Assembly (NCBI GenBank): GCA_021776235.1
Contig: JAJFGG010000069.1
Coordinates: 124,001-188,000 of the forward strand
Origin: Alphaproteobacteria bacterium
GTDB lineage: Bacteria; Pseudomonadota; Alphaproteobacteria; GCA-2731375
Direction of reading: 5' to 3'
Length of the DNA stretch: 64,000 nucleotides
How positions within the stretch are numbered: position 1 is the first letter of the stretch; the number at the start of each line of letters is the position of its first letter. Below are positions 1 to 64,000 of this stretch, one piece after another. The notes below the pieces were generated by a model. It was not told where the DNA came from, made no database searches, and worked only from the letters and a program-made list of their open reading frames with translations. The position numbers and the translations under genes are program-made.

Positions 1-118
1 TCATGGACAATGACATCTCGTTTACTCCCGAGAGTGTGGATGGATGAGGCATATTTTCCATGTCCAGGAGCAGCCATCCTTGACCGTGGTCATGTCGGGC
101 GACGAAAACCGCAGGCAT
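1..118 (-). CDS. Possible partial divergent gene at left edge, unknown product
   Basis: On the minus strand an ATG at 118 opens a frame of 39 codons that stays open to the window edge, beginning MPAVFVARHDHGQGWLLLDM. It would be divergent from nosR. I recognise no family in this short piece and see no strong Shine-Dalgarno before the ATG. A plus-strand frame is also open from the edge to a TGA at 121-123, directly before the GTG of nosR, so the edge could instead hold the tail of an upstream gene. The call rests only on an open frame. Confidence 0.25.
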   Translation of the reverse strand, partial: MPAVFVARHDHGQGWLLLDMENMPHPSTLSGVNEMSLSM

Positions 119-123
119 TTTGA

Positions 124-2358
124 GTGCCCATAGTCAAGGGAACCGGGATATCCATGTCGGGCAGACGCAGGGGCAGGCAGAATCATGGGCGGCGGTGTAA
201 TCCGCCGCTCCTGCTGATTGCCCTGTTGGCGCTTTGCCTGACCATGATCGCCGCGCCGGCCTGGGCAAAACCGGGCGAACGTATCGGGCCGGAAACCCTG
301 GCCCAGATTTTTCCCGGCGCGGAACGAGCCGGATCCATGGCGGGCAACCCGCCGGCCGCCTCGGTTTTCAAGGGTGGCGCCAGACTCGGTTATGTCTTTT
401 CCACCCAGGATGTTGTTGGTTCGGTCGGCTTCTCCGGCAAGCCCATCGACATTCTGGTTGGCCTAACCAATGCAGGCGTGATCAGCGGCGCCAGGCTGCG
501 TAGTCATAACGAGCCGATCCTGGTGATCGGTATACCTGACCTGGCGCTGCGGCGTTATGTTGACGGGTTCGCCAAGGTAGATATCCATCGACCCGGCCAA
601 CTGCGTGAAGGCGAGGCTTTTGGCGCGTTGCCGGATGCCATTTCCGGTGCGACTATTTCAAGCGCGGTGATCGGCGATTCCATCATCCGCGCCGCCCGCA
701 CCGTGGCCCGGGGGCGGGGGCTGCTGAAGTCGACGCAGGCAAAGCTGCGCCTGGATCGGGAAAACTACGAACCAGCGGACTGGCAGGAGTTGCGCGCGGA
801 TGGCTCAATCGTGCGTCTGGGCTTAAGCCGCGGCGCGGTGGAACAGGCCTATCGTGACCGGGTCGCTATTCCGGGGGCCGAATTTCCCGGCAACCGATCG
901 CCGGAGGAATTGTATACCGAACTTTATACCGGCCTGATCACGCCGCCACGGGTCGGGCAAAACCTACTTGGCGCGCAGGCCTTCAACCGTCTATTGGGAA
1001 AAATGGGACCGGATGATCAGGCCATCCTGATTGCCGGCAATGGGCTTTATTCCTTCAAGGGTACGCGCTATCGGCGCTCCGGCCTGTTCGACCGAATTCA
1101 AATCGTGCAGGGCGACAAGATAATCCGTCTGGTCAAGCAGCATTATCATCTCTTCTGCGGCCTGCAGATTGCCGCAGAGCCGCAACTGCGGGAAATTGGC
1201 GTTTTCGTCATTCCGGCCGACACCGGATTCGATGCCCTAACCGATTGGCGTTTGGAGTTGCTGATAAGCCGGGAAACCAAGCAGGGCGCGCGGGTGCATC
1301 TGGATTTTCCGCTGCCCTATGTGCTGCCGGCCGGCTACCGCATTGGTCAGGTGTCCGCAGCGACCGCGGAACCACCGGATCAGTTGGACCGGGTTCTCGC
1401 CTATATGCAACGGCAATTGAACGAAGGTGAACCGGCCCTTTGGTTGCGTAATTGGCGCGACCGGGCCGGCCGGATCACGGTTCTGGTGGGGCTATTGCTC
1501 ATTTTGAGCGCGGTCCTGGTGTTTCAAGACAACCTGGTGCGCCACCAACGGCTTTATCGCCCGGTTCGGCTGATTTATCTGACCGTGACCGTGGTCTGGA
1601 TCGGCTGGTATGCGGGCGCTCAACTATCTGTAATCAATGTGTTGACCTTTGCGCAATCCTTGTTGAGCGGCTTTCGCTGGGAGTTCTTCCTGCTCGACCC
1701 GCTGATTTTTATTCTTTGGAGCTATGTCGCCGTGACGCTGCTGTTTTGGGGGCGCGGGGTGTTTTGCGGCTGGCTATGTCCCTTTGGCGCCCTGCAGGAA
1801 CTGCTGAATGAAGCGGCGCGCTTGTTGCGTATTCCGCAAATCAATGTCCCCTTTGCCCTGCACGAGCGCCTCTGGCCAATCAAACACATCATCTTTCTGG
1901 GCCTGTTCGCCGTATCCCTGCACTCGACAATTCTGGCGATCGCCGGTTCGGAAGTGGAACCCTTCAAAACCGCCATTTCCATGCACTTCATCCGCCATTG
2001 GCCATTTGTTGCTTACGTCGGCGGCCTGTTGTTTCTGGGTCTGTTTATCGAGCGGTTCTTCTGCCGCTACCTCTGCCCCCTGGGCGCGGCGCTGGCCATT
2101 CCGGCCCGTTTGCGCATGTTTGAATGGTTGAAGCGGCGCTTTCAGTGCGGCCATGAATGCAAGGTTTGTGCGGTTCGCTGCACCGTACAGGCGATCCATC
2201 CCAATGGTTCGATCAATCCCAATGAGTGCATTTACTGCCTGGCCTGTCAGGCAAATTATTATGACGACCTGACCTGCCCACCACTGGTCGCCAAGCGCAA
2301 GCGGCGCCAGGAACGGACCGAAAAACAGGCCGCCTATCGCGCGAAGGCAAGTCAATGA
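124..2358 (+). CDS. nosR: NosR, nitrous-oxide reductase maturation/electron-donating flavoprotein
   Basis: Membrane flavo-iron-sulfur protein needed for nitrous oxide reductase expression and activity, thought to pass quinol electrons towards periplasmic NosZ. The translation from GTG 124 is 744 aa, the usual NosR size. Residues about 28-48 form a signal/anchor helix. A periplasmic FMN-binding domain follows, with a flavinylation-type motif SGATIS at 174-179. Several membrane helices follow from about residue 448. Two CxxxCP motifs (C548/C552 and C647/C651) and a C-terminal ferredoxin-like region with two cysteine sets (C675, C679, C682, C686 and C702, C705, C708) complete the NosR layout. 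ATG 154 (MSGRRRG) is an equally possible start. The stop overlaps the start of the nosX-like gene (ATGA), so the two are translationally coupled. nosZDFYL are not in this window. Confidence 0.93.
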   Translation: MPIVKGTGISMSGRRRGRQNHGRRCNPPLLLIALLALCLTMIAAPAWAKPGERIGPETLAQIFPGAERAGSMAGNPPAASVFKGGARLGYVFSTQDVVGSVGFSGKPIDILVGLTNAGVISGARLRSHNEPILVIGIPDLALRRYVDGFAKVDIHRPGQLREGEAFGALPDAISGATISSAVIGDSIIRAARTVARGRGLLKSTQAKLRLDRENYEPADWQELRADGSIVRLGLSRGAVEQAYRDRVAIPGAEFPGNRSPEELYTELYTGLITPPRVGQNLLGAQAFNRLLGKMGPDDQAILIAGNGLYSFKGTRYRRSGLFDRIQIVQGDKIIRLVKQHYHLFCGLQIAAEPQLREIGVFVIPADTGFDALTDWRLELLISRETKQGARVHLDFPLPYVLPAGYRIGQVSAATAEPPDQLDRVLAYMQRQLNEGEPALWLRNWRDRAGRITVLVGLLLILSAVLVFQDNLVRHQRLYRPVRLIYLTVTVVWIGWYAGAQLSVINVLTFAQSLLSGFRWEFFLLDPLIFILWSYVAVTLLFWGRGVFCGWLCPFGALQELLNEAARLLRIPQINVPFALHERLWPIKHIIFLGLFAVSLHSTILAIAGSEVEPFKTAISMHFIRHWPFVAYVGGLLFLGLFIERFFCRYLCPLGAALAIPARLRMFEWLKRRFQCGHECKVCAVRCTVQAIHPNGSINPNECIYCLACQANYYDDLTCPPLVAKRKRRQERTEKQAAYRAKASQ

Positions 2359-3317
2359 AAACAGGCGCTCTTCCCATTCTGACGCGGCGGCGCTTTGTCA
2401 CGATTGCCGCCGCAGCACTGGTCCTGCCAGCAGGCGCCACCGCCCGGCCAAGGCGATTTGAATGGCAGGGCAGCGCCCTGGGTGCCCGGGCCAAAATCGT
2501 GCTCTATCATCCCGACCCACGCGCCGCCCAGGCGGCGATCACCGCCTGTCTGGCCGAAATTTCCCGCCTGGAAGATCAATTCAGTCTGTATCGTCCCGGC
2601 TCGGCCCTGCTGCAGTTGAATGCCGCCGGCCAACTGGCCGCTCCCTCCCATGACATGCGTCGCCTGCTTGCTCAGTGCCGCCAATACAGCGATCTCAGTC
2701 AGGGGGCTTTTGATCCCAGCGTGCAGCCATTGTGGCAGTTGTACGCCGCGCATTTCGCCAACCAGCCCGCTGCGATTGGCGGCCCGTCCCTGGATGCCAT
2801 CCGGGCCGTGCAACAGCATATTGATTATCGCCGCATTGCCATTGGCCCGGCGGAAATTCGTCTCGATCCCGGCATGTCCCTGACCCTGAATGGCATCGCC
2901 CAGGGCTACATCACGGACCGCGTCGCGGATCTGCTGCGGAACAGCGGCTGGTCTAATGTCCTGTTGAACTTGGGCGAGATCCGCGCTCTGCCGGGCCGCT
3001 CCTGGAAAGTAGGGTTGCCCGATGCTGGTCCCACTCTGGTCCTGAGCAACAGCGCCCTGGCGACTTCCGCTGGGGCCGGCAGCCCGTTCGCCGGACCGGC
3101 CGGGCCGCACCATCTATTGCATCCCCGCACCGGACGGAGCGCCCGGCGCTACGCGTCGGTTAGCGTCCTGGCCCCCACCGCCGCCGCTGCGGATGCCCTG
3201 TCCACCGCGATTTATCTTTCGCCGCCGGAAGGGGCCGCTGCTCTGCTGCGCCAGGGCGGCGGCCGGCAAGCCTGGCTGCGACGGGCGAACGGCGCCGTTC
3301 GACACCTAACAGCCTGA
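2355..3317 (+). CDS. nosX: NosX/ApbE-type FAD:protein FMN transferase
   Basis: ApbE-family enzymes attach FMN covalently to Ser/Thr of target flavoproteins in the periplasm. NosX is the version dedicated to NosR. The 320-aa product starts with a twin-arginine-like signal (RRRFVTIAAAALVL, residues 11-24) and then carries ApbE hallmarks: DPSVQPLW, the LNGIAQGYITD segment, the LLNLGEIRA strand and HPRTG. A late AADALSTA segment matches the family's metal/flavin region. The gene overlaps nosR by 4 bp, and NosR contains the SGAT target motif, which supports assignment as its flavin transferase rather than a generic ApbE. About 195 bp of non-coding DNA follows before the next gene. Confidence 0.9.
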   Translation: MKTGALPILTRRRFVTIAAAALVLPAGATARPRRFEWQGSALGARAKIVLYHPDPRAAQAAITACLAEISRLEDQFSLYRPGSALLQLNAAGQLAAPSHDMRRLLAQCRQYSDLSQGAFDPSVQPLWQLYAAHFANQPAAIGGPSLDAIRAVQQHIDYRRIAIGPAEIRLDPGMSLTLNGIAQGYITDRVADLLRNSGWSNVLLNLGEIRALPGRSWKVGLPDAGPTLVLSNSALATSAGAGSPFAGPAGPHHLLHPRTGRSARRYASVSVLAPTAAAADALSTAIYLSPPEGAAALLRQGGGRQAWLRRANGAVRHLTA

Positions 3318-3513
3318 TGCGGCTTTGCGCTGGCAACCCGGCCGACGAAACAAGTCAATAGCAACGGCCGTTGATCTAAGGACTGGCAAAATTATTCTTT
3401 TGCATACCGCTTGTGGCCTCGAGACACCCGGATTATGCATGGGGAGCAGCTATACCCAAATTGACTAGCGGGTTTCATTTCGACAGGCTGATTTTGGCTA
3501 TAAAGGAAGAATA

Positions 3514-4305
3514 TTGACCACGCCCGGGGAAATTCCTTCAGTTTCAATCGTTACTCCCGTTTTTAACTGCGCCGCGACAATCGAACGTTGCCTGGATTCG
3601 GTATGGTCCCAACACGAATACCTGTTGGAGCACTTTGTTGTCGATGCCGGCTCCACCGACGGTACGGTTGAGGTTCTGGAGCGTTATGCCGCTCTTCATC
3701 CGGATTTTCTGTTTTTCAGCAGTGAACCTGATCGTGGTATCGCCGATGGCTTTAACAAGGGAATTCGTGCCAGCAAAGGAGATTGGATCGGTATCCTGAA
3801 CGCCGACGACTGGTACGAAGACAATGCCCTCGCCAAACTCATTCCCTACATGGATCGAGATGCCATCCTGCACGGACGGTCACGGCTGCACGAGCCTAAA
3901 ACGGGTGCAGCGCGGGAATCGGGCACTCTGGATTACGATCCGGCACGGCACTTCCGGCCCATGGAAAAGATGCCGGCCCAATGGCCGACCTGCTTCATCC
4001 CTCGATCCATTTACGAGGGTGTCGGGCTGTATAGTACGGAATTCCGCCTGGCGATGGATTACGAGTTCTTTCTCCGCGCGCATCTCGCTGGTGTTGAGTT
4101 TCGTTACCTGCCGGAAGTCATTGCAAATTTCACCCTTGGTGGCGCCAGCGGGCAGGACCGAAATTCGGCCCGTCGCGAGATGGCGTTGGCGCAAATGTTA
4201 CATCGCAGGGAGATCTGGGGACCGTTGCGGCTTTATTTGAAAGATATCGTTAAAGCCTCGATCCGCAGGCGCCGCCGCAAGCTTCTGCGGCGGCCAATTC
4301 ACTGA
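3514..4305 (+). CDS. Family 2 glycosyltransferase
   Basis: GT-A fold glycosyltransferase that would use a nucleotide sugar to build surface polysaccharide. The N-terminus has the typical SVSIVTPVFNC strand. The VVDAGSTDGT motif (about 43-51) and the metal-binding NADD (residues 96-99) follow. A TTG start at 3514 is preceded by AAGGAAG, which is a reasonable ribosome binding site. The basic C-terminus (RRRRRK) has no membrane helix. It stands alone, with no polysaccharide cluster around it, so acceptor and sugar cannot be inferred. The product is 263 aa, a normal size for single-domain GT2 enzymes. Confidence 0.85.
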   Translation: MTTPGEIPSVSIVTPVFNCAATIERCLDSVWSQHEYLLEHFVVDAGSTDGTVEVLERYAALHPDFLFFSSEPDRGIADGFNKGIRASKGDWIGILNADDWYEDNALAKLIPYMDRDAILHGRSRLHEPKTGAARESGTLDYDPARHFRPMEKMPAQWPTCFIPRSIYEGVGLYSTEFRLAMDYEFFLRAHLAGVEFRYLPEVIANFTLGGASGQDRNSARREMALAQMLHRREIWGPLRLYLKDIVKASIRRRRRKLLRRPIH

Positions 4306-4336
4306 TTGGGCAGAGAACCGGACAATTTGAGCCCTA

Positions 4337-5020
4337 TCAGCGCAGGTTGGTAGCACGCAGGGAAATGCCCAGAACCGCTTCCAGGTCATCCAGGGCCTGG
4401 GCGGCAGAGGTGACCTTGATGGTGGTCATGCCCATGGCCTTGGCCGGTTTCAGGTTAACGCCCAGGTCATCCAGAAAGACAGCCTGGGCCGGTTCCACAG
4501 CCAGTTTCTTGCAGGCAATCCTATAGAATTCCGGTTCCGGCTTGCGAATTCCGGTTTGGCTGGATTCGATCACCTGGTCAAAGATCTCCATCACCTTGGC
4601 GATCTGCGCCGCCTTGTCCGCATCCCTGCTCATGGATGGGCCGTGGCCGGTGCGCATGTTGTTGGTCAGACAGGCTGTTTTGTAGGCCTTGGCGACGATA
4701 CGCAGGGCCACGACCATCTCCGGCTGTAGGCGCCCGGACAGCAGCGGCAGGATTTCACTGCCATTGATGGCGTGGCCGGCGGCCCGTGATTCCGTTTCGA
4801 ACAGATCGCCGAATTCTTCCGTGCTGACCTCGTTGCGTTCCATCCTGGCCCACGCGTTGCGGTCCGCATTGGTGGCGTTGATGGTACGGATGAAATCCTT
4901 GGGTAGGCCGCGCTCCGCTTCATAGTCGGCGAAGGCCGCGAACGGCGATGTAGTGAAGACCCCGCCGAAATCCCATAACACGGCCTGGATGCCGTTTCTG
5001 TCCGAACTTAGGTTAGGCAT
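4337..5020 (-). CDS. HAD-superfamily hydrolase (HAD-IA)
   Basis: A phosphatase-like or dehalogenase-like HAD enzyme of 227 aa. Motif I is VLWDFGGV with the nucleophile D17. It lacks the usual second Asp of DxD, having D-F-G instead, as in the soluble epoxide hydrolase N-terminal-domain group. Motif II is the CLTNN segment, motif III the KPEPEFY lysine, and motif IV AVFLDDL. The variant motif I makes substrate prediction unsafe. It is convergent with the glycosyltransferase and followed on the same strand by msrB, whose end lies 14 bp upstream of this gene's start, so msrB and this gene may be cotranscribed. Confidence 0.85.
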   Translation of the reverse strand: MPNLSSDRNGIQAVLWDFGGVFTTSPFAAFADYEAERGLPKDFIRTINATNADRNAWARMERNEVSTEEFGDLFETESRAAGHAINGSEILPLLSGRLQPEMVVALRIVAKAYKTACLTNNMRTGHGPSMSRDADKAAQIAKVMEIFDQVIESSQTGIRKPEPEFYRIACKKLAVEPAQAVFLDDLGVNLKPAKAMGMTTIKVTSAAQALDDLEAVLGISLRATNLR

Positions 5021-5033
5021 ACGGTAATGGCCC

Positions 5034-5450
5034 TTATTCGTCGTCTTTATGCAGGCGCAGAGACGCCGAGTTCAGGCAATAACGCAGACCCGTAGGCGCC
5101 GGGCCGTCGGGAAACAAATGCCCCAGATGGGCGTCGCAGCGGGCGCACATGACTTCCGTGCGCTGCATGAAGAGAGAATTGTCTTCTTCCTCAGTGATAT
5201 TTTCCGCAGCCAAGGGGGTATGAAAACTGGGCCAGCCTGTGCCGGAATCGAACTTTGCCTCGGATGAGAACAGCTCCAACCCGCAACACACACAAGCGTA
5301 ATTGCCCGCGTCGTGGCAGCTGTTATAGCCAGGCCCAAATGGCCGTTCGGTACCCTTGCCGCGGGCGACATAAAATTCCTCGTCGCTTAGTTGCGCCCGC
5401 CATTCGGCTTCTGTCTTAGTGATCTTGTCCATCCCCAAACCCCTATTCAA
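5034..5450 (-). CDS. msrB: Peptide-methionine (R)-S-oxide reductase MsrB
   Basis: Reduces methionine-R-sulfoxide in oxidised proteins in the cytoplasm. The 138-aa product has the SelR fold signature: two zinc-binding CxxC pairs (in CVCCG and CARCD), the GTGWPSF segment, GHLFPDGP and the C-terminal RYCLNSASL with catalytic C125. No signal peptide is visible. M7 ([11 protein letters not shown]) is a likely alternative start because MsrB proteins usually begin close to this helix. The 105-bp upstream gap carries a TAGAGC-type repeat (see 5556). Confidence 0.95.
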
Positions 5451-5555
5451 ATGCCCTGGAGCACATGCAAATCGAATGCGCTCAGACGATCCAAGTTAGA
5501 GCGTTCGACCCGACCGCTTAGACCGCGGCAGTGCTCCGGGTAACTGAAAACCGCT

Positions 5556-6299
5556 CTAGCTTTTCTTTAATGCCTTATTGATTTGCTTTATCTGGTGCTT
5601 GATGTCCAGCGAGATTTTCGAGGTCAGTTCAAGGTCCCGGTCCTCCAGCACGTCACCGGTATGGCTTTCAGACCAGGCTTGAATGGCCGCGTCGCGTTCG
5701 ATCAGCAGCCGGGCGATTTGCGGATGGTACAAGGCCACCATGGCGGTGATCCAGCGGTTTGCCGCCCAGGATGGATAGGTATGGTCTATTTCGAAACGGT
5801 CCAACAACTCGGTCACATCCGCCGCCTTGTACCAACATTCCCCGGTGACCCAGCGATTGGTGGTAAACAGGTGGGTGGGATAGCCTTTGGGCTCCATGGC
5901 GATGGCGACGAGATGACAAATTATATCATCCCCCGTCGGCCATTCCTCGATGCCGGCAAAGGGTGCCGTTTTCATATGGGACGGGATGCCCTCGCGTCGC
6001 ATGAACAGATGGAAATGACCATGCTCGCCGTCTTCCGGGCGGTGGGAATGATAGTAATATTGCCCATAGGTTTCGTGATCAAAGACATCGCCGTCGGGAT
6101 AATGATCCCATTCATAGAAAGTGCCCTGATGCTCGATAACCTGGCCCACAACATTGGCCGAGGCCTTTTCCAGAACCCGATAGCATTCCATGACTTCCTG
6201 TCCGGCGGCGGCCATCTTTTCCAACCGTTCACGTGACAGATTATCGAACAAACTCACAACCCGATCCTTTTCAAACTGACCATAACCATTCCGTACCAA
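5556..6299 (-). CDS. Conserved hypothetical His-rich protein (DUF6969-like)
   Basis: A 247-aa soluble protein with no signal peptide or membrane segment. The central part is rich in His, Tyr and Trp: a YYYHSH stretch followed by EHGHFH (about residues 84-102), which looks like a metal-binding or catalytic patch, and later a GECWYKAAD segment. The family resembles DUF6969 from memory, and I cannot confirm that without a search. The gene lies 39 bp from the SUMF1-domain gene on the same strand, so an operon is likely. The TAG stop codon (5556-5558) is the first part of a TAGAGCGGTTTTC repeat that extends into the intergenic gap. Confidence 0.75.
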   Translation of the reverse strand: MVRNGYGQFEKDRVVSLFDNLSRERLEKMAAAGQEVMECYRVLEKASANVVGQVIEHQGTFYEWDHYPDGDVFDHETYGQYYYHSHRPEDGEHGHFHLFMRREGIPSHMKTAPFAGIEEWPTGDDIICHLVAIAMEPKGYPTHLFTTNRWVTGECWYKAADVTELLDRFEIDHTYPSWAANRWITAMVALYHPQIARLLIERDAAIQAWSESHTGDVLEDRDLELTSKISLDIKHQIKQINKALKKS

Positions 6300-6338
6300 G
6301 GCCCTCCGACCATTGCCACGCCGCCGTGACCCAGGACA

Positions 6339-7208
6339 CTAGTCCCTGATCAGCCGAAAGCCGATCAAAATATGCTTCAATCCGGCAGGGCGACTGTGCC
6401 GCGCGGCGGGCCGGCAGATGCCGCATCCCTTATCATCCCAGGATCCGCCCTTGACCAGATAGCGGCCCTCGGCGCCGGCATTTTTCCCGACCGCGGTCGC
6501 GGTCCATTCGAAGACCTGCCCGGCGGCGTCCATGAGGCCAAAGGGGCTGGTGCCGCGGGCGAAGCGCCCCACCGGCAGCGTATCGAAGGGGCCCGCATCG
6601 TGGCTATTAAGGTATTTGGCGTCGTAGTCGTCGCCCCAGGGAAAACGCCGACCATCGCCGCCGCGCGCCGCCTTTTCCCATTCCAGTTCATCTGGCAGCC
6701 GCCAACTGCCCGTACCCTGGCCGCTTAACCAGGCGGCATAGGCCATGGCGTCATGATGGGAAACCAGGACCACCGGGTGGTCGTCTCGCCCAGGTGGCGG
6801 CCGGCGGTTCTGCCAGGCATGGCGCCGGGTCCGCTGGTAGGGATGGATCAGACCATAGCCACGCCAGACCTTGCGGCTTACATCCGGCGCCGGGTAGGAA
6901 GTGGCCGCGACGAAGGCGGCATATTGCCGGTTGGTAATGGTGGTCCGGGTAATCGCAAATGTGGGTAAATTGTGCCCTCGGCGGGGCCGTTCGTCATCGT
7001 ACCAACGCCACTTTCGGGTCCGGTCATGGCCATAGGCTGCCTGATCCAGGTCATAGGCGGCATTGCGCTCGCCTTGATCGGAGCCGGCGATGAAATCGCC
7101 GGCCGGAATAACGATGGTTTCCGGCACCGCACCTGGCCCCGCCGCCGCCATGGGGAGGCCGCCGCCGACACTGATCAGCATAACCGACAATGCCTGTGCG
7201 AATTTCAT
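6339..7208 (-). CDS. Secreted SUMF1/formylglycine-generating-enzyme-like protein (NirV-like)
   Basis: SUMF1-fold protein of 289 aa from ATG 7208, which has GAGG 6 nt upstream. ATG 7214 is the alternative. An N-terminal signal peptide (MKFAQALSVMLISV, cleaved near AAAGP) points to the periplasm. The rest is one SUMF1 domain: the ETIVIPAGDFIAGSD opening, PVVLVSHHDAMAYAAWLS, LPDELEWEKAARGG, FPWGDD, GQVFEWTA and KGGSWDD. Near the C-terminus C262 lies where FGE has the first active-site cysteine, but the second is replaced by proline, with an extra C265. It may therefore not make formylglycine. SUMF1 proteins such as NirV accompany denitrification genes, which fits nosR/nosX nearby. Divergent from the P460 gene. 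Confidence 0.85.
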   Translation of the reverse strand: MKFAQALSVMLISVGGGLPMAAAGPGAVPETIVIPAGDFIAGSDQGERNAAYDLDQAAYGHDRTRKWRWYDDERPRRGHNLPTFAITRTTITNRQYAAFVAATSYPAPDVSRKVWRGYGLIHPYQRTRRHAWQNRRPPPGRDDHPVVLVSHHDAMAYAAWLSGQGTGSWRLPDELEWEKAARGGDGRRFPWGDDYDAKYLNSHDAGPFDTLPVGRFARGTSPFGLMDAAGQVFEWTATAVGKNAGAEGRYLVKGGSWDDKGCGICRPAARHSRPAGLKHILIGFRLIRD

Positions 7209-7394
7209 CACCATCCTCGCGCCGGGTCGTTTTCCGAGACTGGGGATTATAGGCAGCCAGAACGGGATTCTCTCACCCATCACGGAAGTTTGAGGTGAAT
7301 TGAATGGTCTATCCAGGATGCTTCGGCGCAAATTCACAAGGCGCTGAATTTGGTGTCGCGTGGGCGCTTGTCGTGGACAAACAAAATGAATCCT

Positions 7395-7399
7395 GGAGG
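7395..7399 (+). promoter_or_regulatory. Shine-Dalgarno that sets a GTG start
   Basis: GGAGG sits 7 nt before GTG 7407. The ATG at 7350 has no comparable site, and the sequence after 7407 reads directly into a signal peptide, so GTG 7407 is the preferred start of the Cys-rich P460 protein. Confidence 0.7.
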
Positions 7400-7406
7400 C
7401 TGGATC

Positions 7407-8654
7407 GTGCATTTTACAAAGAACAATATTTTCACAGCATCGGTGCTGCATGTGGTTATGGGTGCGGCAATGGCGGCTGGATCTGCCATACCGCTGGCGG
7501 ATATCGCATTTGCGGCGACACCCAGCGCTACCGTCGGTGTTAATCCGGTTGCTGTTGCCAGAGGCCAGCAACCCAACGCGCCTGCGGTGCCAGGGCAGCA
7601 AAGACCGCTGCAATTGGCCGCTTGTAACCCCTGCGGCAGCAAGAAGAAGGGTTGCGGTGCCTGTAATCCCTGCGCGGCCAAAAAGAAAGGCTGCGGCGCC
7701 TGTAACCCGTGCGCCGCCAAAAAGGCCTGCAGCCCTTGCAACCCCTGTGCCGCCAAGAACGCCTGCGGTGCCTGCAATCCCTGTAATCCTTGCGGCGGGG
7801 CTAGCGGCGGCACGTCCTCGAAATGCGTCATTCCGCGGCTGATCACGGCTGCTGCCTGCAATCCCTGCGCCGCCAAAAAGAAAGGCTGCGGCGCCTGCAA
7901 TCCCTGCGCTGCCAAAAAAGCCTGCAGCCCGTGCAATCCTTGTGCCGCCAAGAAGAAAGGTTGCGGTGCCTGCAATCCCTGTGCGGCGAAGAAAGCCTGC
8001 AGCCCGTGCAACCCCTGCGCCGCCAAAAAGAAGGGTTGTGGTGCCTGCAATCCCTGCGCGGCGAAGAAAGCCTGCAACCCCTGCAATCCTTGCGCCGCCA
8101 AGAAAGCCTGCGGGCCGTGCAATCCATGTGGCCCTTGTGGCGCCGGCGCCGTGGTGGAATTAGCCGCGGCTGAGGCCCGCAGCGCCTATGACTGCCTGGT
8201 CAAGGAACTTGCTGCCGGCTATGGCAAATCCGGCCTGGCGGTGGCGGGCTATTACAAGGATTGGAAAAACTACTCCAATCAGCCTTATGTCTCCGACACC
8301 CATGGCGGACGCTATGTCAACAATTTTGGCAATTCCCTGGCAGCCAGTTACAATAAGTATGAAAAAGCGGGCCGCATGCCGGTCGGCGCTTTGCTGGCCA
8401 AAGACAGCTTCGTTGCCAAGGGTAATGGCAAGTTGGCGGCGGGGCCTCTGTTCCTGATGGAAAAGATGGCTGCCGGCTTCAACGAGAATTCGGGTAATTG
8501 GCGGTACACCATGGTGTTGCCCAACGGCCAGGTTTTTGGCACCACAAATGGCGCTGGTTCGGCGAAGATGAAGTTCTGTTATGAATGCCATATGTCGGTG
8601 GCCGAGGAACAGGACAGCCTGATGTTCCTGCCCGAGGAATACCGCGCGCACTAA
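7407..8654 (+). CDS. Cys-rich CNPC-repeat protein fused to cytochrome P460-like c-heme domain
   Basis: A 415-aa secreted protein in three parts. Residues 1-43 are a signal peptide ending near IAFAATPSA. Residues about 73-245 are a low-complexity block with some 40 cysteines, built from CNPC units separated alternately by AAKKKGCGA and AAKKACSP. A short non-repetitive spacer ([16 protein letters not shown]) splits it. Residues about 255-415 resemble cytochrome P460/cytochrome c'-beta: the HGGRYVNNF and YEKAG segments, a strand-rich middle, and a terminal c-type heme site C391-Y-E-C394-H395. P460 enzymes act on hydroxylamine or nitric oxide. The repeat could bind copper or another soft metal, but that is inference. 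The gene is divergent from the SUMF1 gene and near nosRX, suggesting a periplasmic nitrogen-oxide or metal role. Confidence 0.85.
7623..8139 (+). repeat. In-gene tandem repeat encoding CNPC units
   Basis: Degenerate tandem repeat inside the P460 fusion gene. The basic unit is 12 or 13 codons; a 25-codon (75 bp) double unit recurs, clearest in the second block from 7855. The copies differ mainly at third codon positions (tgc/tgt, ccc/cct, gcg/gcc) while the CNPC residues stay fixed, so the protein pattern appears to be under selection. Confidence 0.9.
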
Positions 8655-8682
8655 GACGATTTTGCGGTCAGCTTAACGATCC

Positions 8683-8719
8683 GCGCCTTCGTCCACAGCA
8701 CCTGTGTGGACGGGGGCGC
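8683..8719 (+). terminator. Hairpin after the P460 gene, probable terminator
   Basis: A 15-bp stem (8683-8697 with 8705-8719, two G-T pairs) and a 7-nt loop lie 28 bp past the stop codon. A short GTGTTTT follows. The T-run is weak, so termination may be partial. A second small hairpin (GGCCCC/GGGGCC, 8807-8825) lies further on, between the convergent P460 and kinase genes. Confidence 0.55.
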
Positions 8720-8865
8720 GGGTGTTTTGGCAACTCGACAAAATTGAGGCTGACCCGGGCGATTGCCAAATGTAAGAAACGAAGATGGGCCTCTTTTGGC
8801 GGGTATGGCCCCTGTAATGGGGGCCTCACAAGTCAGCAATGATATAATGGGCAAACTGGCATAAA

Positions 8866-10365
8866 TCAGGCTGCGTAACTGGGTTTCTGCGGCGGGTATA
8901 CTGTGCGAAGGTGCGGAAAATGGCAGGTAACAGTGGTGCCCACGTCTATTTCGCTGGTCACCGAAACAGCCCCTTCGTGCTGGACCATCAATGCTTTCAC
9001 CAACGCCAGTCCCAGTCCCGAGCCTTCGAACTTTCGCCGCCAGGAAACTTCGATCTGATCGAAACGCCGGTTGATCTGCGCCAGTTCGTGTTCGGGTATA
9101 CCGACGCCCGTGTCGGCAATACTGAATTCCAATGAGCCGTCGCGGCGCAGGCCCGTCGCCACGGTGATGGCGCCGTCCATGGTATATTTGATGGCGTTGG
9201 ACAGCAAATCCTGGACAATGTGTTGTATGGCACTTTCGTCGGCGAAAAGCTGTGGCAGGTTTGGATCCAGGTTGTAGTGGAACGTAAGGGCGGTGGCCTC
9301 GGGTTGGCATGACATCATTCGTGTCGTGGTTTCCAGGCAGGCGCCCAAGGATAGGGCTTTTTCGTGCAGGTCGTTTTGTCCCAGTTGGATTTTCGTCAGG
9401 TCGAGCAGATCGCTGATGATCGCCAACAGGTGGCGTCCGCTATGATGAATATCCTCGGCATAGGACTGGTACTGCTGGCTGCCCAAAGGTCCGAAGGTTC
9501 CATCCTTCAAGATCTCGGAGAACCCAATAATGGCGTTTAGAGGCGTTAGCAGCTGATGGCTGACGTCGGCCAGGAATGCGGTTTTCGCACTGCTCTCTTC
9601 CTCGGCTCTTTTCATGCCAAGAGCTAGGCGTTTCTGCTGACGCTGATTGTCAATCAGCCGGCTGTTGCTGTGGTGCGCCATAGCCAGCAACAGCCCGATT
9701 ATAACGATGAACGTTGCCAGCATGATCCCCAGTTCCAGCAGCAGCGTCTGCTGGACGCGGGATTTTTGGGCCGTTACATCCGCCTGAATTTCATAGACGC
9801 CCAAAACCGCCTGCACGGGTTGGTCCGCCGACGCCGTCGCCGCAATGGAAAGATAATTAAGCACCACGTCGCGATCCGTATGCTCATACTCCGCGGTTTC
9901 AATTTGCTCCCGAAAGGTGACATTGGGACCTGCCTGGCCCGTCATGGCCGTTTTAAAACCGTCATTGGCGCTCTTATCGGCGCCGAATGGCGTGTCCTCC
10001 GTAGTAAAAATCGTATGACCCGAGGGCGCGATGATCGCCAGCCTAAAAATATTGGGGCGCAGGGCGATCTGGCTGGCCGCGACCTCTCCGATGCTTTGCC
10101 TGAGCCGGGTAACTTCGCCGTCGCTGTCCAATTTGTCCGGATCGGCATTTTGGGCCCGTGTCAACAGATGCTCGATGTCCGGGGCCTGCACCTGGGTCAT
10201 GGTCCGGCCCAGGGCAATGTTGTGCTCCGCAGCCGTTTGTACAATCTGCTCCTGAGACGCTGCTAAATGGACAAAACTCAGTCCGACGGCGCCCATCACG
10301 AATGCCGAGAGGCCAATGGCGGCCAATGCCGTGGGCGGCAACAGGCGCTTTTCCGACGCGTCCAT
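8866..10365 (-). CDS. Membrane sensor histidine kinase (orphan)
   Basis: A 499-aa histidine kinase. Transmembrane helices at about 12-34 and 207-230 enclose a periplasmic sensor region of about 170 residues of unknown ligand. A short coiled linker leads to a HisKA domain with phospho-acceptor H270 in the sequence VSHQLLTPLNAI, unusual in having QLL in place of the common ELR. The HATPase_c domain has the N box (QDLLSNAIKYT), G1 (ADTGVGIP) and G2 (GSGLGLAL). No response regulator lies beside it, so its partner is elsewhere. It is convergent with the P460 gene. The start at 10365 leaves a 180-bp gap to the MFS gene upstream, containing a perfect palindrome. Confidence 0.93.
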   Translation of the reverse strand: MDASEKRLLPPTALAAIGLSAFVMGAVGLSFVHLAASQEQIVQTAAEHNIALGRTMTQVQAPDIEHLLTRAQNADPDKLDSDGEVTRLRQSIGEVAASQIALRPNIFRLAIIAPSGHTIFTTEDTPFGADKSANDGFKTAMTGQAGPNVTFREQIETAEYEHTDRDVVLNYLSIAATASADQPVQAVLGVYEIQADVTAQKSRVQQTLLLELGIMLATFIVIIGLLLAMAHHSNSRLIDNQRQQKRLALGMKRAEEESSAKTAFLADVSHQLLTPLNAIIGFSEILKDGTFGPLGSQQYQSYAEDIHHSGRHLLAIISDLLDLTKIQLGQNDLHEKALSLGACLETTTRMMSCQPEATALTFHYNLDPNLPQLFADESAIQHIVQDLLSNAIKYTMDGAITVATGLRRDGSLEFSIADTGVGIPEHELAQINRRFDQIEVSWRRKFEGSGLGLALVKALMVQHEGAVSVTSEIDVGTTVTCHFPHLRTVYPPQKPSYAA

Positions 10366-10427
10366 TGTTACGACCTATCCTAATACGCAAAATTGCCCCA
10401 AGATCGTGGCATGGTAAACTCTAAATT

Positions 10428-10439
10428 CCCGTTAACGGG
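10428..10439. promoter_or_regulatory. 12-bp perfect palindrome, possible operator
   Basis: CCCGTTAACGGG lies 63 bp upstream of the kinase start codon in the gap after the MFS gene. It is a plausible operator for a dimeric regulator, but it is a single copy and no regulator gene sits beside it. Confidence 0.3.
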
Positions 10440-10545
10440 GCCATGGCGGCGCGGCGCGATGTGGGACATCGGGCAAGCCGCGCAACGCAGCCCAATGGCC
10501 TGGAAATCCGGTCAAATGGTTCAGGATAACCGCGACATACTCTCG

Positions 10546-11784
10546 TCATCGATGGACTTTTCGCACCGCCATGATGAAGCTGAGCAGCGAGCATAAGGCA
10601 ACAGCGGATAACAGGAGCAGGGGCGCGGCGTAGGATTCGCCGATCAGCCAGACCCACGAAATCAAGACCGGCGTGGCGGCCAGCGCCAGGGAGGACGCCA
10701 GGCCCAATAGTCCGTTGAGGGCGCCATAGGCTTGCGTCCCGACCAGTTCGGGCACGGCGAGGGCGCGGACGATGGTGATGATGCCAAGAGAGCCGCCGTA
10801 GAAAACCGGAAACAAATAGTTCAGGTTGTTGTCAGGCTGGGCCTTGGCAAGCAGCGCAAAACCAAGCAATAGAAAGCTGCCCGAAACCAAACCAGCCCTG
10901 CGGAAATCCAGCCACCTTTCGAATATGGTCACCACCACCCGCCCGGCCACCTGCATGGGTCCGATCAGGGCGATGGTGGCGACAATGGTTACCATGGCAA
11001 AGCCCCGTTCCAGCATCAGGGGAATGATATGCACGGTGACACCGGCCATGACGAAGGAGTTGGCCGTAAAACAGATACCAATCCACCACAGCACCGGGTT
11101 GTGCAGGGCATCGGCGACGGGGCCGGACTTGAGATCGATGGAGAATATTCTGGGCCGGTCGGATTGCCCGGCGCCCGGTACCCGTTCCAGGCGCAAGACA
11201 AAAGCGTGAATGGGCACACACACCACCAGCAGAATGACGCCAAGCAGAGTAAAACTGTCGCGCCAGTCGACCACATCAATCAGTAAGCTGATCAAAGGAA
11301 TAAATACCGTGCTGGCGAAACCGGCTATCAATGTCATCAAGGTGACGCCCTGACGCGCCCGGGTACCCAGGGTGGCAACCAGCACCGCGAAACCCGATGG
11401 ATACAGGGTTGCCGCCATGGCCAGGCCCAGACCGATCCAGACCGCGTAATAGGCGGTCAAAGTCTCGATTTGGGCCGCAATGAACAACAATGCCGCGCCC
11501 AAGGCAGACGCGCCGGTCATCAACCAGCGTCCGCCAAAGCGGTCCAGAACGCTGCCGGCACTGACCGAAAACAGGCCGACCACCAAAAGGGACAGGGTAA
11601 AGGCGCCGGTAATTTCCGCCTTGCTCCAATCGAACGCCGCCGTCAGGGGTCTGATGAAGACGGCAAAGCCATAGAACATGATGCCCCAGGATACGGTCTG
11701 CGCAATGGACAGCCAGATGACAAAGGACATGGCGCGGGAATCGCGCCACAACGAGGTTTCGGATAGATGCATGGCTTGCGGCAT
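10546..11784 (-). CDS. MFS transporter
   Basis: A 412-aa major facilitator permease with twelve predicted membrane helices. The first follows a short cytoplasmic N-terminus (IWLSIAQTVSWGIMFYGFAV). The loop after helix 2 has the MFS signature GSVLDRFGGRW, and a long central loop (about 190-215, VPGAGQSDRPR) separates the two six-helix halves. The helix pattern resembles the oxalate/formate and monocarboxylate-type MFS group, but the substrate cannot be stated. No adjacent metabolic gene is cotranscribed. The upstream 167 bp separate it divergently from the DsbA-like gene. Confidence 0.88.
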   Translation of the reverse strand: MPQAMHLSETSLWRDSRAMSFVIWLSIAQTVSWGIMFYGFAVFIRPLTAAFDWSKAEITGAFTLSLLVVGLFSVSAGSVLDRFGGRWLMTGASALGAALLFIAAQIETLTAYYAVWIGLGLAMAATLYPSGFAVLVATLGTRARQGVTLMTLIAGFASTVFIPLISLLIDVVDWRDSFTLLGVILLVVCVPIHAFVLRLERVPGAGQSDRPRIFSIDLKSGPVADALHNPVLWWIGICFTANSFVMAGVTVHIIPLMLERGFAMVTIVATIALIGPMQVAGRVVVTIFERWLDFRRAGLVSGSFLLLGFALLAKAQPDNNLNYLFPVFYGGSLGIITIVRALAVPELVGTQAYGALNGLLGLASSLALAATPVLISWVWLIGESYAAPLLLLSAVALCSLLSFIMAVRKVHR

Positions 11785-11951
11785 GCCTAATCCGGCTCAC
11801 GTGCGGCAAAGAGTTTCTGGCTTGTTCCGAAAGATATCATTTGGCAAAACATCCGCTTGCGGCGAATAATTCGATGATCATTCGGTGCGCTCCAACGGGA
11901 TGTGCCGGGAATGATGATCGATATTGAATTTCCAGATTAGGAATAGACACC

Positions 11952-12557
11952 GTGCCCATGTTTGAATTTCATTTCGATTTCGGTAGTCCCAATGCCTACC
12001 TTTGCCACAAAGTTTTGCCCGACATGGTCGCGCGCACAGGTGTTGCCTGTAGCTATTTACCCGTATTGCTTGGCGGGGTGTTTAAGCTGACCAACAATAA
12101 ATCGCCAATGGAACAGTTCCAAGGGATCAAAAACAAGAACGAGTACGGCGCTCTGGAGATGGACCGATTTATCCGCAAGCATGGCCTGACCAAATTCAAA
12201 CGCAATCCGCATTTTCCGGTCAATACCGTGCAGATCATGCGTGGCGCCATCGTGGCCCAGCATGCCGGTCGGCTTGCCGAATACGTTGATGCCGTCTTCA
12301 TGCATATGTGGGAAGAGCCGAAAAAGATGGACGATCCCGATGTCATCTCGACCGCCCTCGATCAATCCGGCTTCGACGGCGCCGCGATCCTGGCGGCTAT
12401 CCAGGAGCAAGCGGTGAAGGACGAGCTGCTGGCCAACACGTCCGCTTCGGTGGCCCGTGGCACATTCGGCAGCCCGACATTTTTTGTCGGTGACGAGATC
12501 TACTTCGGCAAGGACCGTTTGGCCGACGTGGAAGCGGAAATAGAGCGGCAGAAATGA
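11952..12557 (+). CDS. DsbA-like 2-hydroxychromene-2-carboxylate isomerase family protein
   Basis: A 201-aa thioredoxin-fold protein of the HCCA isomerase/kappa GST group. The N-terminus FHFDFGSPNAYL carries the serine that activates glutathione in this family, in place of the CxxC of true DsbA. A helical insertion fills the centre, and the C-terminus has the GTFGSPTFFVGDEIYFGKDRL motif region typical of the family. Members isomerise aromatic degradation intermediates, or act on other small substrates. Start is GTG 11952 or ATG 11958. It precedes the LLM monooxygenase by 35 bp, so the two may form a catabolic operon. Confidence 0.88.
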   Translation: MPMFEFHFDFGSPNAYLCHKVLPDMVARTGVACSYLPVLLGGVFKLTNNKSPMEQFQGIKNKNEYGALEMDRFIRKHGLTKFKRNPHFPVNTVQIMRGAIVAQHAGRLAEYVDAVFMHMWEEPKKMDDPDVISTALDQSGFDGAAILAAIQEQAVKDELLANTSASVARGTFGSPTFFVGDEIYFGKDRLADVEAEIERQK

Positions 12558-12592
12558 CCGGTTCGGGCGTTTTAACATTGTTGAGGTGAGGC

Positions 12593-13924
12593 ATGGCCGG
12601 GGATCGACAACTACGGCTGGGGGCGTTCATGCGACCGGTCAGTATTCATACCGCGTCCTGGCGCTATCCCGGCGGTATGCCGGATGCGAATTTCAATCTG
12701 AAGGCCATTACCCGCTTTGCCCAGACCCTTGAACGGGGGCGGTTTGATGCCTTCTTCATGGCGGATCACCTGGCGGTGCTTAACATGCCCATGGAGGCAC
12801 TGAAGCGAAGCGCCACCGTGACCTCTTTCGATCCCTTGACCTTGCTGCCCGCCCTGGCCATGGTGACAGAGCATCTGGGCCTGGTCGCGACCGCTTCTTC
12901 CACTTTCGAGCCGCCCTATGTTATCGCCCGGCGCTTTGCCTCCCTTGATCATCTTAGCGGCGGCCGGGCCGGCTGGAATCTGGTTACCACCTCCAACCCC
13001 GACGCGGCGCTGAATTTCGGCCTGGAAGAGCATATGGAGCATGGCGAACGTTATCGCCGCGCCCGCGAGTTCTTCGATGTGGTGACCGGCCTGTGGGACA
13101 GCTGGGCCGATGATGCCTTTATTCGGGATGTCGACGCCGGCGTCTATTTCGATCCCGAGAAACTGCATGTGCTTGATCATAAGGGCAAGTACCTCTCGGT
13201 GCGGGGGCCGCTTAACATCGCCCGCCCGATCCAGGGCTGGCCGGTCATCGTACAGGCGGGGGCCTCGGATGCCGGGCGTCAACTGGCGGCGGAGACGGCG
13301 GAGGTCATCTTTGCGGCGCAAAGCACCCTGGCCGAAGGACAGCGTTTCTACGCTGATGTGAAAGGCCGGATGGACGCACTGGGACGGCCGCGGGAGCATT
13401 TGAAAATCCTGCCCGGCGCCTTCGTGGTGGTCGGGGACACCTTGGCCGAGGCCCAGGCAAAGCGCGCTCTGCTGGACAGCCTGGTGCATTATGACAGCGG
13501 CATCGCCTCCCTTTCCATCGCCTTGGGGCACGATGCCTCGGGTTTTGACCCGGATGGCCCACTGCCCGAGATACCGGAAAGCAACGCCTCGAAAAGCGGC
13601 CGCGAGCGGGTTCTGGCGCTGGCGGCGCGGGAAAACCTTACCGTCCGGCAACTGGCCGGACGCCTGGGCGGCTATTCCGGCCTGGCCATGGTCGGCACCC
13701 CCGGCATGATCGCGGACCAGATGGAAGAATGGCTGCTGGAGGCGGGTTGCGATGGCTTCAACGTGATGTTCCCCTATTTGCCGGACGGCCTGGAGGATTT
13801 CGTCGACCAGGTCGTGCCCGAGCTACAGCGCCGCGGCCTGTTCCGCCGCGAATACGAGGGTAAGACGCTGCGGGAGAACCTTGGCCTGCCAAGGCCTGGC
13901 AATCAATTTTTTCCGGCTACTTGA
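12593..13924 (+). CDS. LLM-class flavin-dependent monooxygenase (NtaA/SnaA/DszA type)
   Basis: A 443-aa bacterial luciferase-fold monooxygenase that would use reduced FMN supplied by a separate reductase. The FDAFFMADHLAV strand, FEPPYVIARRFASLDHLSGGRAGWNLVTT region and the PVIVQAGASDAGRQLAAE segment are hallmarks of the nitrilotriacetate/dibenzothiophene-sulfone monooxygenase branch. Members oxidise small amines, sulfonates, sulfones or thioethers. The neighbouring TauD-like dioxygenase and DsbA-like protein suggest a xenobiotic or organosulfur block, though no sulfonate transporter is visible. ATG 12593 follows a GAGGTGAGGC ribosome binding region. Confidence 0.92.
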   Translation: MAGDRQLRLGAFMRPVSIHTASWRYPGGMPDANFNLKAITRFAQTLERGRFDAFFMADHLAVLNMPMEALKRSATVTSFDPLTLLPALAMVTEHLGLVATASSTFEPPYVIARRFASLDHLSGGRAGWNLVTTSNPDAALNFGLEEHMEHGERYRRAREFFDVVTGLWDSWADDAFIRDVDAGVYFDPEKLHVLDHKGKYLSVRGPLNIARPIQGWPVIVQAGASDAGRQLAAETAEVIFAAQSTLAEGQRFYADVKGRMDALGRPREHLKILPGAFVVVGDTLAEAQAKRALLDSLVHYDSGIASLSIALGHDASGFDPDGPLPEIPESNASKSGRERVLALAARENLTVRQLAGRLGGYSGLAMVGTPGMIADQMEEWLLEAGCDGFNVMFPYLPDGLEDFVDQVVPELQRRGLFRREYEGKTLRENLGLPRPGNQFFPAT

Positions 13925-13958
13925 TGCCGTCGATAATTGCATAGAATTACGCCTGTGG

Positions 13959-14354
13959 TTATTGACCGCTCAATAGATTTCCGAGCGTCATCAGGATGCC
14001 GATGCAGCCCATCGTGATGCCAAAGCCATTGATCACGAAGGCCAGATAGGCCGCCGGCAAAGAGGCGTACTGGTGCAAATTCTGACGCCGGCGGATCGCC
14101 TTGAAATGGGCGGCAACCGCACCTCGGCCGAGATACCAGATCAACATTGACCAACCGATTACATAGATTGCGCCCTGAGAATATGGCTGTGTCAGGGTCA
14201 CGCCCGCAACCACGGCCATGATGGCCAGGCCTTTTAAGGGGTTGGTCGCCGACAAGGGCACCCGGCCACTTTTCACCCGTGCGATACTGACAACATTGTA
14301 CGCCGCCCCGACCAGCGCATATACAATCTGCAGGCTGATTACGACGCCCATCAA
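13959..14354 (-). CDS. Small integral membrane protein, unknown
   Basis: A 131-aa hydrophobic protein with four likely membrane helices, at about 4-22, 43-62, 64-82 and 100-125. The central loop KAIRRRQNLHQYAS is basic and should be cytoplasmic. I recognise no family. It is convergent with the monooxygenase gene and lies 69 bp downstream of the TauD-like gene on the same strand, so cotranscription with it is possible. Confidence 0.65.
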   Translation of the reverse strand: MMGVVISLQIVYALVGAAYNVVSIARVKSGRVPLSATNPLKGLAIMAVVAGVTLTQPYSQGAIYVIGWSMLIWYLGRGAVAAHFKAIRRRQNLHQYASLPAAYLAFVINGFGITMGCIGILMTLGNLLSGQ

Positions 14355-14423
14355 TTACCCTGGCCGCCCACCGCAGTGCCCAATTCGGCGGCTGCCGGCA
14401 ACACCGTTATATTGCGCGGCGGT

Positions 14424-15344
14424 CTATTCGGCGGCGTCCGCGGCGCCGCCGGCCTGGGCTTTGAGGAAGCCGCCCAGTTGGCGGTCGTGGCGGCTCATGG
14501 CGGAGCGTCGCGCCTGCTTTGTCCACGGCTGCCAACGCGCTCCGGCCCCTTCGGGCCGGTCACCCATGACCGTGACCCGCTGAATAATCCGTTCCTCGGT
14601 GAAGTCGTTCAGCACGGAATGCTGGGTGCATCGGTTGTCCCACATCCCGATGGTGCCTTCGTTCCAGTGATAGCGCACCGTGAAACGGGGATTCTGTACC
14701 CAGCGGGTCAGGAAAACCAGCAGGGCATCGCTCTCGGGCGCGCTCATCTCGACGATGCGCCGGGTAAAGTGCTCGTTGACGTAGAGTGCTTTGCGGCCGG
14801 TTTCCGGGTGCACGCGCACCACCGGGTGGATCGCCATTTTGTCCGCCCTGTCATGGGGGTGGGCGTCATGCAGCGCGGACAGTCCGGTGCACATTTCCTG
14901 CATCGGCGGCGACAGCGCCTCGAAGGCCGCGCACAGATTGCTCCACATGGTATCGCCCCCGGTGTCGGGGCATTTCACCATGTTGAGGATCGACATCAAG
15001 GCCGGTTCGGCCTGAAAGGTAAGGTCCGTATGCCACTCGTCCGCGATGCCGCCCTGGCTTGCGGTCAGCTTGAAGATCTCGGGATGTTGCACGGAATTCC
15101 GATCCGTGAGGTTAGGGTGGCCCTCAAGCGGGCCGAACGGGCGGCCGAAGGCAACATGTTCGTCCATGCTCATATGCTGCTCGGGAAAGAACAGCACCAT
15201 GTGCTCGTTCAACAGCCGCTTGATCGCGGCGATATCGACCTCGTCGGCATCCGCCAGCCTGAGCCCGCGCACCTCCGCGCCGAGCGCCCCGGCCAGGCGC
15301 GTGACGTCCCACTGGTTCCTGATTGCTTCCGTTGCCATTGCCAT
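14424..15344 (-). CDS. TauD/TfdA-family Fe(II)/2-oxoglutarate dioxygenase
   Basis: A 306-aa non-heme iron dioxygenase that couples oxidative decarboxylation of 2-oxoglutarate to hydroxylation of a small acid such as a sulfonate or phenoxyacid. The facial triad is complete: H105 and D107 (EWHTDLTF) and distal H242 (CTQHSV), with an arginine near 251-256 for 2-oxoglutarate binding. Length is normal for the family. The C-terminal 50 residues after the VTVMGD motif are polar and probably disordered. Neighbouring LLM monooxygenase and GST genes support an accessory catabolic role, but the substrate is not visible. Confidence 0.92.
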   Translation of the reverse strand: MAMATEAIRNQWDVTRLAGALGAEVRGLRLADADEVDIAAIKRLLNEHMVLFFPEQHMSMDEHVAFGRPFGPLEGHPNLTDRNSVQHPEIFKLTASQGGIADEWHTDLTFQAEPALMSILNMVKCPDTGGDTMWSNLCAAFEALSPPMQEMCTGLSALHDAHPHDRADKMAIHPVVRVHPETGRKALYVNEHFTRRIVEMSAPESDALLVFLTRWVQNPRFTVRYHWNEGTIGMWDNRCTQHSVLNDFTEERIIQRVTVMGDRPEGAGARWQPWTKQARRSAMSRHDRQLGGFLKAQAGGAADAAE

Positions 15345-15496
15345 CTACCTCCAGCGACATGCGAAAAAAGTTGCGCCTATGATAGGCTCCCAGGAGTTGC
15401 GGAGTCCACTGCGCCTTGGAAAATTCCGACCGGCACTGGGCCAGGAGATCGACCGTTTTCAGGCCTGCCGGCCGGCCGCCAGGGCCGGGCTTGGTG

Positions 15497-15892
15497 CTAC
15501 AGCCCAGCAACGCCGGCGCGCGCGCAGTCCTCGTCTTCCTGCCCGGTGCCGCCGCCGACACCGCAGGCACCCTCGACCACACCATCGCGGATGACCGGCA
15601 CGGCACCCTGGCCCATGATCATATGGCCACCTTCGGCTGCGACGATGCCACGGAAGGTCGGATGCTCGGCCCGTTCGGTCAGTTCGCCACTGGGGCGGCC
15701 GAAGGCGGCGGACGCGATCGCCTTGCCCTGGCTGCCATAGACGCCGGCCCACATGGTCTGATCCATGCGCTGAAAAACCAGCAAACGGCCGCCGCCGTCG
15801 CAGACCGCCACATTGATCCTGATATCGAGTTCCGCGGCTTTCGCCAACGCGCCCTGTGCGATGCGATTGGCTTCTTCCAGCGTCAATGCCAT
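15497..15892 (-). CDS. HbpS/GlcG family protein
   Basis: A 131-aa single-domain protein of the GlcG/HbpS (DUF336) family. The pattern VAVCDGGGRLLVFQRMDQT, then KAIASAAFGRPS, and a glycine-rich GVVEGACGVGGGTGQEDEDCARAG tail is characteristic. Members bind heme or cobalamin, or occur as uncharacterised partners of oxidoreductase operons. No signal peptide is seen. It lies upstream of the TauD-like gene on the same strand with a 152-bp gap. A second family member is at 52102-52617. Confidence 0.88.
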   Translation of the reverse strand: MALTLEEANRIAQGALAKAAELDIRINVAVCDGGGRLLVFQRMDQTMWAGVYGSQGKAIASAAFGRPSGELTERAEHPTFRGIVAAEGGHMIMGQGAVPVIRDGVVEGACGVGGGTGQEDEDCARAGVAGL

Positions 15893-15990
15893 CTATCTGC
15901 CCCTTCTTTGGCCGCGGGCGTCCATGCATGCGCCCGAACTGGCGTGATCATGTACATACCCATTCGCTTTTGTCTAACGCTAGCCATAGG

Positions 15991-16689
15991 ATGGCCTCCA
16001 CATTAATGGGATTAGTCGTCTTGCAGCTATTCTGGACCCCGGCATCACCCTTCACCCGCAAGGTCGTCGTATGCGCCCGAGAGCTTGGCCTGTGGGGGCA
16101 GATTGAGGTTCGGCCCACTGCATGGCCGCTGGATTGGGGTTATGCCACGGTGCCCTTTACCGCCGGCCTGGCAGAGGCCAATCCGGTTGCCAGAATTCCC
16201 ACTTTAGTGACGGATGATGGCACGGCATTGGGGGATTCGACCCTGATTTGCCAGTATCTAAACCACTGGGTGCAAAACGCGGCCACAACCCCGGCAGAGA
16301 GCGCCACGATCATCCCGGTGGATGGGGCCCAGTGGTCAATGTGGTCGTTGTATGCCGTCGCCGACGGTTTGCTGGAAGCGCAGGTCGCCATGCGGGCGGA
16401 AATGCTGCGTCCGGCGGCTTTCCGGTCCGAAGATTATCTGCAGAAACAACGGGACCGTATTGCCCGCTGCTTTGACTATTGCGAGCAACGGCCCGGGGAA
16501 CTGGACGCACCCGGCAGCCTGCCCAATCTGGCGCAAATCACCCTCGGTATCGCCTGCGGCTACCAGGATTGGCGCGATTGGCTAGGGGATTTCAGGTCCA
16601 ACCGCCCAAACCTAAGGACCTGGTACGATAAATATTCCCAGCGCCCCGCCATGTTGGCAACCGAACCCCGGGACACGCCCGAAGCGTAG
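15991..16689 (+). CDS. Glutathione S-transferase family protein
   Basis: About 232 aa. The N-terminal thioredoxin-like domain starts with LQLFWTPASPFTRKVVVCARE, placing a serine near the glutathione site. A helical C-terminal domain contains QKQRDRIARCFDYCEQ and ends with WYDKYSQRPAM, both typical of GSTs. The frame is open from 15856, but the first residues before 15991 would overlap the divergent GlcG-like gene and do not look like GST, so ATG 15991 or 16006 is the likely start. The TAG stop (16687-16689) is part of a short repeat shared with the convergent ubiX gene. Confidence 0.85.
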   Translation: MASTLMGLVVLQLFWTPASPFTRKVVVCARELGLWGQIEVRPTAWPLDWGYATVPFTAGLAEANPVARIPTLVTDDGTALGDSTLICQYLNHWVQNAATTPAESATIIPVDGAQWSMWSLYAVADGLLEAQVAMRAEMLRPAAFRSEDYLQKQRDRIARCFDYCEQRPGELDAPGSLPNLAQITLGIACGYQDWRDWLGDFRSNRPNLRTWYDKYSQRPAMLATEPRDTPEA

Positions 16690-16706
16690 CCCGGAAATAC
16701 TCTAAG
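16687..16706. repeat. Short TAG-bounded repeat between convergent genes
   Basis: TAGCCCGGAAATACTCTAAG. Its left end provides the TAG stop of the GST gene, and its right end, read on the minus strand, provides the TAG stop of ubiX. It matches the outer terminal repeat of the element at 18194-18457 and the copies near 51067 and 58072. Confidence 0.7.
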
Positions 16707-17271
16707 AATTTTCGTCGCCCCAGCGGGGGAACAGCGCGTGGGTGATGCCCAACTGGTCCAGGGCGCGGCCGACGCCCTGGTCGACGATGTCCTGGATGGT
16801 TTCGGGCTTGTGGTAAAAGGCCGGCATGGGCGGCTGGATGATGGCGCCGTAGTCGGCCGCGCGGACCATCAGGTCCAGATGGCCCTTGTGCAGCGGTGTT
16901 TCGCGCACCATCAGGACCAGGGGGCGGCGCTCCTTCAGGGTCACATCCGCTGCGCGGGCGATCAGGTCGGCGTCGTAGGAATTGGCGATGGCTGACAGGG
17001 TCTTGATGGAACAGGGTGCGACGATCATGCCCCGGGTCAGAAATGAACCCGATGAAATGGAGGCTGCGATATCCTTGTTGGAATGGACCACGTCGGCCAG
17101 GGCCCGCACATCGGCCAAAGTCAAGTCGGTTTCATACTTGAGCGTTTGCACCGCCGCTTCACTGACGACAAGGTGGGTGGGCACCGTCAGCCGACGCAGG
17201 GCGCGCAAAATTTCGATGCCATAGATGACGCCGCTGGCGCCTGTGATCGCCACCACCAGGGGCAGGCTCAT
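16702..17271 (-). CDS. ubiX: UbiX-type flavin prenyltransferase
   Basis: Makes prenylated FMN, the cofactor of UbiD-type decarboxylases in ubiquinone synthesis and aromatic acid metabolism. The 189-aa product from ATG 17271 has the flavoprotein nucleotide-binding start ITGASGVIYGIEILRAL. The CSIKTLSAIANSYDADLIARAADV segment and the RETPLHKGHLDLMVRAADYGAIIQPPMPAFY stretch are both diagnostic. The TGA of the upstream EamA gene overlaps its ATG (ATGA), so the two are translationally coupled. No ubiD is in the window. Confidence 0.93.
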   Translation of the reverse strand: MSLPLVVAITGASGVIYGIEILRALRRLTVPTHLVVSEAAVQTLKYETDLTLADVRALADVVHSNKDIAASISSGSFLTRGMIVAPCSIKTLSAIANSYDADLIARAADVTLKERRPLVLMVRETPLHKGHLDLMVRAADYGAIIQPPMPAFYHKPETIQDIVDQGVGRALDQLGITHALFPRWGDENS

Positions 17272-18179
17272 GTCGTCTCTCCCAGTGCCGCGGCCCGGCG
17301 GCGCAACTGCCGCTCCCGGGCCGATATATAGGCCGTGGCGGCAATGATAATCGCGGCGCCCAGGCCTGACCATAGGTCGGGCCGTTCACCAAAGGCAAAA
17401 TAGCCGATCGCGGCAGCCCAGATCAGGGTGAAATAAAAGCCGGGCTGGGTAAACGACAAATCGGCGATCTGGAAGCTTTTGCTCCAGCAAAAATGCGCCA
17501 ACGTGGCCATCACGCCGGCGGCGAAGGTCAAGACGCAGGTGTACAGCGAAGGCGTCGTCCAGACAAACAGGGTGGGGATCAGGCTGACCATGGTCACGAA
17601 AAGGGACAGATAGAACACCATGGCATAGAGCGAGGTGCGCGCTACCAGGCGTTTGCCGATCAAGGTCGAGGCGGCCTGAAACGGCGAGGAAACCAGGATT
17701 GCGATAGCGCCGATCGAGATGGTTTCAACCCCGGGCCGCAGAATGACGAGCGCGCCGGCGAAGGCGAAAACAATACCGGCCAACCGCCGGTGACTGAATG
17801 TTTCCCCCAGGAACAGAAACGCCCCGATGGTGACGAAGACCGGCGAGGTAAAGCTTAGCGCCGTCAGATCAGCCAGGCTGATCAATGTTACGGCGTAAAA
17901 CCATAGTAATACGCTGACCGCGTGAACGCTGCCGCGCAGAAAATGCCAGCCCATCAATTTGACGTCGAAATCCGTCCTTTCGAACTTCATGATCAGGGGC
18001 AGCAGCAACAAGGTGCCAAAGCCATAGCGCATAAAGCCGGCCTGCAGCGGGTGGATGTCGTCAGCCACGCTGCGCACGATCCAGGTCAGAGAGGTGATGA
18101 AAAGCCCCCCCAGCAAGACCAGCAGCAAACCGATAAAATTATCGCGCCAGGTTGGCGAGGCGATCGCAGCCAGACTCAT
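17268..18179 (-). CDS. EamA/DMT-family permease
   Basis: A 303-aa drug/metabolite transporter with ten predicted membrane helices arranged as two EamA repeats. The first repeat includes RSVADDIHPLQAGFMRYGFGT and the SLADLTALSFTSPVF segment; the second includes the SFTQPGFYFTLIWAAAIGYFAFGE segment. Such proteins export amino acids, nucleobases or other metabolites, and substrate cannot be inferred here. It is coupled to ubiX by a 4-bp overlap. A 264-bp repeat element begins just upstream of its start, so the element may contain or displace the promoter. Confidence 0.88.
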   Translation of the reverse strand: MSLAAIASPTWRDNFIGLLLVLLGGLFITSLTWIVRSVADDIHPLQAGFMRYGFGTLLLLPLIMKFERTDFDVKLMGWHFLRGSVHAVSVLLWFYAVTLISLADLTALSFTSPVFVTIGAFLFLGETFSHRRLAGIVFAFAGALVILRPGVETISIGAIAILVSSPFQAASTLIGKRLVARTSLYAMVFYLSLFVTMVSLIPTLFVWTTPSLYTCVLTFAAGVMATLAHFCWSKSFQIADLSFTQPGFYFTLIWAAAIGYFAFGERPDLWSGLGAAIIIAATAYISARERQLRRRAAALGETT

Positions 18180-18193
18180 TTTACGGCGCGCAT

Positions 18194-18457
18194 CTAGAGC
18201 ATTTCCGGGCTATTGTGGATCATTTGACCGCCTCCCAAGGCCCCGTGGGTAGGCGCGGTTTGCAGGTCGATGTGGGTATCGTCCAAAAACCGCAACGCCG
18301 CCACGGGGCCTTGGGAGGCGGCCTTCGGTGGCGACACTAAGCCATTCGGATGCGTTGCGCCACTTGCTCGATGTACCACATCGCGCTGCGCGTCGCGCCT
18401 ACCCGAATGGCTTAGGGACGCCATCAAATGACCCACATTAGCCCGGAAGTGCTCTAG
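18194..18457. repeat. Paired-hairpin repeat element A (264 bp)
   Basis: Bounded by 34-bp terminal inverted repeats, 18194-18227 and 18424-18457, with 3 mismatches, starting CTAGAGC and ending TTTGA. Inside are two hairpins. The first has perfect 21-bp arms (18228-18248 and 18301-18321). The second has 13-bp arms (CTAAGCCATTCGG and its complement). GGGTAGG follows the first arm, and CCTACCC precedes the last. The right terminal CTAG contains the TAG stop of the acyl-CoA dehydrogenase-like gene. No coding potential is seen. It has the look of a MITE, with element B its closest relative. Confidence 0.9.
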
Positions 18458-19635
18458 AAATATACTTCCGGCGGGCGGCCCAGCAGAACCTGGCCGGCGG
18501 CCTCGTAATGGGAACCACGGGACTGGATCTGTTGCGACAGCGTATGCATGTCGCGGAAGCGGCGCTCGAACGGGGTGCCGGGGAAAATGGCGCTGACGCC
18601 GGCTTCCTTGTAAACCCAATCCGCCACCTCGATGGCGCCATGAATGGCATGGGTCGCGGCCAGGCGCACGCGGGCCCGGTCGGGTATATCAATGGGCTCT
18701 GTCGCGTCAGGCCCCATCTTGCGGGCGCCGGCATAGACCTCGGCCAAGGCCTCCAGCAAATAGGCGCGCGCCGCGCCCAAGGTGGCCTCGGCCCTGGCAA
18801 AGCTCGATTGCACCAACCCTGTATCCGCCAGCCGTGGCCGGCCGCGCGGCGTTTTTTCAGCGGCCAGTTCGGCGAAGGCCGCCAGCATGGCCCGCGCCAG
18901 TCCGAGGGCGACCCCGGCGACCCCGACGGCGTACAGGCCCTGCTGGGGGAAGGCATAGAGCGGCCCGCTTTTACGGCGCAAGGCCTGATCATCCCTGGTT
19001 GCCGAATAGGCCTCGTCGACGAAAAGATCGCTGATGCTATAACTGTCCGAGGCCGTACCGCGCAGGCCGATGGTATCCCAGGTATCGTGCAGGGTGGCCA
19101 GTTCTATGGGAAATAACAGCGTACGCAACGTGGGCCGTCCGGCCTGGTTCAGGCGCAGGCTGCCGTCCGGCTCACGAACGCGGCAATGAACGCCCATCCA
19201 GTTGGCCTGCCGGCAGCCGGAGGCGAACTCCCAGGTGCCACTGACCCGATAGCCACCTTCAACCGCGTCCGCGGTGCCACCATGGGGCGGTCCCCAGGAA
19301 ACCACGGTGCGGGGATCGGAGAAGACGGTCCGCGCCGTTTCCAGCTGCAGAAATGGCGCGATCAGAGCGGCGCTGTTGCCGACGAAAATGTTCCAGGCGA
19401 CCGAGGCGTCATGGCGGGCTACATCTTCCATGGTCAGCAGATAATCGCAGGGATGGATTTCATCGCCGCCCAGGTCGCGGGGCAGCAACATGCGAAACAG
19501 CCGTGCCTCGTGCAGCAGCGTCAGCAACTGTTCGGGTATGCGCCGGGTCTGTTCGATCTCATCCGCGGCGGCCGTTACCGCTGCCGCCAATTGCCGTGCC
19601 CGGTCCTGAAACTGCGATTGTCCAAATTGATCCAT
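18454..19635 (-). CDS. Acyl-CoA dehydrogenase-family flavoprotein (monooxygenase-like branch)
   Basis: A 393-aa flavin enzyme with the acyl-CoA dehydrogenase fold: helical N-terminus (RIPEQLLTLLHEARLFRMLLPRDLGG), flavin-binding region near VEGGYRVSGTWEFASGCRQANW and a C-terminal helical bundle. The ASGCRQA motif and absence of a clear catalytic Glu region place it near the HpaB/DszC-like FMN monooxygenases that share this fold, so it may be a two-component oxygenase rather than a dehydrogenase. The LLM monooxygenase and TauD-like genes are in the same accessory block. The TAG stop is supplied by repeat element A. Confidence 0.85.
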   Translation of the reverse strand: MDQFGQSQFQDRARQLAAAVTAAADEIEQTRRIPEQLLTLLHEARLFRMLLPRDLGGDEIHPCDYLLTMEDVARHDASVAWNIFVGNSAALIAPFLQLETARTVFSDPRTVVSWGPPHGGTADAVEGGYRVSGTWEFASGCRQANWMGVHCRVREPDGSLRLNQAGRPTLRTLLFPIELATLHDTWDTIGLRGTASDSYSISDLFVDEAYSATRDDQALRRKSGPLYAFPQQGLYAVGVAGVALGLARAMLAAFAELAAEKTPRGRPRLADTGLVQSSFARAEATLGAARAYLLEALAEVYAGARKMGPDATEPIDIPDRARVRLAATHAIHGAIEVADWVYKEAGVSAIFPGTPFERRFRDMHTLSQQIQSRGSHYEAAGQVLLGRPPEVYF

Positions 19636-19676
19636 GCGCTATTGCGGCTTAGATCAGGCGCGCTGTCAATGAAATG

Positions 19677-21401
19677 TCAGTGTATCTCCGGTTCGGGCAC
19701 TGCCTTGCCGTCGCGCAGAATGGCGAAGTCACAGCCCTGGTCGGCCTGGGTGACGTGCTGGGCGTAGATGGCGCCAAATCCCCGGTCATAGCGCGGCGGC
19801 GGCGGCGTCCAGGCGGCTTGCCGCCGCGCCAGCTCGGCGTCGTCCAGCAGCAGATCCAGGCGCCGGGCCGGTACGTCGAGCGTGATCATATCCCCTGTCC
19901 GGACCAGAGCCAGAGGGCCGCCAACAAACGATTCAGGCGAAATATGCAGCACACAGGTGCCATAGGACGTACCGCTCATGCGCGCGTCCGACAGGCGCAC
20001 CATGTCATCAACACCCTGCTGCAGCAGCTTTTTCGGGACTGGCAGCATGCCCCATTCAGGCATACCCGGTCCGCCCTGGGGCCCTGAATTACGCAGGATC
20101 AGGACGCTGTCCGCCGTCACTTCAAGGTCATCCCGGTCGATGCGGGCGGCCATGTCGTTATAGTCATCGAAGACCAGGGCCGGGCCGGTGTGGCGCAACA
20201 GTTTTGCATCGGCCGCGATGGGTTTCAGAACGGCGCCCGTGGGCGCCAGATTGCCGCGCAGCACCGCCAGGGTCTGCTGGTCCGAGACCGGATTATCCAG
20301 AGGCCTGATGACATCATCATCGTAGACTTCGGCGCCGGCGATATTCTCGCCCAGGGTCTTGCCGCTGACCGTCGGAGCGTCGACCTCCAAGAGGTGCGAA
20401 AGACGTCCCATCAGGCCCCGGATGCCGCCGGCATAATAAAAGTCCTCCATCAGATACTTGCCCGAGGGCCGGACGTTGGCCAGCAGAGGCACCTCGCGGG
20501 CGATGGCATCCAGATCGTCCAGTTTCACGTCGACACCGGCGCGGCCAGCCAGGGCCAGAATATGCACGGCGGCGTTGGTCGATCCGCCATAGGCCATGGC
20601 AAGGCGGATGGCATTGCGAAAGGCGCGATCGTCCAGAAAAGAGGAGATCTTGATATCGTCCCAGACCATCTCGACGATGCGGCGGCCGCTTTCCGAGGCC
20701 AGGCGGGCATGCGCGCTGTCGGCGGCAGGGATGGAGCTGCCGCCGGGCAGGATCAGACCCAGGGCTTCGGCGATGGCGGTCATGGTCGAGGCGGTGCCCA
20801 TGGTCATACAGGTGCCCGGCGATCGGGAAATGCCGCTTTCGATGGCCTCCCAATCGTCGGTGTCCAGGCGGCCGGCCCGGCGTTCGGCCCAGTACTTGAA
20901 GGCATCGCTGCCCGTGCCCAGGGTCTTGCCGGCCCAGTTGCCGCGCAGGGCCGGGCCGGCGGGAAAGTAGATCGCCGGCAGATCCATGCTGGTGGCAGCC
21001 ATCAGCAGGGCCGGTGTGGTTTTGTCGCAACCACCCATCAGGACCGCGCCGTCGATGGGGTGACTGCGCAGCAATTCCTCCGCCTCCATGGCCAGAAAAT
21101 TGCGGTACAGCATGGTGCTTGGCTTGACGATGGGTTCCGCCAGGGACATGGCCGGCAGTTCCACGGGAAAACCGCCCGCCTGCCAGACGCCGCGTTTGAT
21201 CTCCTCGGCCCGCTGGCGCAGATGCATATGGCAGGCATTCAAATCGGACCAGGTATTGATCAGGGCAATCACCGGTTTGCCGGCAAAATCGGCGGTGCTG
21301 TAACCCATTTGTTTGGCGCGGGAGCGGTGCCCGAAGGCCCGCATATCATCGACGCCAAACCAACGGTGGCTGCGTAAGTCTTCCGGTTTTTTGCGTGTCA
21401 T
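19677..21401 (-). CDS. IlvD/Edd-family dehydratase (sugar-acid dehydratase type)
   Basis: Fe-S dehydratase of 574 aa from ATG 21401 that removes water from a 2,3-dihydroxy acid. Cluster and active-site regions are present: NTWSDLNACHMHL, GGCDKTTPALLMA, SRSPGTCMTMGTASTM and the SGTSYGTCVLH segment. Lengths near 575 and the opening KPEDLRSHRWFG fit the arabonate/xylonate dehydratase branch better than valine-pathway IlvD, but this is by eye. It is transcribed away from repeat element B. It stands 42 bp from the acyl-CoA dehydrogenase-like gene downstream and may be cotranscribed with it. Confidence 0.92.
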   Translation of the reverse strand: MTRKKPEDLRSHRWFGVDDMRAFGHRSRAKQMGYSTADFAGKPVIALINTWSDLNACHMHLRQRAEEIKRGVWQAGGFPVELPAMSLAEPIVKPSTMLYRNFLAMEAEELLRSHPIDGAVLMGGCDKTTPALLMAATSMDLPAIYFPAGPALRGNWAGKTLGTGSDAFKYWAERRAGRLDTDDWEAIESGISRSPGTCMTMGTASTMTAIAEALGLILPGGSSIPAADSAHARLASESGRRIVEMVWDDIKISSFLDDRAFRNAIRLAMAYGGSTNAAVHILALAGRAGVDVKLDDLDAIAREVPLLANVRPSGKYLMEDFYYAGGIRGLMGRLSHLLEVDAPTVSGKTLGENIAGAEVYDDDVIRPLDNPVSDQQTLAVLRGNLAPTGAVLKPIAADAKLLRHTGPALVFDDYNDMAARIDRDDLEVTADSVLILRNSGPQGGPGMPEWGMLPVPKKLLQQGVDDMVRLSDARMSGTSYGTCVLHISPESFVGGPLALVRTGDMITLDVPARRLDLLLDDAELARRQAAWTPPPPRYDRGFGAIYAQHVTQADQGCDFAILRDGKAVPEPEIH

Positions 21402-21460
21402 GGTGCCATCTGCCTGTTGCCGTGAGGTGGTGTTAATGACCCAGAATAGCCAGGAAATGC

Positions 21461-21725
21461 CTAGACCACGTTCACAGAGCATAGACCCGTTTGACCGTAC
21501 TTCCCAGCTTCGTGGCCAGGCGAAGGTTGCCGCGCGTGGTGGGACTACGGGCAAAACCTTCAACGACGCCACGGCGCTGGGACGCGCGGCCTTCGGTGGC
21601 GCGTGGAGGCCATTCGGATGCGTTGTTCTGCTTGCCCGTAGTCCCACTACGCGCTGCGCAAAACGCCTACCCGAATGACCTCCACACGCCATCAAACGGA
21701 TCTATGTTCTGTGAACGTGGTCTAG
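21461..21725. repeat. Paired-hairpin repeat element B (265 bp)
   Basis: Terminal inverted repeats of 34 bp with 2 mismatches (21461-21494, 21692-21725), CTAGACC outward and TTTGA inward. Two internal hairpins: CCCAGC..CGTGGC arms, and GTGGAGGCCATTCGG with its near complement. The motif GCGGCCTTCGGTGGCG (21586-21601) occurs at almost the same offset as in element A (18318-18333), as do GCCATTCGGATGCGTTG, CGCCTACCCGAATG and ACGCCATCAAA. The terminal CTAG contains the stop codon of the 145-aa membrane-protein gene. Confidence 0.9.
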
Positions 21726-22159
21726 CCGTAGCGGAATTCCATCATTGCCCAGACGGCCAGGAACAACAGTGCGGCGACCAGGATCAGCATGGAGGTGATG
21801 CGCATCATATAGCCGAATTCGCGCCGGGCATCGCCCTTGATGGACCTTTGACGTTGCCGGACGCCGCGGTCTTCTTCCTGCAATTGTTCCCAATCCGCCC
21901 GCCGTTGGCGCAGGCTTTCAATATCCGTGACTTTGCCGGCCGCCACAGGTTCGGGAACCAGAAGGCCGCGCAATCGGGCCAGCCCGATAAAAACCAGGAA
22001 AGCGCCGCAGCCAACCGACAGAACCGAATAGAAGACGAACTCGGACCAGGACGCCCACAGGGCCAGCGGGGTGATCGCCGCGGTGACGCCCGACAGGGTC
22101 AAACCGGCCTCGATCAAGCCAAGGACCAATTTTTGGTTATGCATCAGGAGATTCGACAT
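21722..22159 (-). CDS. Small membrane protein, unknown
   Basis: A 145-aa protein with two N-terminal helices (about 12-37 and 40-64), a charged cytoplasmic coiled segment ([19 protein letters not shown], about 81-100) and one C-terminal helix (about 118-140). I recognise no family. Its first codons overlap the end of thiE by 16 bp, so it is the last gene of the tkt-gap-pgk-fba-thiE run. Its TAG stop lies in the terminal CTAG of repeat element B, which means its C-terminus may have been shaped by the insertion. Confidence 0.7.
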
Positions 22160-22854
22160 GTCGCGTCCGTTACCTCCCCCTGGGCCTCTTCGGGGGCATC
22201 GCGTGCCGCCCCGGCGATCGCCTTGTTAAAGTCCCGCACAGCGGCGCCGGGCCCGGCCGGATAATTCCACACACCGGCGACCAGCGACAAAAAATCAGCC
22301 CCTGCCGTGACCAGGGGTTGGCAATTCTCCACCGTGATGCCGCCGATGGCCACACTGGGCACTTCAAAAATTCGCGACCACCATTGCAGAATTTCCAGAT
22401 CAGCCGAGGCTTTGGCCTGCTTGGTTCCGGTCGCGAAAAAGGCGCCAAAGGCAACATAGTCGGCGCCGGCTTCCGCCGCCTCCATGGCCAGATGGCGGGA
22501 GGCATGGCAGGTGACGCCGACAATATGGTCCGGACCCAGAATGGCCCGCGCGTCACTGTAGGGGGTGTCATCCTGGCCGACATGACAGCCGTCGGCGCGC
22601 ATTTCCAACGCCAGATCGGGGCGGTCATTGATCAGGAAGGCCACGCCGTATTCCTGGGCCACGGGCATCAACACCTCGGTCGCCCGGCGTATGGCATCGT
22701 CGTCCACATCCTTCAGGCGCAGTTGCAGGCAGGCCACGTCACCGCCATCCAGCGCGGCCCGCAGGTCTTCCGCAAAGGCGGTTGGTTCGAATGCGGGCGG
22801 CGTGATCAGATACAGGCGGCAGCGGTCCGCGCTACCGTCCGCGGCCGAAGTCAT
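22144..22854 (-). CDS. thiE: Thiamine-phosphate synthase ThiE
   Basis: Joins the pyrimidine and thiazole halves of thiamine phosphate. The 236-aa product has the TIM-barrel markers [48 protein letters not shown] and [10 protein letters not shown]. Its ATG overlaps the TGA of fba (ATGA). ThiE in a glycolytic operon supplies the precursor of ThDP, the cofactor of the transketolase encoded four genes upstream, which may explain the linkage. No TPP riboswitch was recognised before it. Confidence 0.93.
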
Positions 22855-23888
22855 CAGGCGGCGTCCTGTTCCATTCCGCTCTGATAGTCGCCGCTACGGG
22901 CCAGGCTGTTCATCTTGGCGCGATGGGCCAGGGCGGCCTGGGCGGCGGGCACATTGTCCGCCTGGCCGCGCCAGGCTTGCAGGGCCGAGGCCTGCAAGGC
23001 ACGGCCGTAAGAGAAGCTCAGCTCCCAAGGTAGCGGGCCGCCCATTGCGTCCGGCATGTTCATGGCATTGAGATGGGCCGTGGCCTCTTCTTCCGACTGC
23101 CCGCCCGAGAGGAAAGCGATACCCGGCACCGCGCCGGGCACCTGGCGGCGCAGAACCTTGACGGTCATCTCGGCCACTTCCTGAACAGAGTTTTGCCGGC
23201 TGCATTGCTTGCCCGCCACCACCATGTTCGGTTTCAGCACCATGCCCTCCAACAGGACGTTCTGGTTGAACAATTCTTGGAATGTCAGTTGCAGGGTGGC
23301 TTCCGTCACCTCCCGGCAGCGCTCCATGTCGTGATCGCCATCCATCAACACCTCCGGCTCGACGATCGGCACCAGACCGGCCTCTTGCGAAAGGGCGGCA
23401 TAGCGGGCCAGGGCGTGGGCGTTGGCCTCAAGGCAGGCGCGGCTGGGCATGTTGCCGCCAATTTCAATCACCGCCCGCCATTTGGTGAAGGCAGCGCCCA
23501 GTTCAACATATTCAGCCAAACGTTCCCGCAGGCCGTCCAGGCCTTCGGTCACCTTTTCGCCAGGTGAGCCGGCGAGGTCCTTGGCGCCGGCATCGACCTT
23601 GATGCCAGGCAGTATGCCGTTGTCCCACAACAGCTTGGAAAAGGGCACACCGTCCGTGCTTGATTGCCGCAGGGTCTCGTCAAACAGGATGACGCCGGAA
23701 AAATAATCACCCGCGCCCGGCGCGGTGAACAGCAATTGGCGGTAGCCGCGGCGGTTGTCCTCGGTCGAGGGAACGTCGATGCTATCCAGGCGATTCTTTA
23801 TGGTGCCCGTGCTTTCGTCCGCGGCCAGAATGCCTTTTCCCGGCGCGACCATGCGTGCGGCATTTTCAACAATATTCAATTTTGTCAT
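22854..23888 (-). CDS. fba: Class I fructose-bisphosphate aldolase
   Basis: A 344-aa Schiff-base aldolase of the eukaryote-like class I family, cleaving fructose-1,6-bisphosphate to two trioses. Signatures are [18 protein letters not shown] near the N-terminus, [20 protein letters not shown] and the [12 protein letters not shown] strand with the lysine of the Schiff base. No metal-site histidines of class II are present. It is part of the minus-strand run with pgk, gap and tkt, so it serves glycolysis/gluconeogenesis and the pentose phosphate junction. RuBisCO and phosphoribulokinase are not present here. Confidence 0.95.
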
Positions 23889-23963
23889 TTAATGTTCCCT
23901 GTCCTGCGGCCCGGCCACCCCTACCGCCTGAATAACAAAGCCCGGAAGCCCTGGCAACGATAC

Positions 23964-24368
23964 TTAGAGGCGATTCAGGAATGATCGGCATTGCTCGGTA
24001 ATATCCGCTGCCCCGGCGCCGGGATCAAGGGCTTTGGGCGCCCGCGCCAGGACCTCCGCCTCATAGGCCCCGGCGATCTGGCGAACCTTCTCGCGGACTG
24101 TTCCTTTGCCGCCCAACACCAGACAGCGCCAGCCCAGGTGCAGGGCCATTTGCGCCATGGCGCTGTCGGTGCCGCAATCCAGGATAGCCCGGAATTCGGC
24201 CTCTGGATGGCTCTGCCGGGCCTGCTCCACCATAGCCAGATAGAAGCCCGGCCCACCATAGCCCGCGGCCCCTGGCGCGGTCAGCAAGGTTATGGGCCGC
24301 TGCAGCCCAGCCGCCGCCGCCAGGGCGCATTCGGCCTGTTGCAAATGGTGAAAAATGATCGCCCGCAT
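23964..24368 (-). CDS. Hypothetical protein between pgk and fba
   Basis: From ATG 24368 the product is 134 aa (MRAIIFHHLQQAECALAAAA). It is a small alpha/beta protein: alternating strands such as RPITLLTAP, FRAILDCG and RCLVLGGKG, and helices between. There is no signal peptide or known motif. The conserved-looking GPGFYLAMV and DCGTDSAMAQMAL segments may form a binding site. It lies 53 bp after pgk and 75 bp before fba on the same strand. The position suggests a role related to these enzymes, but I cannot name one. Confidence 0.7.
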   Translation of the reverse strand: MRAIIFHHLQQAECALAAAAGLQRPITLLTAPGAAGYGGPGFYLAMVEQARQSHPEAEFRAILDCGTDSAMAQMALHLGWRCLVLGGKGTVREKVRQIAGAYEAEVLARAPKALDPGAGAADITEQCRSFLNRL

Positions 24369-24421
24369 GGCACAGTCATAGCCCAGGGCGCCGGCGCTTG
24401 GAAGCGTAGCCGCGACAGGTG

Positions 24422-25597
24422 CTAGCTCTCCAGGGCTTCGATGCCCGGCAGGGCCTTGCCTTCCAGCCATTCCAGAAAGGCCCCCCCGGCGGTGGAAATA
24501 TAGGTGAAATCGTCCGCCGCGCCGGCGTGCCGCAGGGCCGCAACCGTATCACCGCCACCGGCGACAGAGGTCAAATCGCCGGCGCGGGTCTGCGCCGCGG
24601 CGGCCTGGGCCACCTTGACCGTGCCAACGTCAAAGGGCGGAATTTCAAAGGCGCCCATGGGTCCATTCCACAGCAGCGTCCGGCAGCCAGCCAAGCGCCG
24701 GGTCAAATCGGTCACGCTGGCGGGGCCAATATCCAGGATCATCATGTCGTCGGGCACCTGGTCCACCAACTTTGTGGCGCTCTCGGCCCCGGCCCGCAGT
24801 TCCTTTGCCAGCACCACATCCACCGGCAGGACAATCTCGCAGCCCGCCTGGTCGGCCTTTGCCATGATATTGCGGGCCGTCTGGGCCAGTTCCGCTTCAC
24901 ACAGCGAAGCACCGACGGCGATGCCCTGCGCGACCAAAAAGGTATTCGCCCTGCCGCCGCCGATGATCAATTGCTCGACCTTGTCCAGCAAATGGCCCAG
25001 GACCGCGAGTTTCGAGGAAACCTTGGCGCCGCCGACCAGGGCCGCCACGGGCCGCCGCGGGCTGGCAAGGGCGGCTTCCAAGGCCGTCAGTTCGGCCTGC
25101 AGGGCCCGGCCTGCCGCCGCCGGCAACAAGTTGGCCAGGCCTGTTGTCGAGGCATGGGCGCGATGGGCGCAGGAAAACGCATCGTTGACGTAGATTTCAC
25201 CCAGGGCGGCCAAGGTCCGGGTGAAGTCCGGTTCATTGGCTTCCTCGCCCGGATCAAAGCGGACGTTTTCCAACAACAATACATCGCCGTCGGCCATTCC
25301 GGCGACCGCATCTGGTGCGCTATCCATGTCCGAGAACGCAACCGGTCGGCCCAGGGCGGCGCCCAGGGGGCCGGCCAGGGGCGCCAACGACAGGGCCGGC
25401 ACCACCTGCCCCTTGGGCCGGCCGAAATGGGACAGCACGATAACCTTGGCACCCTTGCCGGCCAGTTCGGAAAGGGTGGGGACGACCCGTTCAATCCGGG
25501 TGCCGTCGCTGACCCGCCCGTCCCGCATGGGGACGTTCAGGTCGACCCGAACCAGCACCCTGGCGCCGGCCAGGGACAGATCGTCCAGGACCCGCAT
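24422..25597 (-). CDS. pgk: Phosphoglycerate kinase
   Basis: Transfers phosphate between 1,3-bisphosphoglycerate and ADP. The 391-aa product has all family landmarks: VLVRVDLNVPMRDG near residue 15, VIVLSHFGRPKG, LLENVRFDPGEEAN, ALVGGAKVSSKLAVL, and the GPMGAFE and AGGGDTVAAL nucleotide-binding loops. It follows gap by a 25-bp gap on the minus strand in the usual alphaproteobacterial order. Confidence 0.97.
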   Translation of the reverse strand: MRVLDDLSLAGARVLVRVDLNVPMRDGRVSDGTRIERVVPTLSELAGKGAKVIVLSHFGRPKGQVVPALSLAPLAGPLGAALGRPVAFSDMDSAPDAVAGMADGDVLLLENVRFDPGEEANEPDFTRTLAALGEIYVNDAFSCAHRAHASTTGLANLLPAAAGRALQAELTALEAALASPRRPVAALVGGAKVSSKLAVLGHLLDKVEQLIIGGGRANTFLVAQGIAVGASLCEAELAQTARNIMAKADQAGCEIVLPVDVVLAKELRAGAESATKLVDQVPDDMMILDIGPASVTDLTRRLAGCRTLLWNGPMGAFEIPPFDVGTVKVAQAAAAQTRAGDLTSVAGGGDTVAALRHAGAADDFTYISTAGGAFLEWLEGKALPGIEALES

Positions 25598-25622
25598 AAT
25601 AAAACCCTAACGTCTGCCGTGT

Positions 25623-26627
25623 TCAGAGCTTGCCCAGAGCGACGGCGGTGTCGCTCATCCGGTTGGAGAAGCCCCATTCGTTGTCATACCAAGACAGGAT
25701 CCGTACGAAGCGGCCGTCGATCACCTGGGTCTGGGTCAGATCGAAGATGGAAGACGCCGGGTTGTGGTTGTAATCGATGGACACGGTCGGACCGTCGGAG
25801 GTATCGAGAATGCCCTTCAATTTGCCCTTGGCGGCCTTGACGATGGCCGTATTGACCGCCTCGATCGTCGTCTTCTTTTTGCTGCGGAACTTGAAATCAA
25901 CCACCGAAACATTCGGCGTCGGCACCCGGATTGAAGTGCCGTCCAGCTTGCCGGCCAAATCGGGCAACACCAGGCCGACGGCCTTGGCCGCGCCGGTCGA
26001 AGTGGGGATCAGGGACATCACGGCGGAGCGGGCGCGGCGCAGATCGCCATGCAGGGTATCCAGCACCGGCTGATCGCCGGTAAAGGCATGAATTGTGGTC
26101 ATGAAGCCATGTTCGCTGCCCATGGCCTGGTTCAGCACCGAGGCTACGGGCGCCAGACAGTTGGTGGTGCATGACGCGTTCGAGACCACCTTGTGCGACT
26201 TGCGCAGCTTGTTGTGGTTGACGCCATAGACCACGGTCAGATCGGCGCCGGTGGCGGGCGCCGAAATCAGTACCCGCTTGGCACCGGCGGTCAGATGGGC
26301 CGCGGCGGCATCCTTGGAAGTGAAGATACCGGTGCATTCCAAGGCCACATCCACGCCCAACTTGCCCCACGGCAAATTTGCCGGATCGCGCTCGGCCGTG
26401 ACCTTGATAACGCCCCTGCCGAGGTTCATGCCGCTCTTCGTGGTCTTCACCGTACCGGGATAGGCGCCATGCACGGAATCGTAGCGTAACAGATGGGCAT
26501 TTGTTTCGACCGGCCCCAGATCATTGACCCCTATGACCTGAATATCCTTGCGCCCGGATTCCGCGATGGCGCGCAATACCAGACGGCCAATACGCCCAAA
26601 GCCGTTAATCCCTACCCGAACTACCAT
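25623..26627 (-). CDS. gap: Glyceraldehyde-3-phosphate dehydrogenase, type I
   Basis: Oxidises glyceraldehyde-3-phosphate with NAD(P) and phosphate. The 334-aa product begins [18 protein letters not shown] (Rossmann dinucleotide site), has the catalytic [12 protein letters not shown] motif and the terminal [12 protein letters not shown] segment. The N-terminal dinucleotide region has VNDLGP, which resembles the NAD-type acidic residue at the end of beta-2. It sits 50 bp after tkt in the tkt-gap-pgk run. Confidence 0.97.
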
Positions 26628-26677
26628 ATTAATCTCCTGTCAAAAGAATGGGTTGCCCCGTATCCGTCTTGTCAACT

Positions 26678-28702
26678 TTATCCGTCTTGTTCAGCCGCTA
26701 ATCTTTCCCTGGCCAGTTCCACGACTGCCTCAGCGGTAATGCCGAAATGCTTAAACAGTTCTTTCGCCGGCGCCGAGGCGCCATAGCCGGTCATGCCGAC
26801 AAAGCCGCCCCTTGGGCCAAGATAGCGGTCCCAGCCCAGAGATACCGCGGCCTCGACCCCAATACGAACGGTGCCCGGTCCCAGGGTTTGCTGACGGTAG
26901 CCATCGTCCTGTTCCTCAAACAATTCCCAGCACGGCATGGAAACGATGCGGGTCGCGATGCCGGCACTCTGTAAATTGTTTCGCGCGGCCACGGCGATGG
27001 AGACTTCCGAGCCTGTCGCCAACAGGGTGACCGCCGCCTCGCCATCGGCAGCGATCAGTTCATAGGCGCCGCGGGCACAGGCGTTTTCATCCCGGTATTC
27101 CAGCCGCACGGCCGGCAGGCCCTGCCGGGTCAGGACCAGGGCTGAGGGGGTACCCTTTGCCGCCAGCGCCAGCTCCCAGCATTCCGCCGTTTCCATGGCG
27201 TCCGCGGGACGGAAGACATACAAATTGGGCATGGCCCGCAGGGCCGCCAGATGTTCCACCGGTTGATGGGTCGGCCCGTCTTCGCCCAAGCCGATGGAAT
27301 CATGGGTCAGGACATAGATCACCCGGCACCCCGCCAGGGCCGAAATTCGCATCGCGCCCCGGCAATAATCGGAAAAGACCAGAAAGGTGCCGCCATAGGG
27401 AATAAAGCCGCCATGCAGGGCCAGGCCGTTCATGACTGCCGCCATGGCATGCTCCCGCACGCCATAGTGAATATAGCGACCCGAAAAATCGCTGTCCGTG
27501 ACAAGGCCCAGATCCGCGGTCAAAGTGTTGTTGGAACCGGTCAGATCGGCCGAGCCGCCAACCGTTTCGGCGACCACCCGGTTGATCACTTCCAGGGCGT
27601 TGCCGGATGCGGCCCTGGTTGCCAATACCGGCTTGTCAGCCACCAGTTGGCGGCGATAGTCGGCCATGGCGTCAATTATACCGGCCGGCAAATCTCCCGC
27701 CTGGGCACGTTCGAAGGCGGCCCGGTCATCTTGTTCCATGGCATCTAAACGATCCGCCCAGGCCGCAGACATTGCGGCCCCGCCCGCACCAACTTCGCGC
27801 CATGCGGCGACAACATTGTCCGGTACTTCAAAAGCCGGGTGGGGCCAGCTCATCTGCTTCCGTGCGCCGGCGATCTCTTCATCCCCAAGTGGGGAGCCAT
27901 GCGCGCCGGAGGTGCCTGCCTTGGTTGGTGCACCATGGCCGATTTCGGTGCGCGCCGCGATCAGCGACGGCCGGTCGCTTTGCCGCGCCGCCGCGATTGC
28001 CTTTTCCAGGGCTTCCGGGTCATGGCCGTCTACGCGGGCCACGTCCCAGCCATAGGCCGCAAAGCGGGCGCATTGATCATCGCCGACGCTTAATCCGGCG
28101 GCGCCATCAATGGTAATTTCATTGTCATCGAACAGGACGATCAACTTGGCCAAACGTAAATGCCCGGCAAACGAAGCAGCCTCGTGGCTGATGCCCTCCA
28201 TCAGGCAGCCATCACCGGCCAGAACGTAGGTGTAGTGGTCCACCAAGTCGCCGCCAAATCGGCTGGCCAGCATACGCTCGCCCAGGGCCATGCCGACGGC
28301 GGTGGCCAAGCCCTGCCCCAATGGGCCGGTTGTGGTTTCGATGCCGCTGGCGGCGCCAAACTCCGGGTGCCCGGCGGTGCGGCTGCCGAGCTGTCGGAAC
28401 TTGCGAATCTGCTCGAGATCCATATCGCTGTAGCCAGTCAGAAATAACAGGCTGTACAACAACATTGATCCATGTCCGGCCGATAGCACGAAGCGATCCC
28501 GGTCCGGCCAATGAGGCTTGTCCGGATCGAACTTCAGAAAGCGCGCAAACAGAACTGTGGCCATGTCGGCAGCGCCCATGGGCATGCCCGGGTGCCCGGA
28601 ATTGGCCGCCTGGACCGCATCCGCGGCCAGGAAACGAATCGCATTCGCCATCTCGCCATGCGCGGCGGCGTCGGGCGCTACCTTGGTGTCGGTGGTTGTC
28701 AT
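26678..28702 (-). CDS. tkt: Transketolase
   Basis: ThDP-dependent transfer of two-carbon units between sugar phosphates. The 674-aa protein has the three transketolase domains: the ThDP-binding [19 protein letters not shown] region, the pyrimidine domain with [23 protein letters not shown], and a C-terminal domain with ATGSEV. Histidines in [12 protein letters not shown] and [14 protein letters not shown] are in place. It is the first gene of the minus-strand run, so the promoter should lie in the 28703-29066 gap. Confidence 0.97.
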
Positions 28703-29066
28703 ATGGAGTCTCGAGATTGCGGTTGTAGACGGTCAACAACAGCGAGTTTGCATCTGATAACCGGATGAACAACCCTGGTGGACGGGCCAGCCGGGACAAT
28801 TTGGCTAATCCCCGCATCGCCGGTCAACATAGCCGCTCACCTTGCAAGGTCAACCGCGAATAGCCAACTTTTGGCAGGCATTTGGGGTCCCACCCGGTGA
28901 TCCGGTTGACGCAGAGGCAAACCCCGCCTTACCCTGCGCCCGAATGATCTAAGATGGTGGATTTGCAAGTTCGCCGCATGCCCGACAAATGGGGTGCATA
29001 AGTGCGGAGCGAACATGAAACTTACCGTCCGAATGCAAGTTTTTTGGCAACAGTACGGATTCGACA
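28703..29066. other. 364-bp gap: divergent promoter region of tkt and the DUF4164-like gene
   Basis: Intergenic DNA between divergent transcription units. Both strands have short open frames that are antisense or low-quality shadows, and I support none of them. A T-run at 29039-29044 follows no strong stem. The region must hold the promoters for tkt (minus) and the DUF4164-like/zapA genes (plus), but I cannot point to clear -35/-10 pairs. Confidence 0.5.
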
Positions 29067-29375
29067 ATGGCCGACGATGATGGCGCGAAAGAGCGATTGG
29101 AGACTGCCGTGGCGCGGCTGGAAACAGCCCTGGGCCGGGTGATTGAAACCGGCGGAGCGGAAGCAAGCGCGGCGGCGGCGGATGTTGACCGGTTGCGACA
29201 GGATATAATCGGACTCGATTCGGAACTGAATCGCGTGCGTGCGGAGCGCGACGGTCTGGCCCAGGAACTGGCCAACGCACAGGCCGAGGGCGCCGCTTTG
29301 CAGAACGCGATGGACGCGGTATCGATCCGCCTGGATCAGGCCATCGCCAGCGTACACACCCTGTTGGACGAGTGA
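29067..29375 (+). CDS. DUF4164-like coiled-coil protein
   Basis: A 102-aa, almost wholly helical protein with heptad-rich stretches (ERLETAVARLETALGRV and DVDRLRQDIIGLDSELNRV), predicted as a coiled coil without membrane segments. In Alphaproteobacteria a short coiled-coil protein of this type usually precedes zapA; the domain name DUF4164 is from memory. zapA starts one base past its stop, so the two are cotranscribed. A cell-division accessory role is plausible by context only. Confidence 0.8.
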   Translation: MADDDGAKERLETAVARLETALGRVIETGGAEASAAAADVDRLRQDIIGLDSELNRVRAERDGLAQELANAQAEGAALQNAMDAVSIRLDQAIASVHTLLDE

Positions 29376-29376
29376 G

Positions 29377-29697
29377 ATGGCCCAGGTCAGCATTCAGATC
29401 AACGGTCGTGACTATCTGATCGCCTGCGAGGACGGCGAGGAAAAGCACCTGGTATTTCTGGCTGATTACGTTAATCGCCAGGTCGAGGGGTTGGTGGAAA
29501 GCGTTGGCCAGGTGGGGGAAGCGCGCTTGTTGTTGATGGCGTCGCTTTTATTGGCCGACGAATTGGCGGAAGCCAGTCAGGAACTGGAAGACCTGAAGGC
29601 TGATGCCGGGATTGCCGGCGACGCCGTCGCGCCGGTGGACCTGGCTAAATTGACCGAACGCATCGAAGATATTGCCGCACGTCTGGAGAGTGCTTAA
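29377..29697 (+). CDS. zapA: Cell division protein ZapA
   Basis: FtsZ-ring-stabilising protein that bundles FtsZ filaments. The 106-aa product from ATG 29377 begins MAQVSIQINGRDYLIACEDGEE, the conserved ZapA N-terminal domain, followed by the LADYVNRQV segment and a long C-terminal dimerising helix. The frame is open further upstream, but the ATG right after the preceding stop with GAG spacing is the natural start. 6S RNA and the 5-FTHF cyclo-ligase follow, the order known from other Proteobacteria. Confidence 0.93.
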   Translation: MAQVSIQINGRDYLIACEDGEEKHLVFLADYVNRQVEGLVESVGQVGEARLLLMASLLLADELAEASQELEDLKADAGIAGDAVAPVDLAKLTERIEDIAARLESA

Positions 29698-29705
29698 ATA
29701 GGGTT

Positions 29706-29872
29706 GTCGGGCGGGTTCTGCCGGGTGCGACGAAAAACGGTTCCCTGGGCCAATACCGTTAGAAAGGGAGCTGCCTCTGGCGAAATCGTGGTTTTGTCAT
29801 AGCGGCGCCCACCTGCGTGAGCAGGCCACAGCGGAGCAAGGTATTTCGGCGGCTCTGGCGGTCCCGTCCGGC
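29706..29872 (+). ncRNA. ssrS: 6S RNA
   Basis: The spacer between zapA and the 5-formyl-THF cyclo-ligase gene is the canonical locus of 6S RNA, the RNA that mimics an open promoter and binds sigma-70 RNA polymerase. A closing stem can be drawn between 29706-29715 and 29863-29872 (ten pairs, with two G-T). Inside are GGTTCCCTGGGCCAATACC, GGGAGCTGCCTCTGG and CACCTGCGTGAGCAGG segments of the sort seen in alphaproteobacterial 6S. The exact ends are approximate. The short open frames across it are not believable proteins. Confidence 0.8.
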
Positions 29873-29892
29873 CCTGTATTTGTTAGAGCAGA

Positions 29893-30555
29893 TTGATGAT
29901 GAGGTCGATGACCAGCGGCGATGGGAACGATGTAGATCCGAACGATGCAGATGCACAGCCCGGCCCGGTCTTGAAGGCTGCAGCGCGGCGGCGGGCCCGG
30001 GCCCGGCGCGCGGCATTCTCCGTGGCGGAGCGGCATGGGGCGGGGGCCAAGGCGGCGGCGCATTTTTTGGCCGCTATTGCGCTTTTACCTGGATCCATTA
30101 TCTCGGCCTATTGGCCGCTGGAGGATGAATTCGACAGCCGCCCACTGCTGCATGCCCTGATTGAGGCCGGTCATGGTGTGGCTTTGCCCGTCGTGAGGGG
30201 CGCCGGCCGAGAGCTTCGTTTTCGACGGTGGCAGCCAGGAGATACATTGGCAAAGAGTTCCTTCGGGGTCTTGGAACCATTGCCGGCGGCGCCGGCGCTG
30301 ACGCCGAATGTCGTGATCGCGCCGTTCCTGGCCTACAATGCGCAAGGCTTCCGTTTGGGCTATGGTGGCGGCTATTATGACCGCACAATACGGGCTTTGC
30401 GCCAATCGGCGGCCGGTTTACTGGCGGTTGGGCTGGGATATGCGGCCCAGGCCATGGCCGCACTGCCCTATGATGATTATGACGAAGCACTGGATTGGCT
30501 GGTCAATGAGCGTGGTGCGCTACAATTCCCGCACCGAGCGCAAGGGCAGAGCTGA
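29893..30555 (+). CDS. ygfA: 5-formyltetrahydrofolate cyclo-ligase
   Basis: ATP-dependent conversion of 5-formyl-THF to methenyl-THF, linked to one-carbon balance and persister formation. The 220-aa product has an N-terminal polar extension of about 35 residues, then the family motifs: RRRARARRAAFS, ISAYWPLEDEFDSRPLL, and the conserved VIAPFLAYNAQGFRLGYGGGYYDRTI signature. It follows the 6S RNA by about 20 bp. The cotranscription of 6S RNA with this gene is well known in Proteobacteria. ymdB follows. Confidence 0.94.
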   Translation: MMMRSMTSGDGNDVDPNDADAQPGPVLKAAARRRARARRAAFSVAERHGAGAKAAAHFLAAIALLPGSIISAYWPLEDEFDSRPLLHALIEAGHGVALPVVRGAGRELRFRRWQPGDTLAKSSFGVLEPLPAAPALTPNVVIAPFLAYNAQGFRLGYGGGYYDRTIRALRQSAAGLLAVGLGYAAQAMAALPYDDYDEALDWLVNERGALQFPHRAQGQS

Positions 30556-30624
30556 CTGACGCCACCGGTTCAACGATTGCTGTAAATGGCAGGACAACTA
30601 AATGGGACGACTGGGGGTAATAGA

Positions 30625-31443
30625 TTGAAACTGCTTTATCTTGGTGATGTGGTTGGCCGCGCCGGGCGCAACGTGATCGTCGAAAACCTGGCACAATGGC
30701 GCCGGGATCTGGATCTGGATTTTGTTATCGTCAACGGCGAGAATGCGGCCAATGGCTTTGGCATCACACCCAAGATCTGTGACCAACTCTATGAAGCGGG
30801 CGCGGATGTCATTGTACTGGGCAATCACGCCTGGGACGCCCGCGAGATCATCCCCCATATTGATGGCGAAAAACGCTTGCTCCGTCCGCTTAACCTGCCC
30901 GCCGGCACGCCGGGGCGTGGTGCCGGCGTTTTCGAAGTGCCCGGCGGACGGCGTATTCTGATCATGCAGGTATTGGGGCGGATTTTTATGGATCCCCTGG
31001 ACGATCCGTTTGCCGCCGCTGTCGAAGCCCTGAAGTCCCATACGCTGGGCGGCAGTGTGAATGCCATTTTCGTTGACATGCATGCCGAGGCGACCTCGGA
31101 AAAAACGGCCATTGGCCATTACCTTGATGGCCGGGTCAGCTGTGTCTTTGGCACCCACACTCATGTGCCCACGGCGGATTCGCAAATCCTGCCGGGCGGT
31201 ACGGCCTATATGAGCGATGTGGGGATGTGCGGTGACTACGATTCGGTGATCGGCATGGATAAAGCGGAACCAGTCCGCCGATTTACCCGGAAAATGCCCG
31301 GCGCGCGGTTTGCCCCGGCGAGCGGCGACGCCACGGCATGCGGAGTTTATCTGGAAATCGATGACAAAACGGGTTTGGCCACCAATCTCGCACCCTTGCG
31401 CCAGGGTGGCCGCCTAAGCCCGGCCTGGCCCGGTTTAGGCTAG
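30625..31443 (+). CDS. ymdB: YmdB-family metallophosphoesterase
   Basis: A 272-aa calcineurin-like phosphoesterase of the TIGR00282 group, which hydrolyses cyclic nucleotides in the Bacillus homologue. It has LLYLGDVVGRAGRNV, IVNGENAANGFG, VIVLGNHAWDAR and the terminal THTHVPTAD motif, which are the metal ligands. The preferred start is TTG 30625, with GGGGG 7 nt upstream; an ATG at 30586 would add 13 residues that do not match. This gives the usual length of the family. Note the Gly-rich substrate loop AGTPGRGAGV. Confidence 0.92.
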   Translation: MKLLYLGDVVGRAGRNVIVENLAQWRRDLDLDFVIVNGENAANGFGITPKICDQLYEAGADVIVLGNHAWDAREIIPHIDGEKRLLRPLNLPAGTPGRGAGVFEVPGGRRILIMQVLGRIFMDPLDDPFAAAVEALKSHTLGGSVNAIFVDMHAEATSEKTAIGHYLDGRVSCVFGTHTHVPTADSQILPGGTAYMSDVGMCGDYDSVIGMDKAEPVRRFTRKMPGARFAPASGDATACGVYLEIDDKTGLATNLAPLRQGGRLSPAWPGLG

Positions 31444-31444
31444 G

Positions 31445-31530
31445 GCGCGCTTGGAATTCGCGCCCGACGCAAGGCACGCGCGCCTGGAATTCGCGCCCGA
31501 CGCAAGGCACGTGCGCCTGGAATTCGCGCC
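31445..31530. repeat. 33-bp direct tandem repeat, 2.6 copies
   Basis: Unit GCGCGCCTGGAATTCGCGCC plus CGACGCAAGGCAC. Copies at 31445-31477, 31478-31510 and a partial 31511-31530, with 1 mismatch per copy. It lies directly after the ymdB stop. No spacer separates the copies, so it is not a CRISPR array. Confidence 0.9.
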
Positions 31531-31799
31531 TAGCTCTCGCTGGTTTGTCGGATCAACTGCTCGTTCAAATCGTTGCAACGATCCGCGACATATTGCAACC
31601 GCCGCGCCGCGACAGCAGCATTCGTGGGGCCTTCGGCAATCGACAGGACAACATCAAGCGCGAAGATACCGGCCTTTGTCGTGGCGGCGGCCACCTCCTT
31701 TTGATCGCCGCTGGCTGGCAACGCAAGGCGGTCCAGCGATTCGGGTGTAGACAAGGTGAAATCTCCATTCGCTCCGGCGCGAAAATGCGTCTCGACCAA
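31530..31799 (-). CDS. Small hypothetical protein
   Basis: A minus-strand frame of 89 aa (MVETHFRAGANGDFTLSTPE) opposite to the surrounding genes. The composition is normal for a soluble helical protein: a long Ala-rich segment and a helix RRLQYVADRCNDLNEQLIRQ near the end. No family is recognised and no strong ribosome binding site is visible. It could be a lone regulator-like peptide, or chance. It ends in the last copy of the 33-bp repeat. Confidence 0.45.
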   Translation of the reverse strand: MVETHFRAGANGDFTLSTPESLDRLALPASGDQKEVAAATTKAGIFALDVVLSIAEGPTNAAVAARRLQYVADRCNDLNEQLIRQTSES

Positions 31800-32009
31800 T
31801 GTGCGCTTACACCATTAAAAATATCTTACGAACCGCGGCCTATTTGTTCCTTCGCAGCGCATCGCCCCATTGTTGCCATATTGGCCTTTTATGGGTATGT
31901 GCTGCGCGTGACCACAATATCTGGTAAATTTTGGAATGATTCTTGCGCCTTGAGTTGGGTTCGGAAGATCCGAGGCACATGGCACTCATAGAAGGTTGAT
32001 CGGAAGAGC
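31800..32009. other. Leader region of yebC
   Basis: An AT-richer 210 bp upstream of yebC, containing TATTTGTTCC and CAATATCTGG segments. I see no gene, strong hairpin or recognised operator in it. It probably carries the promoter for the yebC-ruvCAB-tol run. Confidence 0.4.
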
Positions 32010-32759
32010 ATGGCAGGCCATTCACAATTCAAGAACATTATGCACCGCAAGGGTGCCCAGGATGCCAAACGGTCCAAAATTTTTACCAGGCTGATTCGCG
32101 AAATTACCGTTGCGGCCCGCACCGGCTTGCCGGATCCGGAGATGAACCCACGCCTGCGTTCCGCGATCCAGGCGGCACGGGCCGCGAACATGCCTAAGGA
32201 TAATGTCGCCCGCGCCGTGAAGCGGGCCAGCCAATCGGGCGAAGGCGACAATTATGAAGAGATCCGCTACGAAGGATTTGGTCCCGGCGGGATTTGCATG
32301 ATTGTCGAGGCCTTGACGGACAACCGAAACCGCACGGCCTCGGAGGTGCGCGCGGCATTCAGCAAATTCGGCGGTAATCTTGGTGAAACAGGCAGCGTCG
32401 CCTATCAGTTCGACCGGGTCGGGATGATCGAATACGGGGTGGAGGTTGCCGATTCCGATGTCATGTTCGAGGCGGCGGTCGAGGCCGGCGCCGACGATGT
32501 GGAAAGCCATGCAGAAGGCCACGACATCATTTGCGCGGTGGAGGATTTACCCGCCGTGGCCGCGGCCTTGGAGGGTAAGTTTGGCGATCCCAAGGCGGCC
32601 CGGCTGAATTGGCGCCCGCACAACACCATACCCTTGGACGAGGGCGGCGCATCCACATTGTTCAAGTTGCTGGAAGCGCTAGACGACAGCGATGATGTGC
32701 AACAGGTCTCGGCCAATTTCGAAGTTTCCGACGAAATCATGCAAAAACTCAACAGCTAG
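32010..32759 (+). CDS. yebC: YebC/PmpR-family protein
   Basis: A 249-aa YebC/TACO1-type protein that relieves ribosome stalling at proline stretches and was earlier described as a transcriptional regulator. Family marks are [21 protein letters not shown] at the start, [13 protein letters not shown], and [28 protein letters not shown]. It is cytoplasmic. It comes 11 bp before ruvC, and yebC-ruvCAB is a standard arrangement. Confidence 0.96.
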
Positions 32760-32770
32760 GTGACGCCGGC

Positions 32771-33325
32771 ATGCGCCTGATAGGTATAGATCCCGGCCTG
32801 CAGCGCACTGGCTGGGGCGTGCTGGCGTTGCAGGGCAGCCGGTTGAGCCATGTCGGCCATGGGGTCATTGTCTCAGACCCGAAGCTGCCCCTGGCCGAGC
32901 GTTTGCGCCAGTTATATCAGGCGCTCGGTGATTTGTTGGTGCAATGGCAGCCGGTTGAAGCGGCGGTAGAGGAAACTTTCGTCAATAAGAACCCCTCCTC
33001 TACTCTGAAGCTGGGTCAGGCCCGCGGGGTCTTGCTGTTGGCCCCGGCCATGGCCGGCATCCCGGTGGCGGAATACTCCCCCAATCTGATCAAGAAATCC
33101 GTGGTTGGCACAGGCCATGCGCAAAAGGCCCAGGTAGCCATGATGGTGGCAACCCTGTTGCCCAGCGCCGGCGCGGTGAACGGGGATGCGGCCGACGCCC
33201 TGGCGGTGGCGATCTGCCATGCCCACCTGCGGCGCAGCCGGCAGATCATCGCATCGGCTGACACTGGATTGAAAATGAAGACGACGGGCAACGATGCCAG
33301 GCTGAAGCGCGGAGTGGGCGCATGA
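32771..33325 (+). CDS. ruvC: Holliday junction resolvase RuvC
   Basis: Endonuclease that cuts four-way junctions with RuvAB. The 184-aa product starts RLIGIDPGLQRTGWG with the first catalytic Asp, then has the EETFVNKNPSSTLKLGQARG segment with an active-site Glu and the late NGDAADALAVAICHAH Asp pair. The stop overlaps the ruvA start (ATGA). Confidence 0.97.
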   Translation: MRLIGIDPGLQRTGWGVLALQGSRLSHVGHGVIVSDPKLPLAERLRQLYQALGDLLVQWQPVEAAVEETFVNKNPSSTLKLGQARGVLLLAPAMAGIPVAEYSPNLIKKSVVGTGHAQKAQVAMMVATLLPSAGAVNGDAADALAVAICHAHLRRSRQIIASADTGLKMKTTGNDARLKRGVGA

Positions 33326-33933
33326 TCGCCAAATTGTCCGGCCGCCTTGATGAATGCAGCGACAATAGTTGCATCATCGACGTGGGCGGCGTCGGCTATC
33401 TGGTTTTTTGCTCCGGCCGCACCCTCGGCAACCTGGGTCAATCGGGCGACGTGGTTTCGTTGTTGATCGAAACCCATGTGCGCGAGGACCATATCCATCT
33501 CTATGGCTTCGCCGCAGCCGACGAGCGGGATTGGTTCAAGTTGTTGCTGGGCGTGCAGGGTGTGGGCGCCAAGGTCGCGCTGGGTATCCTGTCTACTCTG
33601 GCGCCTGGCGAATTGACTCAGGCCGTGCTGGTTCAGGACAAGGCGACGCTGACCCGTGGTCCCGGTGTCGGACCAAAATTAGGTGGGCGTATCGTAACGG
33701 AACTGAAAGATAAAGTTGGCAGTCTGGCCCTGGGGCCGGGTGCGGCGCAAACTTTTGCGGAGCCAGGTGCTGCCAGCAAGGGACCGGCGATGGATGCCAT
33801 CTCGGCCCTGGTCAATCTAGGCTATCGCCCGGCCGAGGCCCATCGCGCGGTGCAAACGGCCGCGGCGGGGCTGGGTGAGGCGGCGGAACTGCAAACACTG
33901 ATCCGCGATAGTCTGAGGCATTTGGCGCCATGA
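33322..33933 (+). CDS. ruvA: Holliday junction branch-migration protein RuvA
   Basis: DNA-binding subunit that holds the junction and loads RuvB. The 203-aa product has the OB-fold N-terminus ([11 protein letters not shown] and [20 protein letters not shown]), two helix-hairpin-helix segments ([17 protein letters not shown] and [19 protein letters not shown]) and the C-terminal domain that contacts RuvB ([15 protein letters not shown]). Overlaps of 4 bp at both ends couple it to ruvC and ruvB. Confidence 0.97.
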
Positions 33934-35060
33934 ACGATACGGCAGGCGAGAGCATGAGTGGTGCGGATACGGCGGAGCGCTTGGTCGCGGGCCAGACAAC
34001 AGGCGAGGACGGGGTCGACGTGGGGCTGCGTCCCCAGGGCCTGGCTGAGTTTGTCGGACAGCGTGCGGAGAAGGAAAATCTGCGCATATTTATACAGGCG
34101 GCGCGGCAGCGCGGCGAAGCCCTGGATCATGTGCTGTTTCACGGCCCGCCGGGCTTGGGCAAAACCACCCTGGCCCAGATTGTCGCCCGCGAGCTGGGCG
34201 TATCTTTCCGTGCCACCTCTGGCCCGGTGATCGCCAAGGCCGGCGATCTGGCCGCTATTCTGACCCACCTGGAAGCCCACGATGTACTGTTTATTGATGA
34301 AATTCATCGTTTGAGCCCGGTGGTTGAGGAAGTGCTTTACCCGGCCATGGAAGACTTTCAGTTGGATCTGGTGATCGGCGAAGGGCCGGCGGCCCGCACC
34401 GTGCGTATTGATTTGCCGCCCTTCACCCTGGTCGGCGCGACGACCCGTTCCGGCTTGATCACCAATCCCCTGCGCGAACGCTTTGGCATTCCTATCCGCC
34501 TGCGGTTTTACGAGGTCGCGGAACTGGAACAGATCGTCACCCGCGCCGCCGGGCTGCTGGATTTGAACTTGACGGAAGACGGCGCCCTGGAGATTGCCAA
34601 GCGTTCGCGCGGCACGCCGCGTGTGGCGGTGCGGTTGTTGCGCAGGGTGCGGGATTTTGCCACCGTGGCCGGGGCTGACGGGATCGACGCCGTAAAGGCG
34701 GATGCGGCCCTGAATCGCCTGGAGGTTGATCAGCGCGGCTTGGACGCGATGGATCGGCGTTACCTAAACTGTATCGCGAGGGATTTCGAGGGTGGCCCGG
34801 TCGGGGTGGAAACGATCGCCGCGTCATTGTCGGAACAGCGCGATGCGATCGAGGACATTATTGAGCCTTACTTGATTCAACAGGCGTTTTTGCAACGGAC
34901 CCCTCGGGGCCGGGTTCTGACCCGGTTTGGCTATGAGCATCTGGGCCTGATGGTGCCGAAACCAAGGCAGACGCAGATCGAACTGTTGCCCCTGGCCCAA
35001 GACGATAATAGTGGCGAAGAGATTGCGGAAGACGGTGAAGCGGGGCGCGGAAATGTTTGA
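33930..35060 (+). CDS. ruvB: Holliday junction branch-migration helicase RuvB
   Basis: AAA+ motor of branch migration. The 376-aa product has Walker [11 protein letters not shown], Walker [11 protein letters not shown], sensor 1 [11 protein letters not shown] and the arginine-rich [15 protein letters not shown] of the C-lobe. The N-terminus is longer than in E. coli by some 30 residues; ATG 33954 would shorten it. The last 8 bp overlap the start of ybgC. A C-terminal acidic tail ([13 protein letters not shown]) is typical of alphaproteobacterial RuvB. Confidence 0.97.
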
Positions 35061-35466
35061 ACCCCATCGTTTCCCGGTCCGGGTTTATTGGGAAGACACA
35101 GATGCGGCGGGGATCGTTTATTACGCCAATTACCTGCGCTTTCTGGAACGGGCCCGCAGCGATCTGGTGCGCGGGGCCGGGATCAACCAGTCGGCATTGC
35201 TGGACAGCGAGGGCATTGTCTTTCCGGTGAAACATTGCGAGATCGATTATCTGCAGCCTGCCCGCCTGGATGATGAAATCCAGGTGCGGACCCGAATTCA
35301 AAAATTGGGTGGAGCCAGCCTGGATATGGATCAAGATATCCATCGCGGGGAAGAGGCCCTGGTGCGCGCCAAGGTGCGGCTGGCCTGCGTCGGCCGCAAT
35401 GGCCGGCCCCGGCGCCTGCCGTCGGCGGTACGGGCCGCATTATCAGAAATCGTTTGCCGGTATTAG
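35053..35466 (+). CDS. ybgC: YbgC-type acyl-CoA thioesterase of the Tol-Pal locus
   Basis: Hotdog-fold thioesterase that hydrolyses acyl-CoAs. From ATG 35053 the product is 137 aa and starts [20 protein letters not shown], the signature of this group with the catalytic Asp in [12 protein letters not shown]. The start overlaps the end of ruvB by 8 bp, and tolQ begins 12 bp past its stop. ybgC-tolQRAB-pal is the standard order. Its link to envelope work is by context. Confidence 0.95.
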
Positions 35467-35477
35467 AAAGTAGATAA

Positions 35478-36212
35478 ATGGAAAATCAAGCAGTTGATGC
35501 CGTGGCCCTGGCCGGTTCCGTCGCCGAGGTGGACTTTTCGCTTTGGGCCCTGTTTTTCAGGGCGGATATGCTGGTCAAGGGTGTCATGGTAACCCTGGTT
35601 CTCGCCTCTTTCTGGTGCTGGGCAATCATTTTCGAGAAGGGCATCCGCTTTCGCCGTCTCCGCGCCCAGGCGGACGAGTTCGAGGACTCCTTCTGGTCCG
35701 GCGGCAGCCTGGAAGATCTGTTCGACCGAATTGGCACCCGCGCGGATCACCCGATGGAGATTCTGTTCGTGTCGGCTATGCGGGAATGGCGGCGCTCGAC
35801 CTCGAAAGGGTTGGCAGGCGAAGATTTTCTACGGGCCGGAATCAAGGACCGCATCGTACAGGTCATGCATATCACCTTGACCCGCGAGATCGAGCGGCTG
35901 GAACGCTATATGGGCTTCCTCGCCACGGTCGGATCAACGGCGACCTTCATTGGCCTGTTCGGTACGGTCTGGGGCATCATGAACTCTTTTCAGGCGATTG
36001 CACAGACCAAGAACACGAACCTGGCCGTGGTCGCCCCCGGCATCGCCGAAGCCTTGTTCGCGACGGCCCTGGGGCTGATTGCTGCCATTCCCGCGGTCGT
36101 CGCATACAATAAATTCTCCACCGACCTGGGACGCTATACTATTCGCCTTGAGGGTTTCGTGGGTGAGTTCTCGGCCATTCTGTCCCGGCAACTGGACGAG
36201 GGACGGGAGTAA
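35478..36212 (+). CDS. tolQ: TolQ, inner-membrane stator of the Tol-Pal complex
   Basis: A 244-aa MotA/TolQ/ExbB-family proton channel subunit. Three membrane helices lie at about 28-50 (MLVKGVMVTLVLASFWCWAIIF), 140-162 (ATVGSTATFIGLFGTVWGIM) and 178-198 (GIAEALFATALGLIAAIPAVVAYN). The conserved helix-2/3 residues GLFGTVWGIMNSF and GLIAAIPAVVAYNKF match the family. It drives TolA with TolR at the division septum. Confidence 0.97.
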   Translation: MENQAVDAVALAGSVAEVDFSLWALFFRADMLVKGVMVTLVLASFWCWAIIFEKGIRFRRLRAQADEFEDSFWSGGSLEDLFDRIGTRADHPMEILFVSAMREWRRSTSKGLAGEDFLRAGIKDRIVQVMHITLTREIERLERYMGFLATVGSTATFIGLFGTVWGIMNSFQAIAQTKNTNLAVVAPGIAEALFATALGLIAAIPAVVAYNKFSTDLGRYTIRLEGFVGEFSAILSRQLDEGRE

Positions 36213-36217
36213 TAGCA

Positions 36218-36688
36218 ATGGCTGGATCCGTCCAAAGTTCATCAGGAATGGGCCGCCGGCCCGGCCGCTACGGCGCCATGTCCGAGATCAATGTGACACC
36301 GTTCGTGGATGTCATGCTGGTACTGTTGGTGGTCTTCATGATTACCGCGCCCTTGCTGACCGTTGGCGTGCCCATCGATCTGCCCAAGACATCCGCCTCC
36401 GACCTGCAGGGTAATGAGGAACCCTTGACCGTTTCGATCAACGCCAAGGGTGAGATTTTCCTGCAGGAGACGCAGGTGGAGCAGGCGGAATTGGTCGCCC
36501 GGCTGTTGGCCATCGCTGAAAACCAGACCACTCGGCGGATCTTCGTACGCGGCGACCGCCTGGTCGATTACGGCGCGGTGATGCTGGTCATGGGCAGCCT
36601 CAATGCAGCCGGGTTCAACAAGGTGGCGCTGGTTACCCAGGTCCCGCAGGGTATAAAGGTCCGCCGGACCGACCCTGAGGCGAAATAA
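36218..36688 (+). CDS. tolR: TolR, inner-membrane partner of TolQ
   Basis: A 156-aa ExbD/TolR-family protein. After a short cytoplasmic tail it has the signature [20 protein letters not shown], with the membrane Asp that carries protons in the complex. A periplasmic domain follows, ending in [15 protein letters not shown]. It starts 5 bp after tolQ. Confidence 0.97.
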
Positions 36689-36704
36689 GTAGTGGTGCCG
36701 GACC

Positions 36705-37622
36705 TTGCGCAATGGAATAGCCATATCCGCCTTGCTGCATGCAGCTGTCGTTACGGCGGCTTTCATTGGTCTGCCCGATTTAATGACCCCGCCAGTAATG
36801 GACCAGCCAATCATCGTCGAACTTGTAACGGTAGCGGAACGTACAGTCCCGCAAAAGCCGCCCGAGCCGAAGGCCGAAAAACCGCCACCCCCGGTGCCGG
36901 AATTGAAGACCGAGGCCAAGCCGATACCAAAGCCCCCGGCAGAGAAAGCGCCACCGCCCGAACCCGTGCAGAAGGTAGCAGAGCCGCCGCCGCCGCCGCC
37001 CGCCAAACCGGAAAAGACGACGATGCCGCCGCCCAAGCCGAAGCCCGCGGAAAAACCCGCGAAAAAGGCCAAGGCACCTGTAAAACTGACCTCGGTGGAG
37101 CCATCAAAGGCGTTTCGTACATTGCCCCGCCCGCGGGCGAAGCCAAAGCGCCCGCGCCGGCAGTTCAGCGCCGACCGCATTGCCGCGTTGTTGGACAAGG
37201 ACCAGAAAAAGAAGCAGACCGAGCCGCGGCGTCAGGTCGCCAAAACCGCGGCGGCCAAGCCGCCGCCCACGCGGCCACGGGCCGCCCCGCCGCGGCTCCG
37301 TTCTCAGCCCATGACCATGAGCGAGGTCGACGCCATTCGCTATCAGATCGAAAAGTGCTGGTCCATTCCAGCTGGCGCCAGGGACGCGGAAAACCTGGTC
37401 GTCCGCATCAGGATATTCTTGAATATGGACGGATCATTGTCCAAGGCGCCCGAAATCGTAGGTGGCAATCAATCGGGCGATCCGTTCTATCGAACCGCGG
37501 CGGAGAGTGCCCGACGCGCGGTCTTGAAATGCCAGCCACTGAAAAATCTGCCGGTCGAAAAGTATTCGAACTGGCGCGAGATAACATTGACCTTCAATCC
37601 CCGCGAGATGTTGGGCGGTTGA
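36705..37622 (+). CDS. tolA: TolA, periplasm-spanning Tol-Pal protein
   Basis: A 305-aa protein with one N-terminal membrane helix (IAISALLHAAVVTAAFIGL, about 5-23). Residues about 45-205 are a Pro/Lys/Ala-rich, extended region with repeated PPPEP and KPK clusters that would span the periplasm. A C-terminal TonB/TolA-like domain (about 205-300; MTMSEVDAIRYQIEKCWSIP and FKPSRP-like ends) contacts Pal. Start TTG 36705 has no strong ribosome binding site, which suggests coupling to tolR. The plus-strand alternate frame (36692-37639) is a shadow. Confidence 0.93.
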   Translation: MRNGIAISALLHAAVVTAAFIGLPDLMTPPVMDQPIIVELVTVAERTVPQKPPEPKAEKPPPPVPELKTEAKPIPKPPAEKAPPPEPVQKVAEPPPPPPAKPEKTTMPPPKPKPAEKPAKKAKAPVKLTSVEPSKAFRTLPRPRAKPKRPRRQFSADRIAALLDKDQKKKQTEPRRQVAKTAAAKPPPTRPRAAPPRLRSQPMTMSEVDAIRYQIEKCWSIPAGARDAENLVVRIRIFLNMDGSLSKAPEIVGGNQSGDPFYRTAAESARRAVLKCQPLKNLPVEKYSNWREITLTFNPREMLGG

Positions 37623-37652
37623 GGTTGCGGAGAAATTAGGAAGCAAATCGCG

Positions 37653-39011
37653 ATGTGGACCGTCCTTACAGCTAGACAAATTTTCACCGTTGGCCTGCTC
37701 TTGATCCTGCCGTGCCTTGCAATGGCGCCGCCGGCGGCCTGGGCAGCATTAGAGATCGATATTACCAAAGGAAATGTGGATCCCATGCCGGTGGCGATTC
37801 CCGATTTCTATGGGGCCGGTGCGGCCGCCGCAGAGCAGGGTCAACGCATGGCGCAGGTGATCACCGCCAATTTGGATCGATCCGGTCTGTTCCGGCACCT
37901 GGACCCAAAGTCCTTTATTCAAACCCCGGAATCATTGCAGGCCCGTCCCCGGTTCGCCGATTGGCGGGTCCTGAATGCCCAGGCCCTGGTCTCGGGCAAG
38001 GTGGCTGTGGAGAACGATGGCCGGCTGCGGGTCGAATTTCGCCTTTGGGATGTGTTGGCGGGAGAACAGATGACCGGCCTGGTTTATTTCAGCACACCGG
38101 GCAATTGGCGCCGTATCGCCCATGTCATCTCCGATGCCATCTATAAACGCCTGACTGGCGAAGAGGGCTACTTTGATACCCGGGTGGTTTATGTGGCGGA
38201 ATCCGGACCCCGGGACCGGCGCGTCAAACGCCTGGCCATTATGGATCAGGACGGCGACGGCCACCGGTTTTTGACCGATGGCAGTTATCTGGTGCTAACG
38301 CCGCGTTTCTCTCCGTCGCGTCAGGAAATCACCTACCTGTCCTATTATCGCGATACGCCGCGGGTCTATCTCTACAACATCGACACGGGACGGCAGGAGG
38401 TCTTGGGTGAGTTTCCCGGGATGACCTATGCGCCGCGATTTTCGCCAGACGGCAACCGGGTTATCATGAGCATGGCGCGGGGCGGTAAATCCAATATCTT
38501 TGCCATGGATCTGCGCACCCGGGCGATCAATCAATTGACCAAGGGTCCGGCTATCGATACCTCCCCCTGCTACTCACCGGATGGCAAGTATGTGGTTTTC
38601 AATTCTGATCGCGGTGGTAGCCAACAACTTTATGTGATGAAGGCCGACAGCACAGGGGTAAAACGTATATCCTTCGGTGACGGGCGCTATGCCACGCCGG
38701 TCTGGTCGCCGCGCGGAGACTTGGTCGCTTTCACTAAAATGCACAAGGGAAGATTTTTCATCGGTGTAATGCGAGCCGACGGCAGCGGCGAAAGGCTGCT
38801 GTCTGAAAGTTTCCTTGACGAAGGCCCGACCTGGGCTCCAAACGGCCGTGTATTGATGTTTTTTCGCCAAAAACCGGCCCGCAAAGGCAAGAACGCCGGC
38901 CGTACCCGCCTGTGGTCGGTTGACCTGACAGGTTACAATGAACGCGAGATGATCACGCCGATCGACGCATCGGACCCAGCCTGGTCACCTCTAAGCCCCT
39001 TGAATCGTTAG
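37653..39011 (+). CDS. tolB: TolB, periplasmic propeller protein
   Basis: A 452-aa periplasmic Tol-Pal protein. A signal peptide ends near residue 32 ([22 protein letters not shown]). The N-terminal TolB domain follows, then a six-bladed beta-propeller with repeats such as [32 protein letters not shown] and [14 protein letters not shown]. It binds Pal and is released by TolA. It follows tolA by 31 bp. Confidence 0.97.
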
Positions 39012-39359
39012 TGGATCATGGTTAATGTCAACGGTGGAATTTGGGTGCGAGGTGCACCATAAAAACCGCCGTACGTTTAGTTTGTCGGCCCCGGCAGACA
39101 ATTGGGTAGTTTAATTGTGCCATGTGATAGTTTGTCGTTAGTCTGTTGTTAAACTAATGCTGTCCATGTATGTCTGGCCCTAAGGGGCATGTTGGTTGAA
39201 ATATTAACGGTCAAGGGTTGTTTGCGAATACCTGAACTGCCTGTGAATTGTGTTTAAAATGGCATAACAAAACCATGTTGGCGGCATTGATTGGCGAAAT
39301 TTTGCCGTGAACACCGAAATATCTGAACGCCGAAATAAGGGAATGAGGAGTGGTCTCTA
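39012..39359. other. 348-bp leader of pal
   Basis: AT-rich intergenic DNA with no believable frame. It has several TTTAATTG and TTAAAC runs and probably holds the pal promoter and an RNA leader, with a GAGGAG ribosome binding site just before the ATG (39348-39353 area). No strong hairpin or family motif was recognised. Confidence 0.5.
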
Positions 39360-39896
39360 ATGGTCTTTGAGAAATTTGCGTTAAGGGCGGCGTGTTTGGC
39401 GGCAACCATCCTGTTGGTCGCGGCGTGTGAAACAGCGGTCGAAGAACAGGCTGATGTATCGGGCACGGGAAGCGCCGAACAAGCGACAACTGCGACGACC
39501 ACGGCCGAATCCAAAGCGACGATGGAGAGCAAGGTGATCCCCGGTTCACAGGAGGATCTAGTGCTTAACGTTGGCAGTCAAATTCAGTTTGCCTACGATA
39601 AATCCAATTTGCGCCCCGACGCCCGGCAGGTTGTGGAACGCTGGGCTGACTGGCTGCAGCAGTATCCGGCGGTAACGGTTACCATCGAAGGCCACTGCGA
39701 TGAGCGGGGCACGCGGGAATACAACCTGGGCCTAGGTGAAAGGCGCGCGGATTCGGCGCGTAAATACCTGATCGCCCTGGGCATCAACGCTGATCGTGTC
39801 GGGACCATATCTTACGGCAAGGAACGGCCGCTCTGTGTCAGCAGCAATGAAGCCTGCTGGTCACAAAATCGCCGGGACATGTTGCTGGTTAATTAA
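39360..39896 (+). CDS. pal: Pal, peptidoglycan-associated outer-membrane lipoprotein
   Basis: A 178-aa outer-membrane lipoprotein that links the outer membrane to peptidoglycan. The signal ends in a lipobox with the lipidated cysteine C23 (LVAAC). A Thr/Ala-rich linker (about 30-60) leads to an OmpA-like domain with the peptidoglycan-binding segments NLRPDARQVVERW and GHCDERGTREYNLGLGERRA. It has its own leader and is followed by a strong terminator at 39936-39991. Confidence 0.97.
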   Translation: MVFEKFALRAACLAATILLVAACETAVEEQADVSGTGSAEQATTATTTAESKATMESKVIPGSQEDLVLNVGSQIQFAYDKSNLRPDARQVVERWADWLQQYPAVTVTIEGHCDERGTREYNLGLGERRADSARKYLIALGINADRVGTISYGKERPLCVSSNEACWSQNRRDMLLVN

Positions 39897-39935
39897 CGCC
39901 GGCGTCGCTTACTCATTCAGAGATGTTGGGTGGTT

Positions 39936-39991
39936 TTCCGGACCGCCCCGTTTGCACCACCAAGGTGCTCGGGGCGGCCCGGAATTTTTTT
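39936..39991 (+). terminator. Strong rho-independent terminator after pal
   Basis: A stem of 15 pairs with one A-C mismatch (39936-39950 with 39970-39984) and a nested GCACC/GGTGC inner pair in the loop, followed by seven T (39985-39991). It sits 40 bp after the pal stop, so cpoB, 135 bp further, should have its own promoter or depend on read-through. Confidence 0.92.
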
Positions 39992-40126
39992 GTCCTTGCC
40001 GCAGTGGACCGATAGGTTCCACCAATGGCTATAATTTTGCCGTATTCCGATATTAAAAGCCGGTATGGTATTTATCGCCCAGCGTACAACCCAATATGTC
40101 AGCATGGCTGGCCGGAGTAAGGATCA

Positions 40127-41071
40127 ATGCAACGCGTTCGCCAAGCTTTTGTCTTCAGTCACGCCTTGATCTGGGCGGCGCCTGCGTGGTGGGCCCTGTT
40201 GTTGGCGGCCATGCTGGTCCTGCCGACACCGGCGCAGGCGCAAAGCGCCGATGTGCAAACCCTGACCGAGCGAATTGAGCGGCTGCAGCGGGATCTCCGC
40301 ACGCTGGAGAAAGACTATTACCGCGGCGAACGGCGCGCGGCCTCCAAGCCGGGTACGGCGTCCCGTGCCGGTGCCGCGCCAACTTCCGGTCAACTGGCAA
40401 ATGCGGAAATTCGCATGAGCAATTTGGAGGCGGAAATGCGCCGCCTGACCGGGCAACTGGAAGAAGTTCGCCACGGCATACAGACCGTGTTGCAGCGGCT
40501 GGACAGCCTGGTCAAGGATGTGGAATTCCGATTGACCGAGATTGAACGCGGGCAGTCCAAAGACCAGGGATCAACGGCGCCTTCGGGCGCGGCGCCTGGA
40601 TCGAACGGCGCCACGAACGGAAAGCAAGACACCGAGGCGTCGATCCAAACGCCGCCGCCGGGACCACCGCCGGTACTGCCTGAGGGCACGACGATCGAAC
40701 GATATAACTATGCCTATTCCATGCTTTTGAACGTGCGCCTGGATGAAGCCGAGGCGGCTTTTCAGGAGTTTCTCGCCCAGCATCCTGATGATGCCCTGGC
40801 CGGCAATGCGCAATACTGGTTGGGTGAAACCTACTACACGCAGAATAAACTGACCGATGCCGCGCAGACCTTTCTGATTGGTCTGCAACGCTATCCAAAA
40901 AGCAACAAGGCGCCGGATACCATGCTGAAGCTGGGTATTACCTTGGGCAAAATGGGGCAAAAGGAAGAAGCCTGCGCCACGTTCACGGAAATGACGAAAC
41001 TGTTCACCAGCTTGCGGCCCCAGGTGCGCAAGCGGTTGCGGCAGGAAATGCGCGTCGGGAGCTGCCGTTGA
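40127..41071 (+). CDS. cpoB: CpoB (YbgF), Tol-Pal-associated TPR protein
   Basis: A 314-aa periplasmic protein that coordinates Tol-Pal with peptidoglycan synthesis. An N-terminal signal (VLPTPAQAQSA, cleaved near residue 38) is followed by a coiled coil (about 43-75; TLTERIERLQRDLRTLEK and NLEAEMRRLTGQLEEV), a disordered Gly/Pro linker and TPR repeats (about 195-310) that include LLNVRLDEAEAAFQEFLAQHPD and DNALAGNAQYWLGE-like motifs. It is downstream of the pal terminator and just before tilS. Confidence 0.93.
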   Translation: MQRVRQAFVFSHALIWAAPAWWALLLAAMLVLPTPAQAQSADVQTLTERIERLQRDLRTLEKDYYRGERRAASKPGTASRAGAAPTSGQLANAEIRMSNLEAEMRRLTGQLEEVRHGIQTVLQRLDSLVKDVEFRLTEIERGQSKDQGSTAPSGAAPGSNGATNGKQDTEASIQTPPPGPPPVLPEGTTIERYNYAYSMLLNVRLDEAEAAFQEFLAQHPDDALAGNAQYWLGETYYTQNKLTDAAQTFLIGLQRYPKSNKAPDTMLKLGITLGKMGQKEEACATFTEMTKLFTSLRPQVRKRLRQEMRVGSCR

Positions 41072-41143
41072 ATCTGTAATTTGCTTCTAATATCAAAGCC
41101 GCCTGCGCCCGTGGGGTTCCTATCAGGGAAATTCGCTTTAACC

Positions 41144-42457
41144 ATGCCGGCCATCAGCAAAGATCAATTCGCCGCCTTGATGCGGTTATTGGGCCCGTTC
41201 GAAAAGGCACCGGACCTGGCTGTCGCCGTATCGGGCGGTGCCGATAGCATGGCCCTGGCTTTGTTGGCTCATGTCTGGGCCCGGCACCGGGGCGGTGCTA
41301 TCACGGCCCTGACGGTTGACCATGGCCTGCGGCGCGCGGCGGCGGGCGAAGCCCGCCAGGTGCGTACCTGGTTGATGGGGCATGGCATTGCTCATCAAAC
41401 CTTGCGCTGGCGTGGGGCCAAGCCGGACAGTGGCATTCAGGCCGCGGCCCGTCAGGCCCGCTATGAACTGCTGGGGGAATGGTGCCGGCGGCGGGGTGTC
41501 TTGCATTTATTGACGGCCCATCACCGCGACGATCAGGCGGAAACCCTGCTGTTACGGTTACAGCAGGGCAGCGGCGTCGAGGGCCTGGCGGGCATGCCGG
41601 CGGTCCGCGCCTTGCCCGGCGTTCGCCTGCTGCGCCCCTTGTTGAAACAGCGCAGGCGCGATCTGTCGGCCAGCCTGGACCACCAGGGGCAAGCATGGCT
41701 GGAAGACCCTTCCAACCAGGAGGAACGCTTTGCCAGGGTTCGGGTCCGGCGCGATCTTGCCGAGGGCAGCAGCGGCACCGGCGGCACGACGGCGCTGCTT
41801 AAGCTGGCCAGCGAGGCTGCCGCCGCACGGCGGCAATTGCGCGGCGCCCTGGCTGACCTGGCGGCCCGGACGGTGCGTCTGCATCCTGCTGGCTTCTGCC
41901 AGTTTGATCCGGCGCTTTGTCTGGGCCAAAACCGGGCCCTGCTGGCGCCACTTTTGGGCGATATTTTGCGCTGTATCGGAGGCGGCATCCATCGCCCTCG
42001 CCGCGAACGTATGGAGCGGCTGTGTCAGGACCTGACGGGGCACAAGTTAACGGCCGGGCGGACCCTGGCGGGCAGCCGTATTTTACCTGACGCCAGTGGC
42101 CTGTTGATTTGCCGGGAAGCCGGCCGGTCGCCGGGCCGGATTGACCTGGGCGCCGAGAAAAGCGGCCGCTGGGACCGCTTCAATTGGACTTTGACCGGGA
42201 AATCTGCAGCCCACCTTTCTCTGGGCGCACTGGGCCAGGACGGTTGGCGGCAGGTTCGTGCGCGGGCGGGCTTCACCCTACCGGGACCGGTCCGCCCCGG
42301 TTTGCCGGCGTTACGGCAGGGCGATCGGGTGCTGGCGGTGCCCCACCTGAATCTGGGGCCCGGCGAACTGGCGCCCAAAGGCTTGCAAGATCTCCGTTTT
42401 GCAGCCAGATTTTCGCCACCTCGTTCCCTGCAGCCTGATGCGATGATCCTTGTATGA
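41144..42457 (+). CDS. tilS: tRNA(Ile)-lysidine synthetase TilS
   Basis: Modifies the wobble C of tRNA-Ile(CAU) to lysidine using ATP. The preferred start is ATG 41144, giving about 437 aa; the open frame also begins at 41081 with 21 more codons. The PP-loop VSGGADSMALALL is near residue 29, followed by LTVDHGLRRAA, AHHRDDQAETLLLRL and GLAGM motifs, then a long C-terminal TilS domain rich in Arg and Leu. It comes 72 bp after cpoB and before ftsH, its usual neighbour in Alphaproteobacteria. Confidence 0.93.
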   Translation: MPAISKDQFAALMRLLGPFEKAPDLAVAVSGGADSMALALLAHVWARHRGGAITALTVDHGLRRAAAGEARQVRTWLMGHGIAHQTLRWRGAKPDSGIQAAARQARYELLGEWCRRRGVLHLLTAHHRDDQAETLLLRLQQGSGVEGLAGMPAVRALPGVRLLRPLLKQRRRDLSASLDHQGQAWLEDPSNQEERFARVRVRRDLAEGSSGTGGTTALLKLASEAAAARRQLRGALADLAARTVRLHPAGFCQFDPALCLGQNRALLAPLLGDILRCIGGGIHRPRRERMERLCQDLTGHKLTAGRTLAGSRILPDASGLLICREAGRSPGRIDLGAEKSGRWDRFNWTLTGKSAAHLSLGALGQDGWRQVRARAGFTLPGPVRPGLPALRQGDRVLAVPHLNLGPGELAPKGLQDLRFAARFSPPRSLQPDAMILV

Positions 42458-42572
42458 TGGCGCCTTAGCATTATCTTTATGGGAATGGGTCATAATGGTG
42501 TAATGAGTTTATCCCTTTTGACTTGGGAATGATGGCAAGGGCTAACCGAGAGCTGCCGGAAAAGGATCCAAC

Positions 42573-44504
42573 GTGAGCAATTTTAGTCGAAATATCGCCC
42601 TATGGGTGATCATCGCCCTATTGGTTTTGGCACTGTTCAACCTCTTTAAGGGCCCCAGCACGCGTGGTTCGGCAAGCAATCTGGCCTATTCCCAGTTCAT
42701 TTCAGAAGTTGAAGGCGGTCAGGTCCGCGACGTCACCATTCAAGGCAACACGATCAGCGGCCATTACACCGGCGGCACACCTTTCAATTCCTATGCGCCC
42801 AACGATCCGGATCTCGTGCGCAAACTGAACCAACACGGCGTGACCATTTCGGCGGCGCCGGATGAAGAAGGCACGCCGACCCTGTTTGCAATTTTGTTAA
42901 ACTGGTTCCCCATGCTGCTATTGATCGGCGTCTGGATCTTTTTCATGCGCCAGATGCAGTCCGGAGGCGGCAAGGCCATGGGTTTCGGCAAGTCCAAGGC
43001 CCGGTTGCTGACCGAACGCCAGGGCCGGGTTACCTTCGACGAAGTGGCCGGTATCGACGAGGCCAAGGAAGAGTTGGAGGAGATTGTCGAGTTTCTGAAA
43101 GACCCGCAAAAATTCCAACGCCTGGGTGGCCGTATTCCCAAGGGCGCTCTTTTGGTTGGCCCGCCCGGCACCGGCAAGACCTTGTTGGCGCGCGCAATCG
43201 CCGGCGAGGCGAACGTTCCGTTTTTCACGATTTCCGGTTCCGACTTTGTAGAAATGTTCGTGGGCGTGGGCGCTTCGCGCGTACGCGACATGTTCGAACA
43301 AGCAAAGAAGAACGCGCCCTGCATCATTTTCATCGACGAAATTGATGCCGTCGGCCGCCATCGCGGCGCCGGCCTGGGTGGCGGCAACGATGAACGCGAG
43401 CAAACCCTGAACCAGCTGTTGGTGGAAATGGACGGGTTTGAGGCCAACGAGGGTGTCATCCTGATCGCCGCTACCAACCGCCCTGACGTGCTGGACCCCG
43501 CGTTGCTGCGGCCCGGCCGTTTCGACCGTCAGGTGGTGGTGCCCAATCCCGATATCATTGGCCGTGACAAAATCCTCAAGGTGCATATGCGCAAGGTGCC
43601 CATGGCGCCTGATGTGGACTCCCGCATCATCGCCCGTGGCACACCTGGGTTTTCCGGCGCCGATTTGGCCAATCTGGTGAACGAGGCTGCCCTGTTGGCG
43701 GCCCGCAAGAACCGGCGCGTCGTCACCATGCAGGAATTCGAACAAGCCAAGGACAAGGTGATGATGGGCGCGGAACGGCGCTCTATGGTGATGTCGGACG
43801 ACGAAAAGGAACTCACCGCCTATCACGAAGGCGGGCATGCCCTTGTCGGCCTGCTGGTGCCTGGCAATGACCCTCTGCACAAGGTCACGATCATCCCCCG
43901 CGGCCGCGCTTTGGGCGTCACCATGAACCTGCCTGAAACCGACAAATATGGCTATAAGAAGAGCGAAATCTGCGCCAGACTGGCCATGACGTTCGGCGGC
44001 CGGGTGGCTGAAACCCTGATCTATGGCCCCGAGGACGTCACCACCGGTGCCGGCCAGGATATCCAACAGGCAACCTCGTGGGCCCGGCGCATGGTCACCG
44101 AATGGGGCATGAGTGACAAGCTGGGTCCGTTGGCCTATTCCGGCAACGAGCAGGAAGTTTTCCTTGGTCATTCGGTTACCCAGACCAAAAATATTTCGGA
44201 CGCCACGGCCAAGATTATCGACGAGGAGATCCGTCGTATCGCCGAAGACGCGGAAGCATTGGCGACCAAGGTGCTGACCGAAAATTTGGACAAACTGCAT
44301 GCGGTCGCCAAGGCCTTGCTGGAATACGAGACCTTGAACGGTGAAGAGGTCAGTCAGTTGCTGCGCGGCGAAACTATCGAGCGCCCCGACGAGTTTGATC
44401 CGCCCGAGGATACCGCCACGGCGACTTCCGTGCCGCCGTCGGCCAAGCCGAAGAAGCCGGAAGGCCCGGGTGGAATGGAGCCCGAACCACAACCCGGCTC
44501 CTGA
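42573..44504 (+). CDS. ftsH: ATP-dependent zinc metalloprotease FtsH
   Basis: Membrane AAA+ protease that degrades short-lived and misfolded membrane proteins. The 643-aa product from GTG 42573 has two N-terminal membrane helices (about 8-26 and 108-128), Walker A GPPGTGKT (196-203), Walker B IIFIDEID, the second region of homology with [18 protein letters not shown], and the zinc site H418-E-G-G-H422. The C-terminus is a disordered Pro-rich tail (about 615-643). The upstream 115-bp spacer includes AAAAGGATCC before the start. A second ftsH paralogue lies at the window end. Confidence 0.97.
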
Positions 44505-44567
44505 GCCTGGTGGCCGGCCCTGTCCCTGCGCGCTGACCCTGCGGACGGCGCCTATTTCGCGCCAATT

Positions 44568-45566
44568 TTGAATCAATCCGGCGCGGGCCTGCCCTTCGCG
44601 GGCGGTCCTTTGTACTTTGGCTATTGTCGAACCTTCGGCCGGCGGATCGCCGCCGAAACCTTGAGCATCGAGGACGCAGAACGCCGTGCGCCGGCGCCCC
44701 TGCGGGCGTTGCGGGCGCCGCGGCCCAGCATTGCCGGGCTCGAGCTGTCCTGGCCTTTGCTTATGGGCATCGTCAATGTCACCCCGGACAGCTTTCACGA
44801 CGGCGGCCGGCGCCTGGATCCCAAAAAGGCCATTACCCATGGCCGGGCCCTGGCGTCAGCCGGCGCGGCGATCCTGGATATTGGCGGTGAATCCACCCGG
44901 CCCGGTGCCAGCGCAGTGCCGGTGGCGGAGGAACTGTCCCGGGTTATCCCGGTAATCGAAACTTTGGCGGGAGAGGGCCTGGTTATTTCGGTGGATACCC
45001 GCAGGTCGGCGGTGATGGCGGCGGCGGTCAAGGCCGGTGCCCGCTTGATCAACGACGTTACGGCACTGCGCCATGATCCCGAAAGCCTGGCCTGTGCCGC
45101 TGAACTGGCGGTGCCGGTGGTGTTGATGCATAGCCGGGGCGAGCCGTCCAACATGCAAACCATGACCCAGTATGACGATCTGATCATGGATGTCTTTGAC
45201 GCCCTGGCCGCGCGGGTGGAAGCCTGCGCCGCCGCCGGCATTGACCAGAGCCAGTTGCTTGTCGATCCAGGCCTGGGTTTTGCCAAGAATGCGGCGCAAT
45301 GCGCCGAGCTTTTACGCCAGTTGGCATCATTCCATGCCCTGGGCTGTCCGCTTGTGATCGGCGCCTCGCGGAAATCCTTTATTGGCAATTTGGCGGGTGC
45401 GGTCCGATCCGGGGACCGCCTGCCAGGCTCGCTGGCGGCGGCATTTTGGGCTATGCAACAGGGGGCGGCGGTTTTGCGGGTCCACGACGTGGCCGAGACA
45501 GCCCAGATGATGGCGATGTTCCGGTCGCTTTGCTATAAAGGTCGTGAGCAAACAGATGCTGAGTGA
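44568..45566 (+). CDS. folP: Dihydropteroate synthase FolP
   Basis: Joins p-aminobenzoate to the pterin in folate synthesis; it is the sulfonamide target. The 332-aa product has the motif [19 protein letters not shown], the [11 protein letters not shown] loop, [24 protein letters not shown] and the late [13 protein letters not shown] 60-residue N-terminal extension precedes the core (up to IAGLELSWP); TTG 44568 is the listed start, but a later one is possible. It directly precedes glmM, 7 bp away, a common pairing. Confidence 0.93.
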
Positions 45567-45573
45567 GGGGCGT

Positions 45574-46920
45574 ATGGAACGCGAATATTTTGGCACGGAC
45601 GGTATTCGCGGCACGGCCAATGCGTGGCCCATGACGGCCGAGATAGCGGTCCGGGCGGGCATGGCGGCCGGCTTGCAGTTTACCCGCGGCGACCATCGTC
45701 ATCGGGTTGTGGTGGGCAAGGACACCCGATTGTCGGGCTATATGCTGGAACCGGCTTTGACAGCGGGCTTCACCTCCGTGGGCATGGATGTCATCCTGGT
45801 CGGTCCCATGCCGACCCCGGCGGTTGCCATGTTGACCCGCAGCCTGCGGGCTGATTTGGGCGTTGTGCTTTCAGCCTCGCACAACCACTTTGCTGACAAT
45901 GGCATCAAATTGTTCGGCCCTGACGGTTATAAATTGTCGGACCGTATCGAGACCGAAATCGAGGCGCGCATGCAGTCAGACATGTCGGCCTTACTGGCCA
46001 AGCCCGCTGATCTTGGCCGGGCCATGCGCTTGGAAGATGCGCCAGGCCGCTATATCGAGGCAGCGAAAGCGACGTTCCCCAACGCCTACCGCCTGAATGG
46101 CCTCAAAATCGTTGTCGATTGCGCCAACGGCGCCGCCTACAAGGTCGCACCAACCGTGTTGTGGGAGTTGGAGGCCGAGGTGATCCCTATCGGCGTTGAT
46201 CCGGATGGCCTCAACATCAACCTGGACTGCGGCTCGGTTCACACGGATTACATGTGCGAGCAGGTTGTCGCCCATGGCGCCGATATCGGCATCGCCCTGG
46301 ACGGTGACGCGGACCGGTTGATTGTGGCCGATGAGCACGGCCAGCTTGTGGATGGTGATCAGTTGATGGCGGCGATAAGCGATTCCTGGGCGGACGCCGG
46401 CAACCTGCTAGGCGGGGGTATCGTCGCGACGGTGATGTCCAATCTGGGTTTGGAGCGTTATCTCGCCACCAAGGGGTTGGCGCTGGTCCGGACCCAGGTC
46501 GGCGACCGCTACGTCGTGGAACATATGCGCCAGCACGGCTTTAACGTCGGCGGCGAACAATCCGGCCATATCGTCATGTCGGATTTTGGCACCACGGGCG
46601 ACGGGTTAATCGCGGCGTTGCAGATCCTGGCTCTGGTCGTGGCCGAAGAGCGCCCGGTCAGCGAGGTTTGCCGCCGTTTCGAGGCGGTGCCGCAACTGTT
46701 GAAAAACGTCCGCTACAGCGGCGCCTCACCTTTGGATACGCCCCAGATCGACGATGCGATTCAACTCCAGCGGGGCCGCCTTGGCGACCAGGGCCGGCTG
46801 TTGATACGGCCCTCCGGGACCGAGCCACTGATCCGTGTCATGGCCGAAGGCGATGATCGTGACCTGATCCATTCGGTGGTTGATGAATTGATCGATCTGA
46901 TCGGGACGGCGGCAAGCTGA
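45574..46920 (+). CDS. glmM: Phosphoglucosamine mutase GlmM
   Basis: Interconverts glucosamine-6- and glucosamine-1-phosphate for UDP-GlcNAc and peptidoglycan. ATG 45574 with GAGGGG upstream is preferred over GTG 45544; the product is then about 448 aa. Hallmarks are [22 protein letters not shown], the catalytic serine loop [17 protein letters not shown] and the metal loop [11 protein letters not shown] terminal [15 protein letters not shown] completes the phosphate-binding site. The TGA overlaps the ATG of thiD (TGATG). Confidence 0.96.
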
Positions 46921-47714
46921 TGCAAGGCAGAGTGTTGATCATCGCTGGATCTGATTCGGGTGGTGGTGCCGGCATTCAGGCTGATATCAAGACCGTGACC
47001 GCCCTGGGCGGTTATGCCGCCACGGCGATTACCGCCCTCACGGCGCAAAACACCAATGGCGTTCATGGCGTTCTTGAGGTGCCCCCCGCCTTTGTCACCC
47101 AGCAGATTGAAGTCGTGCTCGACGACATCGGCGCCGACGCCATAAAGACCGGCATGTTGCACCGTACCGACGTTCTGGACGCGGTTGCCGCCGCCCTGGC
47201 GCGGGCGGCGCCCGATGTCCCCCTGGTGGTCGATCCGGTGATGGTGGCAAAAGGCGGCGCCTCGCTGTTGAACGAGGATAGCCGCGCGGTATTACGCCTG
47301 GGCCTGATCCCGCGGGCCACAATTCTGACGCCAAATGTACCGGAGGCGGAAATCCTGGCGGAGATGGCCATCGCGGATGAGGACGCCATGGCGGCGGCGG
47401 GTCGAAAGCTGCTTGCAATGGGCCCCAAGGCCGTCTTGATGAAAGGCGGCCATATGCCAGGCGACGAGGTGGTTGACCTGCTGCTGACCGCGGCGGGGGT
47501 CAGCCGCTATTCGTCCACCCGCATCGAAAGCCGCCATACGCACGGCACTGGTTGCACCCTGGCCTCGGCTCTGGCCTGTGGCATCGCCCAGGGACTGACC
47601 GTCGAGGCGGCTGTGGAGAGGGCCCGGAATTATGTACAGCAAGCAATCCGCAGCGCGCCAGGGTTGGGCCAAGGGCATGGGCCCCTCAACCACGGCCATA
47701 CCATGGCCCCTTGA
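46920..47714 (+). CDS. thiD: Hydroxymethylpyrimidine/phosphomethylpyrimidine kinase ThiD
   Basis: Ribokinase-fold kinase that phosphorylates HMP and HMP-P in thiamine synthesis. The 264-aa product begins VLIIAGSDSGGGAGIQADIKT; later it has DPVMVAKGG, LTPNVPEAEIL, AVLMKGGHMPG and the ATP-site motif HTHGTGCTLASALAC. It overlaps glmM by 1 bp, so it is part of the folP-glmM-thiD run. With thiE at 22144 it gives two thiamine steps in this window. Confidence 0.96.
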   Translation: MQGRVLIIAGSDSGGGAGIQADIKTVTALGGYAATAITALTAQNTNGVHGVLEVPPAFVTQQIEVVLDDIGADAIKTGMLHRTDVLDAVAAALARAAPDVPLVVDPVMVAKGGASLLNEDSRAVLRLGLIPRATILTPNVPEAEILAEMAIADEDAMAAAGRKLLAMGPKAVLMKGGHMPGDEVVDLLLTAAGVSRYSSTRIESRHTHGTGCTLASALACGIAQGLTVEAAVERARNYVQQAIRSAPGLGQGHGPLNHGHTMAP

Positions 47715-47718
47715 AGTC

Positions 47719-48216
47719 ATGGCGGATGACGGTCGCCAGCGCCGCTACAGCTGGCACGATCCCGCAAGCCATTGGTCGCGCCTGGGCGAACTGTCGGGAT
47801 TGGACTATCTTTCCGCTGTAATTCGGGGCGAGGTGCCGCCACCACCCGTGGCGGTCGCCATGCGCCTTCAGCTGGCCGAGGTGTCAAAGGGCCGGGTCGT
47901 TTATACCGGCCAGCCGGGGGAAGATTTCGCCAATGATGTGGGTTCGGTCCAGGGCGGCTGGGTGGCGGCCTTGATCGATGCCGCGATTGGTAGCGCGGTA
48001 CACGCCGCCCTGCCTGCCGGGCCACGTTATACCACTTTGGAATTGAAGGTTAATTATGTCCGCGCCGTGGCCGTCGATAGTGGCGAGATGCGCTGCGTTG
48101 CCGAGACCTTGCATGTGGGACGCCGCACCGCCACGGCCCGGGCCCGGGTGGAGGATATGAACGGCAAGTTGTATGCCCATGCCACCACAACCTGTTTGAT
48201 TTTGCCGGCGGAATGA
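47719..48216 (+). CDS. PaaI-family hotdog thioesterase
   Basis: A 165-aa hotdog-fold protein of the PaaI/YbaW kind, likely an acyl-CoA or aryl-CoA thioesterase. ATG 47719 gives MADDGRQRRYSWHDPASHW. The core has FANDVGSVQGGWVAALIDAAIGSA with the catalytic-type helix and TLELKVNYVRAVAV for the beta-sheet. Substrate is not visible. It is 4 bp after thiD, and its last 4 bp overlap the MFS start. Confidence 0.85.
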   Translation: MADDGRQRRYSWHDPASHWSRLGELSGLDYLSAVIRGEVPPPPVAVAMRLQLAEVSKGRVVYTGQPGEDFANDVGSVQGGWVAALIDAAIGSAVHAALPAGPRYTTLELKVNYVRAVAVDSGEMRCVAETLHVGRRTATARARVEDMNGKLYAHATTTCLILPAE

Positions 48217-49436
48217 TCGAGCAGCCGGGATTGGGAAAAGGCACTGTTCTGTCACCGGGGCGGGCGCGAAAGCTGATCATTGTGCTTGGCACCCTGACGG
48301 CCTTTGGCCCCATGTCGATCGACATGTACCTGCCCAGCTTGCCGGAATTGGCGGCCGACCTGGCCGCCCCCACGGGCCGGGTACAGATGACCTTGAGCAG
48401 TTTTTTCGTTGGCATGGGCCTGGGCCAGATGCTGTTTGGCCCGCTTTCCGACCGCTTTGGCCGCCGCCCCCTCCTATTGGCGGGCATCGTGTTGTACGTC
48501 GCGACCTCGGCCCTGTGCGCCCTCAGCAGCGGCATCGAAATGCTGATCGCCCTGCGTCTGCTGCAGGCCCTGGGCGGCAGCGCCGCTTCGGTGATCGCCC
48601 GGGCCATGGTCCGGGATTTCTTTTCCGGTGACCAGGCCGCCCGGGTATTGTCGCTGATCATGCTGGTCATGGGCGCCGCGCCGCTGGTGGCGCCGTTTAT
48701 TGGTGGCTACGTGTTGCTGTGGTTCGAGTGGCGGGCGATCTTTTGGGTTCTGGCCGGTTTCGGGTTGTTGTGCTTTTTCCTGGTTCTGGGCGGGCTAAAG
48801 GAAAGCCATCCCATGGAACGGCGCAGCCGTCACGGATTGGTTGGCATGTTGGGTGTTTACGGCCGCATCCTGGGCCAGCCGCGGGTCATTGGTTATCTAT
48901 TGGCCAATGCCGCGGCCTATGGCGGAATGTTTGCATTTTTCGCTGGATCACCCTTTGTCTATATACAAGTTCATGGCGTGGCGCCGGAGCAGTATGGCTA
49001 TTTCTTCGCCTGTAACATTGTCGGCATGATGGGTCTGTCGCTGCTGAATGCCAAGTTGGTGGTGCGTCTTGGCGCGCACCGTTTGTTCGTCCTGGGCACC
49101 TTGATGATCGCTGTCGCCGGCTTGATCCTGTTGCTGAATGTATTATTGGGATTTGGTGGTCTGGGGGGTATTGTCGCGCCCTTGTTTGTTTATTTGGCTG
49201 CCCTGAGTTTGATCTCCGCCAACGGCCTGGCCCTGGCCCTGGATCATTTTCCTCAGGCGGCGGGCAGTGTGTCCGCCTTGTCGGGCGGCCTGATGTTCCT
49301 TACTGGCGCTGTTTCCGCCGGCGCCGTCAGCTTCTTCCACGATGGCGGCGCCCTGGCGATGGCCGCCGTTATCGCCGTGACCGGCCTTATTACGTTGGCG
49401 GTGCAGGTCGGTCTGACCCGATCAAGCAACGAATAG
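48213..49436 (+). CDS. Bcr/CflA-family multidrug efflux transporter (MFS)
   Basis: A 407-aa MFS drug/proton antiporter. Twelve helices are predicted. The signature TFGPMSIDMYLPSLPELAADL (about 29-49) and GPLSDRFGRRPLLLAG (about 76-91) mark the Bcr/CflA group, which exports bicyclomycin, sulfonamides or chloramphenicol in model species. The location next to folP is suggestive for sulfonamide-type compounds but is not proof. It overlaps the thioesterase gene by 4 bp. Confidence 0.92.
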   Translation: MIEQPGLGKGTVLSPGRARKLIIVLGTLTAFGPMSIDMYLPSLPELAADLAAPTGRVQMTLSSFFVGMGLGQMLFGPLSDRFGRRPLLLAGIVLYVATSALCALSSGIEMLIALRLLQALGGSAASVIARAMVRDFFSGDQAARVLSLIMLVMGAAPLVAPFIGGYVLLWFEWRAIFWVLAGFGLLCFFLVLGGLKESHPMERRSRHGLVGMLGVYGRILGQPRVIGYLLANAAAYGGMFAFFAGSPFVYIQVHGVAPEQYGYFFACNIVGMMGLSLLNAKLVVRLGAHRLFVLGTLMIAVAGLILLLNVLLGFGGLGGIVAPLFVYLAALSLISANGLALALDHFPQAAGSVSALSGGLMFLTGAVSAGAVSFFHDGGALAMAAVIAVTGLITLAVQVGLTRSSNE

Positions 49437-49447
49437 CCCGACATATT

Positions 49448-50119
49448 CTAACGGTTGCGCAAAAAGGCCGACATGTGGAATTGCGCCTGATCGCCAATGT
49501 AGTGATAGTCCTGGCCTATGGGGCAGGCTCGACGTGCACGGCAGCCCAGTTCCATGCAGTCGCGGCCGTCGGGTTGCCGCAAATGGCCAGCGCAGGCCGG
49601 CACATCATAGGCGCCGGCGCCAATGGCTGCCACGGGGCAAGCGGTCAGACAGGGCCGCTCGGCACAGGCATCGCACGGATTGATTGACAGGGGCGGTGGC
49701 AGCGTTATGACCCGGTCGAACAGCAGGGCACCGCGATAGGCGTGCCACAGACCATACTCGGGATGGATCAAGGGGCCGATGGGCGATGATGACAATCCTT
49801 CGGCCCGCTGTGCCCAGCGCAGAAACGGCGGATGGGGCGGCCCTTCGAATGGAAACAGAATGTCAGCGCCCAGGTTTTGCGCCAGGGGTGTCAGGACCTC
49901 GCGGCACCACGCGTCCAGGGGGTCGGTGCGGTCATCACGGTCCTTGAAATGCCGCCAAAGCGCCGGTCCGGCATTGCCGATAAGAACCACCGAGGCCGTT
50001 GCGCTGCCATTCCGCCCGGCGGGCACGCGGTCTTCGGTCAACGGGTGAAAACCCCCTCGCGGGATCAGGCCCAGAGGCAGAAGAGCGGCTGTGATTTGGT
50101 CAAAAATTAGTTTGCGCAT
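49448..50119 (-). CDS. 4Fe-4S ferredoxin-domain protein, unknown
   Basis: A 223-aa cytoplasmic protein. Cysteines lie in CDACAERPCLTACP and again in CAGHLRQPDGRDCMELGCRARRACP (about 150-208), the spacing of two [4Fe-4S] clusters as in epoxyqueuosine-reductase-like proteins, but the N-terminal part is short and lacks the cobalamin domain of QueG. I therefore leave it unnamed. It is convergent with the MFS gene and its start abuts that of the divergent lipoprotein-like gene (about 43 bp between the start codons). Confidence 0.8.
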   Translation of the reverse strand: MRKLIFDQITAALLPLGLIPRGGFHPLTEDRVPAGRNGSATASVVLIGNAGPALWRHFKDRDDRTDPLDAWCREVLTPLAQNLGADILFPFEGPPHPPFLRWAQRAEGLSSSPIGPLIHPEYGLWHAYRGALLFDRVITLPPPLSINPCDACAERPCLTACPVAAIGAGAYDVPACAGHLRQPDGRDCMELGCRARRACPIGQDYHYIGDQAQFHMSAFLRNR

Positions 50120-50161
50120 ATGCCGTCGCCTCGAAACTCATTCCATGGCATCTTGCAGGCA

Positions 50162-51046
50162 ATGATTATGAATTCAAGTGCCTGCCGCATTTTCCGTTTG
50201 CTCGCCGCTGTTGGGATTTTGGCCCTGTTTGGTCAATGCCAACCGGTGCCCAAGCCCTTTGCCGCTGCCAATAAGGGCGATTTCAGCGCTATCCAGATCG
50301 GCCCCAGAGCCGGCATGGTGGTTCTGCCCGTTACCGGCACGGCGAGCCCGGAGGTGGGCGGCAAACTGGCGGCGGCCACGGCGCGGGCCTTGCGTCGGCG
50401 TGAAGTCACGGCCAGCACCAATCATGGCCATCGTGGCAGCCATCGTATGCAGGGCAGCGCTGTCCTGGAGCCCACTGGCCTGTTGCGCCTGACCTGGCGC
50501 CTGCACACGCCAGGGAACGTGGAAACCATGGTCCTGATGCAGGAAGATATGGTCGCGCCCGCCGCCTGGCGGCAAGGCGACGCGGCGCTTTTGGCTCGGC
50601 TGGCCGGGACGGCGGCTGATGCCATTGATTTGCGTTTACGCCGGCAAGAGCGCGGCGAAGGCCGGCGCATCGCCTTGGCGCCGGTCACCATGGGGAGTAT
50701 GGACGGGGTGCCGGGCCAGGGCGGCGGCGAGTTGGCCAGGGCCATGCGGATCGCCTTGGCCGAAGCCGGCGTATCTCTGTTGCCGGAACCCTCGAACGAT
50801 GGCTTTATTCTGCTGGGCAGCATGCATGTTGCACCCGGCGGCGGCGCAAGCACCGGCGGTGCGCGCAGGATTGAGATCGTCTGGCAATTGATTCGCCCCG
50901 ACGGCCGGGAATTTGGCCAGATCAGCCAGGCAAACAAAGTACCTGCGGCCCAGTTGTCGGGCGATTGGCGGTTCCTGGCCCAGGCCATCGCCGAGGCCGG
51001 CGCGCCCGGCGTTCTGGACCTGCTGCGGCGCGACCGCGGCGGTTAG
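50162..51046 (+). CDS. Secreted/lipoprotein-like hypothetical protein
   Basis: From ATG 50162 or 50168 the product is about 294 aa. A hydrophobic signal (FRLLAAVGILALFGQC) ends in a cysteine, but F-G-Q-C is not a standard lipobox. The mature part has alternating strands and several glycine-rich stretches: GMVVLPVTGTASPEVGGKLA and GFILLGSMHVAPGGG. No domain is recognised. The listed open frame starts at 50120. The 3' flank (51067-51088) holds a TAGAGC-type repeat. Confidence 0.65.
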   Translation: MIMNSSACRIFRLLAAVGILALFGQCQPVPKPFAAANKGDFSAIQIGPRAGMVVLPVTGTASPEVGGKLAAATARALRRREVTASTNHGHRGSHRMQGSAVLEPTGLLRLTWRLHTPGNVETMVLMQEDMVAPAAWRQGDAALLARLAGTAADAIDLRLRRQERGEGRRIALAPVTMGSMDGVPGQGGGELARAMRIALAEAGVSLLPEPSNDGFILLGSMHVAPGGGASTGGARRIEIVWQLIRPDGREFGQISQANKVPAAQLSGDWRFLAQAIAEAGAPGVLDLLRRDRGG

Positions 51047-51066
51047 AAAAGGTGCGCTGTTGTGGT

Positions 51067-51088
51067 ATTAGCCCGGAAACGCTCTAAA
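51067..51088. repeat. Solo copy of the TAGAGC..CCGGGCTA repeat
   Basis: ATTAGCCCGGAAACGCTCTAAA, the reverse complement of TTTAGAGCGTTTCCGGGCTAAT. It matches the outer 20 bp of element A's terminal repeat. It lies 20 bp past the stop of the 50162 gene and 30 bp before the VOC gene. Confidence 0.8.
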
Positions 51089-51117
51089 TTGCGCCGACAG
51101 GACAGGGAGTCATTGCC

Positions 51118-52008
51118 ATGGCCATAAACAGCCCTCTATGGGGCGCGGAATTGGATCATCTTCGCCTGGATTCCACCGCGCCGGAAAAATTGGCGGCTTT
51201 TTACCGCGATGCTTTCGCCATGACGGAAGAGCCCCTGGCTGATGGCACCACACTGCTACGAAGCCAGAACCGCCGCCTGATTATCGGTGCGGATGGGCGT
51301 GCCGGAGCGGCCAGTGGCCAGCCCTATAGCGCCTTTCGTTTTACCGACGGTGCGCGGCTGGAGGCCTACAAGGCCCATTTGATCGCCCAGGGCGTCAATC
51401 TGATGCCCTGTCCGACGCCGCTGTTCGCGGCCGGTGCCTTCGCCGTGGCCGATCCCGATGGCCGGCAAATGACCTTCGGCCTGGTGGATGTCGCCAACAA
51501 TTCCGATGCCATGGACCACGGCGATAGCGCGGATCATCCGCCGGGCCGGCTGCAACATGTGGTCGTGGCCACCGCGGATCTGACGGCAATGATGGCATTC
51601 TACGAAAATACCCTGGGCTTTGTTCCGACCGACCATGTGCTGCGGGACGACGAGGACGGCGGGGAAACCTTGACGGCGGTGTTCTACCGCTCCACCCCGG
51701 AGCACCATTCCTTTGCCATGTTTCTTTCCGACAAGGCACGCCCGGACCATCACGCCTATGAAGCTTCGTGCTGGAATGATATTCGCGATTGGGCAGATCA
51801 TATGGCGGCGCTGGAGATCAAGTTATGGTGGGGGCCGGGCCGCCACGGCCCCGGCAACAATCTGTTTTTCATGGTCGAGGACCCCGATGGCTACAAAGTC
51901 GAGATCTCGGCCGAGTTGGAAAGTATGGCTGACACGGACCCGATCCGCCATTGGCCGCACACGGAACGCTCGCTCAACCTGTGGGGCCCTGGCTGGATGC
52001 GGGCGTAG
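51118..52008 (+). CDS. VOC-family (glyoxalase/extradiol dioxygenase) protein
   Basis: A 296-aa protein with two vicinal-oxygen-chelate modules. The first (residues 1-120) has DHLRLDSTAPEKLAAFYRDAF and a GRQMTFGLVD end. The second (about 135-290) has LQHVVVATADLTAMMAFYENTLGF, HHSFAMFL, and the DPDGYKVEISAELE motif with the expected metal-site Glu. The iron-type metal triad is plausible (H near the start of module 2, H in HHSFAMF, E in VEISAE), so an extradiol dioxygenase is likely, with an unknown catechol substrate. The TAG stop runs straight into TAGAGC of a small hairpin. Confidence 0.9.
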   Translation: MAINSPLWGAELDHLRLDSTAPEKLAAFYRDAFAMTEEPLADGTTLLRSQNRRLIIGADGRAGAASGQPYSAFRFTDGARLEAYKAHLIAQGVNLMPCPTPLFAAGAFAVADPDGRQMTFGLVDVANNSDAMDHGDSADHPPGRLQHVVVATADLTAMMAFYENTLGFVPTDHVLRDDEDGGETLTAVFYRSTPEHHSFAMFLSDKARPDHHAYEASCWNDIRDWADHMAALEIKLWWGPGRHGPGNNLFFMVEDPDGYKVEISAELESMADTDPIRHWPHTERSLNLWGPGWMRA

Positions 52009-52020
52009 AGCAACTTGTCT

Positions 52021-52046
52021 GCGCAAAAATGATTCCAATTTTGCGC
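52021..52046 (+). terminator. Hairpin after the VOC gene
   Basis: Stem GCGCAAAA (52021-52028) with TTTTGCGC (52039-52046) and a 10-nt loop, 12 bp past the stop, followed by TGTTTGATC. The stem ends in T-rich DNA, so partial termination is plausible. Its flanks (TAGAGCAA and TGATCTA) are also mirror-like, as in a small palindromic element. Confidence 0.5.
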
Positions 52047-52101
52047 TGTTTGATCTAGCCCAGTAAGATTTTCGCCAAATCAGTTTCAGGGACCGTCGGC
52101 A

Positions 52102-52617
52102 TCACAACCCGGAACCGCGCCAACCCTCGGCTGGATGGTCTGGCGCCGAGGCCAGGCCGGCGGCCTTGATGCCCTGGATGGCACAATATTCGTCCTTGTC
52201 CGAAGTGTCGCCGCTGATCCCCACGGCGCCGATTGCCTGACCGTCAGGCGACAGCACCAGGACGCCGCCGGGAACAGGAACGAAACGGCCGTTCGAGGCA
52301 CCGACCAGTGCACCTTGAAAAGCCGGCCGTTGCCCCAGGCGTTCGCTGATCGTGCGGCTGGGAATTCCCATGCCCAGGGCGCCCCAGGCCTTGCCGGTGG
52401 CGATATCGGCGCGCAAGATGCCGGAGCCGTCCTCCCGTTTCAGGGCGACCATATGGCCGCCGGCGTCCAGCACGGCGACGGTCAGGGGCAGCATACCTTC
52501 CGCCCGCCCGGCGGCCAGCGCGGCATCGATGATCTTGTCGGCGTCGCGCAGCGGCAGACCGGTCTTCAGATCGTAAAGTTTCGGTTCAGCCAACTGGTCT
52601 GCTCCGGTGGCGGTCAA
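52102..52617 (-). CDS. HbpS/GlcG family protein
   Basis: A 171-aa relative of the protein at 15497-15892. It has [66 protein letters not shown], and a terminal [21 protein letters not shown] segment. The frame start at 52617 overlaps the NUDIX gene by 32 bp; TTG 52593 would cut this to 8 bp and fit the family better. The two are probably cotranscribed. Confidence 0.88.
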
Positions 52618-53140
52618 TTTCCGGATTATCGAAAGGCTGAAAAGCCGTCAGGTCCTTGGTTTCGTGGTAATGCTTCAAGGCCCAGACACCGCTGGGAAAG
52701 GCAATTTCATCCCAGGGAATATCCTCCCATGCGAACAGTTTAACATCCAGGCTTTCCTCACCCGCGCCCATCTCGGGACCCGTCATGCGGGCCCGGTACA
52801 TCATATGCACCTGGCTGATCCGGGGGATGTTGTAGATACCGATCAAGGCATCGATCTCGATCCTGGCGCAAGCTTCCTCCAGGGTTTCCCGGGCCGCGCC
52901 CTCGACGGTGCTTTCCCCCTCTTCCATGAAACCGGCCGGTACTGTCCAATAGCCGTGGCGCGGTTCGATGGCCCGTTTGCACAACAAGATCTTGTCTTCC
53001 CAGGTACAGACCGCGCCCACTACGATATTGGGGTTTATATAATGTATCCAGCCGCAATCGCCGCAGACATGGCGTTCCCGGTTGTCGCCGGCGGGGATAT
53101 CGCGGGCAAACGGATATCTAGAGATAGGTCCATTATTCAT
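52586..53140 (-). CDS. NUDIX hydrolase with N-terminal zinc ribbon
   Basis: A 184-aa protein that hydrolyses a nucleoside diphosphate linked to X. Residues about 25-40 hold [11 protein letters not shown], half of a zinc-ribbon-like segment. The NUDIX box is complete ([21 protein letters not shown], about 72-92), with the REXXEE glutamates that bind Mg. This combination resembles ADP-ribose or NADH pyrophosphatase subfamilies. It overlaps the HbpS/GlcG-like gene on the same strand. Confidence 0.9.
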
Positions 53141-53217
53141 GGCCCCAATTTGGCATCAAGGCGCGCCTACGTCCAGATACAGGTTACGATGTGAAGCCAA
53201 GTTTATAGTTCGCCCGG

Positions 53218-53457
53218 ATGGCTGACGAGATGGCCTATGCCTGCAGTCCGCCTGGTGCGGCAGTACCATCTGGCGCCGTCTCCGACGCCGCTTGGCAACC
53301 GCCCGCCCGGGTCCTGCATTTGGCTGGACAGGTCAGGGTTCATGAGAACTGGATTTTGACCGGTCCTGGTGACATGGTGGCCCAGGCGCGGCGGACTCTG
53401 ATCGAGATGTCCGCCGTCGCGGCCATAACCGAAACACGCGTCCATGCCCCGGCGTAG
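53218..53457 (+). pseudogene. Possible RidA-like remnant or small hypothetical protein
   Basis: An open frame of 79 aa (MADEMAYACSPPGAAVPSGAV). Its second half LHLAGQVRVHENWILTGPGD then VAQARRTLIEM looks like the start of RidA/YjgF proteins (a GQ strand followed by an Ala/Gln helix), but the family's remaining 60 residues, including the catalytic Arg, are missing. A 96-aa minus-strand frame overlaps it. It may be a decayed fragment or chance; a homology search would decide. Confidence 0.3.
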
Positions 53458-53515
53458 ACGTATCGGCATGAGAACGCCAATAAGCATTGGCATAATTTAG
53501 CCCCGAGGTTAGACA

Positions 53516-53929
53516 ATGGACGTGGTGCTACAGAGTTTTGCGGCTGGATTTCCGGTCCTGATGCTGCATCTTCTGGTCACTTTGGCCATGCTGGTGGCTG
53601 GTGTCGTGTTGTACATCGTCACCACCCCGCACAAGGATTTCGCCCTGGTGAAGGACGGCAACCTGGCCGCCGCCATTTCCCTATCCGGCGCTATTCTGGG
53701 CCTGGCCATACCTCTGGCCTTTTGCATGGCGTCTTCGGTCAGCGTGGCGGAAATTGTCATTTGGGGTCTGCTGGCCGTACTGGTGCAAATACTGGTCTTT
53801 CGCCTGGTTGATCTGTTGCTGCTCGATCTGTCGGCCCGGATCGAGGGCGGCGAGATGGCCCCGGCGGTACTGCTGGCGGGCATCAAGCTGTCCGTGGCGG
53901 CCATTAATGCCGCTGCCATTTCGGGCTAG
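53516..53929 (+). CDS. DUF350-family membrane protein
   Basis: A 137-aa protein with four membrane helices (about 13-35, 48-70, 74-98, 110-135), the layout of the DUF350/YjfL family. The conserved feature is a helix start ILGLAIPLAFCMASS and the acidic loop LLLLDLSARIEGGEMAPAVLLA. Function is not established; members often sit near phage-shock or redox genes. It is followed 73 bp later by the serine-protease gene on the same strand. Confidence 0.85.
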   Translation: MDVVLQSFAAGFPVLMLHLLVTLAMLVAGVVLYIVTTPHKDFALVKDGNLAAAISLSGAILGLAIPLAFCMASSVSVAEIVIWGLLAVLVQILVFRLVDLLLLDLSARIEGGEMAPAVLLAGIKLSVAAINAAAISG

Positions 53930-54002
53930 GGTGGCTCCGATGCCCGGCCGCCCACTGTGCCGTTGCCGAATTTGCCGTTGAGTCCGTCATGAGCCCGCGA
54001 CC

Positions 54003-54854
54003 ATGAACCGGCTTACCTATCTGGTTGCCCTGTTGGCCGTCCTGTTTGGGGTCGTGAATGCCCTGTTTGCCGAAGACGATGGCGTCCGCCGGCCCCGGCC
54101 GCCACCCTTGACCCCGGCACCGCGGCAGGCCGGACCGGGCGGCCCGACCATTGAAGTCGATGTGGGCCCCAAGGGTTCCAGCACCGGCACCGCCTTTGCC
54201 ATTACCGCCGATGGCTGGTGGCTCACGGCCCGCCATGTGGCACATGGCTGTGATGCCCTATGGGTCCAGACCGCGCCGCGAAAGGGTCTGCGGGCGACAG
54301 AGGTGCATCTGCATCCCAACGCTGATCTGGCGCTATTGCATACCCGTTCCGGCCGGGCACCCCTGCACCTGGCCAGCTTGGATCAAGGGGTGCCGCCGCG
54401 CGGGGAAAGCGGCTTTTCCATGGGCTACCCTCAGGGCCGGCCGGGCGATGTGCATGCCCGGGTAATCGGCCAGGCGCGGCTGCGATCAGTTGGCCGCTAT
54501 CGCATTAACGAGCCTATTCTGGCCTGGGCCGAGGTCTCTCGCCGGCCCAACGACCTGCCCGCCCTGGGCGGCCTGTCGGGTGGCCCTATGCTGGACGATC
54601 AGGGCCGGGTGGTCGGGGTTCTGGTGGCCTCGTCCAAGCGGCGGGGCCGGGTCATGACCACATCACAGGCATCGATCCATCAGCTATTGGCGCAATTTCC
54701 CGGGGTTCAAGGCCCCGTGGTCCAAGGCGCAGCTGGGGCGCTGGCGCGGCAGATCGACGCCGGCAGCTACCCAGTCCTGGGCACCTCGCTGCGGCGCGAC
54801 CTTACGGTGGCGAAAGTACTCTGCCAGGTGGGTCAACGCCGACGCCGGCCCTGA
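54003..54854 (+). CDS. Trypsin-like serine protease
   Basis: A 283-aa protease of the S1/HtrA-like fold. An N-terminal helix (LTYLVALLAVLFGVVNALF, residues 3-21) is a signal or anchor, so it acts in the periplasm or on its membrane. The triad residues are visible: His in LTARHVAHG (about 76-79), Asp in NADLALLHT, and Ser in LGGLSGGPMLDD. No PDZ domain follows. A basic C-terminus (RRDLTVAKVL..QRRRRP) ends the protein. Element C begins 29 bp past the stop. Confidence 0.9.
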   Translation: MNRLTYLVALLAVLFGVVNALFAEDDGVRRPRPPPLTPAPRQAGPGGPTIEVDVGPKGSSTGTAFAITADGWWLTARHVAHGCDALWVQTAPRKGLRATEVHLHPNADLALLHTRSGRAPLHLASLDQGVPPRGESGFSMGYPQGRPGDVHARVIGQARLRSVGRYRINEPILAWAEVSRRPNDLPALGGLSGGPMLDDQGRVVGVLVASSKRRGRVMTTSQASIHQLLAQFPGVQGPVVQGAAGALARQIDAGSYPVLGTSLRRDLTVAKVLCQVGQRRRRP

Positions 54855-54882
54855 CCCGGCTTGATGCCTGATCCATTGCCTT

Positions 54883-55142
54883 ATACCAAGGTGCGGTGAT
54901 AGAGACCCATATAGACGCTTTGCGAAGGTTTTCGGGTAGGAGCGCGCTGCGCCGTGGTACTGGTACCATAAGCTGCGCGGGACGCCGCCGAAAGCCTTCG
55001 CAAAGCGCCGAATTCGGTCGTTTAAGGGGCCCCGCGGTGGCGTCCAGAAAGCTTGACGGTACCCGTACCGCCGGCGCTTCCACTCCTACCCGAGGGGCCC
55101 CTGAAACGATCTATATGGGTCTCTATCACCGCACCTTGGTAT
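54883..55142. repeat. Paired-hairpin repeat element C (260 bp)
   Basis: Terminal inverted repeats of 33 bp, identical in sequence (54883-54915, 55110-55142), beginning ATACCAAGGTGCGGTG. Hairpin 1 has arms GCTTTGCGAAGGTTTTCGG and its complement (19 bp, 1 mismatch). Hairpin 2 has arms around AGGGGCCCC (19 bp, 2 mismatches). TTCGGGTAGG follows the first arm and CCTACCCG precedes the last, as in A and B. It lies between the convergent protease and transglycosylase genes. The terminal repeat differs in sequence from those of A and B. Confidence 0.9.
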
Positions 55143-55155
55143 TATTCTGTCAGAT

Positions 55156-56598
55156 CTATTTTGTTGTGGCTGCGTTGCGGTTATTCTGAATTTCTTCCAG
55201 CCGCTTATATGTTACGTAATACTTAAAAATGTTTCGAACATAAATAACCGGCTCGCGGCTGATGGTCTTCGCTGCGGCGATTTCGACATTACCGAACCAC
55301 TTATTCGGGTTAAGGCCCATCGCTTTCGCCTTCCTCCGTGCTTTTGATGTTTTTCGGGGCCCGGCGTTGTATGCCGCAAAGGAAAGCAATATCTTGTTTC
55401 TTGTATCTATGTCGTCCGACGCAAAATACCGCGAGCGTAAAAATCGAAGATATTTAACCCCGGCATGGATGTTTTGTTCGATTTTATGAATATCAGGGAT
55501 ATTTACATTCCGGTCTGACGCGGTACTTGGCATGACTTGCATTACGCCAACGGCGCCTACATGGCTTCTCTTGCTCTGATCCAGTGTTGATTCCTGGTAA
55601 CCCTGCGCCGCGATCATCAACCAATCGAAATTGAAGCGATCGGAATATTCCCGAATGTATCCAACCGCCGCACGGTATTTTTTCCGGCTTTCCGCGGACC
55701 AGGAATTTTTCATCCAATTTGTACTTCCCAGATACCGGTTATACAGAATGTTTCCCATCAAGGTGCCCTTCTTGAACTCACCGGCAAATTTATTCACTAT
55801 TTGCAACAACTTAGGGCTTTCCTTTCGAATGGCCACAGCGATTTTTCCGCCATCGCTGACCGACAACTTTTCATGCACCGTGATATTTTTGAAAACTTTC
55901 TGCCAAAGCTGTGCTTTGTGGCTATCAACGATGATCGCCGGGATGAGGCCGACATTGACCATGTCGAGTAAATCGTAGTCTTCCAAATTTTCATCTACTT
56001 TGTGTATTGGTATTGGCGTCTTGCCGTTCTTTGTTCTCTTATTATTTAGTTTTACCAGATGTTCGTAATAGCTACTGGATTCCCGAATGTGTACGCCTGT
56101 TTTTGATAAATCACTCAGTGTTTTGATATTCTTCTTGCCGGGACCGCTAACAATTAGCTCCTTCACATTGGTAAGCATGGGTTTTGAAAAATCAACCAAT
56201 TGCGACCGCGCCGGTGTTATCGTCAGATTGGCAGCGGCGATATCACCTCTGCCTTCGATAAGAAAAGGTAAGATTTTGTCTCTTGGTACGGGAATGAGCA
56301 CGACGCTGATCGGGCGGCCTCTTTTGCCGAAATTCTTGTTCAGGCGTTTTTCGAAAGAACGCGCACCTTCGACGAGTAAACCGTTTTGATCGATACCGTT
56401 ATAAGAGAAGAACAGCGGGTTATAGGCTGTCAAAATTCGAATAAAGCCACGCTTCAGGATCCCGTCCAGGTCACCCTTCCAGGGTATAATCGCCGCATCC
56501 GAAAGGACTGAATCTTCGGCGTTGTTGGACCCGGCCGAGGCGCTCGCTGATGCCGCAAAGGTTGCCGCTATTGCGGCCATAAGAAGATTTCGTAGCAT
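55156..56598 (-). CDS. MltF-like membrane-bound lytic transglycosylase
   Basis: From ATG 56598 about 480 aa. A signal peptide (LLMAAIAATFAASASASAG) is followed by a solute-binding-protein domain of family 3 (about 45-300; GFIRILTAYNPLFFSYNG) that senses a peptide or sugar. An SLT lysozyme-like domain comes last, with the catalytic Glu in GYQESTLDQ, the MQVMPSTA core and IHKIEQNIHAGVKYLRFL. This is the MltF layout. The gene is noticeably more AT-rich than its neighbours, with many tta, aaa and ata codons, so it may have been acquired. The annotated frame opens at 56682, but its first 28 residues look non-coding. Confidence 0.88.
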   Translation of the reverse strand: MLRNLLMAAIAATFAASASASAGSNNAEDSVLSDAAIIPWKGDLDGILKRGFIRILTAYNPLFFSYNGIDQNGLLVEGARSFEKRLNKNFGKRGRPISVVLIPVPRDKILPFLIEGRGDIAAANLTITPARSQLVDFSKPMLTNVKELIVSGPGKKNIKTLSDLSKTGVHIRESSSYYEHLVKLNNKRTKNGKTPIPIHKVDENLEDYDLLDMVNVGLIPAIIVDSHKAQLWQKVFKNITVHEKLSVSDGGKIAVAIRKESPKLLQIVNKFAGEFKKGTLMGNILYNRYLGSTNWMKNSWSAESRKKYRAAVGYIREYSDRFNFDWLMIAAQGYQESTLDQSKRSHVGAVGVMQVMPSTASDRNVNIPDIHKIEQNIHAGVKYLRFLRSRYFASDDIDTRNKILLSFAAYNAGPRKTSKARRKAKAMGLNPNKWFGNVEIAAAKTISREPVIYVRNIFKYYVTYKRLEEIQNNRNAATTK

Positions 56599-56995
56599 GT
56601 TGGCCCTATGGTTACACCGCTTTGCCGACGAGGCGCGGCAAGCGTCGAGTGGTCGATTTCGAAATCGCGACGCTGAAATCAAGAAATCTGCACCTGTTTG
56701 ATCGCCCGCTCTTCCATTTTCATTTCGTTCGCGTCAGATCATTTGCCTGGAGAATTCATTATATCCATGCAAGGCAACCATGACAGCTTCCCGTGCTGCT
56801 GTTTTCGCCGGCCTTGCATCACCCGGTAATCGGCCAAATTGAACGACAGTCTCAAATGACCTTGTCTTTCCTGTTCCGGGTCAAGCCGGAACAGGTTTGC
56901 CGGAATTCATCTGGACAGAGAACCCAAGGCGCCGCCAACAAGGCATCAGCAGCATTCGTTCATGCCACCCCGCGGGCCAAACGGGTGGCCGGGGA
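56599..56995. other. Gap between the transglycosylase and FNR genes
   Basis: A 397-bp gap without a supported gene. A perfect 10-bp hairpin (56870-56879 with 56886-56895, CCTGTTCCGG arms and a 6-nt GTCAAG loop) is the only strong structure. It may be a terminator or an operator, but no clear T-run is attached on either strand. Confidence 0.4.
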
Positions 56996-57706
56996 TTATG
57001 CGGCCGGCAATTGCTGGAGCACGGCGTCTAGGTTATGAAATAACACCTTCCTGCCCCTGAATTGCGCCAATCCCTCGTCCTGCACCGCGCCGATGCTGCG
57101 CGAGATGGTTTCCGGCGAAGCGCCGATCAATGCGGCGATATCCTGGCGTGAAATAGGCAACTCCAACACCGGCTCGCCATTCTCGTTCAATTGTCCAAAC
57201 CGCTCGTAGAGCACCATCAAAAGGCTCAACAGCCTGGATCTAACCGTAAAGGTGACGCTCTCAAAGTGGCGATCCTCGAACTCTTCCGCATCCTTGAGGG
57301 TGTGGTCCAGGAAGCGTAGGCCCAAATTCGGATTCTGCTCCAACAACGTGCGAACCGTGGTTCGCCTGATAAAACAGACCACGCTCGGCATCATGATCTC
57401 GGCGGTCGAACGGTGCCCCGATTTCTTCAAGAACGATCGATAGCCAATCGTTTCGCCAGGACCGCATAGCCGTACCAAAGTAGAGTTTCCGGCGGCATCC
57501 AGGCGCCTCACGCCAACCAGGCCGGAGCTCATGCAATAGATGCCGTCGCAGTCATCGCCCTGGTGAAATAACGTGGTCCCGGCTTCGTATGCCTTCGGGA
57601 TCTTGATGCCGTCCAGCAACGCCAGTTCCTCGTCATTCAGCGCGCACCACTCGGTAGAGTGCCGCACTTGACAACCAAAACAGGTCGCGTTCAGTTTTCC
57701 GCTCAT
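56996..57706 (-). CDS. Crp/Fnr-family regulator, FNR-type (Fe-S sensing)
   Basis: A 236-aa transcription factor. Residues 9, 12 and 21 are cysteines in the form C-x2-C-x8-C and C111 lies in the effector domain, the arrangement that binds an oxygen-labile [4Fe-4S] cluster in FNR. The cyclic-nucleotide-binding-like fold (GTTLFHQGDDCDGIYCMSSGLVGV) and the C-terminal winged helix follow (ISRQDIAALIGASPETISRSIG), with E, S and R at the FNR contact positions that read TTGAT-N4-ATCAA. It starts 100 bp from an FNR box (57806-57819) and may regulate itself and the divergent gene. Confidence 0.9.
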   Translation of the reverse strand: MSGKLNATCFGCQVRHSTEWCALNDEELALLDGIKIPKAYEAGTTLFHQGDDCDGIYCMSSGLVGVRRLDAAGNSTLVRLCGPGETIGYRSFLKKSGHRSTAEIMMPSVVCFIRRTTVRTLLEQNPNLGLRFLDHTLKDAEEFEDRHFESVTFTVRSRLLSLLMVLYERFGQLNENGEPVLELPISRQDIAALIGASPETISRSIGAVQDEGLAQFRGRKVLFHNLDAVLQQLPAA

Positions 57707-57805
57707 CTATCCATCCCTAAGGGCACGAGACCTACCACATAATACCGTCTTCGCAGCTTCCGGCAATGGCCGCGCGCATACAATAAGCCACGGCCGCGCT
57801 CCCGC

Positions 57806-57819
57806 TTGACGATTATCAA
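57806..57819 (+). promoter_or_regulatory. FNR box, TTGAC-GATT-ATCAA
   Basis: One mismatch to TTGAT-N4-ATCAA. The centre is 68 bp upstream of the start codon of the small gene at 57881. A TATACT at 57839-57844 and a TATTAT at 57845-57850 lie where a -10 would be for an activating site about 41 bp upstream of transcription. On the other strand the site may act on the fnr-like gene. Confidence 0.75.
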
Positions 57820-57880
57820 GGCGGCGGTTCACCGAGCATATACTTATTATTTAGTTGGGTTAGAGATAGGTGCAATCCGC

Positions 57881-58075
57881 ATGAGCGAAAAAATGCAGAT
57901 TGATGCGGCGGCTCGCAATCTGGTGCGCCGCTTCGGAGAGGACGCGTTGCGTCAGGCAGATATTCGCATCAAGGAGCTGCAAGAACATGGCGAAGCGGCC
58001 GGCCTTGATTTTTGGCGCGGCGTACGCGGCGTGGTGCAAAGTCTATTGCATGGCGATGGCACGGTGAAACATTAG
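57881..58075 (+). CDS. Small hypothetical protein, FNR-box-linked
   Basis: From ATG 57881 a 64-aa soluble protein (MSEKMQIDAAARNLVRRFGE). It is charged and mostly helical, with no motif I recognise. The larger 89-aa frame from 57806 would start in the FNR box, so ATG 57881 is preferred. The promoter position suggests anaerobic expression. The TAG stop is the first part of a TAGAGAGCATGTCGGGGCTA repeat. Confidence 0.7.
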   Translation: MSEKMQIDAAARNLVRRFGEDALRQADIRIKELQEHGEAAGLDFWRGVRGVVQSLLHGDGTVKH

Positions 58076-58100
58076 AGAGCATGTCGGGGCTATTGGTACA
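58072..58100. repeat. Solo copy of the TAGAGC repeat at a stop codon
   Basis: TTAGAGAGCATGTCGGGGCTATT, similar to element A's left terminal repeat. The TAG at 58073-58075 is the stop of the 57881 gene. Confidence 0.55.
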
Positions 58101-58153
58101 TCCCCGCCTGCCAGCGCGCATGACCGCCAATATGCCGGTGCGGAAAACCGGCT

Positions 58154-60013
58154 TTAAATTGAGCGGGGTTCGCCCTCTTCGTAAGGTTCCGTTGCCAGAC
58201 GAAAGACTTCCACCGCTTCATGGTGTCCCCGCATTTCCCGTTGGCCGAGGGGGATAAGGCTGGCGCTATTCGCCCATTGCGCCGCCGTCTGGGCGCTGAA
58301 ACAGACCGCCGTATCGTTATCCGTCCCATTGAGAATTTCGCGCGCGATCTCCATTATTCGTTCTGCGACATTCACCGCGTCCCCGACGATGGTGTAGTTG
58401 ACGCGGCTTGGCGCGCCGATATTGCCGACCACCACGTTGCCGCTGTGTACGCCGATACGGGTGCGGATAGGTGGTTTCCCTGCCTGCCTGCGCTCGGCGT
58501 TGTTCGCTTCCATCGACCTGGCCATGGCCACCGCCGCGCGGCAGGCGCGCGCCGCGTGATCGCTTTGCCGTTCGGGCGCGCCCCAGAATGCCATGGCGCC
58601 GTCGCCCAGATACTTGTCCACCGTGCCGCCTTCGGCTTCGATGGCACGGTCGATCAGGGTGAAATGTTCGTTCAGAAGATCCGCCAATTCCCGCGCCGGC
58701 AATCGTTCGGCCAGTGCGGTGAAACCCTGGATGTCCGTGAACAGGATGCTCATCTCGCGTTCTTCCGAGGCGATCTCGCTGCCGTCCCGTTGCCCCATCA
58801 GCCGGTGGACAAGCGTCCGTGGCACATAGGTCTCGAACCATTTCAGGCTGCCTACCATGGCATTGAATGCGCTCGCCGCCTTGTTCAATTCACGGAATGG
58901 CCCATAGGACAGCAATGGCACATTCTTCATGTCCAGGTCGCGAACCCGCACGACGCTATCCGCCAGGCGTTGCACCGGCTGGCTCAGGGCACGGGCCAGC
59001 GCATAGGTGACCAGCAGGGCCAGGACCAAAGCGCCAAGCCCGGCCAGGGGGATCAGTTTCAGGCGTTTGTACTCGCCCGCCATCTCGGCCAGCGGGGCAT
59101 GGGTCCCCACCAGCCAGGGCTCGGCGCCGAATCGGTCGATGGCGCGGAACATGAAGACATGGGTATGTTCCAGATAGTCGACCACTCTGATCCGAGCCGG
59201 CCCGGCAAAGGCCTTTTCGATCCCTGAATGACGCTTTTGGGCCCAGATCTGACGCAGCACCAGATCGCTGAACTGTTGCAGTTCAGGCAAGGGCTTCTGG
59301 TCGCTCAGGCCAGGGTAGCCGTGCAGCAGTTGGGGATGCGCCAGGACTTGCTCCCGGCCGCGCAGAATGAAGGTGGTCTCGCTGAATTCATCTCGAAGCT
59401 CGGCAAGAAAGGCGGATAGTTCCGATATTGAGACACCGGCGATCAGGACACCCAGAAGGCGGCCCTGCCGGCGCACGGGTACGCGCAGATTGAGGAAAGT
59501 ATGGCCGACACTTTCGGCGACGAACAGTTCGCCCCAATGGGGCTGGGTATATTGCGACGCTTCCTTGAAAATCCGGCGAAATTCCGGGTCATCGCTCCAA
59601 TCACTTTCCTTGACGGAACCGCCGGGCCGATTGCGGAATGCGCGCACCACCCGCAGATCGGGATTGACGAAGGCGACCACAGAAATCTGCGGCGCGGCCG
59701 CCAGGGAGGCCATAAGAAGTTCACCAAACTGCGCCCCATTTTCCGGGTCTATTCTGCCGCCGGCACTCAGCTTGGCGAGATAGCCAAGCTGAGCGCTGGC
59801 CGGTTGCAGATGGTTGTTTATCCGTTCGCTGATCAGATCGAGAATAAGGCCGCCGCGCTGACGCGTCAGTTCGACGGTGTTGCGATAGGCGATCCCGTAG
59901 CCGGCGACGTAGACCATTGCCATCGCGGCGGTCACCAACAGCCCGACGCCGACAATCAGCGCGGCGGCGATCGGGACGCCGCGGTTTGGTGATGCATCAT
60001 TGCTCTGGGCCAT
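58154..60013 (-). CDS. Class III adenylate/guanylate cyclase with Cache-like sensor
   Basis: A 619-aa membrane receptor cyclase. Helix 1 (about 14-36), an extracytoplasmic Cache-like sensor (about 45-310), helix 2 (about 315-338) and a HAMP segment (about 340-390; RALSQPVQRLADSVVRV) precede the cyclase domain (about 415-600). The metal aspartates are in SILFTDIQGFTALAE and KYLGDGAMAFWGAP, and the dimer-interface motif is NYTIVGDAVNVAERI. ATP is more likely than GTP, by the residues at those sites, but this is tentative. It is downstream of the alcohol dehydrogenase on the same strand. Confidence 0.92.
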   Translation of the reverse strand: MAQSNDASPNRGVPIAAALIVGVGLLVTAAMAMVYVAGYGIAYRNTVELTRQRGGLILDLISERINNHLQPASAQLGYLAKLSAGGRIDPENGAQFGELLMASLAAAPQISVVAFVNPDLRVVRAFRNRPGGSVKESDWSDDPEFRRIFKEASQYTQPHWGELFVAESVGHTFLNLRVPVRRQGRLLGVLIAGVSISELSAFLAELRDEFSETTFILRGREQVLAHPQLLHGYPGLSDQKPLPELQQFSDLVLRQIWAQKRHSGIEKAFAGPARIRVVDYLEHTHVFMFRAIDRFGAEPWLVGTHAPLAEMAGEYKRLKLIPLAGLGALVLALLVTYALARALSQPVQRLADSVVRVRDLDMKNVPLLSYGPFRELNKAASAFNAMVGSLKWFETYVPRTLVHRLMGQRDGSEIASEEREMSILFTDIQGFTALAERLPARELADLLNEHFTLIDRAIEAEGGTVDKYLGDGAMAFWGAPERQSDHAARACRAAVAMARSMEANNAERRQAGKPPIRTRIGVHSGNVVVGNIGAPSRVNYTIVGDAVNVAERIMEIAREILNGTDNDTAVCFSAQTAAQWANSASLIPLGQREMRGHHEAVEVFRLATEPYEEGEPRSI

Positions 60014-60027
60014 TACATCAACCGGAA

Positions 60028-61044
60028 TTAGTCCATAACCAGAACCGCCGCGCCGTCGAACCTTCCGGCCCGCAAATCATCGAGTGCCTGGTTGGCCTGG
60101 GCCAGTGCATAGGGATGGGTCGTCGTTCTGACCGGGACGCGCGGCGCGACCTCGAGAAACGCCATCGCGTCCTCGCGGGTCAAATTTGCCACCGAACGGA
60201 CAGTCCGCTCGCCCCAAAGAATATGGTAGGGAAAGGACGGAATGTCGGTCATGTGAATGCCGGCGCAAATCACCGTGCCGGCTTTGCGGACCGCACGCAG
60301 CGCCAGAGGCAGCAGCGGTCCGGACGGGGCGAAGATGATTGCCGCGTCCAACTCGTCGGTCGGCAGTTCTTCGCTGCCGCCGGACCAGACGGCGCCAAGT
60401 TTGCGGGCAAAGGCCTGGGCTTTTTCGTCTCCCGACTTCGTGAAAGCAAAAATTTCCTTGCCTTCGTGGCCGGCGACCTGCGCGATTATATGGGCTGCGG
60501 CGCCGAAACCATACAGGCCGATACGCCGGGCATCCCGCACCATGCGGTAGGCGCGAAAGCCGATCAGGCCGGCGCACATCAGCGGCGCCGCTGCCTCGTC
60601 GTCATAGTCGTCCGGGATCGGAAAGGCATAGGTGCCATTGGCGGCGATATACTCGGCAAATCCGCCATCCATCGTATAGCCGGTGAACTGCGCGCAATCA
60701 CAGAGGTTTTCCCGCCCCTCGCGACAATAGCTGCATTCGCCGCAGGTGCTGCCAAGCCAGGGCACACCAACCCTGTCGCCCGTCTCCAGGTCGGTGACCG
60801 CCGCGCCCACTTGCGTCACCATGCCGATAACCTCGTGCCCGGGGACCAGCGGCAGCTTTGGTTCCTTCAGATCGCCATCCACGACATGCAGGTCCGTGCG
60901 GCAAACCGCGCAGGCCGTGACCTTGATAAGGACCTGACCAGGGCCAGGGGCCGGCCGTGCGATTTCCGCCGACCGCAAAGGCAGGCCGGGCGCGTCAAGC
61001 ACCATTGCACGCATCATTTCTGCCATGGGTTCCCCTGCTTCCAC
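60028..61044 (-). CDS. Zinc-dependent alcohol dehydrogenase (AdhP-like)
   Basis: A 338-aa medium-chain dehydrogenase, interconverting alcohols and aldehydes with NAD(P). The catalytic zinc residues are in ACAVCRTDLHV and GHEVIG. The structural-zinc loop CGECSYCREGRENLC has all four cysteines, and IGLYGFGAAAHIIAQVA is the cofactor fold. The first in-frame ATGs (61044, 61026) differ by few residues. The FNR-like box at 61116-61129 lies about 85 bp upstream, so anaerobic control is likely. It precedes the cyclase by 14 bp. Confidence 0.93.
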   Translation of the reverse strand: MEAGEPMAEMMRAMVLDAPGLPLRSAEIARPAPGPGQVLIKVTACAVCRTDLHVVDGDLKEPKLPLVPGHEVIGMVTQVGAAVTDLETGDRVGVPWLGSTCGECSYCREGRENLCDCAQFTGYTMDGGFAEYIAANGTYAFPIPDDYDDEAAAPLMCAGLIGFRAYRMVRDARRIGLYGFGAAAHIIAQVAGHEGKEIFAFTKSGDEKAQAFARKLGAVWSGGSEELPTDELDAAIIFAPSGPLLPLALRAVRKAGTVICAGIHMTDIPSFPYHILWGERTVRSVANLTREDAMAFLEVAPRVPVRTTTHPYALAQANQALDDLRAGRFDGAAVLVMD

Positions 61045-61115
61045 GCGCGTTTCCCCCGCTCAGGGCGAGGATGCCGGATAATGAAATAGCTTACCAGGGC
61101 GGATGCGCGGGGGAA

Positions 61116-61129
61116 TTGATATCCGTCAA
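61116..61129. promoter_or_regulatory. FNR-like box between adh and cbpA
   Basis: TTGAT-ATCC-GTCAA, one mismatch from the FNR consensus. It sits between two divergent units: alcohol dehydrogenase (minus, start 61026-61044) and cbpA-cbpM-ftsH (plus, 61220). On the minus strand TAAGCT (61088-61093) is a candidate -10 at the right spacing. Confidence 0.65.
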
Positions 61130-61219
61130 CGACGGCGGCCCGTTTAACAGCGAATGATTAAGGGATCATGGCGGCCAGGGTGCGCCATGGGATATCCACT
61201 TGCCGGGAGGGAGCTGTAG

Positions 61220-62152
61220 ATGCCGGAACCCTACGAAATTCTGGGTGTGGACAAGACCGCCACCGCCGAGCAGATACGGCTGGCATATCGCAATCTGGCC
61301 AAGGAACTGCACCCTGATCTGCATCCTGGCGACAAAGCGTCGGAGGCGCGGTTCAAGCAGGTGAATGCCGCCTACACATTGCTTTCCGATGCCGAGCAAC
61401 GCCGGCGCTACGATGCCGGCGAAATCGATGCCGAGGGCCAGGAACGCCCCGAACACACCTTCTACCGCAGCCATGCGGATGGCGGCGAAGGCGCCAAGTA
61501 TCATCGCTATGAAGATTTTGGCGAATTCGATCCCATGGGCGATATCTTCGCCGAGATGCTGCGCCGCGGCGACCGCGGTGATCGCGGCGGCGGCGGCGGC
61601 CTCAAAATGCGCGGCAGCGATGTTTCCTACACCATGCAGGTGCGTTTTATGGAGGCCGCCAGGGGGGCGAAGAAACAGGCGACCATGCCGGATGGCAAGA
61701 TGCTCAACGTCAGCATTCCCGAAGGACTGCGCGATGGCCAGACGCTGCGTCTGAAAGGCCAGGGCGGGCAGGGTATCGGCGGCGGACCGCCGGGCGATGC
61801 CTATATTGAGGTAGCAGTGCTGCCGCATCGGTTTTTCAGGCGCGACGGCGACAACGTTCATATGACGCTGCCGGTTACCCTGGGCGAGGCGGTTCTTGGC
61901 GGCAAGGTGAAGGTTCCCACGGTTTCAGGCCCGGTTGAGCTGCAGATTCCGAAGGCTTCGAATGCCGGATCAACCCTGCGCCTGCGCGGCAAGGGTTTCC
62001 TGGATAAAAGGAGCGGTAAGAGGGGCGACCAATACGTTCAATTGCAAGTGGTTCTACCCGATGCACCCGATGACGAGCTTGCGGCGTTCCTGGCGGCCTG
62101 GGCGCCGAAACGGCCCTATGATCCCCGCGGCGGCCTGGGAGAGACGCAATGA
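61220..62152 (+). CDS. cbpA: CbpA-type DnaJ co-chaperone
   Basis: A 310-aa Hsp40 that stimulates DnaK and works with CbpM. The J-domain (1-70) has the HPD motif in KELHPDLHPGD. A glycine/charged linker (about 75-130; GDRGDRGGGGG) is followed by two C-terminal substrate domains (about 135-300; SIPEGLRDGQTLRLKGQG). There is no zinc-finger (CXXCXGXG), which separates it from DnaJ. It is followed at once by cbpM (4-bp overlap). Confidence 0.95.
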   Translation: MPEPYEILGVDKTATAEQIRLAYRNLAKELHPDLHPGDKASEARFKQVNAAYTLLSDAEQRRRYDAGEIDAEGQERPEHTFYRSHADGGEGAKYHRYEDFGEFDPMGDIFAEMLRRGDRGDRGGGGGLKMRGSDVSYTMQVRFMEAARGAKKQATMPDGKMLNVSIPEGLRDGQTLRLKGQGGQGIGGGPPGDAYIEVAVLPHRFFRRDGDNVHMTLPVTLGEAVLGGKVKVPTVSGPVELQIPKASNAGSTLRLRGKGFLDKRSGKRGDQYVQLQVVLPDAPDDELAAFLAAWAPKRPYDPRGGLGETQ

Positions 62153-62475
62153 CGACCTTCGAGCAGATTGTCGAGATGTTTGAAACCCTGGCCGGCGAGG
62201 ATCTGACGGTCTGGATAGAACGTGGCTGGGTCCGCCCGGATACAACCGGTACCGGTTTCAGTTTCAGCGCTACCGACCTGGCCCGTGTCCGGCTGATCTG
62301 GGAACTGCAATACGAGTTGGAGATCCATCGCGATACCTTGCCAACGGTGCTTTCCCTGCTTGATCAGCTTTATGGATTGCGGCATCAGCTTCGTCATCTG
62401 ACGGCGGCAGTGGCGGCGCAACCGCCCGCGGTTCGCGAAGAGATTGCCCGCGCGCTTGAAACCGGTCAAGATTGA
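62149..62475 (+). CDS. cbpM: CbpM chaperone modulator
   Basis: A 108-aa all-helical protein of the CbpM/MerR-like modulator family, which binds the CbpA J-domain. MTTFEQIVEMFETLAGEDLTVWIERGWVRP is a typical N-terminal part, followed by the helix DLARVRLIWELQYELEIHRDTLP. It overlaps cbpA by 4 bp. Confidence 0.92.
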   Translation: MTTFEQIVEMFETLAGEDLTVWIERGWVRPDTTGTGFSFSATDLARVRLIWELQYELEIHRDTLPTVLSLLDQLYGLRHQLRHLTAAVAAQPPAVREEIARALETGQD

Positions 62476-62502
62476 TCCAACAGGCGGCGCCGGGGAGCGG
62501 GA

Positions 62503-64000
62503 ATGGAACGAAAAACACAGATCCACATCATCTATGCCGTCGCCGCCGTCTTCGCTATTCTGATGTTGCAGTCCTGGTTTCAGCAGGCACAGAAGGTCGA
62601 GGTCATTCCCTACAGCGAGTTCCAGCAATTGCTGGTGGAAGGGAAAATCGCCGAGATTGTCGTTACCGAGAAACATATCCGCGGCGTTTTCAAGACCCCG
62701 GGGGATGGCAAAAAGACTTTTAACACGACCCGTATCGAACCGGCCCTGGCCGAAAGCCTGGCCAAATACGACGTCAAGGTAACGGGGGGCAGCGATGGCG
62801 GCGTCCTTAAGGATGTTTTCTCCTGGCTGTTGCCAATGGTGCTTTTCCTTGGTGTTTGGATGTTCGTTATCCGCCGTTTCGCGGACCGCCAGGGGCTTGG
62901 CGGCGGCATGATGTCGATCGGCAAAAGCAAGGCCAAGATCTTTGTCGAAAGCGATATTGAAGTCAGCTTTGACGATGTTGCCGGGGTTGACGAAGCGAAA
63001 ATCGAATTGCAGGAAATCGTCACCTTTCTGCGCAACCCAGAGGTTTATGGCCGGCTGGGCGCGCGTCTGCCCAAGGGGGTCTTGTTGGTGGGGCCGCCCG
63101 GGACGGGCAAGACCCTGCTGGCCCGCGCCGTCGCCGGCGAGGCCGGGGTGCCGTTCTTTTCGATCAGCGGCTCGGAATTTGTCGAGATGTTTGTCGGCGT
63201 GGGCGCGGCCCGTGTGCGCGATTTGTTCGAACAGGCCCGCAAGGCCTCGCCCTGCATCATCTTTATAGACGAATTGGATGCCCTGGGGCGTGCCCGCGGG
63301 GCTTTTCCCGGCATGGGCGGCCATGATGAAAAGGAACATACGCTCAACCAGTTGTTGATGGAGCTGGATGGCTTCGATCCCTCGAAGGAAGGGATGGTCT
63401 TGCTGGCCGCCACCAACCGGCCTGAAATCCTCGATCCGGCACTGCTGCGCGCCGGACGCTTCGACCGTCAGGTGCTGGTCGACCGGCCCGACAAGATAGG
63501 CCGGGCGCAGATTCTAGATGTGCATGTAAAAAAGGTTCACCTGGCAGGTGACGTCGACAGCGGCGCGGTGGCTGGCCTGACGCCGGGTTTCACCGGCGCG
63601 GACCTGGCCAATCTGGTTAACGAGGCGGCCTTGCTGGCAACCCGGCGGGGCGCCGACGAAGTCAATATGGCCGATTTCGTGGAGGCGATCGAACGCATTA
63701 TCGCCGGCCTGGAAAAGAAGAACCGTCTGCTCAATCCCCAGGAGCGTGCGGTCGTCGCGCATCATGAAATGGGCCATGCCCTGGTTTCCCTGGCCCTGCC
63801 GGGCACCGATAAGGTCGAGAAAGTATCGATCATTCCGCGCGGCATCGGCTCCCTCGGTTATACCATTCAACGCCCCACCGAAGACCGCTATCTGATGACA
63901 CGCCAGGAGCTGGAAAACAAGATGGCCGTGCTTTTGGGCGGCCGGGCGGCGGAAATGCTGATTTTCGAACGCCGCTCCACCGGCGCCGCCGACGATCTGA
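62503..64000 (+). CDS. ftsH2: Second ATP-dependent FtsH-like metalloprotease (partial, cut by window end)
   Basis: 499 codons are visible and the frame is still open at the edge. ATG 62503 follows GGGAGCGGGA. Two N-terminal helices (about 8-25 and 108-128) flank a short periplasmic part. Walker A is GPPGTGKT (197-204), Walker B IIFIDELD, then the [18 protein letters not shown] region, and the zinc site H421-E-M-G-H425 is present. It differs from the copy at 42573 in the periplasmic sequence and the loop after Walker B. It is cotranscribed with cbpA-cbpM. Confidence 0.95.

Follow-up and report, generated by a model that had tools for sequence, protein, structure and literature searches.

A conserved family of secreted cysteine-repeat proteins, with cytochrome P460 fusions, in Alphaproteobacteria and beyond

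Introduction

The described proteins that come functionally closest to those analyzed here are the bufferins and the Buf_EGKCG/oxazolins, which are also secreted and rich in cysteines (PMC12452194). Some of these MNIO-modified Cys-rich RiPPs are large repetitive peptides that can have as many as 58 Cys, and a Buf1–Cytochrom_C–FGE-sulfatase fusion was reported in the same work. Two other groups are relevant on structural grounds. The cytochromes P460 (NeP460, McP460; PF16694) were reviewed in 2025 (PMC11928373); an N-terminal Cys-repeat block is not mentioned there, and the terms "fusion" and "multidomain" are absent. The FGE superfamily includes FGE, EgtB, OvsA, ToxD, CalU17 and PvdO.

Here, we analyze a window of 64,000 nucleotides of an alphaproteobacterial genome. 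A preliminary description, made from the letters of this DNA, pointed to a secreted protein that joins a block of about 40 Cys in CNPC repeats to a P460-like domain, close to genes resembling SUMF1, nosR and nosX. We asked how far this protein, its parts and its neighbours are conserved.

Results

The fusion gene (7407-8654, + strand; assigned by Pfam and orthologues) encodes a 415-aa protein. The ORF is uninterrupted and starts with GTG, and a relative has ATG at the matching start position (L013/L042). Its first 36 residues (7407-7514, +) resemble a signal peptide when judged by eye, and the homologues have a basic and hydrophobic N terminus with AxA ahead of the Cys block. With no frameshift and an apparent signal peptide, the secreted ORF proposed earlier stands. 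Two Cys-repeat blocks, residues 73-129 (7623-7793, +) and 151-244 (7857-8138, +), are separated by a conserved segment containing KCVIPRL (residues 131-150; 7797-7856, +), which was delimited from the alignment and the predicted structure. The P460 domain takes up residues 250-415 (8154-8651, +). The protein has 43 Cys, of which 40 are in residues 73-244, as many as had been claimed; the others are Cys263 and the CxxCH pair 391/394. It contains 13 CNPC and 27 CxxC tetrapeptides. Pairwise comparison of the ten CNPCAAK[KN] units gave 178 codon differences at position 3 and none at positions 1 and 2, in line with the earlier remark that third positions vary while the Cys stay fixed. An antisense ORF (7334-8122, -) spans the repeat; the composition of the repeat explains its length, and conservation follows the sense frame. 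The fusion is confirmed as a real, selected, conserved and secreted protein.

Across 51 fusions, adjacent Cys are most often 3 residues apart (60%), followed by 6 (20%) and 5 residues (8%), and CNPC makes up 827 of the 995 CxxC. The number of Cys per block ranges from 15 to 90, and 44 of the 51 proteins match CxxP[RS][LVI] in the inter-block segment. In the AlphaFold model of the window protein, which was built on a 33-row alignment and includes neither metals nor disulfides, nearly the whole repeat has pLDDT below 50 and both blocks are predicted to be disordered. We therefore rejected the idea of a folded solenoid, as far as a model lacking metals and disulfides can tell. The inter-block segment (about 136-156) is predicted to be ordered, with a strand at 136-141, a helix at 143-151 and pLDDT up to 93. 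No Pfam or NCBIfam family matched the repeat above its cut-off, standalone peptides included, which agrees with the earlier statement that the layout is uncharacterized. Searches of the open-access literature, which is not all literature, for cysteine-rich P460 proteins in Alphaproteobacteria, P460 with FGE, CNPC and DUF6969 returned nothing. One standalone peptide with NPCAA repeats (L180) weakly resembles NF038108, the "Cys-every-fifth RiPP peptide CefA", but its 12.1 bits fall short of the cut-off (30), and it is not a member. PADLOC found no link to a defence system.

The C-terminal domain is a cytochrome P460 by several lines of evidence, as the preliminary description had supposed, and the searches did not place it in an unrelated family. 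Residues 283-401 score 28.8 bits against Pfam Cytochrome_P460 (cut-off 27). The best PDB profile match is 7s5o (4.5e-7), NeP460 being weaker, and Foldseek places the predicted domain (pLDDT mostly above 90) closest to 6hiu, the P460 of M. capsulatus (E 4.2e-5, prob 1.00, TM 0.67 on target). The haem c motif near the C terminus, CYECH in the window protein (residues 391-395; 8577-8591, +), is invariant as CxxCH in our alignments of 14 (A2) and 33 (A4) sequences. So is Lys332 (8400-8402, +), which aligns with Lys70 of NeP460, the haem-cross-linking Lys; at the aligned position NeCP-beta has a Met and TtCP-beta has Phe61. The residues at this position in P460 and c'-beta proteins are given in Table 2 of PMC11928373. 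A Lys at the cross-link position is thus kept in the fusions, judging from these alignments. The domain shares with cytochrome P460 the fold, the C-terminal CxxCH, the Lys at the cross-link position and the periplasmic type. Cytochromes c'-beta (NeCP-beta, 7s5o; TtCP-beta, 7ead) have the same fold, and one of them is the best profile match, but they carry Met or Phe where the fusion family has its invariant Lys. The position of the distal carboxylate, which NH2OH oxidation requires, falls on Leu350 or Gly357, depending on the alignment template; Glu352 lies nearby and is replaced by Ala or Ser in C82-type copies. Some lone P460 domains of the family also carry a class III adenylate/guanylate cyclase domain (L102:547-1824, L109:9245-10525, L112:1980-3239; Pfam on L102), and these could possibly be haem-based signalling proteins.

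The layout is not restricted to the window, and the concern that it might lack homologues in other genomes can be set aside. It recurs in three paralogues of the source genome, which has three repeat-P460 fusions, one lone P460 and one small standalone CNPC peptide. The fusion/P460 profile matched in 13 of the 15 genomes of the order. We scanned named genomes and obtained 175 relatives, from Sneathiella, Pelagibius, Kiloniellaceae, Aestuariispira and numerous MAGs; the fusion layout itself is present in about 60 named contigs of Alphaproteobacteria. When 110 P460 domains were placed in one tree, a branch with 100/100 support parted the fusions from the lone domains, with 2 of the 110 rows misplaced, one stray on each side (one of them, L081_2, had only 9 upstream Cys). 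Since the two groups are split by this branch, the fusion is old. In three loci the repeat lies inside the P460 domain, after the strand containing the Lys (L234:715-1665, L235:2023-3069, L236:11557-12414). Secreted P460-like proteins without Cys (MRSSFVKSLLSSGAILP...) are encoded at the same loci, as is a gene that resembles radical-SAM PqqE.

Two lineages outside the class have the repeat fused to a cytochrome c of the SoxA/TsdA type (NCBIfam SoxA 5.1e-13; Pfam SoxA-TsdA 2.6e-12). In one of them (G723, L259), an NPCAAK repeat flanks the cytochrome on both sides, directly before DUF6969. In the other, family f188, all six genomes tested have NPC[SA]MK repeats, five of them fused to the cytochrome (G634, G547, G457, G593, G579); the sixth (G506) has a standalone peptide alone within the stretch examined. 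One kind of repeat has thus been joined to two unrelated c-haem domains. Several f188 repeat loci adjoin standalone peptides, ArsM-type arsenite methyltransferases and multihaem cytochromes. For example, L253, L262 and L265 have NPC[SA]MK peptides beside multihaem cytochromes and genes of the arsenite-methyltransferase family (NF008823 on L253 and L265). No DUF6969 was seen near the f188 repeat genes, though this family has both the repeat and an FGE-like protein. As a module, the repeat is ancient and mobile: it occurs alone, fused to P460, inside P460 or with a SoxA/TsdA-type cytochrome c, and its secreted proteins form a widespread and apparently undescribed family.

The neighbour likened to SUMF1 is a secreted protein of 289 aa (6339-7208, -), counted from the ATG at 7208 and divergent from the fusion gene. 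Pfam FGE-sulfatase (5.5e-47) and Foldseek both assign it the FGE fold that defines the superfamily, its nearest solved relatives being ToxD and CalU17, and the subfamily stays under every NCBIfam equivalog cut-off. The linkage to which the preliminary description drew attention is conserved: an FGE-like gene is divergent beside 25 of 60 fusions versus 0 of 23 lone P460 genes (HMM-based counts within 4 kb, at loci whose upstream sequence reached 3 kb or more). Five genomes with the FGE-like protein and without P460 were sampled, and in four of them (G094, G273, G279, G376; L164, L166, L178, L180) a standalone secreted Cys-repeat peptide adjoins the FGE-like gene; G054, the remaining genome, lacks a clear repeat. 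Because these peptides stand beside the gene where P460 is absent, it is the repeat, not the haem domain, that the FGE-like protein follows.

The active-site Cys of FGE form a CxxxxC pair, in place of which the neighbour has CGxC (CGIC, residues 262-265; 6414-6425, -). This pair holds the only invariant Cys of the FGE-like proteins, and the C336/C341 spacing of human FGE (numbering from the PDB titles 2aft, C336S, and 2afy, C341S) is not kept. All members examined from CNPC-bearing Alphaproteobacteria have CGxC, versus GG-xC in f188. Loss of the first CGxC Cys was considered as a marker of repeat-less lineages and rejected, given that f188 carries NPC[SA]MK repeats; as far as the sequences go, CGxC versus GG-xC is a lineage difference only. 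The FGE consensus CxPxR occurs 12 times in 51 fusions, which together have roughly 1,700 Cys, and never in the window protein. As the motif is nearly absent, we also rejected the repeat as a canonical FGE substrate (CxPxR to formylglycine). In one genome (G739, L182), a CGxC FGE-like protein is present and two patterns did not find an NPC repeat.

Directly after the FGE-like gene, and on its strand, lies a gene for a DUF6969 protein of 247 aa (5556-6299, -; PF22308, 1.2e-82). Proteins of this family have about 250 aa and no apparent signal peptide, and are predicted to be cytosolic. They have H, Y and W that are invariant, HxH...EHGHFH among them (alignment A5; HSH...EHGHFH in the window copy), and no solved structural relative was found. 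DUF6969 is His-rich, probably binds metal and may be an enzyme. It was found near 24 of 60 fusions versus 0 of 23 lone P460 genes. At 40 loci, 17 of 23 Cys-repeat ORFs lay within 1 kb of DUF6969, and only 16 of the 40 had such an ORF at 2.5 kb or less. DUF6969 also adjoins repeat peptides without FGE or P460 (L211, L213) and Cys-repeat peptides of other sequence, namely CGG (L243), CCAAEG (L244) and CSPC (L245). The latter are the best hint that it may serve secreted Cys repeats in general. Secreted Cys-rich peptides near DUF6969 include those of L243:5187-5573 (CGGSHAGD), L244:5179-5475 (CCAAEG) and L225:2314-2604 (His5/NPCAG).

Co-occurrence was surveyed in 385 genomes of the class, with the repeat defined by at least three NPCAA[KN] matches. 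The FGE-like protein was present in 32 genomes, P460 of the window kind in 55, DUF6969 in 89 (23%) and the repeat in 44. Among the 44 repeat genomes, 41 have DUF6969 (Fisher p 1e-26), 35 P460 and 25 the FGE-like protein, which leaves 19 without the latter. The Fisher p values (1e-17 to 1e-27) treat the genomes as unrelated; the 44 repeat genomes span about two dozen families. The repeat does co-occur with P460 and SUMF1-like genes in this sample, but the unit that goes with the FGE-like protein and DUF6969 is the repeat and not the P460 fusion. Two genomes, G129 and G355, match the repeat pattern and have no DUF6969. Conversely, 48 sampled genomes have DUF6969 without the repeat pattern, often with no Cys-rich neighbour, so DUF6969 may have another job.

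Other neighbours are less constant. The nosR and ApbE/NosX genes noted near the fusion are present (124-3317, +; Pfam, NCBIfam), but their linkage is seen solely in close relatives (a cluster of five loci). We consider it a genus-local coincidence and reject a link of the fusion to nos and denitrification. A methionine sulfoxide reductase B gene (SelR by Pfam; 5034-5450, -) is likewise a conserved neighbour in close relatives only. A cupredoxin gene lies downstream of two of the three fusions of the source genome. At these loci (L007:6904-10029, L008:9788-15245), the fusion is followed by a plastocyanin-like cupredoxin and then by a 4HB-MCP chemoreceptor or a hybrid histidine kinase, possibly a copper/NO-sensing operon. 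A sulfur transporter of the YeeE/YedE type (PF04143) is upstream of the repeat gene in seven loci, including L082:6571-7749. These neighbours point in different ways: the cupredoxins fit copper, ArsM fits arsenic, and the YeeE-type transporter and SoxA/TsdA fit sulfur.

Discussion

The NPC-repeat genes travel with two uncharacterized partners, which suggests a periplasmic system for soft metals or sulfur. We propose, at what we judge to be nearly even chances, that the fusion is an exported polythiol-haem protein that buffers a thiophilic ligand and is serviced by DUF6969 and the FGE-like protein. DUF6969 would act on the repeat precursor in the cytosol, ahead of its Sec export; in the periplasm, the FGE-like protein would act on the repeat. 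Jointly, they could modify, metallate or maintain its cysteines. The finished polythiol would then buffer a periplasmic ligand, Cu(I) being the likeliest and As(III) or sulfane sulfur possible, and the attached c-haem domain could supply electron transfer or NO/hydroxylamine chemistry on site. The soft-metal store with an NO/hydroxylamine-active haem that the preliminary description conceived is plausible. A more specific version, which we find somewhat unlikely, is that the DUF6969 proteins are metalloenzymes of a new, peptide-modifying family whose targets are the cysteines of secreted Cys repeats (NPC, CGG, CCAAEG), with a periplasmic FGE-fold partner. Such a system would be RiPP-like and independent of MNIO, and would make long metal- or sulfur-binding proteins that are poly-modified and, depending on the lineage, joined to a P460 or a SoxA/TsdA haem domain. 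Linkage in the genomes may also stem from co-regulation, and genomes of relatives do not count as independent observations.

The cysteines may need no modification at all. The repeat could be a metallothionein-like store that binds Cu(I), Zn(II) or As(III) directly, with the FGE-like protein and DUF6969 as assembly or stress proteins that leave the Cys unaltered. The dense Cys at a regular 3-residue spacing, the Met that joins them in the f188 repeats (NPC[SA]MK) and the cupredoxin and ArsM neighbours all fit such a store. The FGE-like protein lacks the Cys spacing of FGE and so may not oxidize Cys, which fits it as well. Yet it would leave unexplained why two partners follow the repeat across classes and differing types of Cys repeat, and free thiols would need protection in the oxidizing periplasm; we regard it as unlikely.

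Very doubtful, in our view, is a role as sulfur carrier, in which the haem domain oxidizes or reduces what the polythiol bears, be it sulfane sulfur, persulfides or mixed disulfides. SoxA/TsdA is a family of thiosulfate-oxidizing cytochromes, and its use as the second haem partner speaks for this role, as do the seven loci with a YeeE/YedE-type transporter. Nevertheless, most loci lack the transporter link, a sox cluster was not seen at the window locus, and P460 has no known sulfur chemistry. Equally doubtful is a purely structural repeat, a multi-disulfide scaffold or spacer that displays or tethers the haem domain without any small-molecule function. Its length and copy number do vary as those of a spacer would, and the repeat is tolerated inside a P460 loop. 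But the standalone secreted peptides have no domain to tether, silent sites vary and the Cys do not, and the repeat is predicted to be disordered.

Pfam and NCBIfam yielded no family for the repeat, DUF6969 has no assigned function, and their combination is absent from the literature searched. In many Alphaproteobacteria, and outside the class, the results hint at an unannotated periplasmic system made of a secreted polycysteine repeat, DUF6969 and an FGE-like protein. If its partners modify or metallate the cysteines, as in our preferred reading, this would give DUF6969 a function and reveal how c-haem domains such as P460 are linked with a store of thiols. For a comparison, P460 relatives from Alphaproteobacteria are at hand both with repeats and without. 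With the bufferins, the NPC proteins share the character of secreted Cys-rich precursors, their signal peptides being judged by eye. For the Buf1, Buf2 and EGKCG signatures, the comparison covered Pfam and NCBIfam, in which the standalone peptides have no match above cut-off, and MNIO/DUF692 is absent among the 25 families listed of the 122 matched (118 neighbour representatives). The repeat is CNPC here and EGKCG/Buf in the bufferins and oxazolins, and the recurrent partners are DUF6969 and a stand-alone FGE-like protein for the former and MNIO for the latter. If their cysteines are indeed modified or metallated, the NPC proteins would be new natural thiol-based handlers of metal or sulfur, to be placed alongside the bufferins.

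Follow-up and report, generated by a model that had tools for sequence, protein, structure and literature searches.

Element C of an alphaproteobacterial genome: probably a MITE-type element with a conserved two-arm core under exchangeable tips

Element C is probably a non-autonomous transposable element of the MITE type that consists of two modules, exchangeable tips and a conserved two-arm core. Across the family to which it belongs, the core looks like the inherited part and the tips look exchangeable. The element was analyzed in a 64,000-nucleotide stretch of contig JAJFGG010000069.1 (assembly GCA_021776235.1), here called the window, and positions refer to the window unless a locus is named.

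Structure of element C

Element C runs from TACC to GGTA over 258 bp (54884-55141). At its ends, all 33 nt of 54883-54915 recur in 55110-55142 as the exact reverse complement, and this pair ranks first among the longest inverted repeats of the window. An earlier note on this DNA had described a perfect 33-bp terminal repeat unlike those of two other elements, A and B; this was confirmed, and the outer repeats of A and B do differ from it. Pairing breaks at position 34, with looser complementarity reaching to 60 nt (82%). In the predicted fold, the two repeats are the left (+ strand) and right (- strand) halves of an outer stem. TTA stands on the left (54881-54883) and on the right (55142-55144), and was taken as the target-site duplication from the sequence and the 3-mers seen family-wide.

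Inside the stem lie a left arm (54916-55007, + strand, bounds from the fold), which is a hairpin with a conserved internal loop and an apical hairpin; a predicted mini-hairpin, CCGAATTCGG, that separates the arms (55008-55017); and a right arm (55018-55109, - strand), homologous to the left arm by fold and alignment. In alignment A1, described below, the conserved internal-loop strand is GGGTAGGAG at 54934-54942 of the left arm (+ strand) and its counterpart lies at 55083-55091 of the right arm (- strand; CTCCTACCC on the + strand). R1, a covariance model of the arm built on the 46 arms of A1, matches C at 54915-55008 (+, 75.8 bits) and 55018-55110 (-, 69.5 bits). Both arms of C are among the 46 rows of R1.

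C contains no transposase gene; two ORFs run across it (93 and 97 aa), and both are mechanical. It sits between convergent genes, a trypsin/HtrA-like serine protease gene (54003-54854) and an MltF-like transglycosylase gene (55156-56682), each named from a match below the curated cut-off.

Homologous arms and a common predicted fold

The layout of C recurs in the window with different ends. Element A (CTAG...CTAG, 18194-18457, with CTAG at 18194-18197 and 18454-18457) has R1 arms at 18228-18321 (+) and 18329-18423 (-). Element B (CTAG...CTAG, 21461-21725, with CTAG at 21461-21464 and 21722-21725) has a third end type and R1 arms at 21495-21589 (+) and 21597-21691 (-). None of these four arms is a row of R1. 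A and B are multicopy families of their own in the same genome, with copy numbers that are lower bounds, and the full copies of B among the matches listed are 94-97% identical to it. A fourth, decayed member, one arm and then an A-like right end, was placed at 10428-10511 on the + strand (R1, 42.5 bits, and sequence), in the stretch 10428-10555. Elsewhere in the window, 7619-8129 holds tandem 36-39-bp repeats in codon phase with a cysteine-rich unit, read by eye.

Left arms and reverse-complemented right arms are homologous in types A, B, and C. This can be seen in A1, which holds 46 of 48 arms (both arms of L137 were left out) from 24 elements chosen among 67. An arm is usually 91-98 nt long (about 94), the two arms are inverted, and the outer stem is about 33 bp. 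In each arm, the basal and inner stems vary and the internal loop between them is conserved, with AGG facing mostly GAC or AAC. Beyond the inner stem, an apical hairpin lies near CGATG..CATCG. Four columns (AG...AC) are invariant in 46/46 arms. Two-sided changes in at least one of the 46 arms were found for 22 of 24 consensus pairs, and no covariation was seen in the arms of B.

A common four-part DNA fold was predicted in 63 of 65 distinct copies (37/38 C, 17/17 A, and 9/10 B). The predicted shape is an outer stem of 29-34 pairs, a left arm, a mini-hairpin, which is not always predicted, and a right arm. Compared with 200 dinucleotide shuffles, the DNA-folding z-scores were -13.3 for C, -10.5 for B, and -14.9 for A. 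The suggestion that C represents a second subfamily with the same layout was borne out and can be extended, since A, B, and C share homologous arms as well as the predicted four-part fold.

Of 385 alphaproteobacterial genomes, at least 45 have an R1 match at E<=1e-4, a lower bound since 10 candidates were scored in each. A second arm, which is not part of the model, adjoins the first on the opposite strand in 24 of 30 R1 loci, one of which (L258) is a training copy; four of the six loci without a second arm are at contig edges. Directly outside the arms, a further stem of 32-38 nt is present in 21 of the 24 loci with both arms. The three others are L257 (nothing aligned, despite A-like letters at the left), L280, and L281 (contig edge).

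Paired stems could also be selected by a role at the RNA level, such as mRNA processing, attenuation, or a small RNA. With RNA parameters, the best fold of C is one long hairpin, and this RNA fold is very stable (z -13.0). C also lies between convergent genes, and for ERIC and NEMIS an action on mRNA is reported (PMC2229807). However, at both-strand pairs with a Watson-Crick consensus, 83 G-T cells versus 60 A-C cells give no clear strand preference, which speaks for DNA rather than RNA. A larger G-T excess was mostly an artefact because it reversed on folding the other strand. In addition, dyad symmetry makes both strands alike, and Rfam returned no family at its gathering score over 54500-55500. 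An RNA-level role is unlikely.

Copies and distribution

The 33-bp end does not occur only once, as 82 matches with up to 3 mismatches were counted in the element's own genome. At the same threshold, the C-type end pattern matched in 8 of 12 genomes, while the reversed-pattern control gave 0 matches. At up to 1 mismatch, the distribution over the class was patchy (6 of 385 genomes, with one control match).

Whole-length matches to C, with part of the candidates scored, were found in 13 of 61 genomes. These are its own genome, all ten others of the genus listed, G011 (same family, another genus), and G021 (another family). Among the copies listed over their whole length, those of the own genome share 73-77% identity with C; the closest relative among the candidates scored, from another species of the genus, shares 91%. 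Closer copies may have been missed because 12 of 69 first-look candidates were scored in the own genome. Since only part of the candidates was scored in each genome (12 for C, 40 for A, and 40 for B, against 10 in the R1 search of the class), the copy numbers of A, B, and C are lower bounds. The C family is multicopy and dispersed, as a MITE family should be.

Contigs of named genomes were scanned for C-type ends (43 stretches). Rhizobium (L119), Afifella (L121), Roseibium (L125), and several MAGs have complete C-ended elements, and two places lie on an Agrobacterium plasmid. Single C-type ends with no arm by R1 at E<=1 were seen in Pararhizobium (L133 and L145) and Labrenzia (L135), and one with no arm at E<=0.01 in an Erysipelotrichaceae MAG (L112). 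These four loci were excluded from the element count.

C-type ends were also paired, allowing up to 5 mismatches per end and spacings of 40-8000 bp. In the loci examined, 60 of 91 pairs were spaced 250-269 bp, with some places counted twice. Smaller C-ended forms measure about 50, 90, and 150-170 bp. One of the smallest, in the own genome (L154:321-374, contig C116), is a 54-bp perfect palindrome of two C-type ends with nothing between them. It has the end letters of C itself (1 difference in 27) and TTA on both sides, and can be read as a product of deletion or as an empty shell able to receive a core.

Target duplications and insertion sites

The 38 distinct C-ended copies come from the own genome, its relatives, and other alphaproteobacteria (46 listed copies minus 8 that are the same sequences read the other way). 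In 32 of them, the flanking 3-mers on the two sides are identical direct repeats. The identical triplets are 17 TAA/TAA, 14 TTA/TTA, and 1 TGA/TGA. The triplets differ in the other 6 copies, and in L007 (TCA/TGA) they are inverted. TAA/TTA, the outcome expected from a palindrome extended by one step, was seen in 0 copies. C has the short length, terminal inverted repeats (33/33 bp), and target-site duplication of a MITE. In the other two families, CTAG is found at both ends in 6 of 17 A copies and 9 of 10 B copies.

The direct target duplications and long terminal inverted repeats point to a double-strand transposase. There are two target types, TWA for TACC ends and CTAG for the ends of A and B and the IS1380-like ends, which suggests two or more helpers. 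A different enzyme would be expected if the arms were REP/REPIN-like, that is, outward GTAG-tagged hairpins moved by a RAYT (HUH, single-strand) with the outer palindrome secondary. In favor of this, a GGTAGG tag stands in head-head order at the foot of an inner hairpin in many arms, and Y1_Tnp has 4 matches in the own genome. REP dimers of A. variabilis and H. neapolitanus are also described as regularly enclosed by long palindromes (PMC3733652). However, the tag varies (GTAGG, CTAGG, GCAGG, CAAGG), with GTAGG in most A and C arms and other letters elsewhere. GTAGG[AC]GCG is absent at the 4 own-genome Y1_Tnp loci, where ten 1-mismatch sites were judged to be chance, and an R1 arm is present at 1 of the 4 (L256), which has a C-like end as well. 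The duplications and repeats also favor a double-strand transposase, and we consider movement of C by a RAYT improbable. The L256 locus, with its Y1 (RAYT-like) match, also has an ORF (L256:2083-2886) overlapping a fragment of a C-like element, whose arm is at 2745-2837.

The insertion site of C was compared with 10 other genomes of the genus. Downstream of the best-matching gene, the 700 nt inspected (230 in one genome) contained no C-type end. No movement was seen, and because the stretches that follow the orthologues differ, the sites do not count as clean empty ones. In G010 (L240), a different AT-rich palindrome with TAGAGCA...TGCTCTA ends stands where C would be.

The A tips were the subject of some further observations. 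The pattern TAGAGCANNTCSSGGCTA has 134 sites in the own genome at up to 1 mismatch (control, 1). Of these, 20 apparently unpaired sites were read; at least two (L219 and L223) have the form CTAG-12 nt-CTAG and resemble a scar left by excision or deletion, and in several more the sequence ends abruptly near the inner CTA. Read inside-out, the A tip (L219, L220, L221, and other A ends) contains TAGCCCGGAA, which, with its orientation reversed, resembles the beginning of the IS1380 end (TAGCCCGGATTT).

Near-perfect ends within divergent copies

The identical ends of C had been taken by the earlier note to indicate recent activity or conversion. Within a copy, non-Watson-Crick pairs make up 4.1% of the outer stem in group C1, 4.9% in C2, 5.9% in A, and 3.3% in B. 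When halves of different copies are compared, the mismatch is 11.4%, 17.6%, 11.2%, and 6.0%, respectively (C1 and C2 omit L119, L125, L143, and L121). In all four groups, 0 of 1000 shuffles, which ignore relatedness, gave a within-copy mismatch as low. The arms follow the same pattern in C1, C2, and A, and not in B. Near-perfect ends are thus normal for the family, as within-copy mismatch is low despite divergence between copies.

A very recent move of C would agree with its identical ends and intact target duplication, and C was not at the same site in the 10 diverged species of the genus examined. However, many divergent copies are also near-perfect at their ends, and the closest relative of C among the candidates scored is only 91% identical, so a very recent move is unlikely and the claim of recent activity was not upheld. 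Conversion fared better, as the stem mismatch data agree with homogenization of the ends, although selection for pairing predicts the same pattern. Hairpin-templated correction and selection on pairing would both give matched stems.

Search for a helper

No insertion sequence with the tips of A, B, or C was found among own-genome transposase loci, end pairs, plasmids, or IMG/VR. The own genome has 3 matches to PF01609 and 1 to PF13358; L100 and L102 have other ends, and L101 and L103 have no clear ends. It also has one short PF13701 match. L103 was considered as the insertion sequence of C, as one C-type end lies about 1.5 kb from its DDE_3 match. It was rejected as a lone end because two other ORFs intervene and R1 finds no arm. 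A short insertion sequence at L102:1076-1926 (contig C157) matches DDE_Tnp_1, is bounded by perfect ends of 22 bp, TCTAGGGTCTGTGGACATTTAG, and apparently occupies a CTAG target.

Among the end pairs listed, those over 300 bp apart are a 372-bp pair (one place, two loci), a 499-bp pair, and a weak 2,552-bp pair. In 20 own-genome regions where the partner of a C-type end was missing or very close, partners were found only at element size or less. The C tips gave 0 matches in IMG/VR. Two other tips matched 2 and 8 stretches there, which are armless and were taken as chance. Plasmid searches with the A, B, C, and GGAGCCTG tips returned 2, 2, 3, and 3 records, all weak. The record examined, a Sinorhizobium americanum plasmid that matched the C tip, carries an arm (30.4 bits).

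Tips, the IS1380 match, and apparent modularity

The tips outside the arms are unrelated to each other (TACCAAGG, CTAGAGC, CTAGCCCGSATTTCTCAC, YTAGGAGCCTGTCTGAG, TAGTACCCCC, and others), and one type is tied to a known insertion sequence. The tip CTAGCCCGCATTTCTCAC is found at both ends of L268 and at one end of L265. It also bounds, at both ends, 1.66-kb elements on plasmids of Pseudomonas putida, Stutzerimonas, and Bradyrhizobium. The inner gene is annotated as IS1380 family in the P. putida and Stutzerimonas elements, and the translation of the Bradyrhizobium element has IS1380-like pieces recognized by eye. The one protein tested, from Stutzerimonas, matches PF13701 with E 1.4e-153. A second tip, CTAGCCCGGATTTCTCAC, is at one end of L267. 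It also bounds an IS1380 of G070 on both sides, and L279, the four-armed element of G070 itself, carries a tip that agrees with CTAGCCCGGATTTCTCAC at 15 of 18 positions. Only L268 has the exact 18-nt tip at both ends; L265 and L267 have it at one end, and the first letters of their other end are altered. Ends in common with an autonomous insertion sequence, another MITE feature, are present at both ends of L268 and one end of L265 and L267, and the searches above gave no such insertion sequence for the tips of A, B, or C. In C, TACC ends and a TTA duplication stand in place of the IS1380 terminal repeat and the CTAG target.

Taken singly, the plasmid matches to the tip have E values of 0.4-1, and their weight comes from their location at both ends of IS1380 elements. 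Four of the 7 plasmid records with the tip were examined: three have the tip twice and are IS1380-like, and a Nostoc record has it once with no IS1380. PF13701 was sought in 33 genomes that bear elements (G001 and 32 of the 45 with an arm) and is present in 18 of them. G291 and G300, which have IS1380-like tips, gave no PF13701 match, and G376 gave a fragment only. R1 found no arm at E<=0.1 in the IS1380 loci (30 PF13701 loci and 3 plasmid loci), where the best score was 14.8 bits (E 0.18).

A maximum likelihood tree was built from 43 cores, of which 42 are different (L042 and L258 are one copy), with L271, L278, L280, and L281 omitted. It needs 5 changes between TACC-ended and TAG-ended cores. 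Holding the 19 TACC-ended cores as one clade was rejected with p-AU 2.9e-5 (1.3e-4 without five long rows); these p-values are optimistic because paired columns are not independent. When ten chosen TACC rows are set against seven A/B-like rows, one split fits, with support of 97/98. The unrelated tips, the IS1380 identity, and the rejected TACC clade together make the core and the ends look modular.

Tip diversity could also be old divergence. One ancestral element would then have diversified without any swap of ends, the tips drifting along with their transposases until homologous tips became saturated. All tips stand on a stem of nearly constant length, most start with TA or CTAG, one tip type alone is tied to a known insertion sequence, and the starred branches of the core tree force only 1 tip change. 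On the other side, distant cores (those of Rhizobium L119, Afifella L121, G092, and C) carry the TACC tip together with its TGATAGGGACCCAT block, a single clade for that tip was rejected at the p-AU given above, the 3-bp TWA duplication is unlike the CTAG target, and one tip type is that of IS1380 over 18 nt. We regard descent without swaps as possible, short of probable.

Proposed mechanism

For C as a two-module MITE, we propose the following. The first module would be the outer stem of about 33 bp, whose tips may serve as terminal inverted repeats for a transposase acting in trans. This module would set the target, TWA with a 3-bp duplication for TACC ends and CTAG for A, B, and IS1380-like ends. 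The second module would be the core, two inverted homologous arms usually with a mini-hairpin between them, which is conserved in many Alphaproteobacteria and occurs joined to different tips. The DDE transposase of whichever insertion sequence has matching tips would excise and insert the element. We infer this transposition in trans for C, whose helper was not found in the searches made.

When single-stranded, during replication or excision, the element may fold into a four-armed hairpin, and we favor reading the arms as a single-strand structure used at one of these steps. The folded hairpin would let one end be copied from the other, so that the ends could stay perfect, and the core may persist by being refitted with new insertion sequence ends. 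A stronger version, which we put forward tentatively, is that the family is a modular hyperparasite. Its core would repeatedly acquire the terminal inverted repeats of unrelated insertion sequence families (IS1380 and others), and the arms would be a single-strand recognition or copying signal that enables exchange and correction of the ends.

Relation to known elements and significance

C works like a MITE, and every MITE feature tested was found except an identified insertion sequence with its ends. Like the bacterial MITEs Correia/NEMIS, RUP, ERIC, and MITEPye1, the four-armed family is small, transposase-free, multicopy, and foldable, with terminal inverted repeats. For RUP and MITEPye1, terminal inverted repeats in common with an insertion sequence are described in PMC2229807 and PMC11578231. 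In the description given there, the two ends of these MITEs form a stem-loop; the four-armed family has in addition a conserved two-arm core, which occurs beneath several unrelated tip types.

GTAG/CGTC REP dimers also have two inverted GTAG-like-tagged hairpins inside a longer palindrome, and REP dimers within long palindromes of A. variabilis and H. neapolitanus are the nearest printed precedent found (PMC3733652). REP units there are 20-40 bp, in contrast to arms of about 94 nt with variable basal stems and a fixed geometry. The four-armed family further differs from REP dimers in having terminal inverted repeats with target duplication and no RAYT association at the own-genome Y1_Tnp loci. 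The CIR repeats of Caulobacter and other alphaproteobacteria likewise have two arms and a linker; PMC2229807 gives them about 110 bp and a GANTC at the arm loop, and contrasts them with end-stem elements. C was rejected as a CIR, as GANTC is depleted (19 versus 62 expected from composition in 65 copies, and none in C) and C is about 260 bp with an end stem, which the CIR of about 110 bp is without. The likeness to IS1380 is an 18-nt tip including CTAG, found at both ends of L268 and one end of L265 and L267. In contrast, the four-armed element has no transposase, the insertion sequence has no arm, and the TACC tip and 3-bp duplication of C differ from those of IS1380. RIME are palindromic mosaic intergenic repeats of Rhizobiaceae, and their likeness to the four-armed family lies in that description. 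In the literature searched, which mostly excluded subscription papers, we recognized no description of the four-armed family or of such end exchange.

The internal loop of the arm is a testable target for a DNA-binding activity in Alphaproteobacteria, and A, B, and C in one genome make a natural assay system with two target specificities. MITEs are usually regarded as decayed copies of one insertion sequence, to which they remain bound. If a conserved core does stand under unrelated tips, small elements would be able to change helpers, which would explain how they outlive particular insertion sequences.
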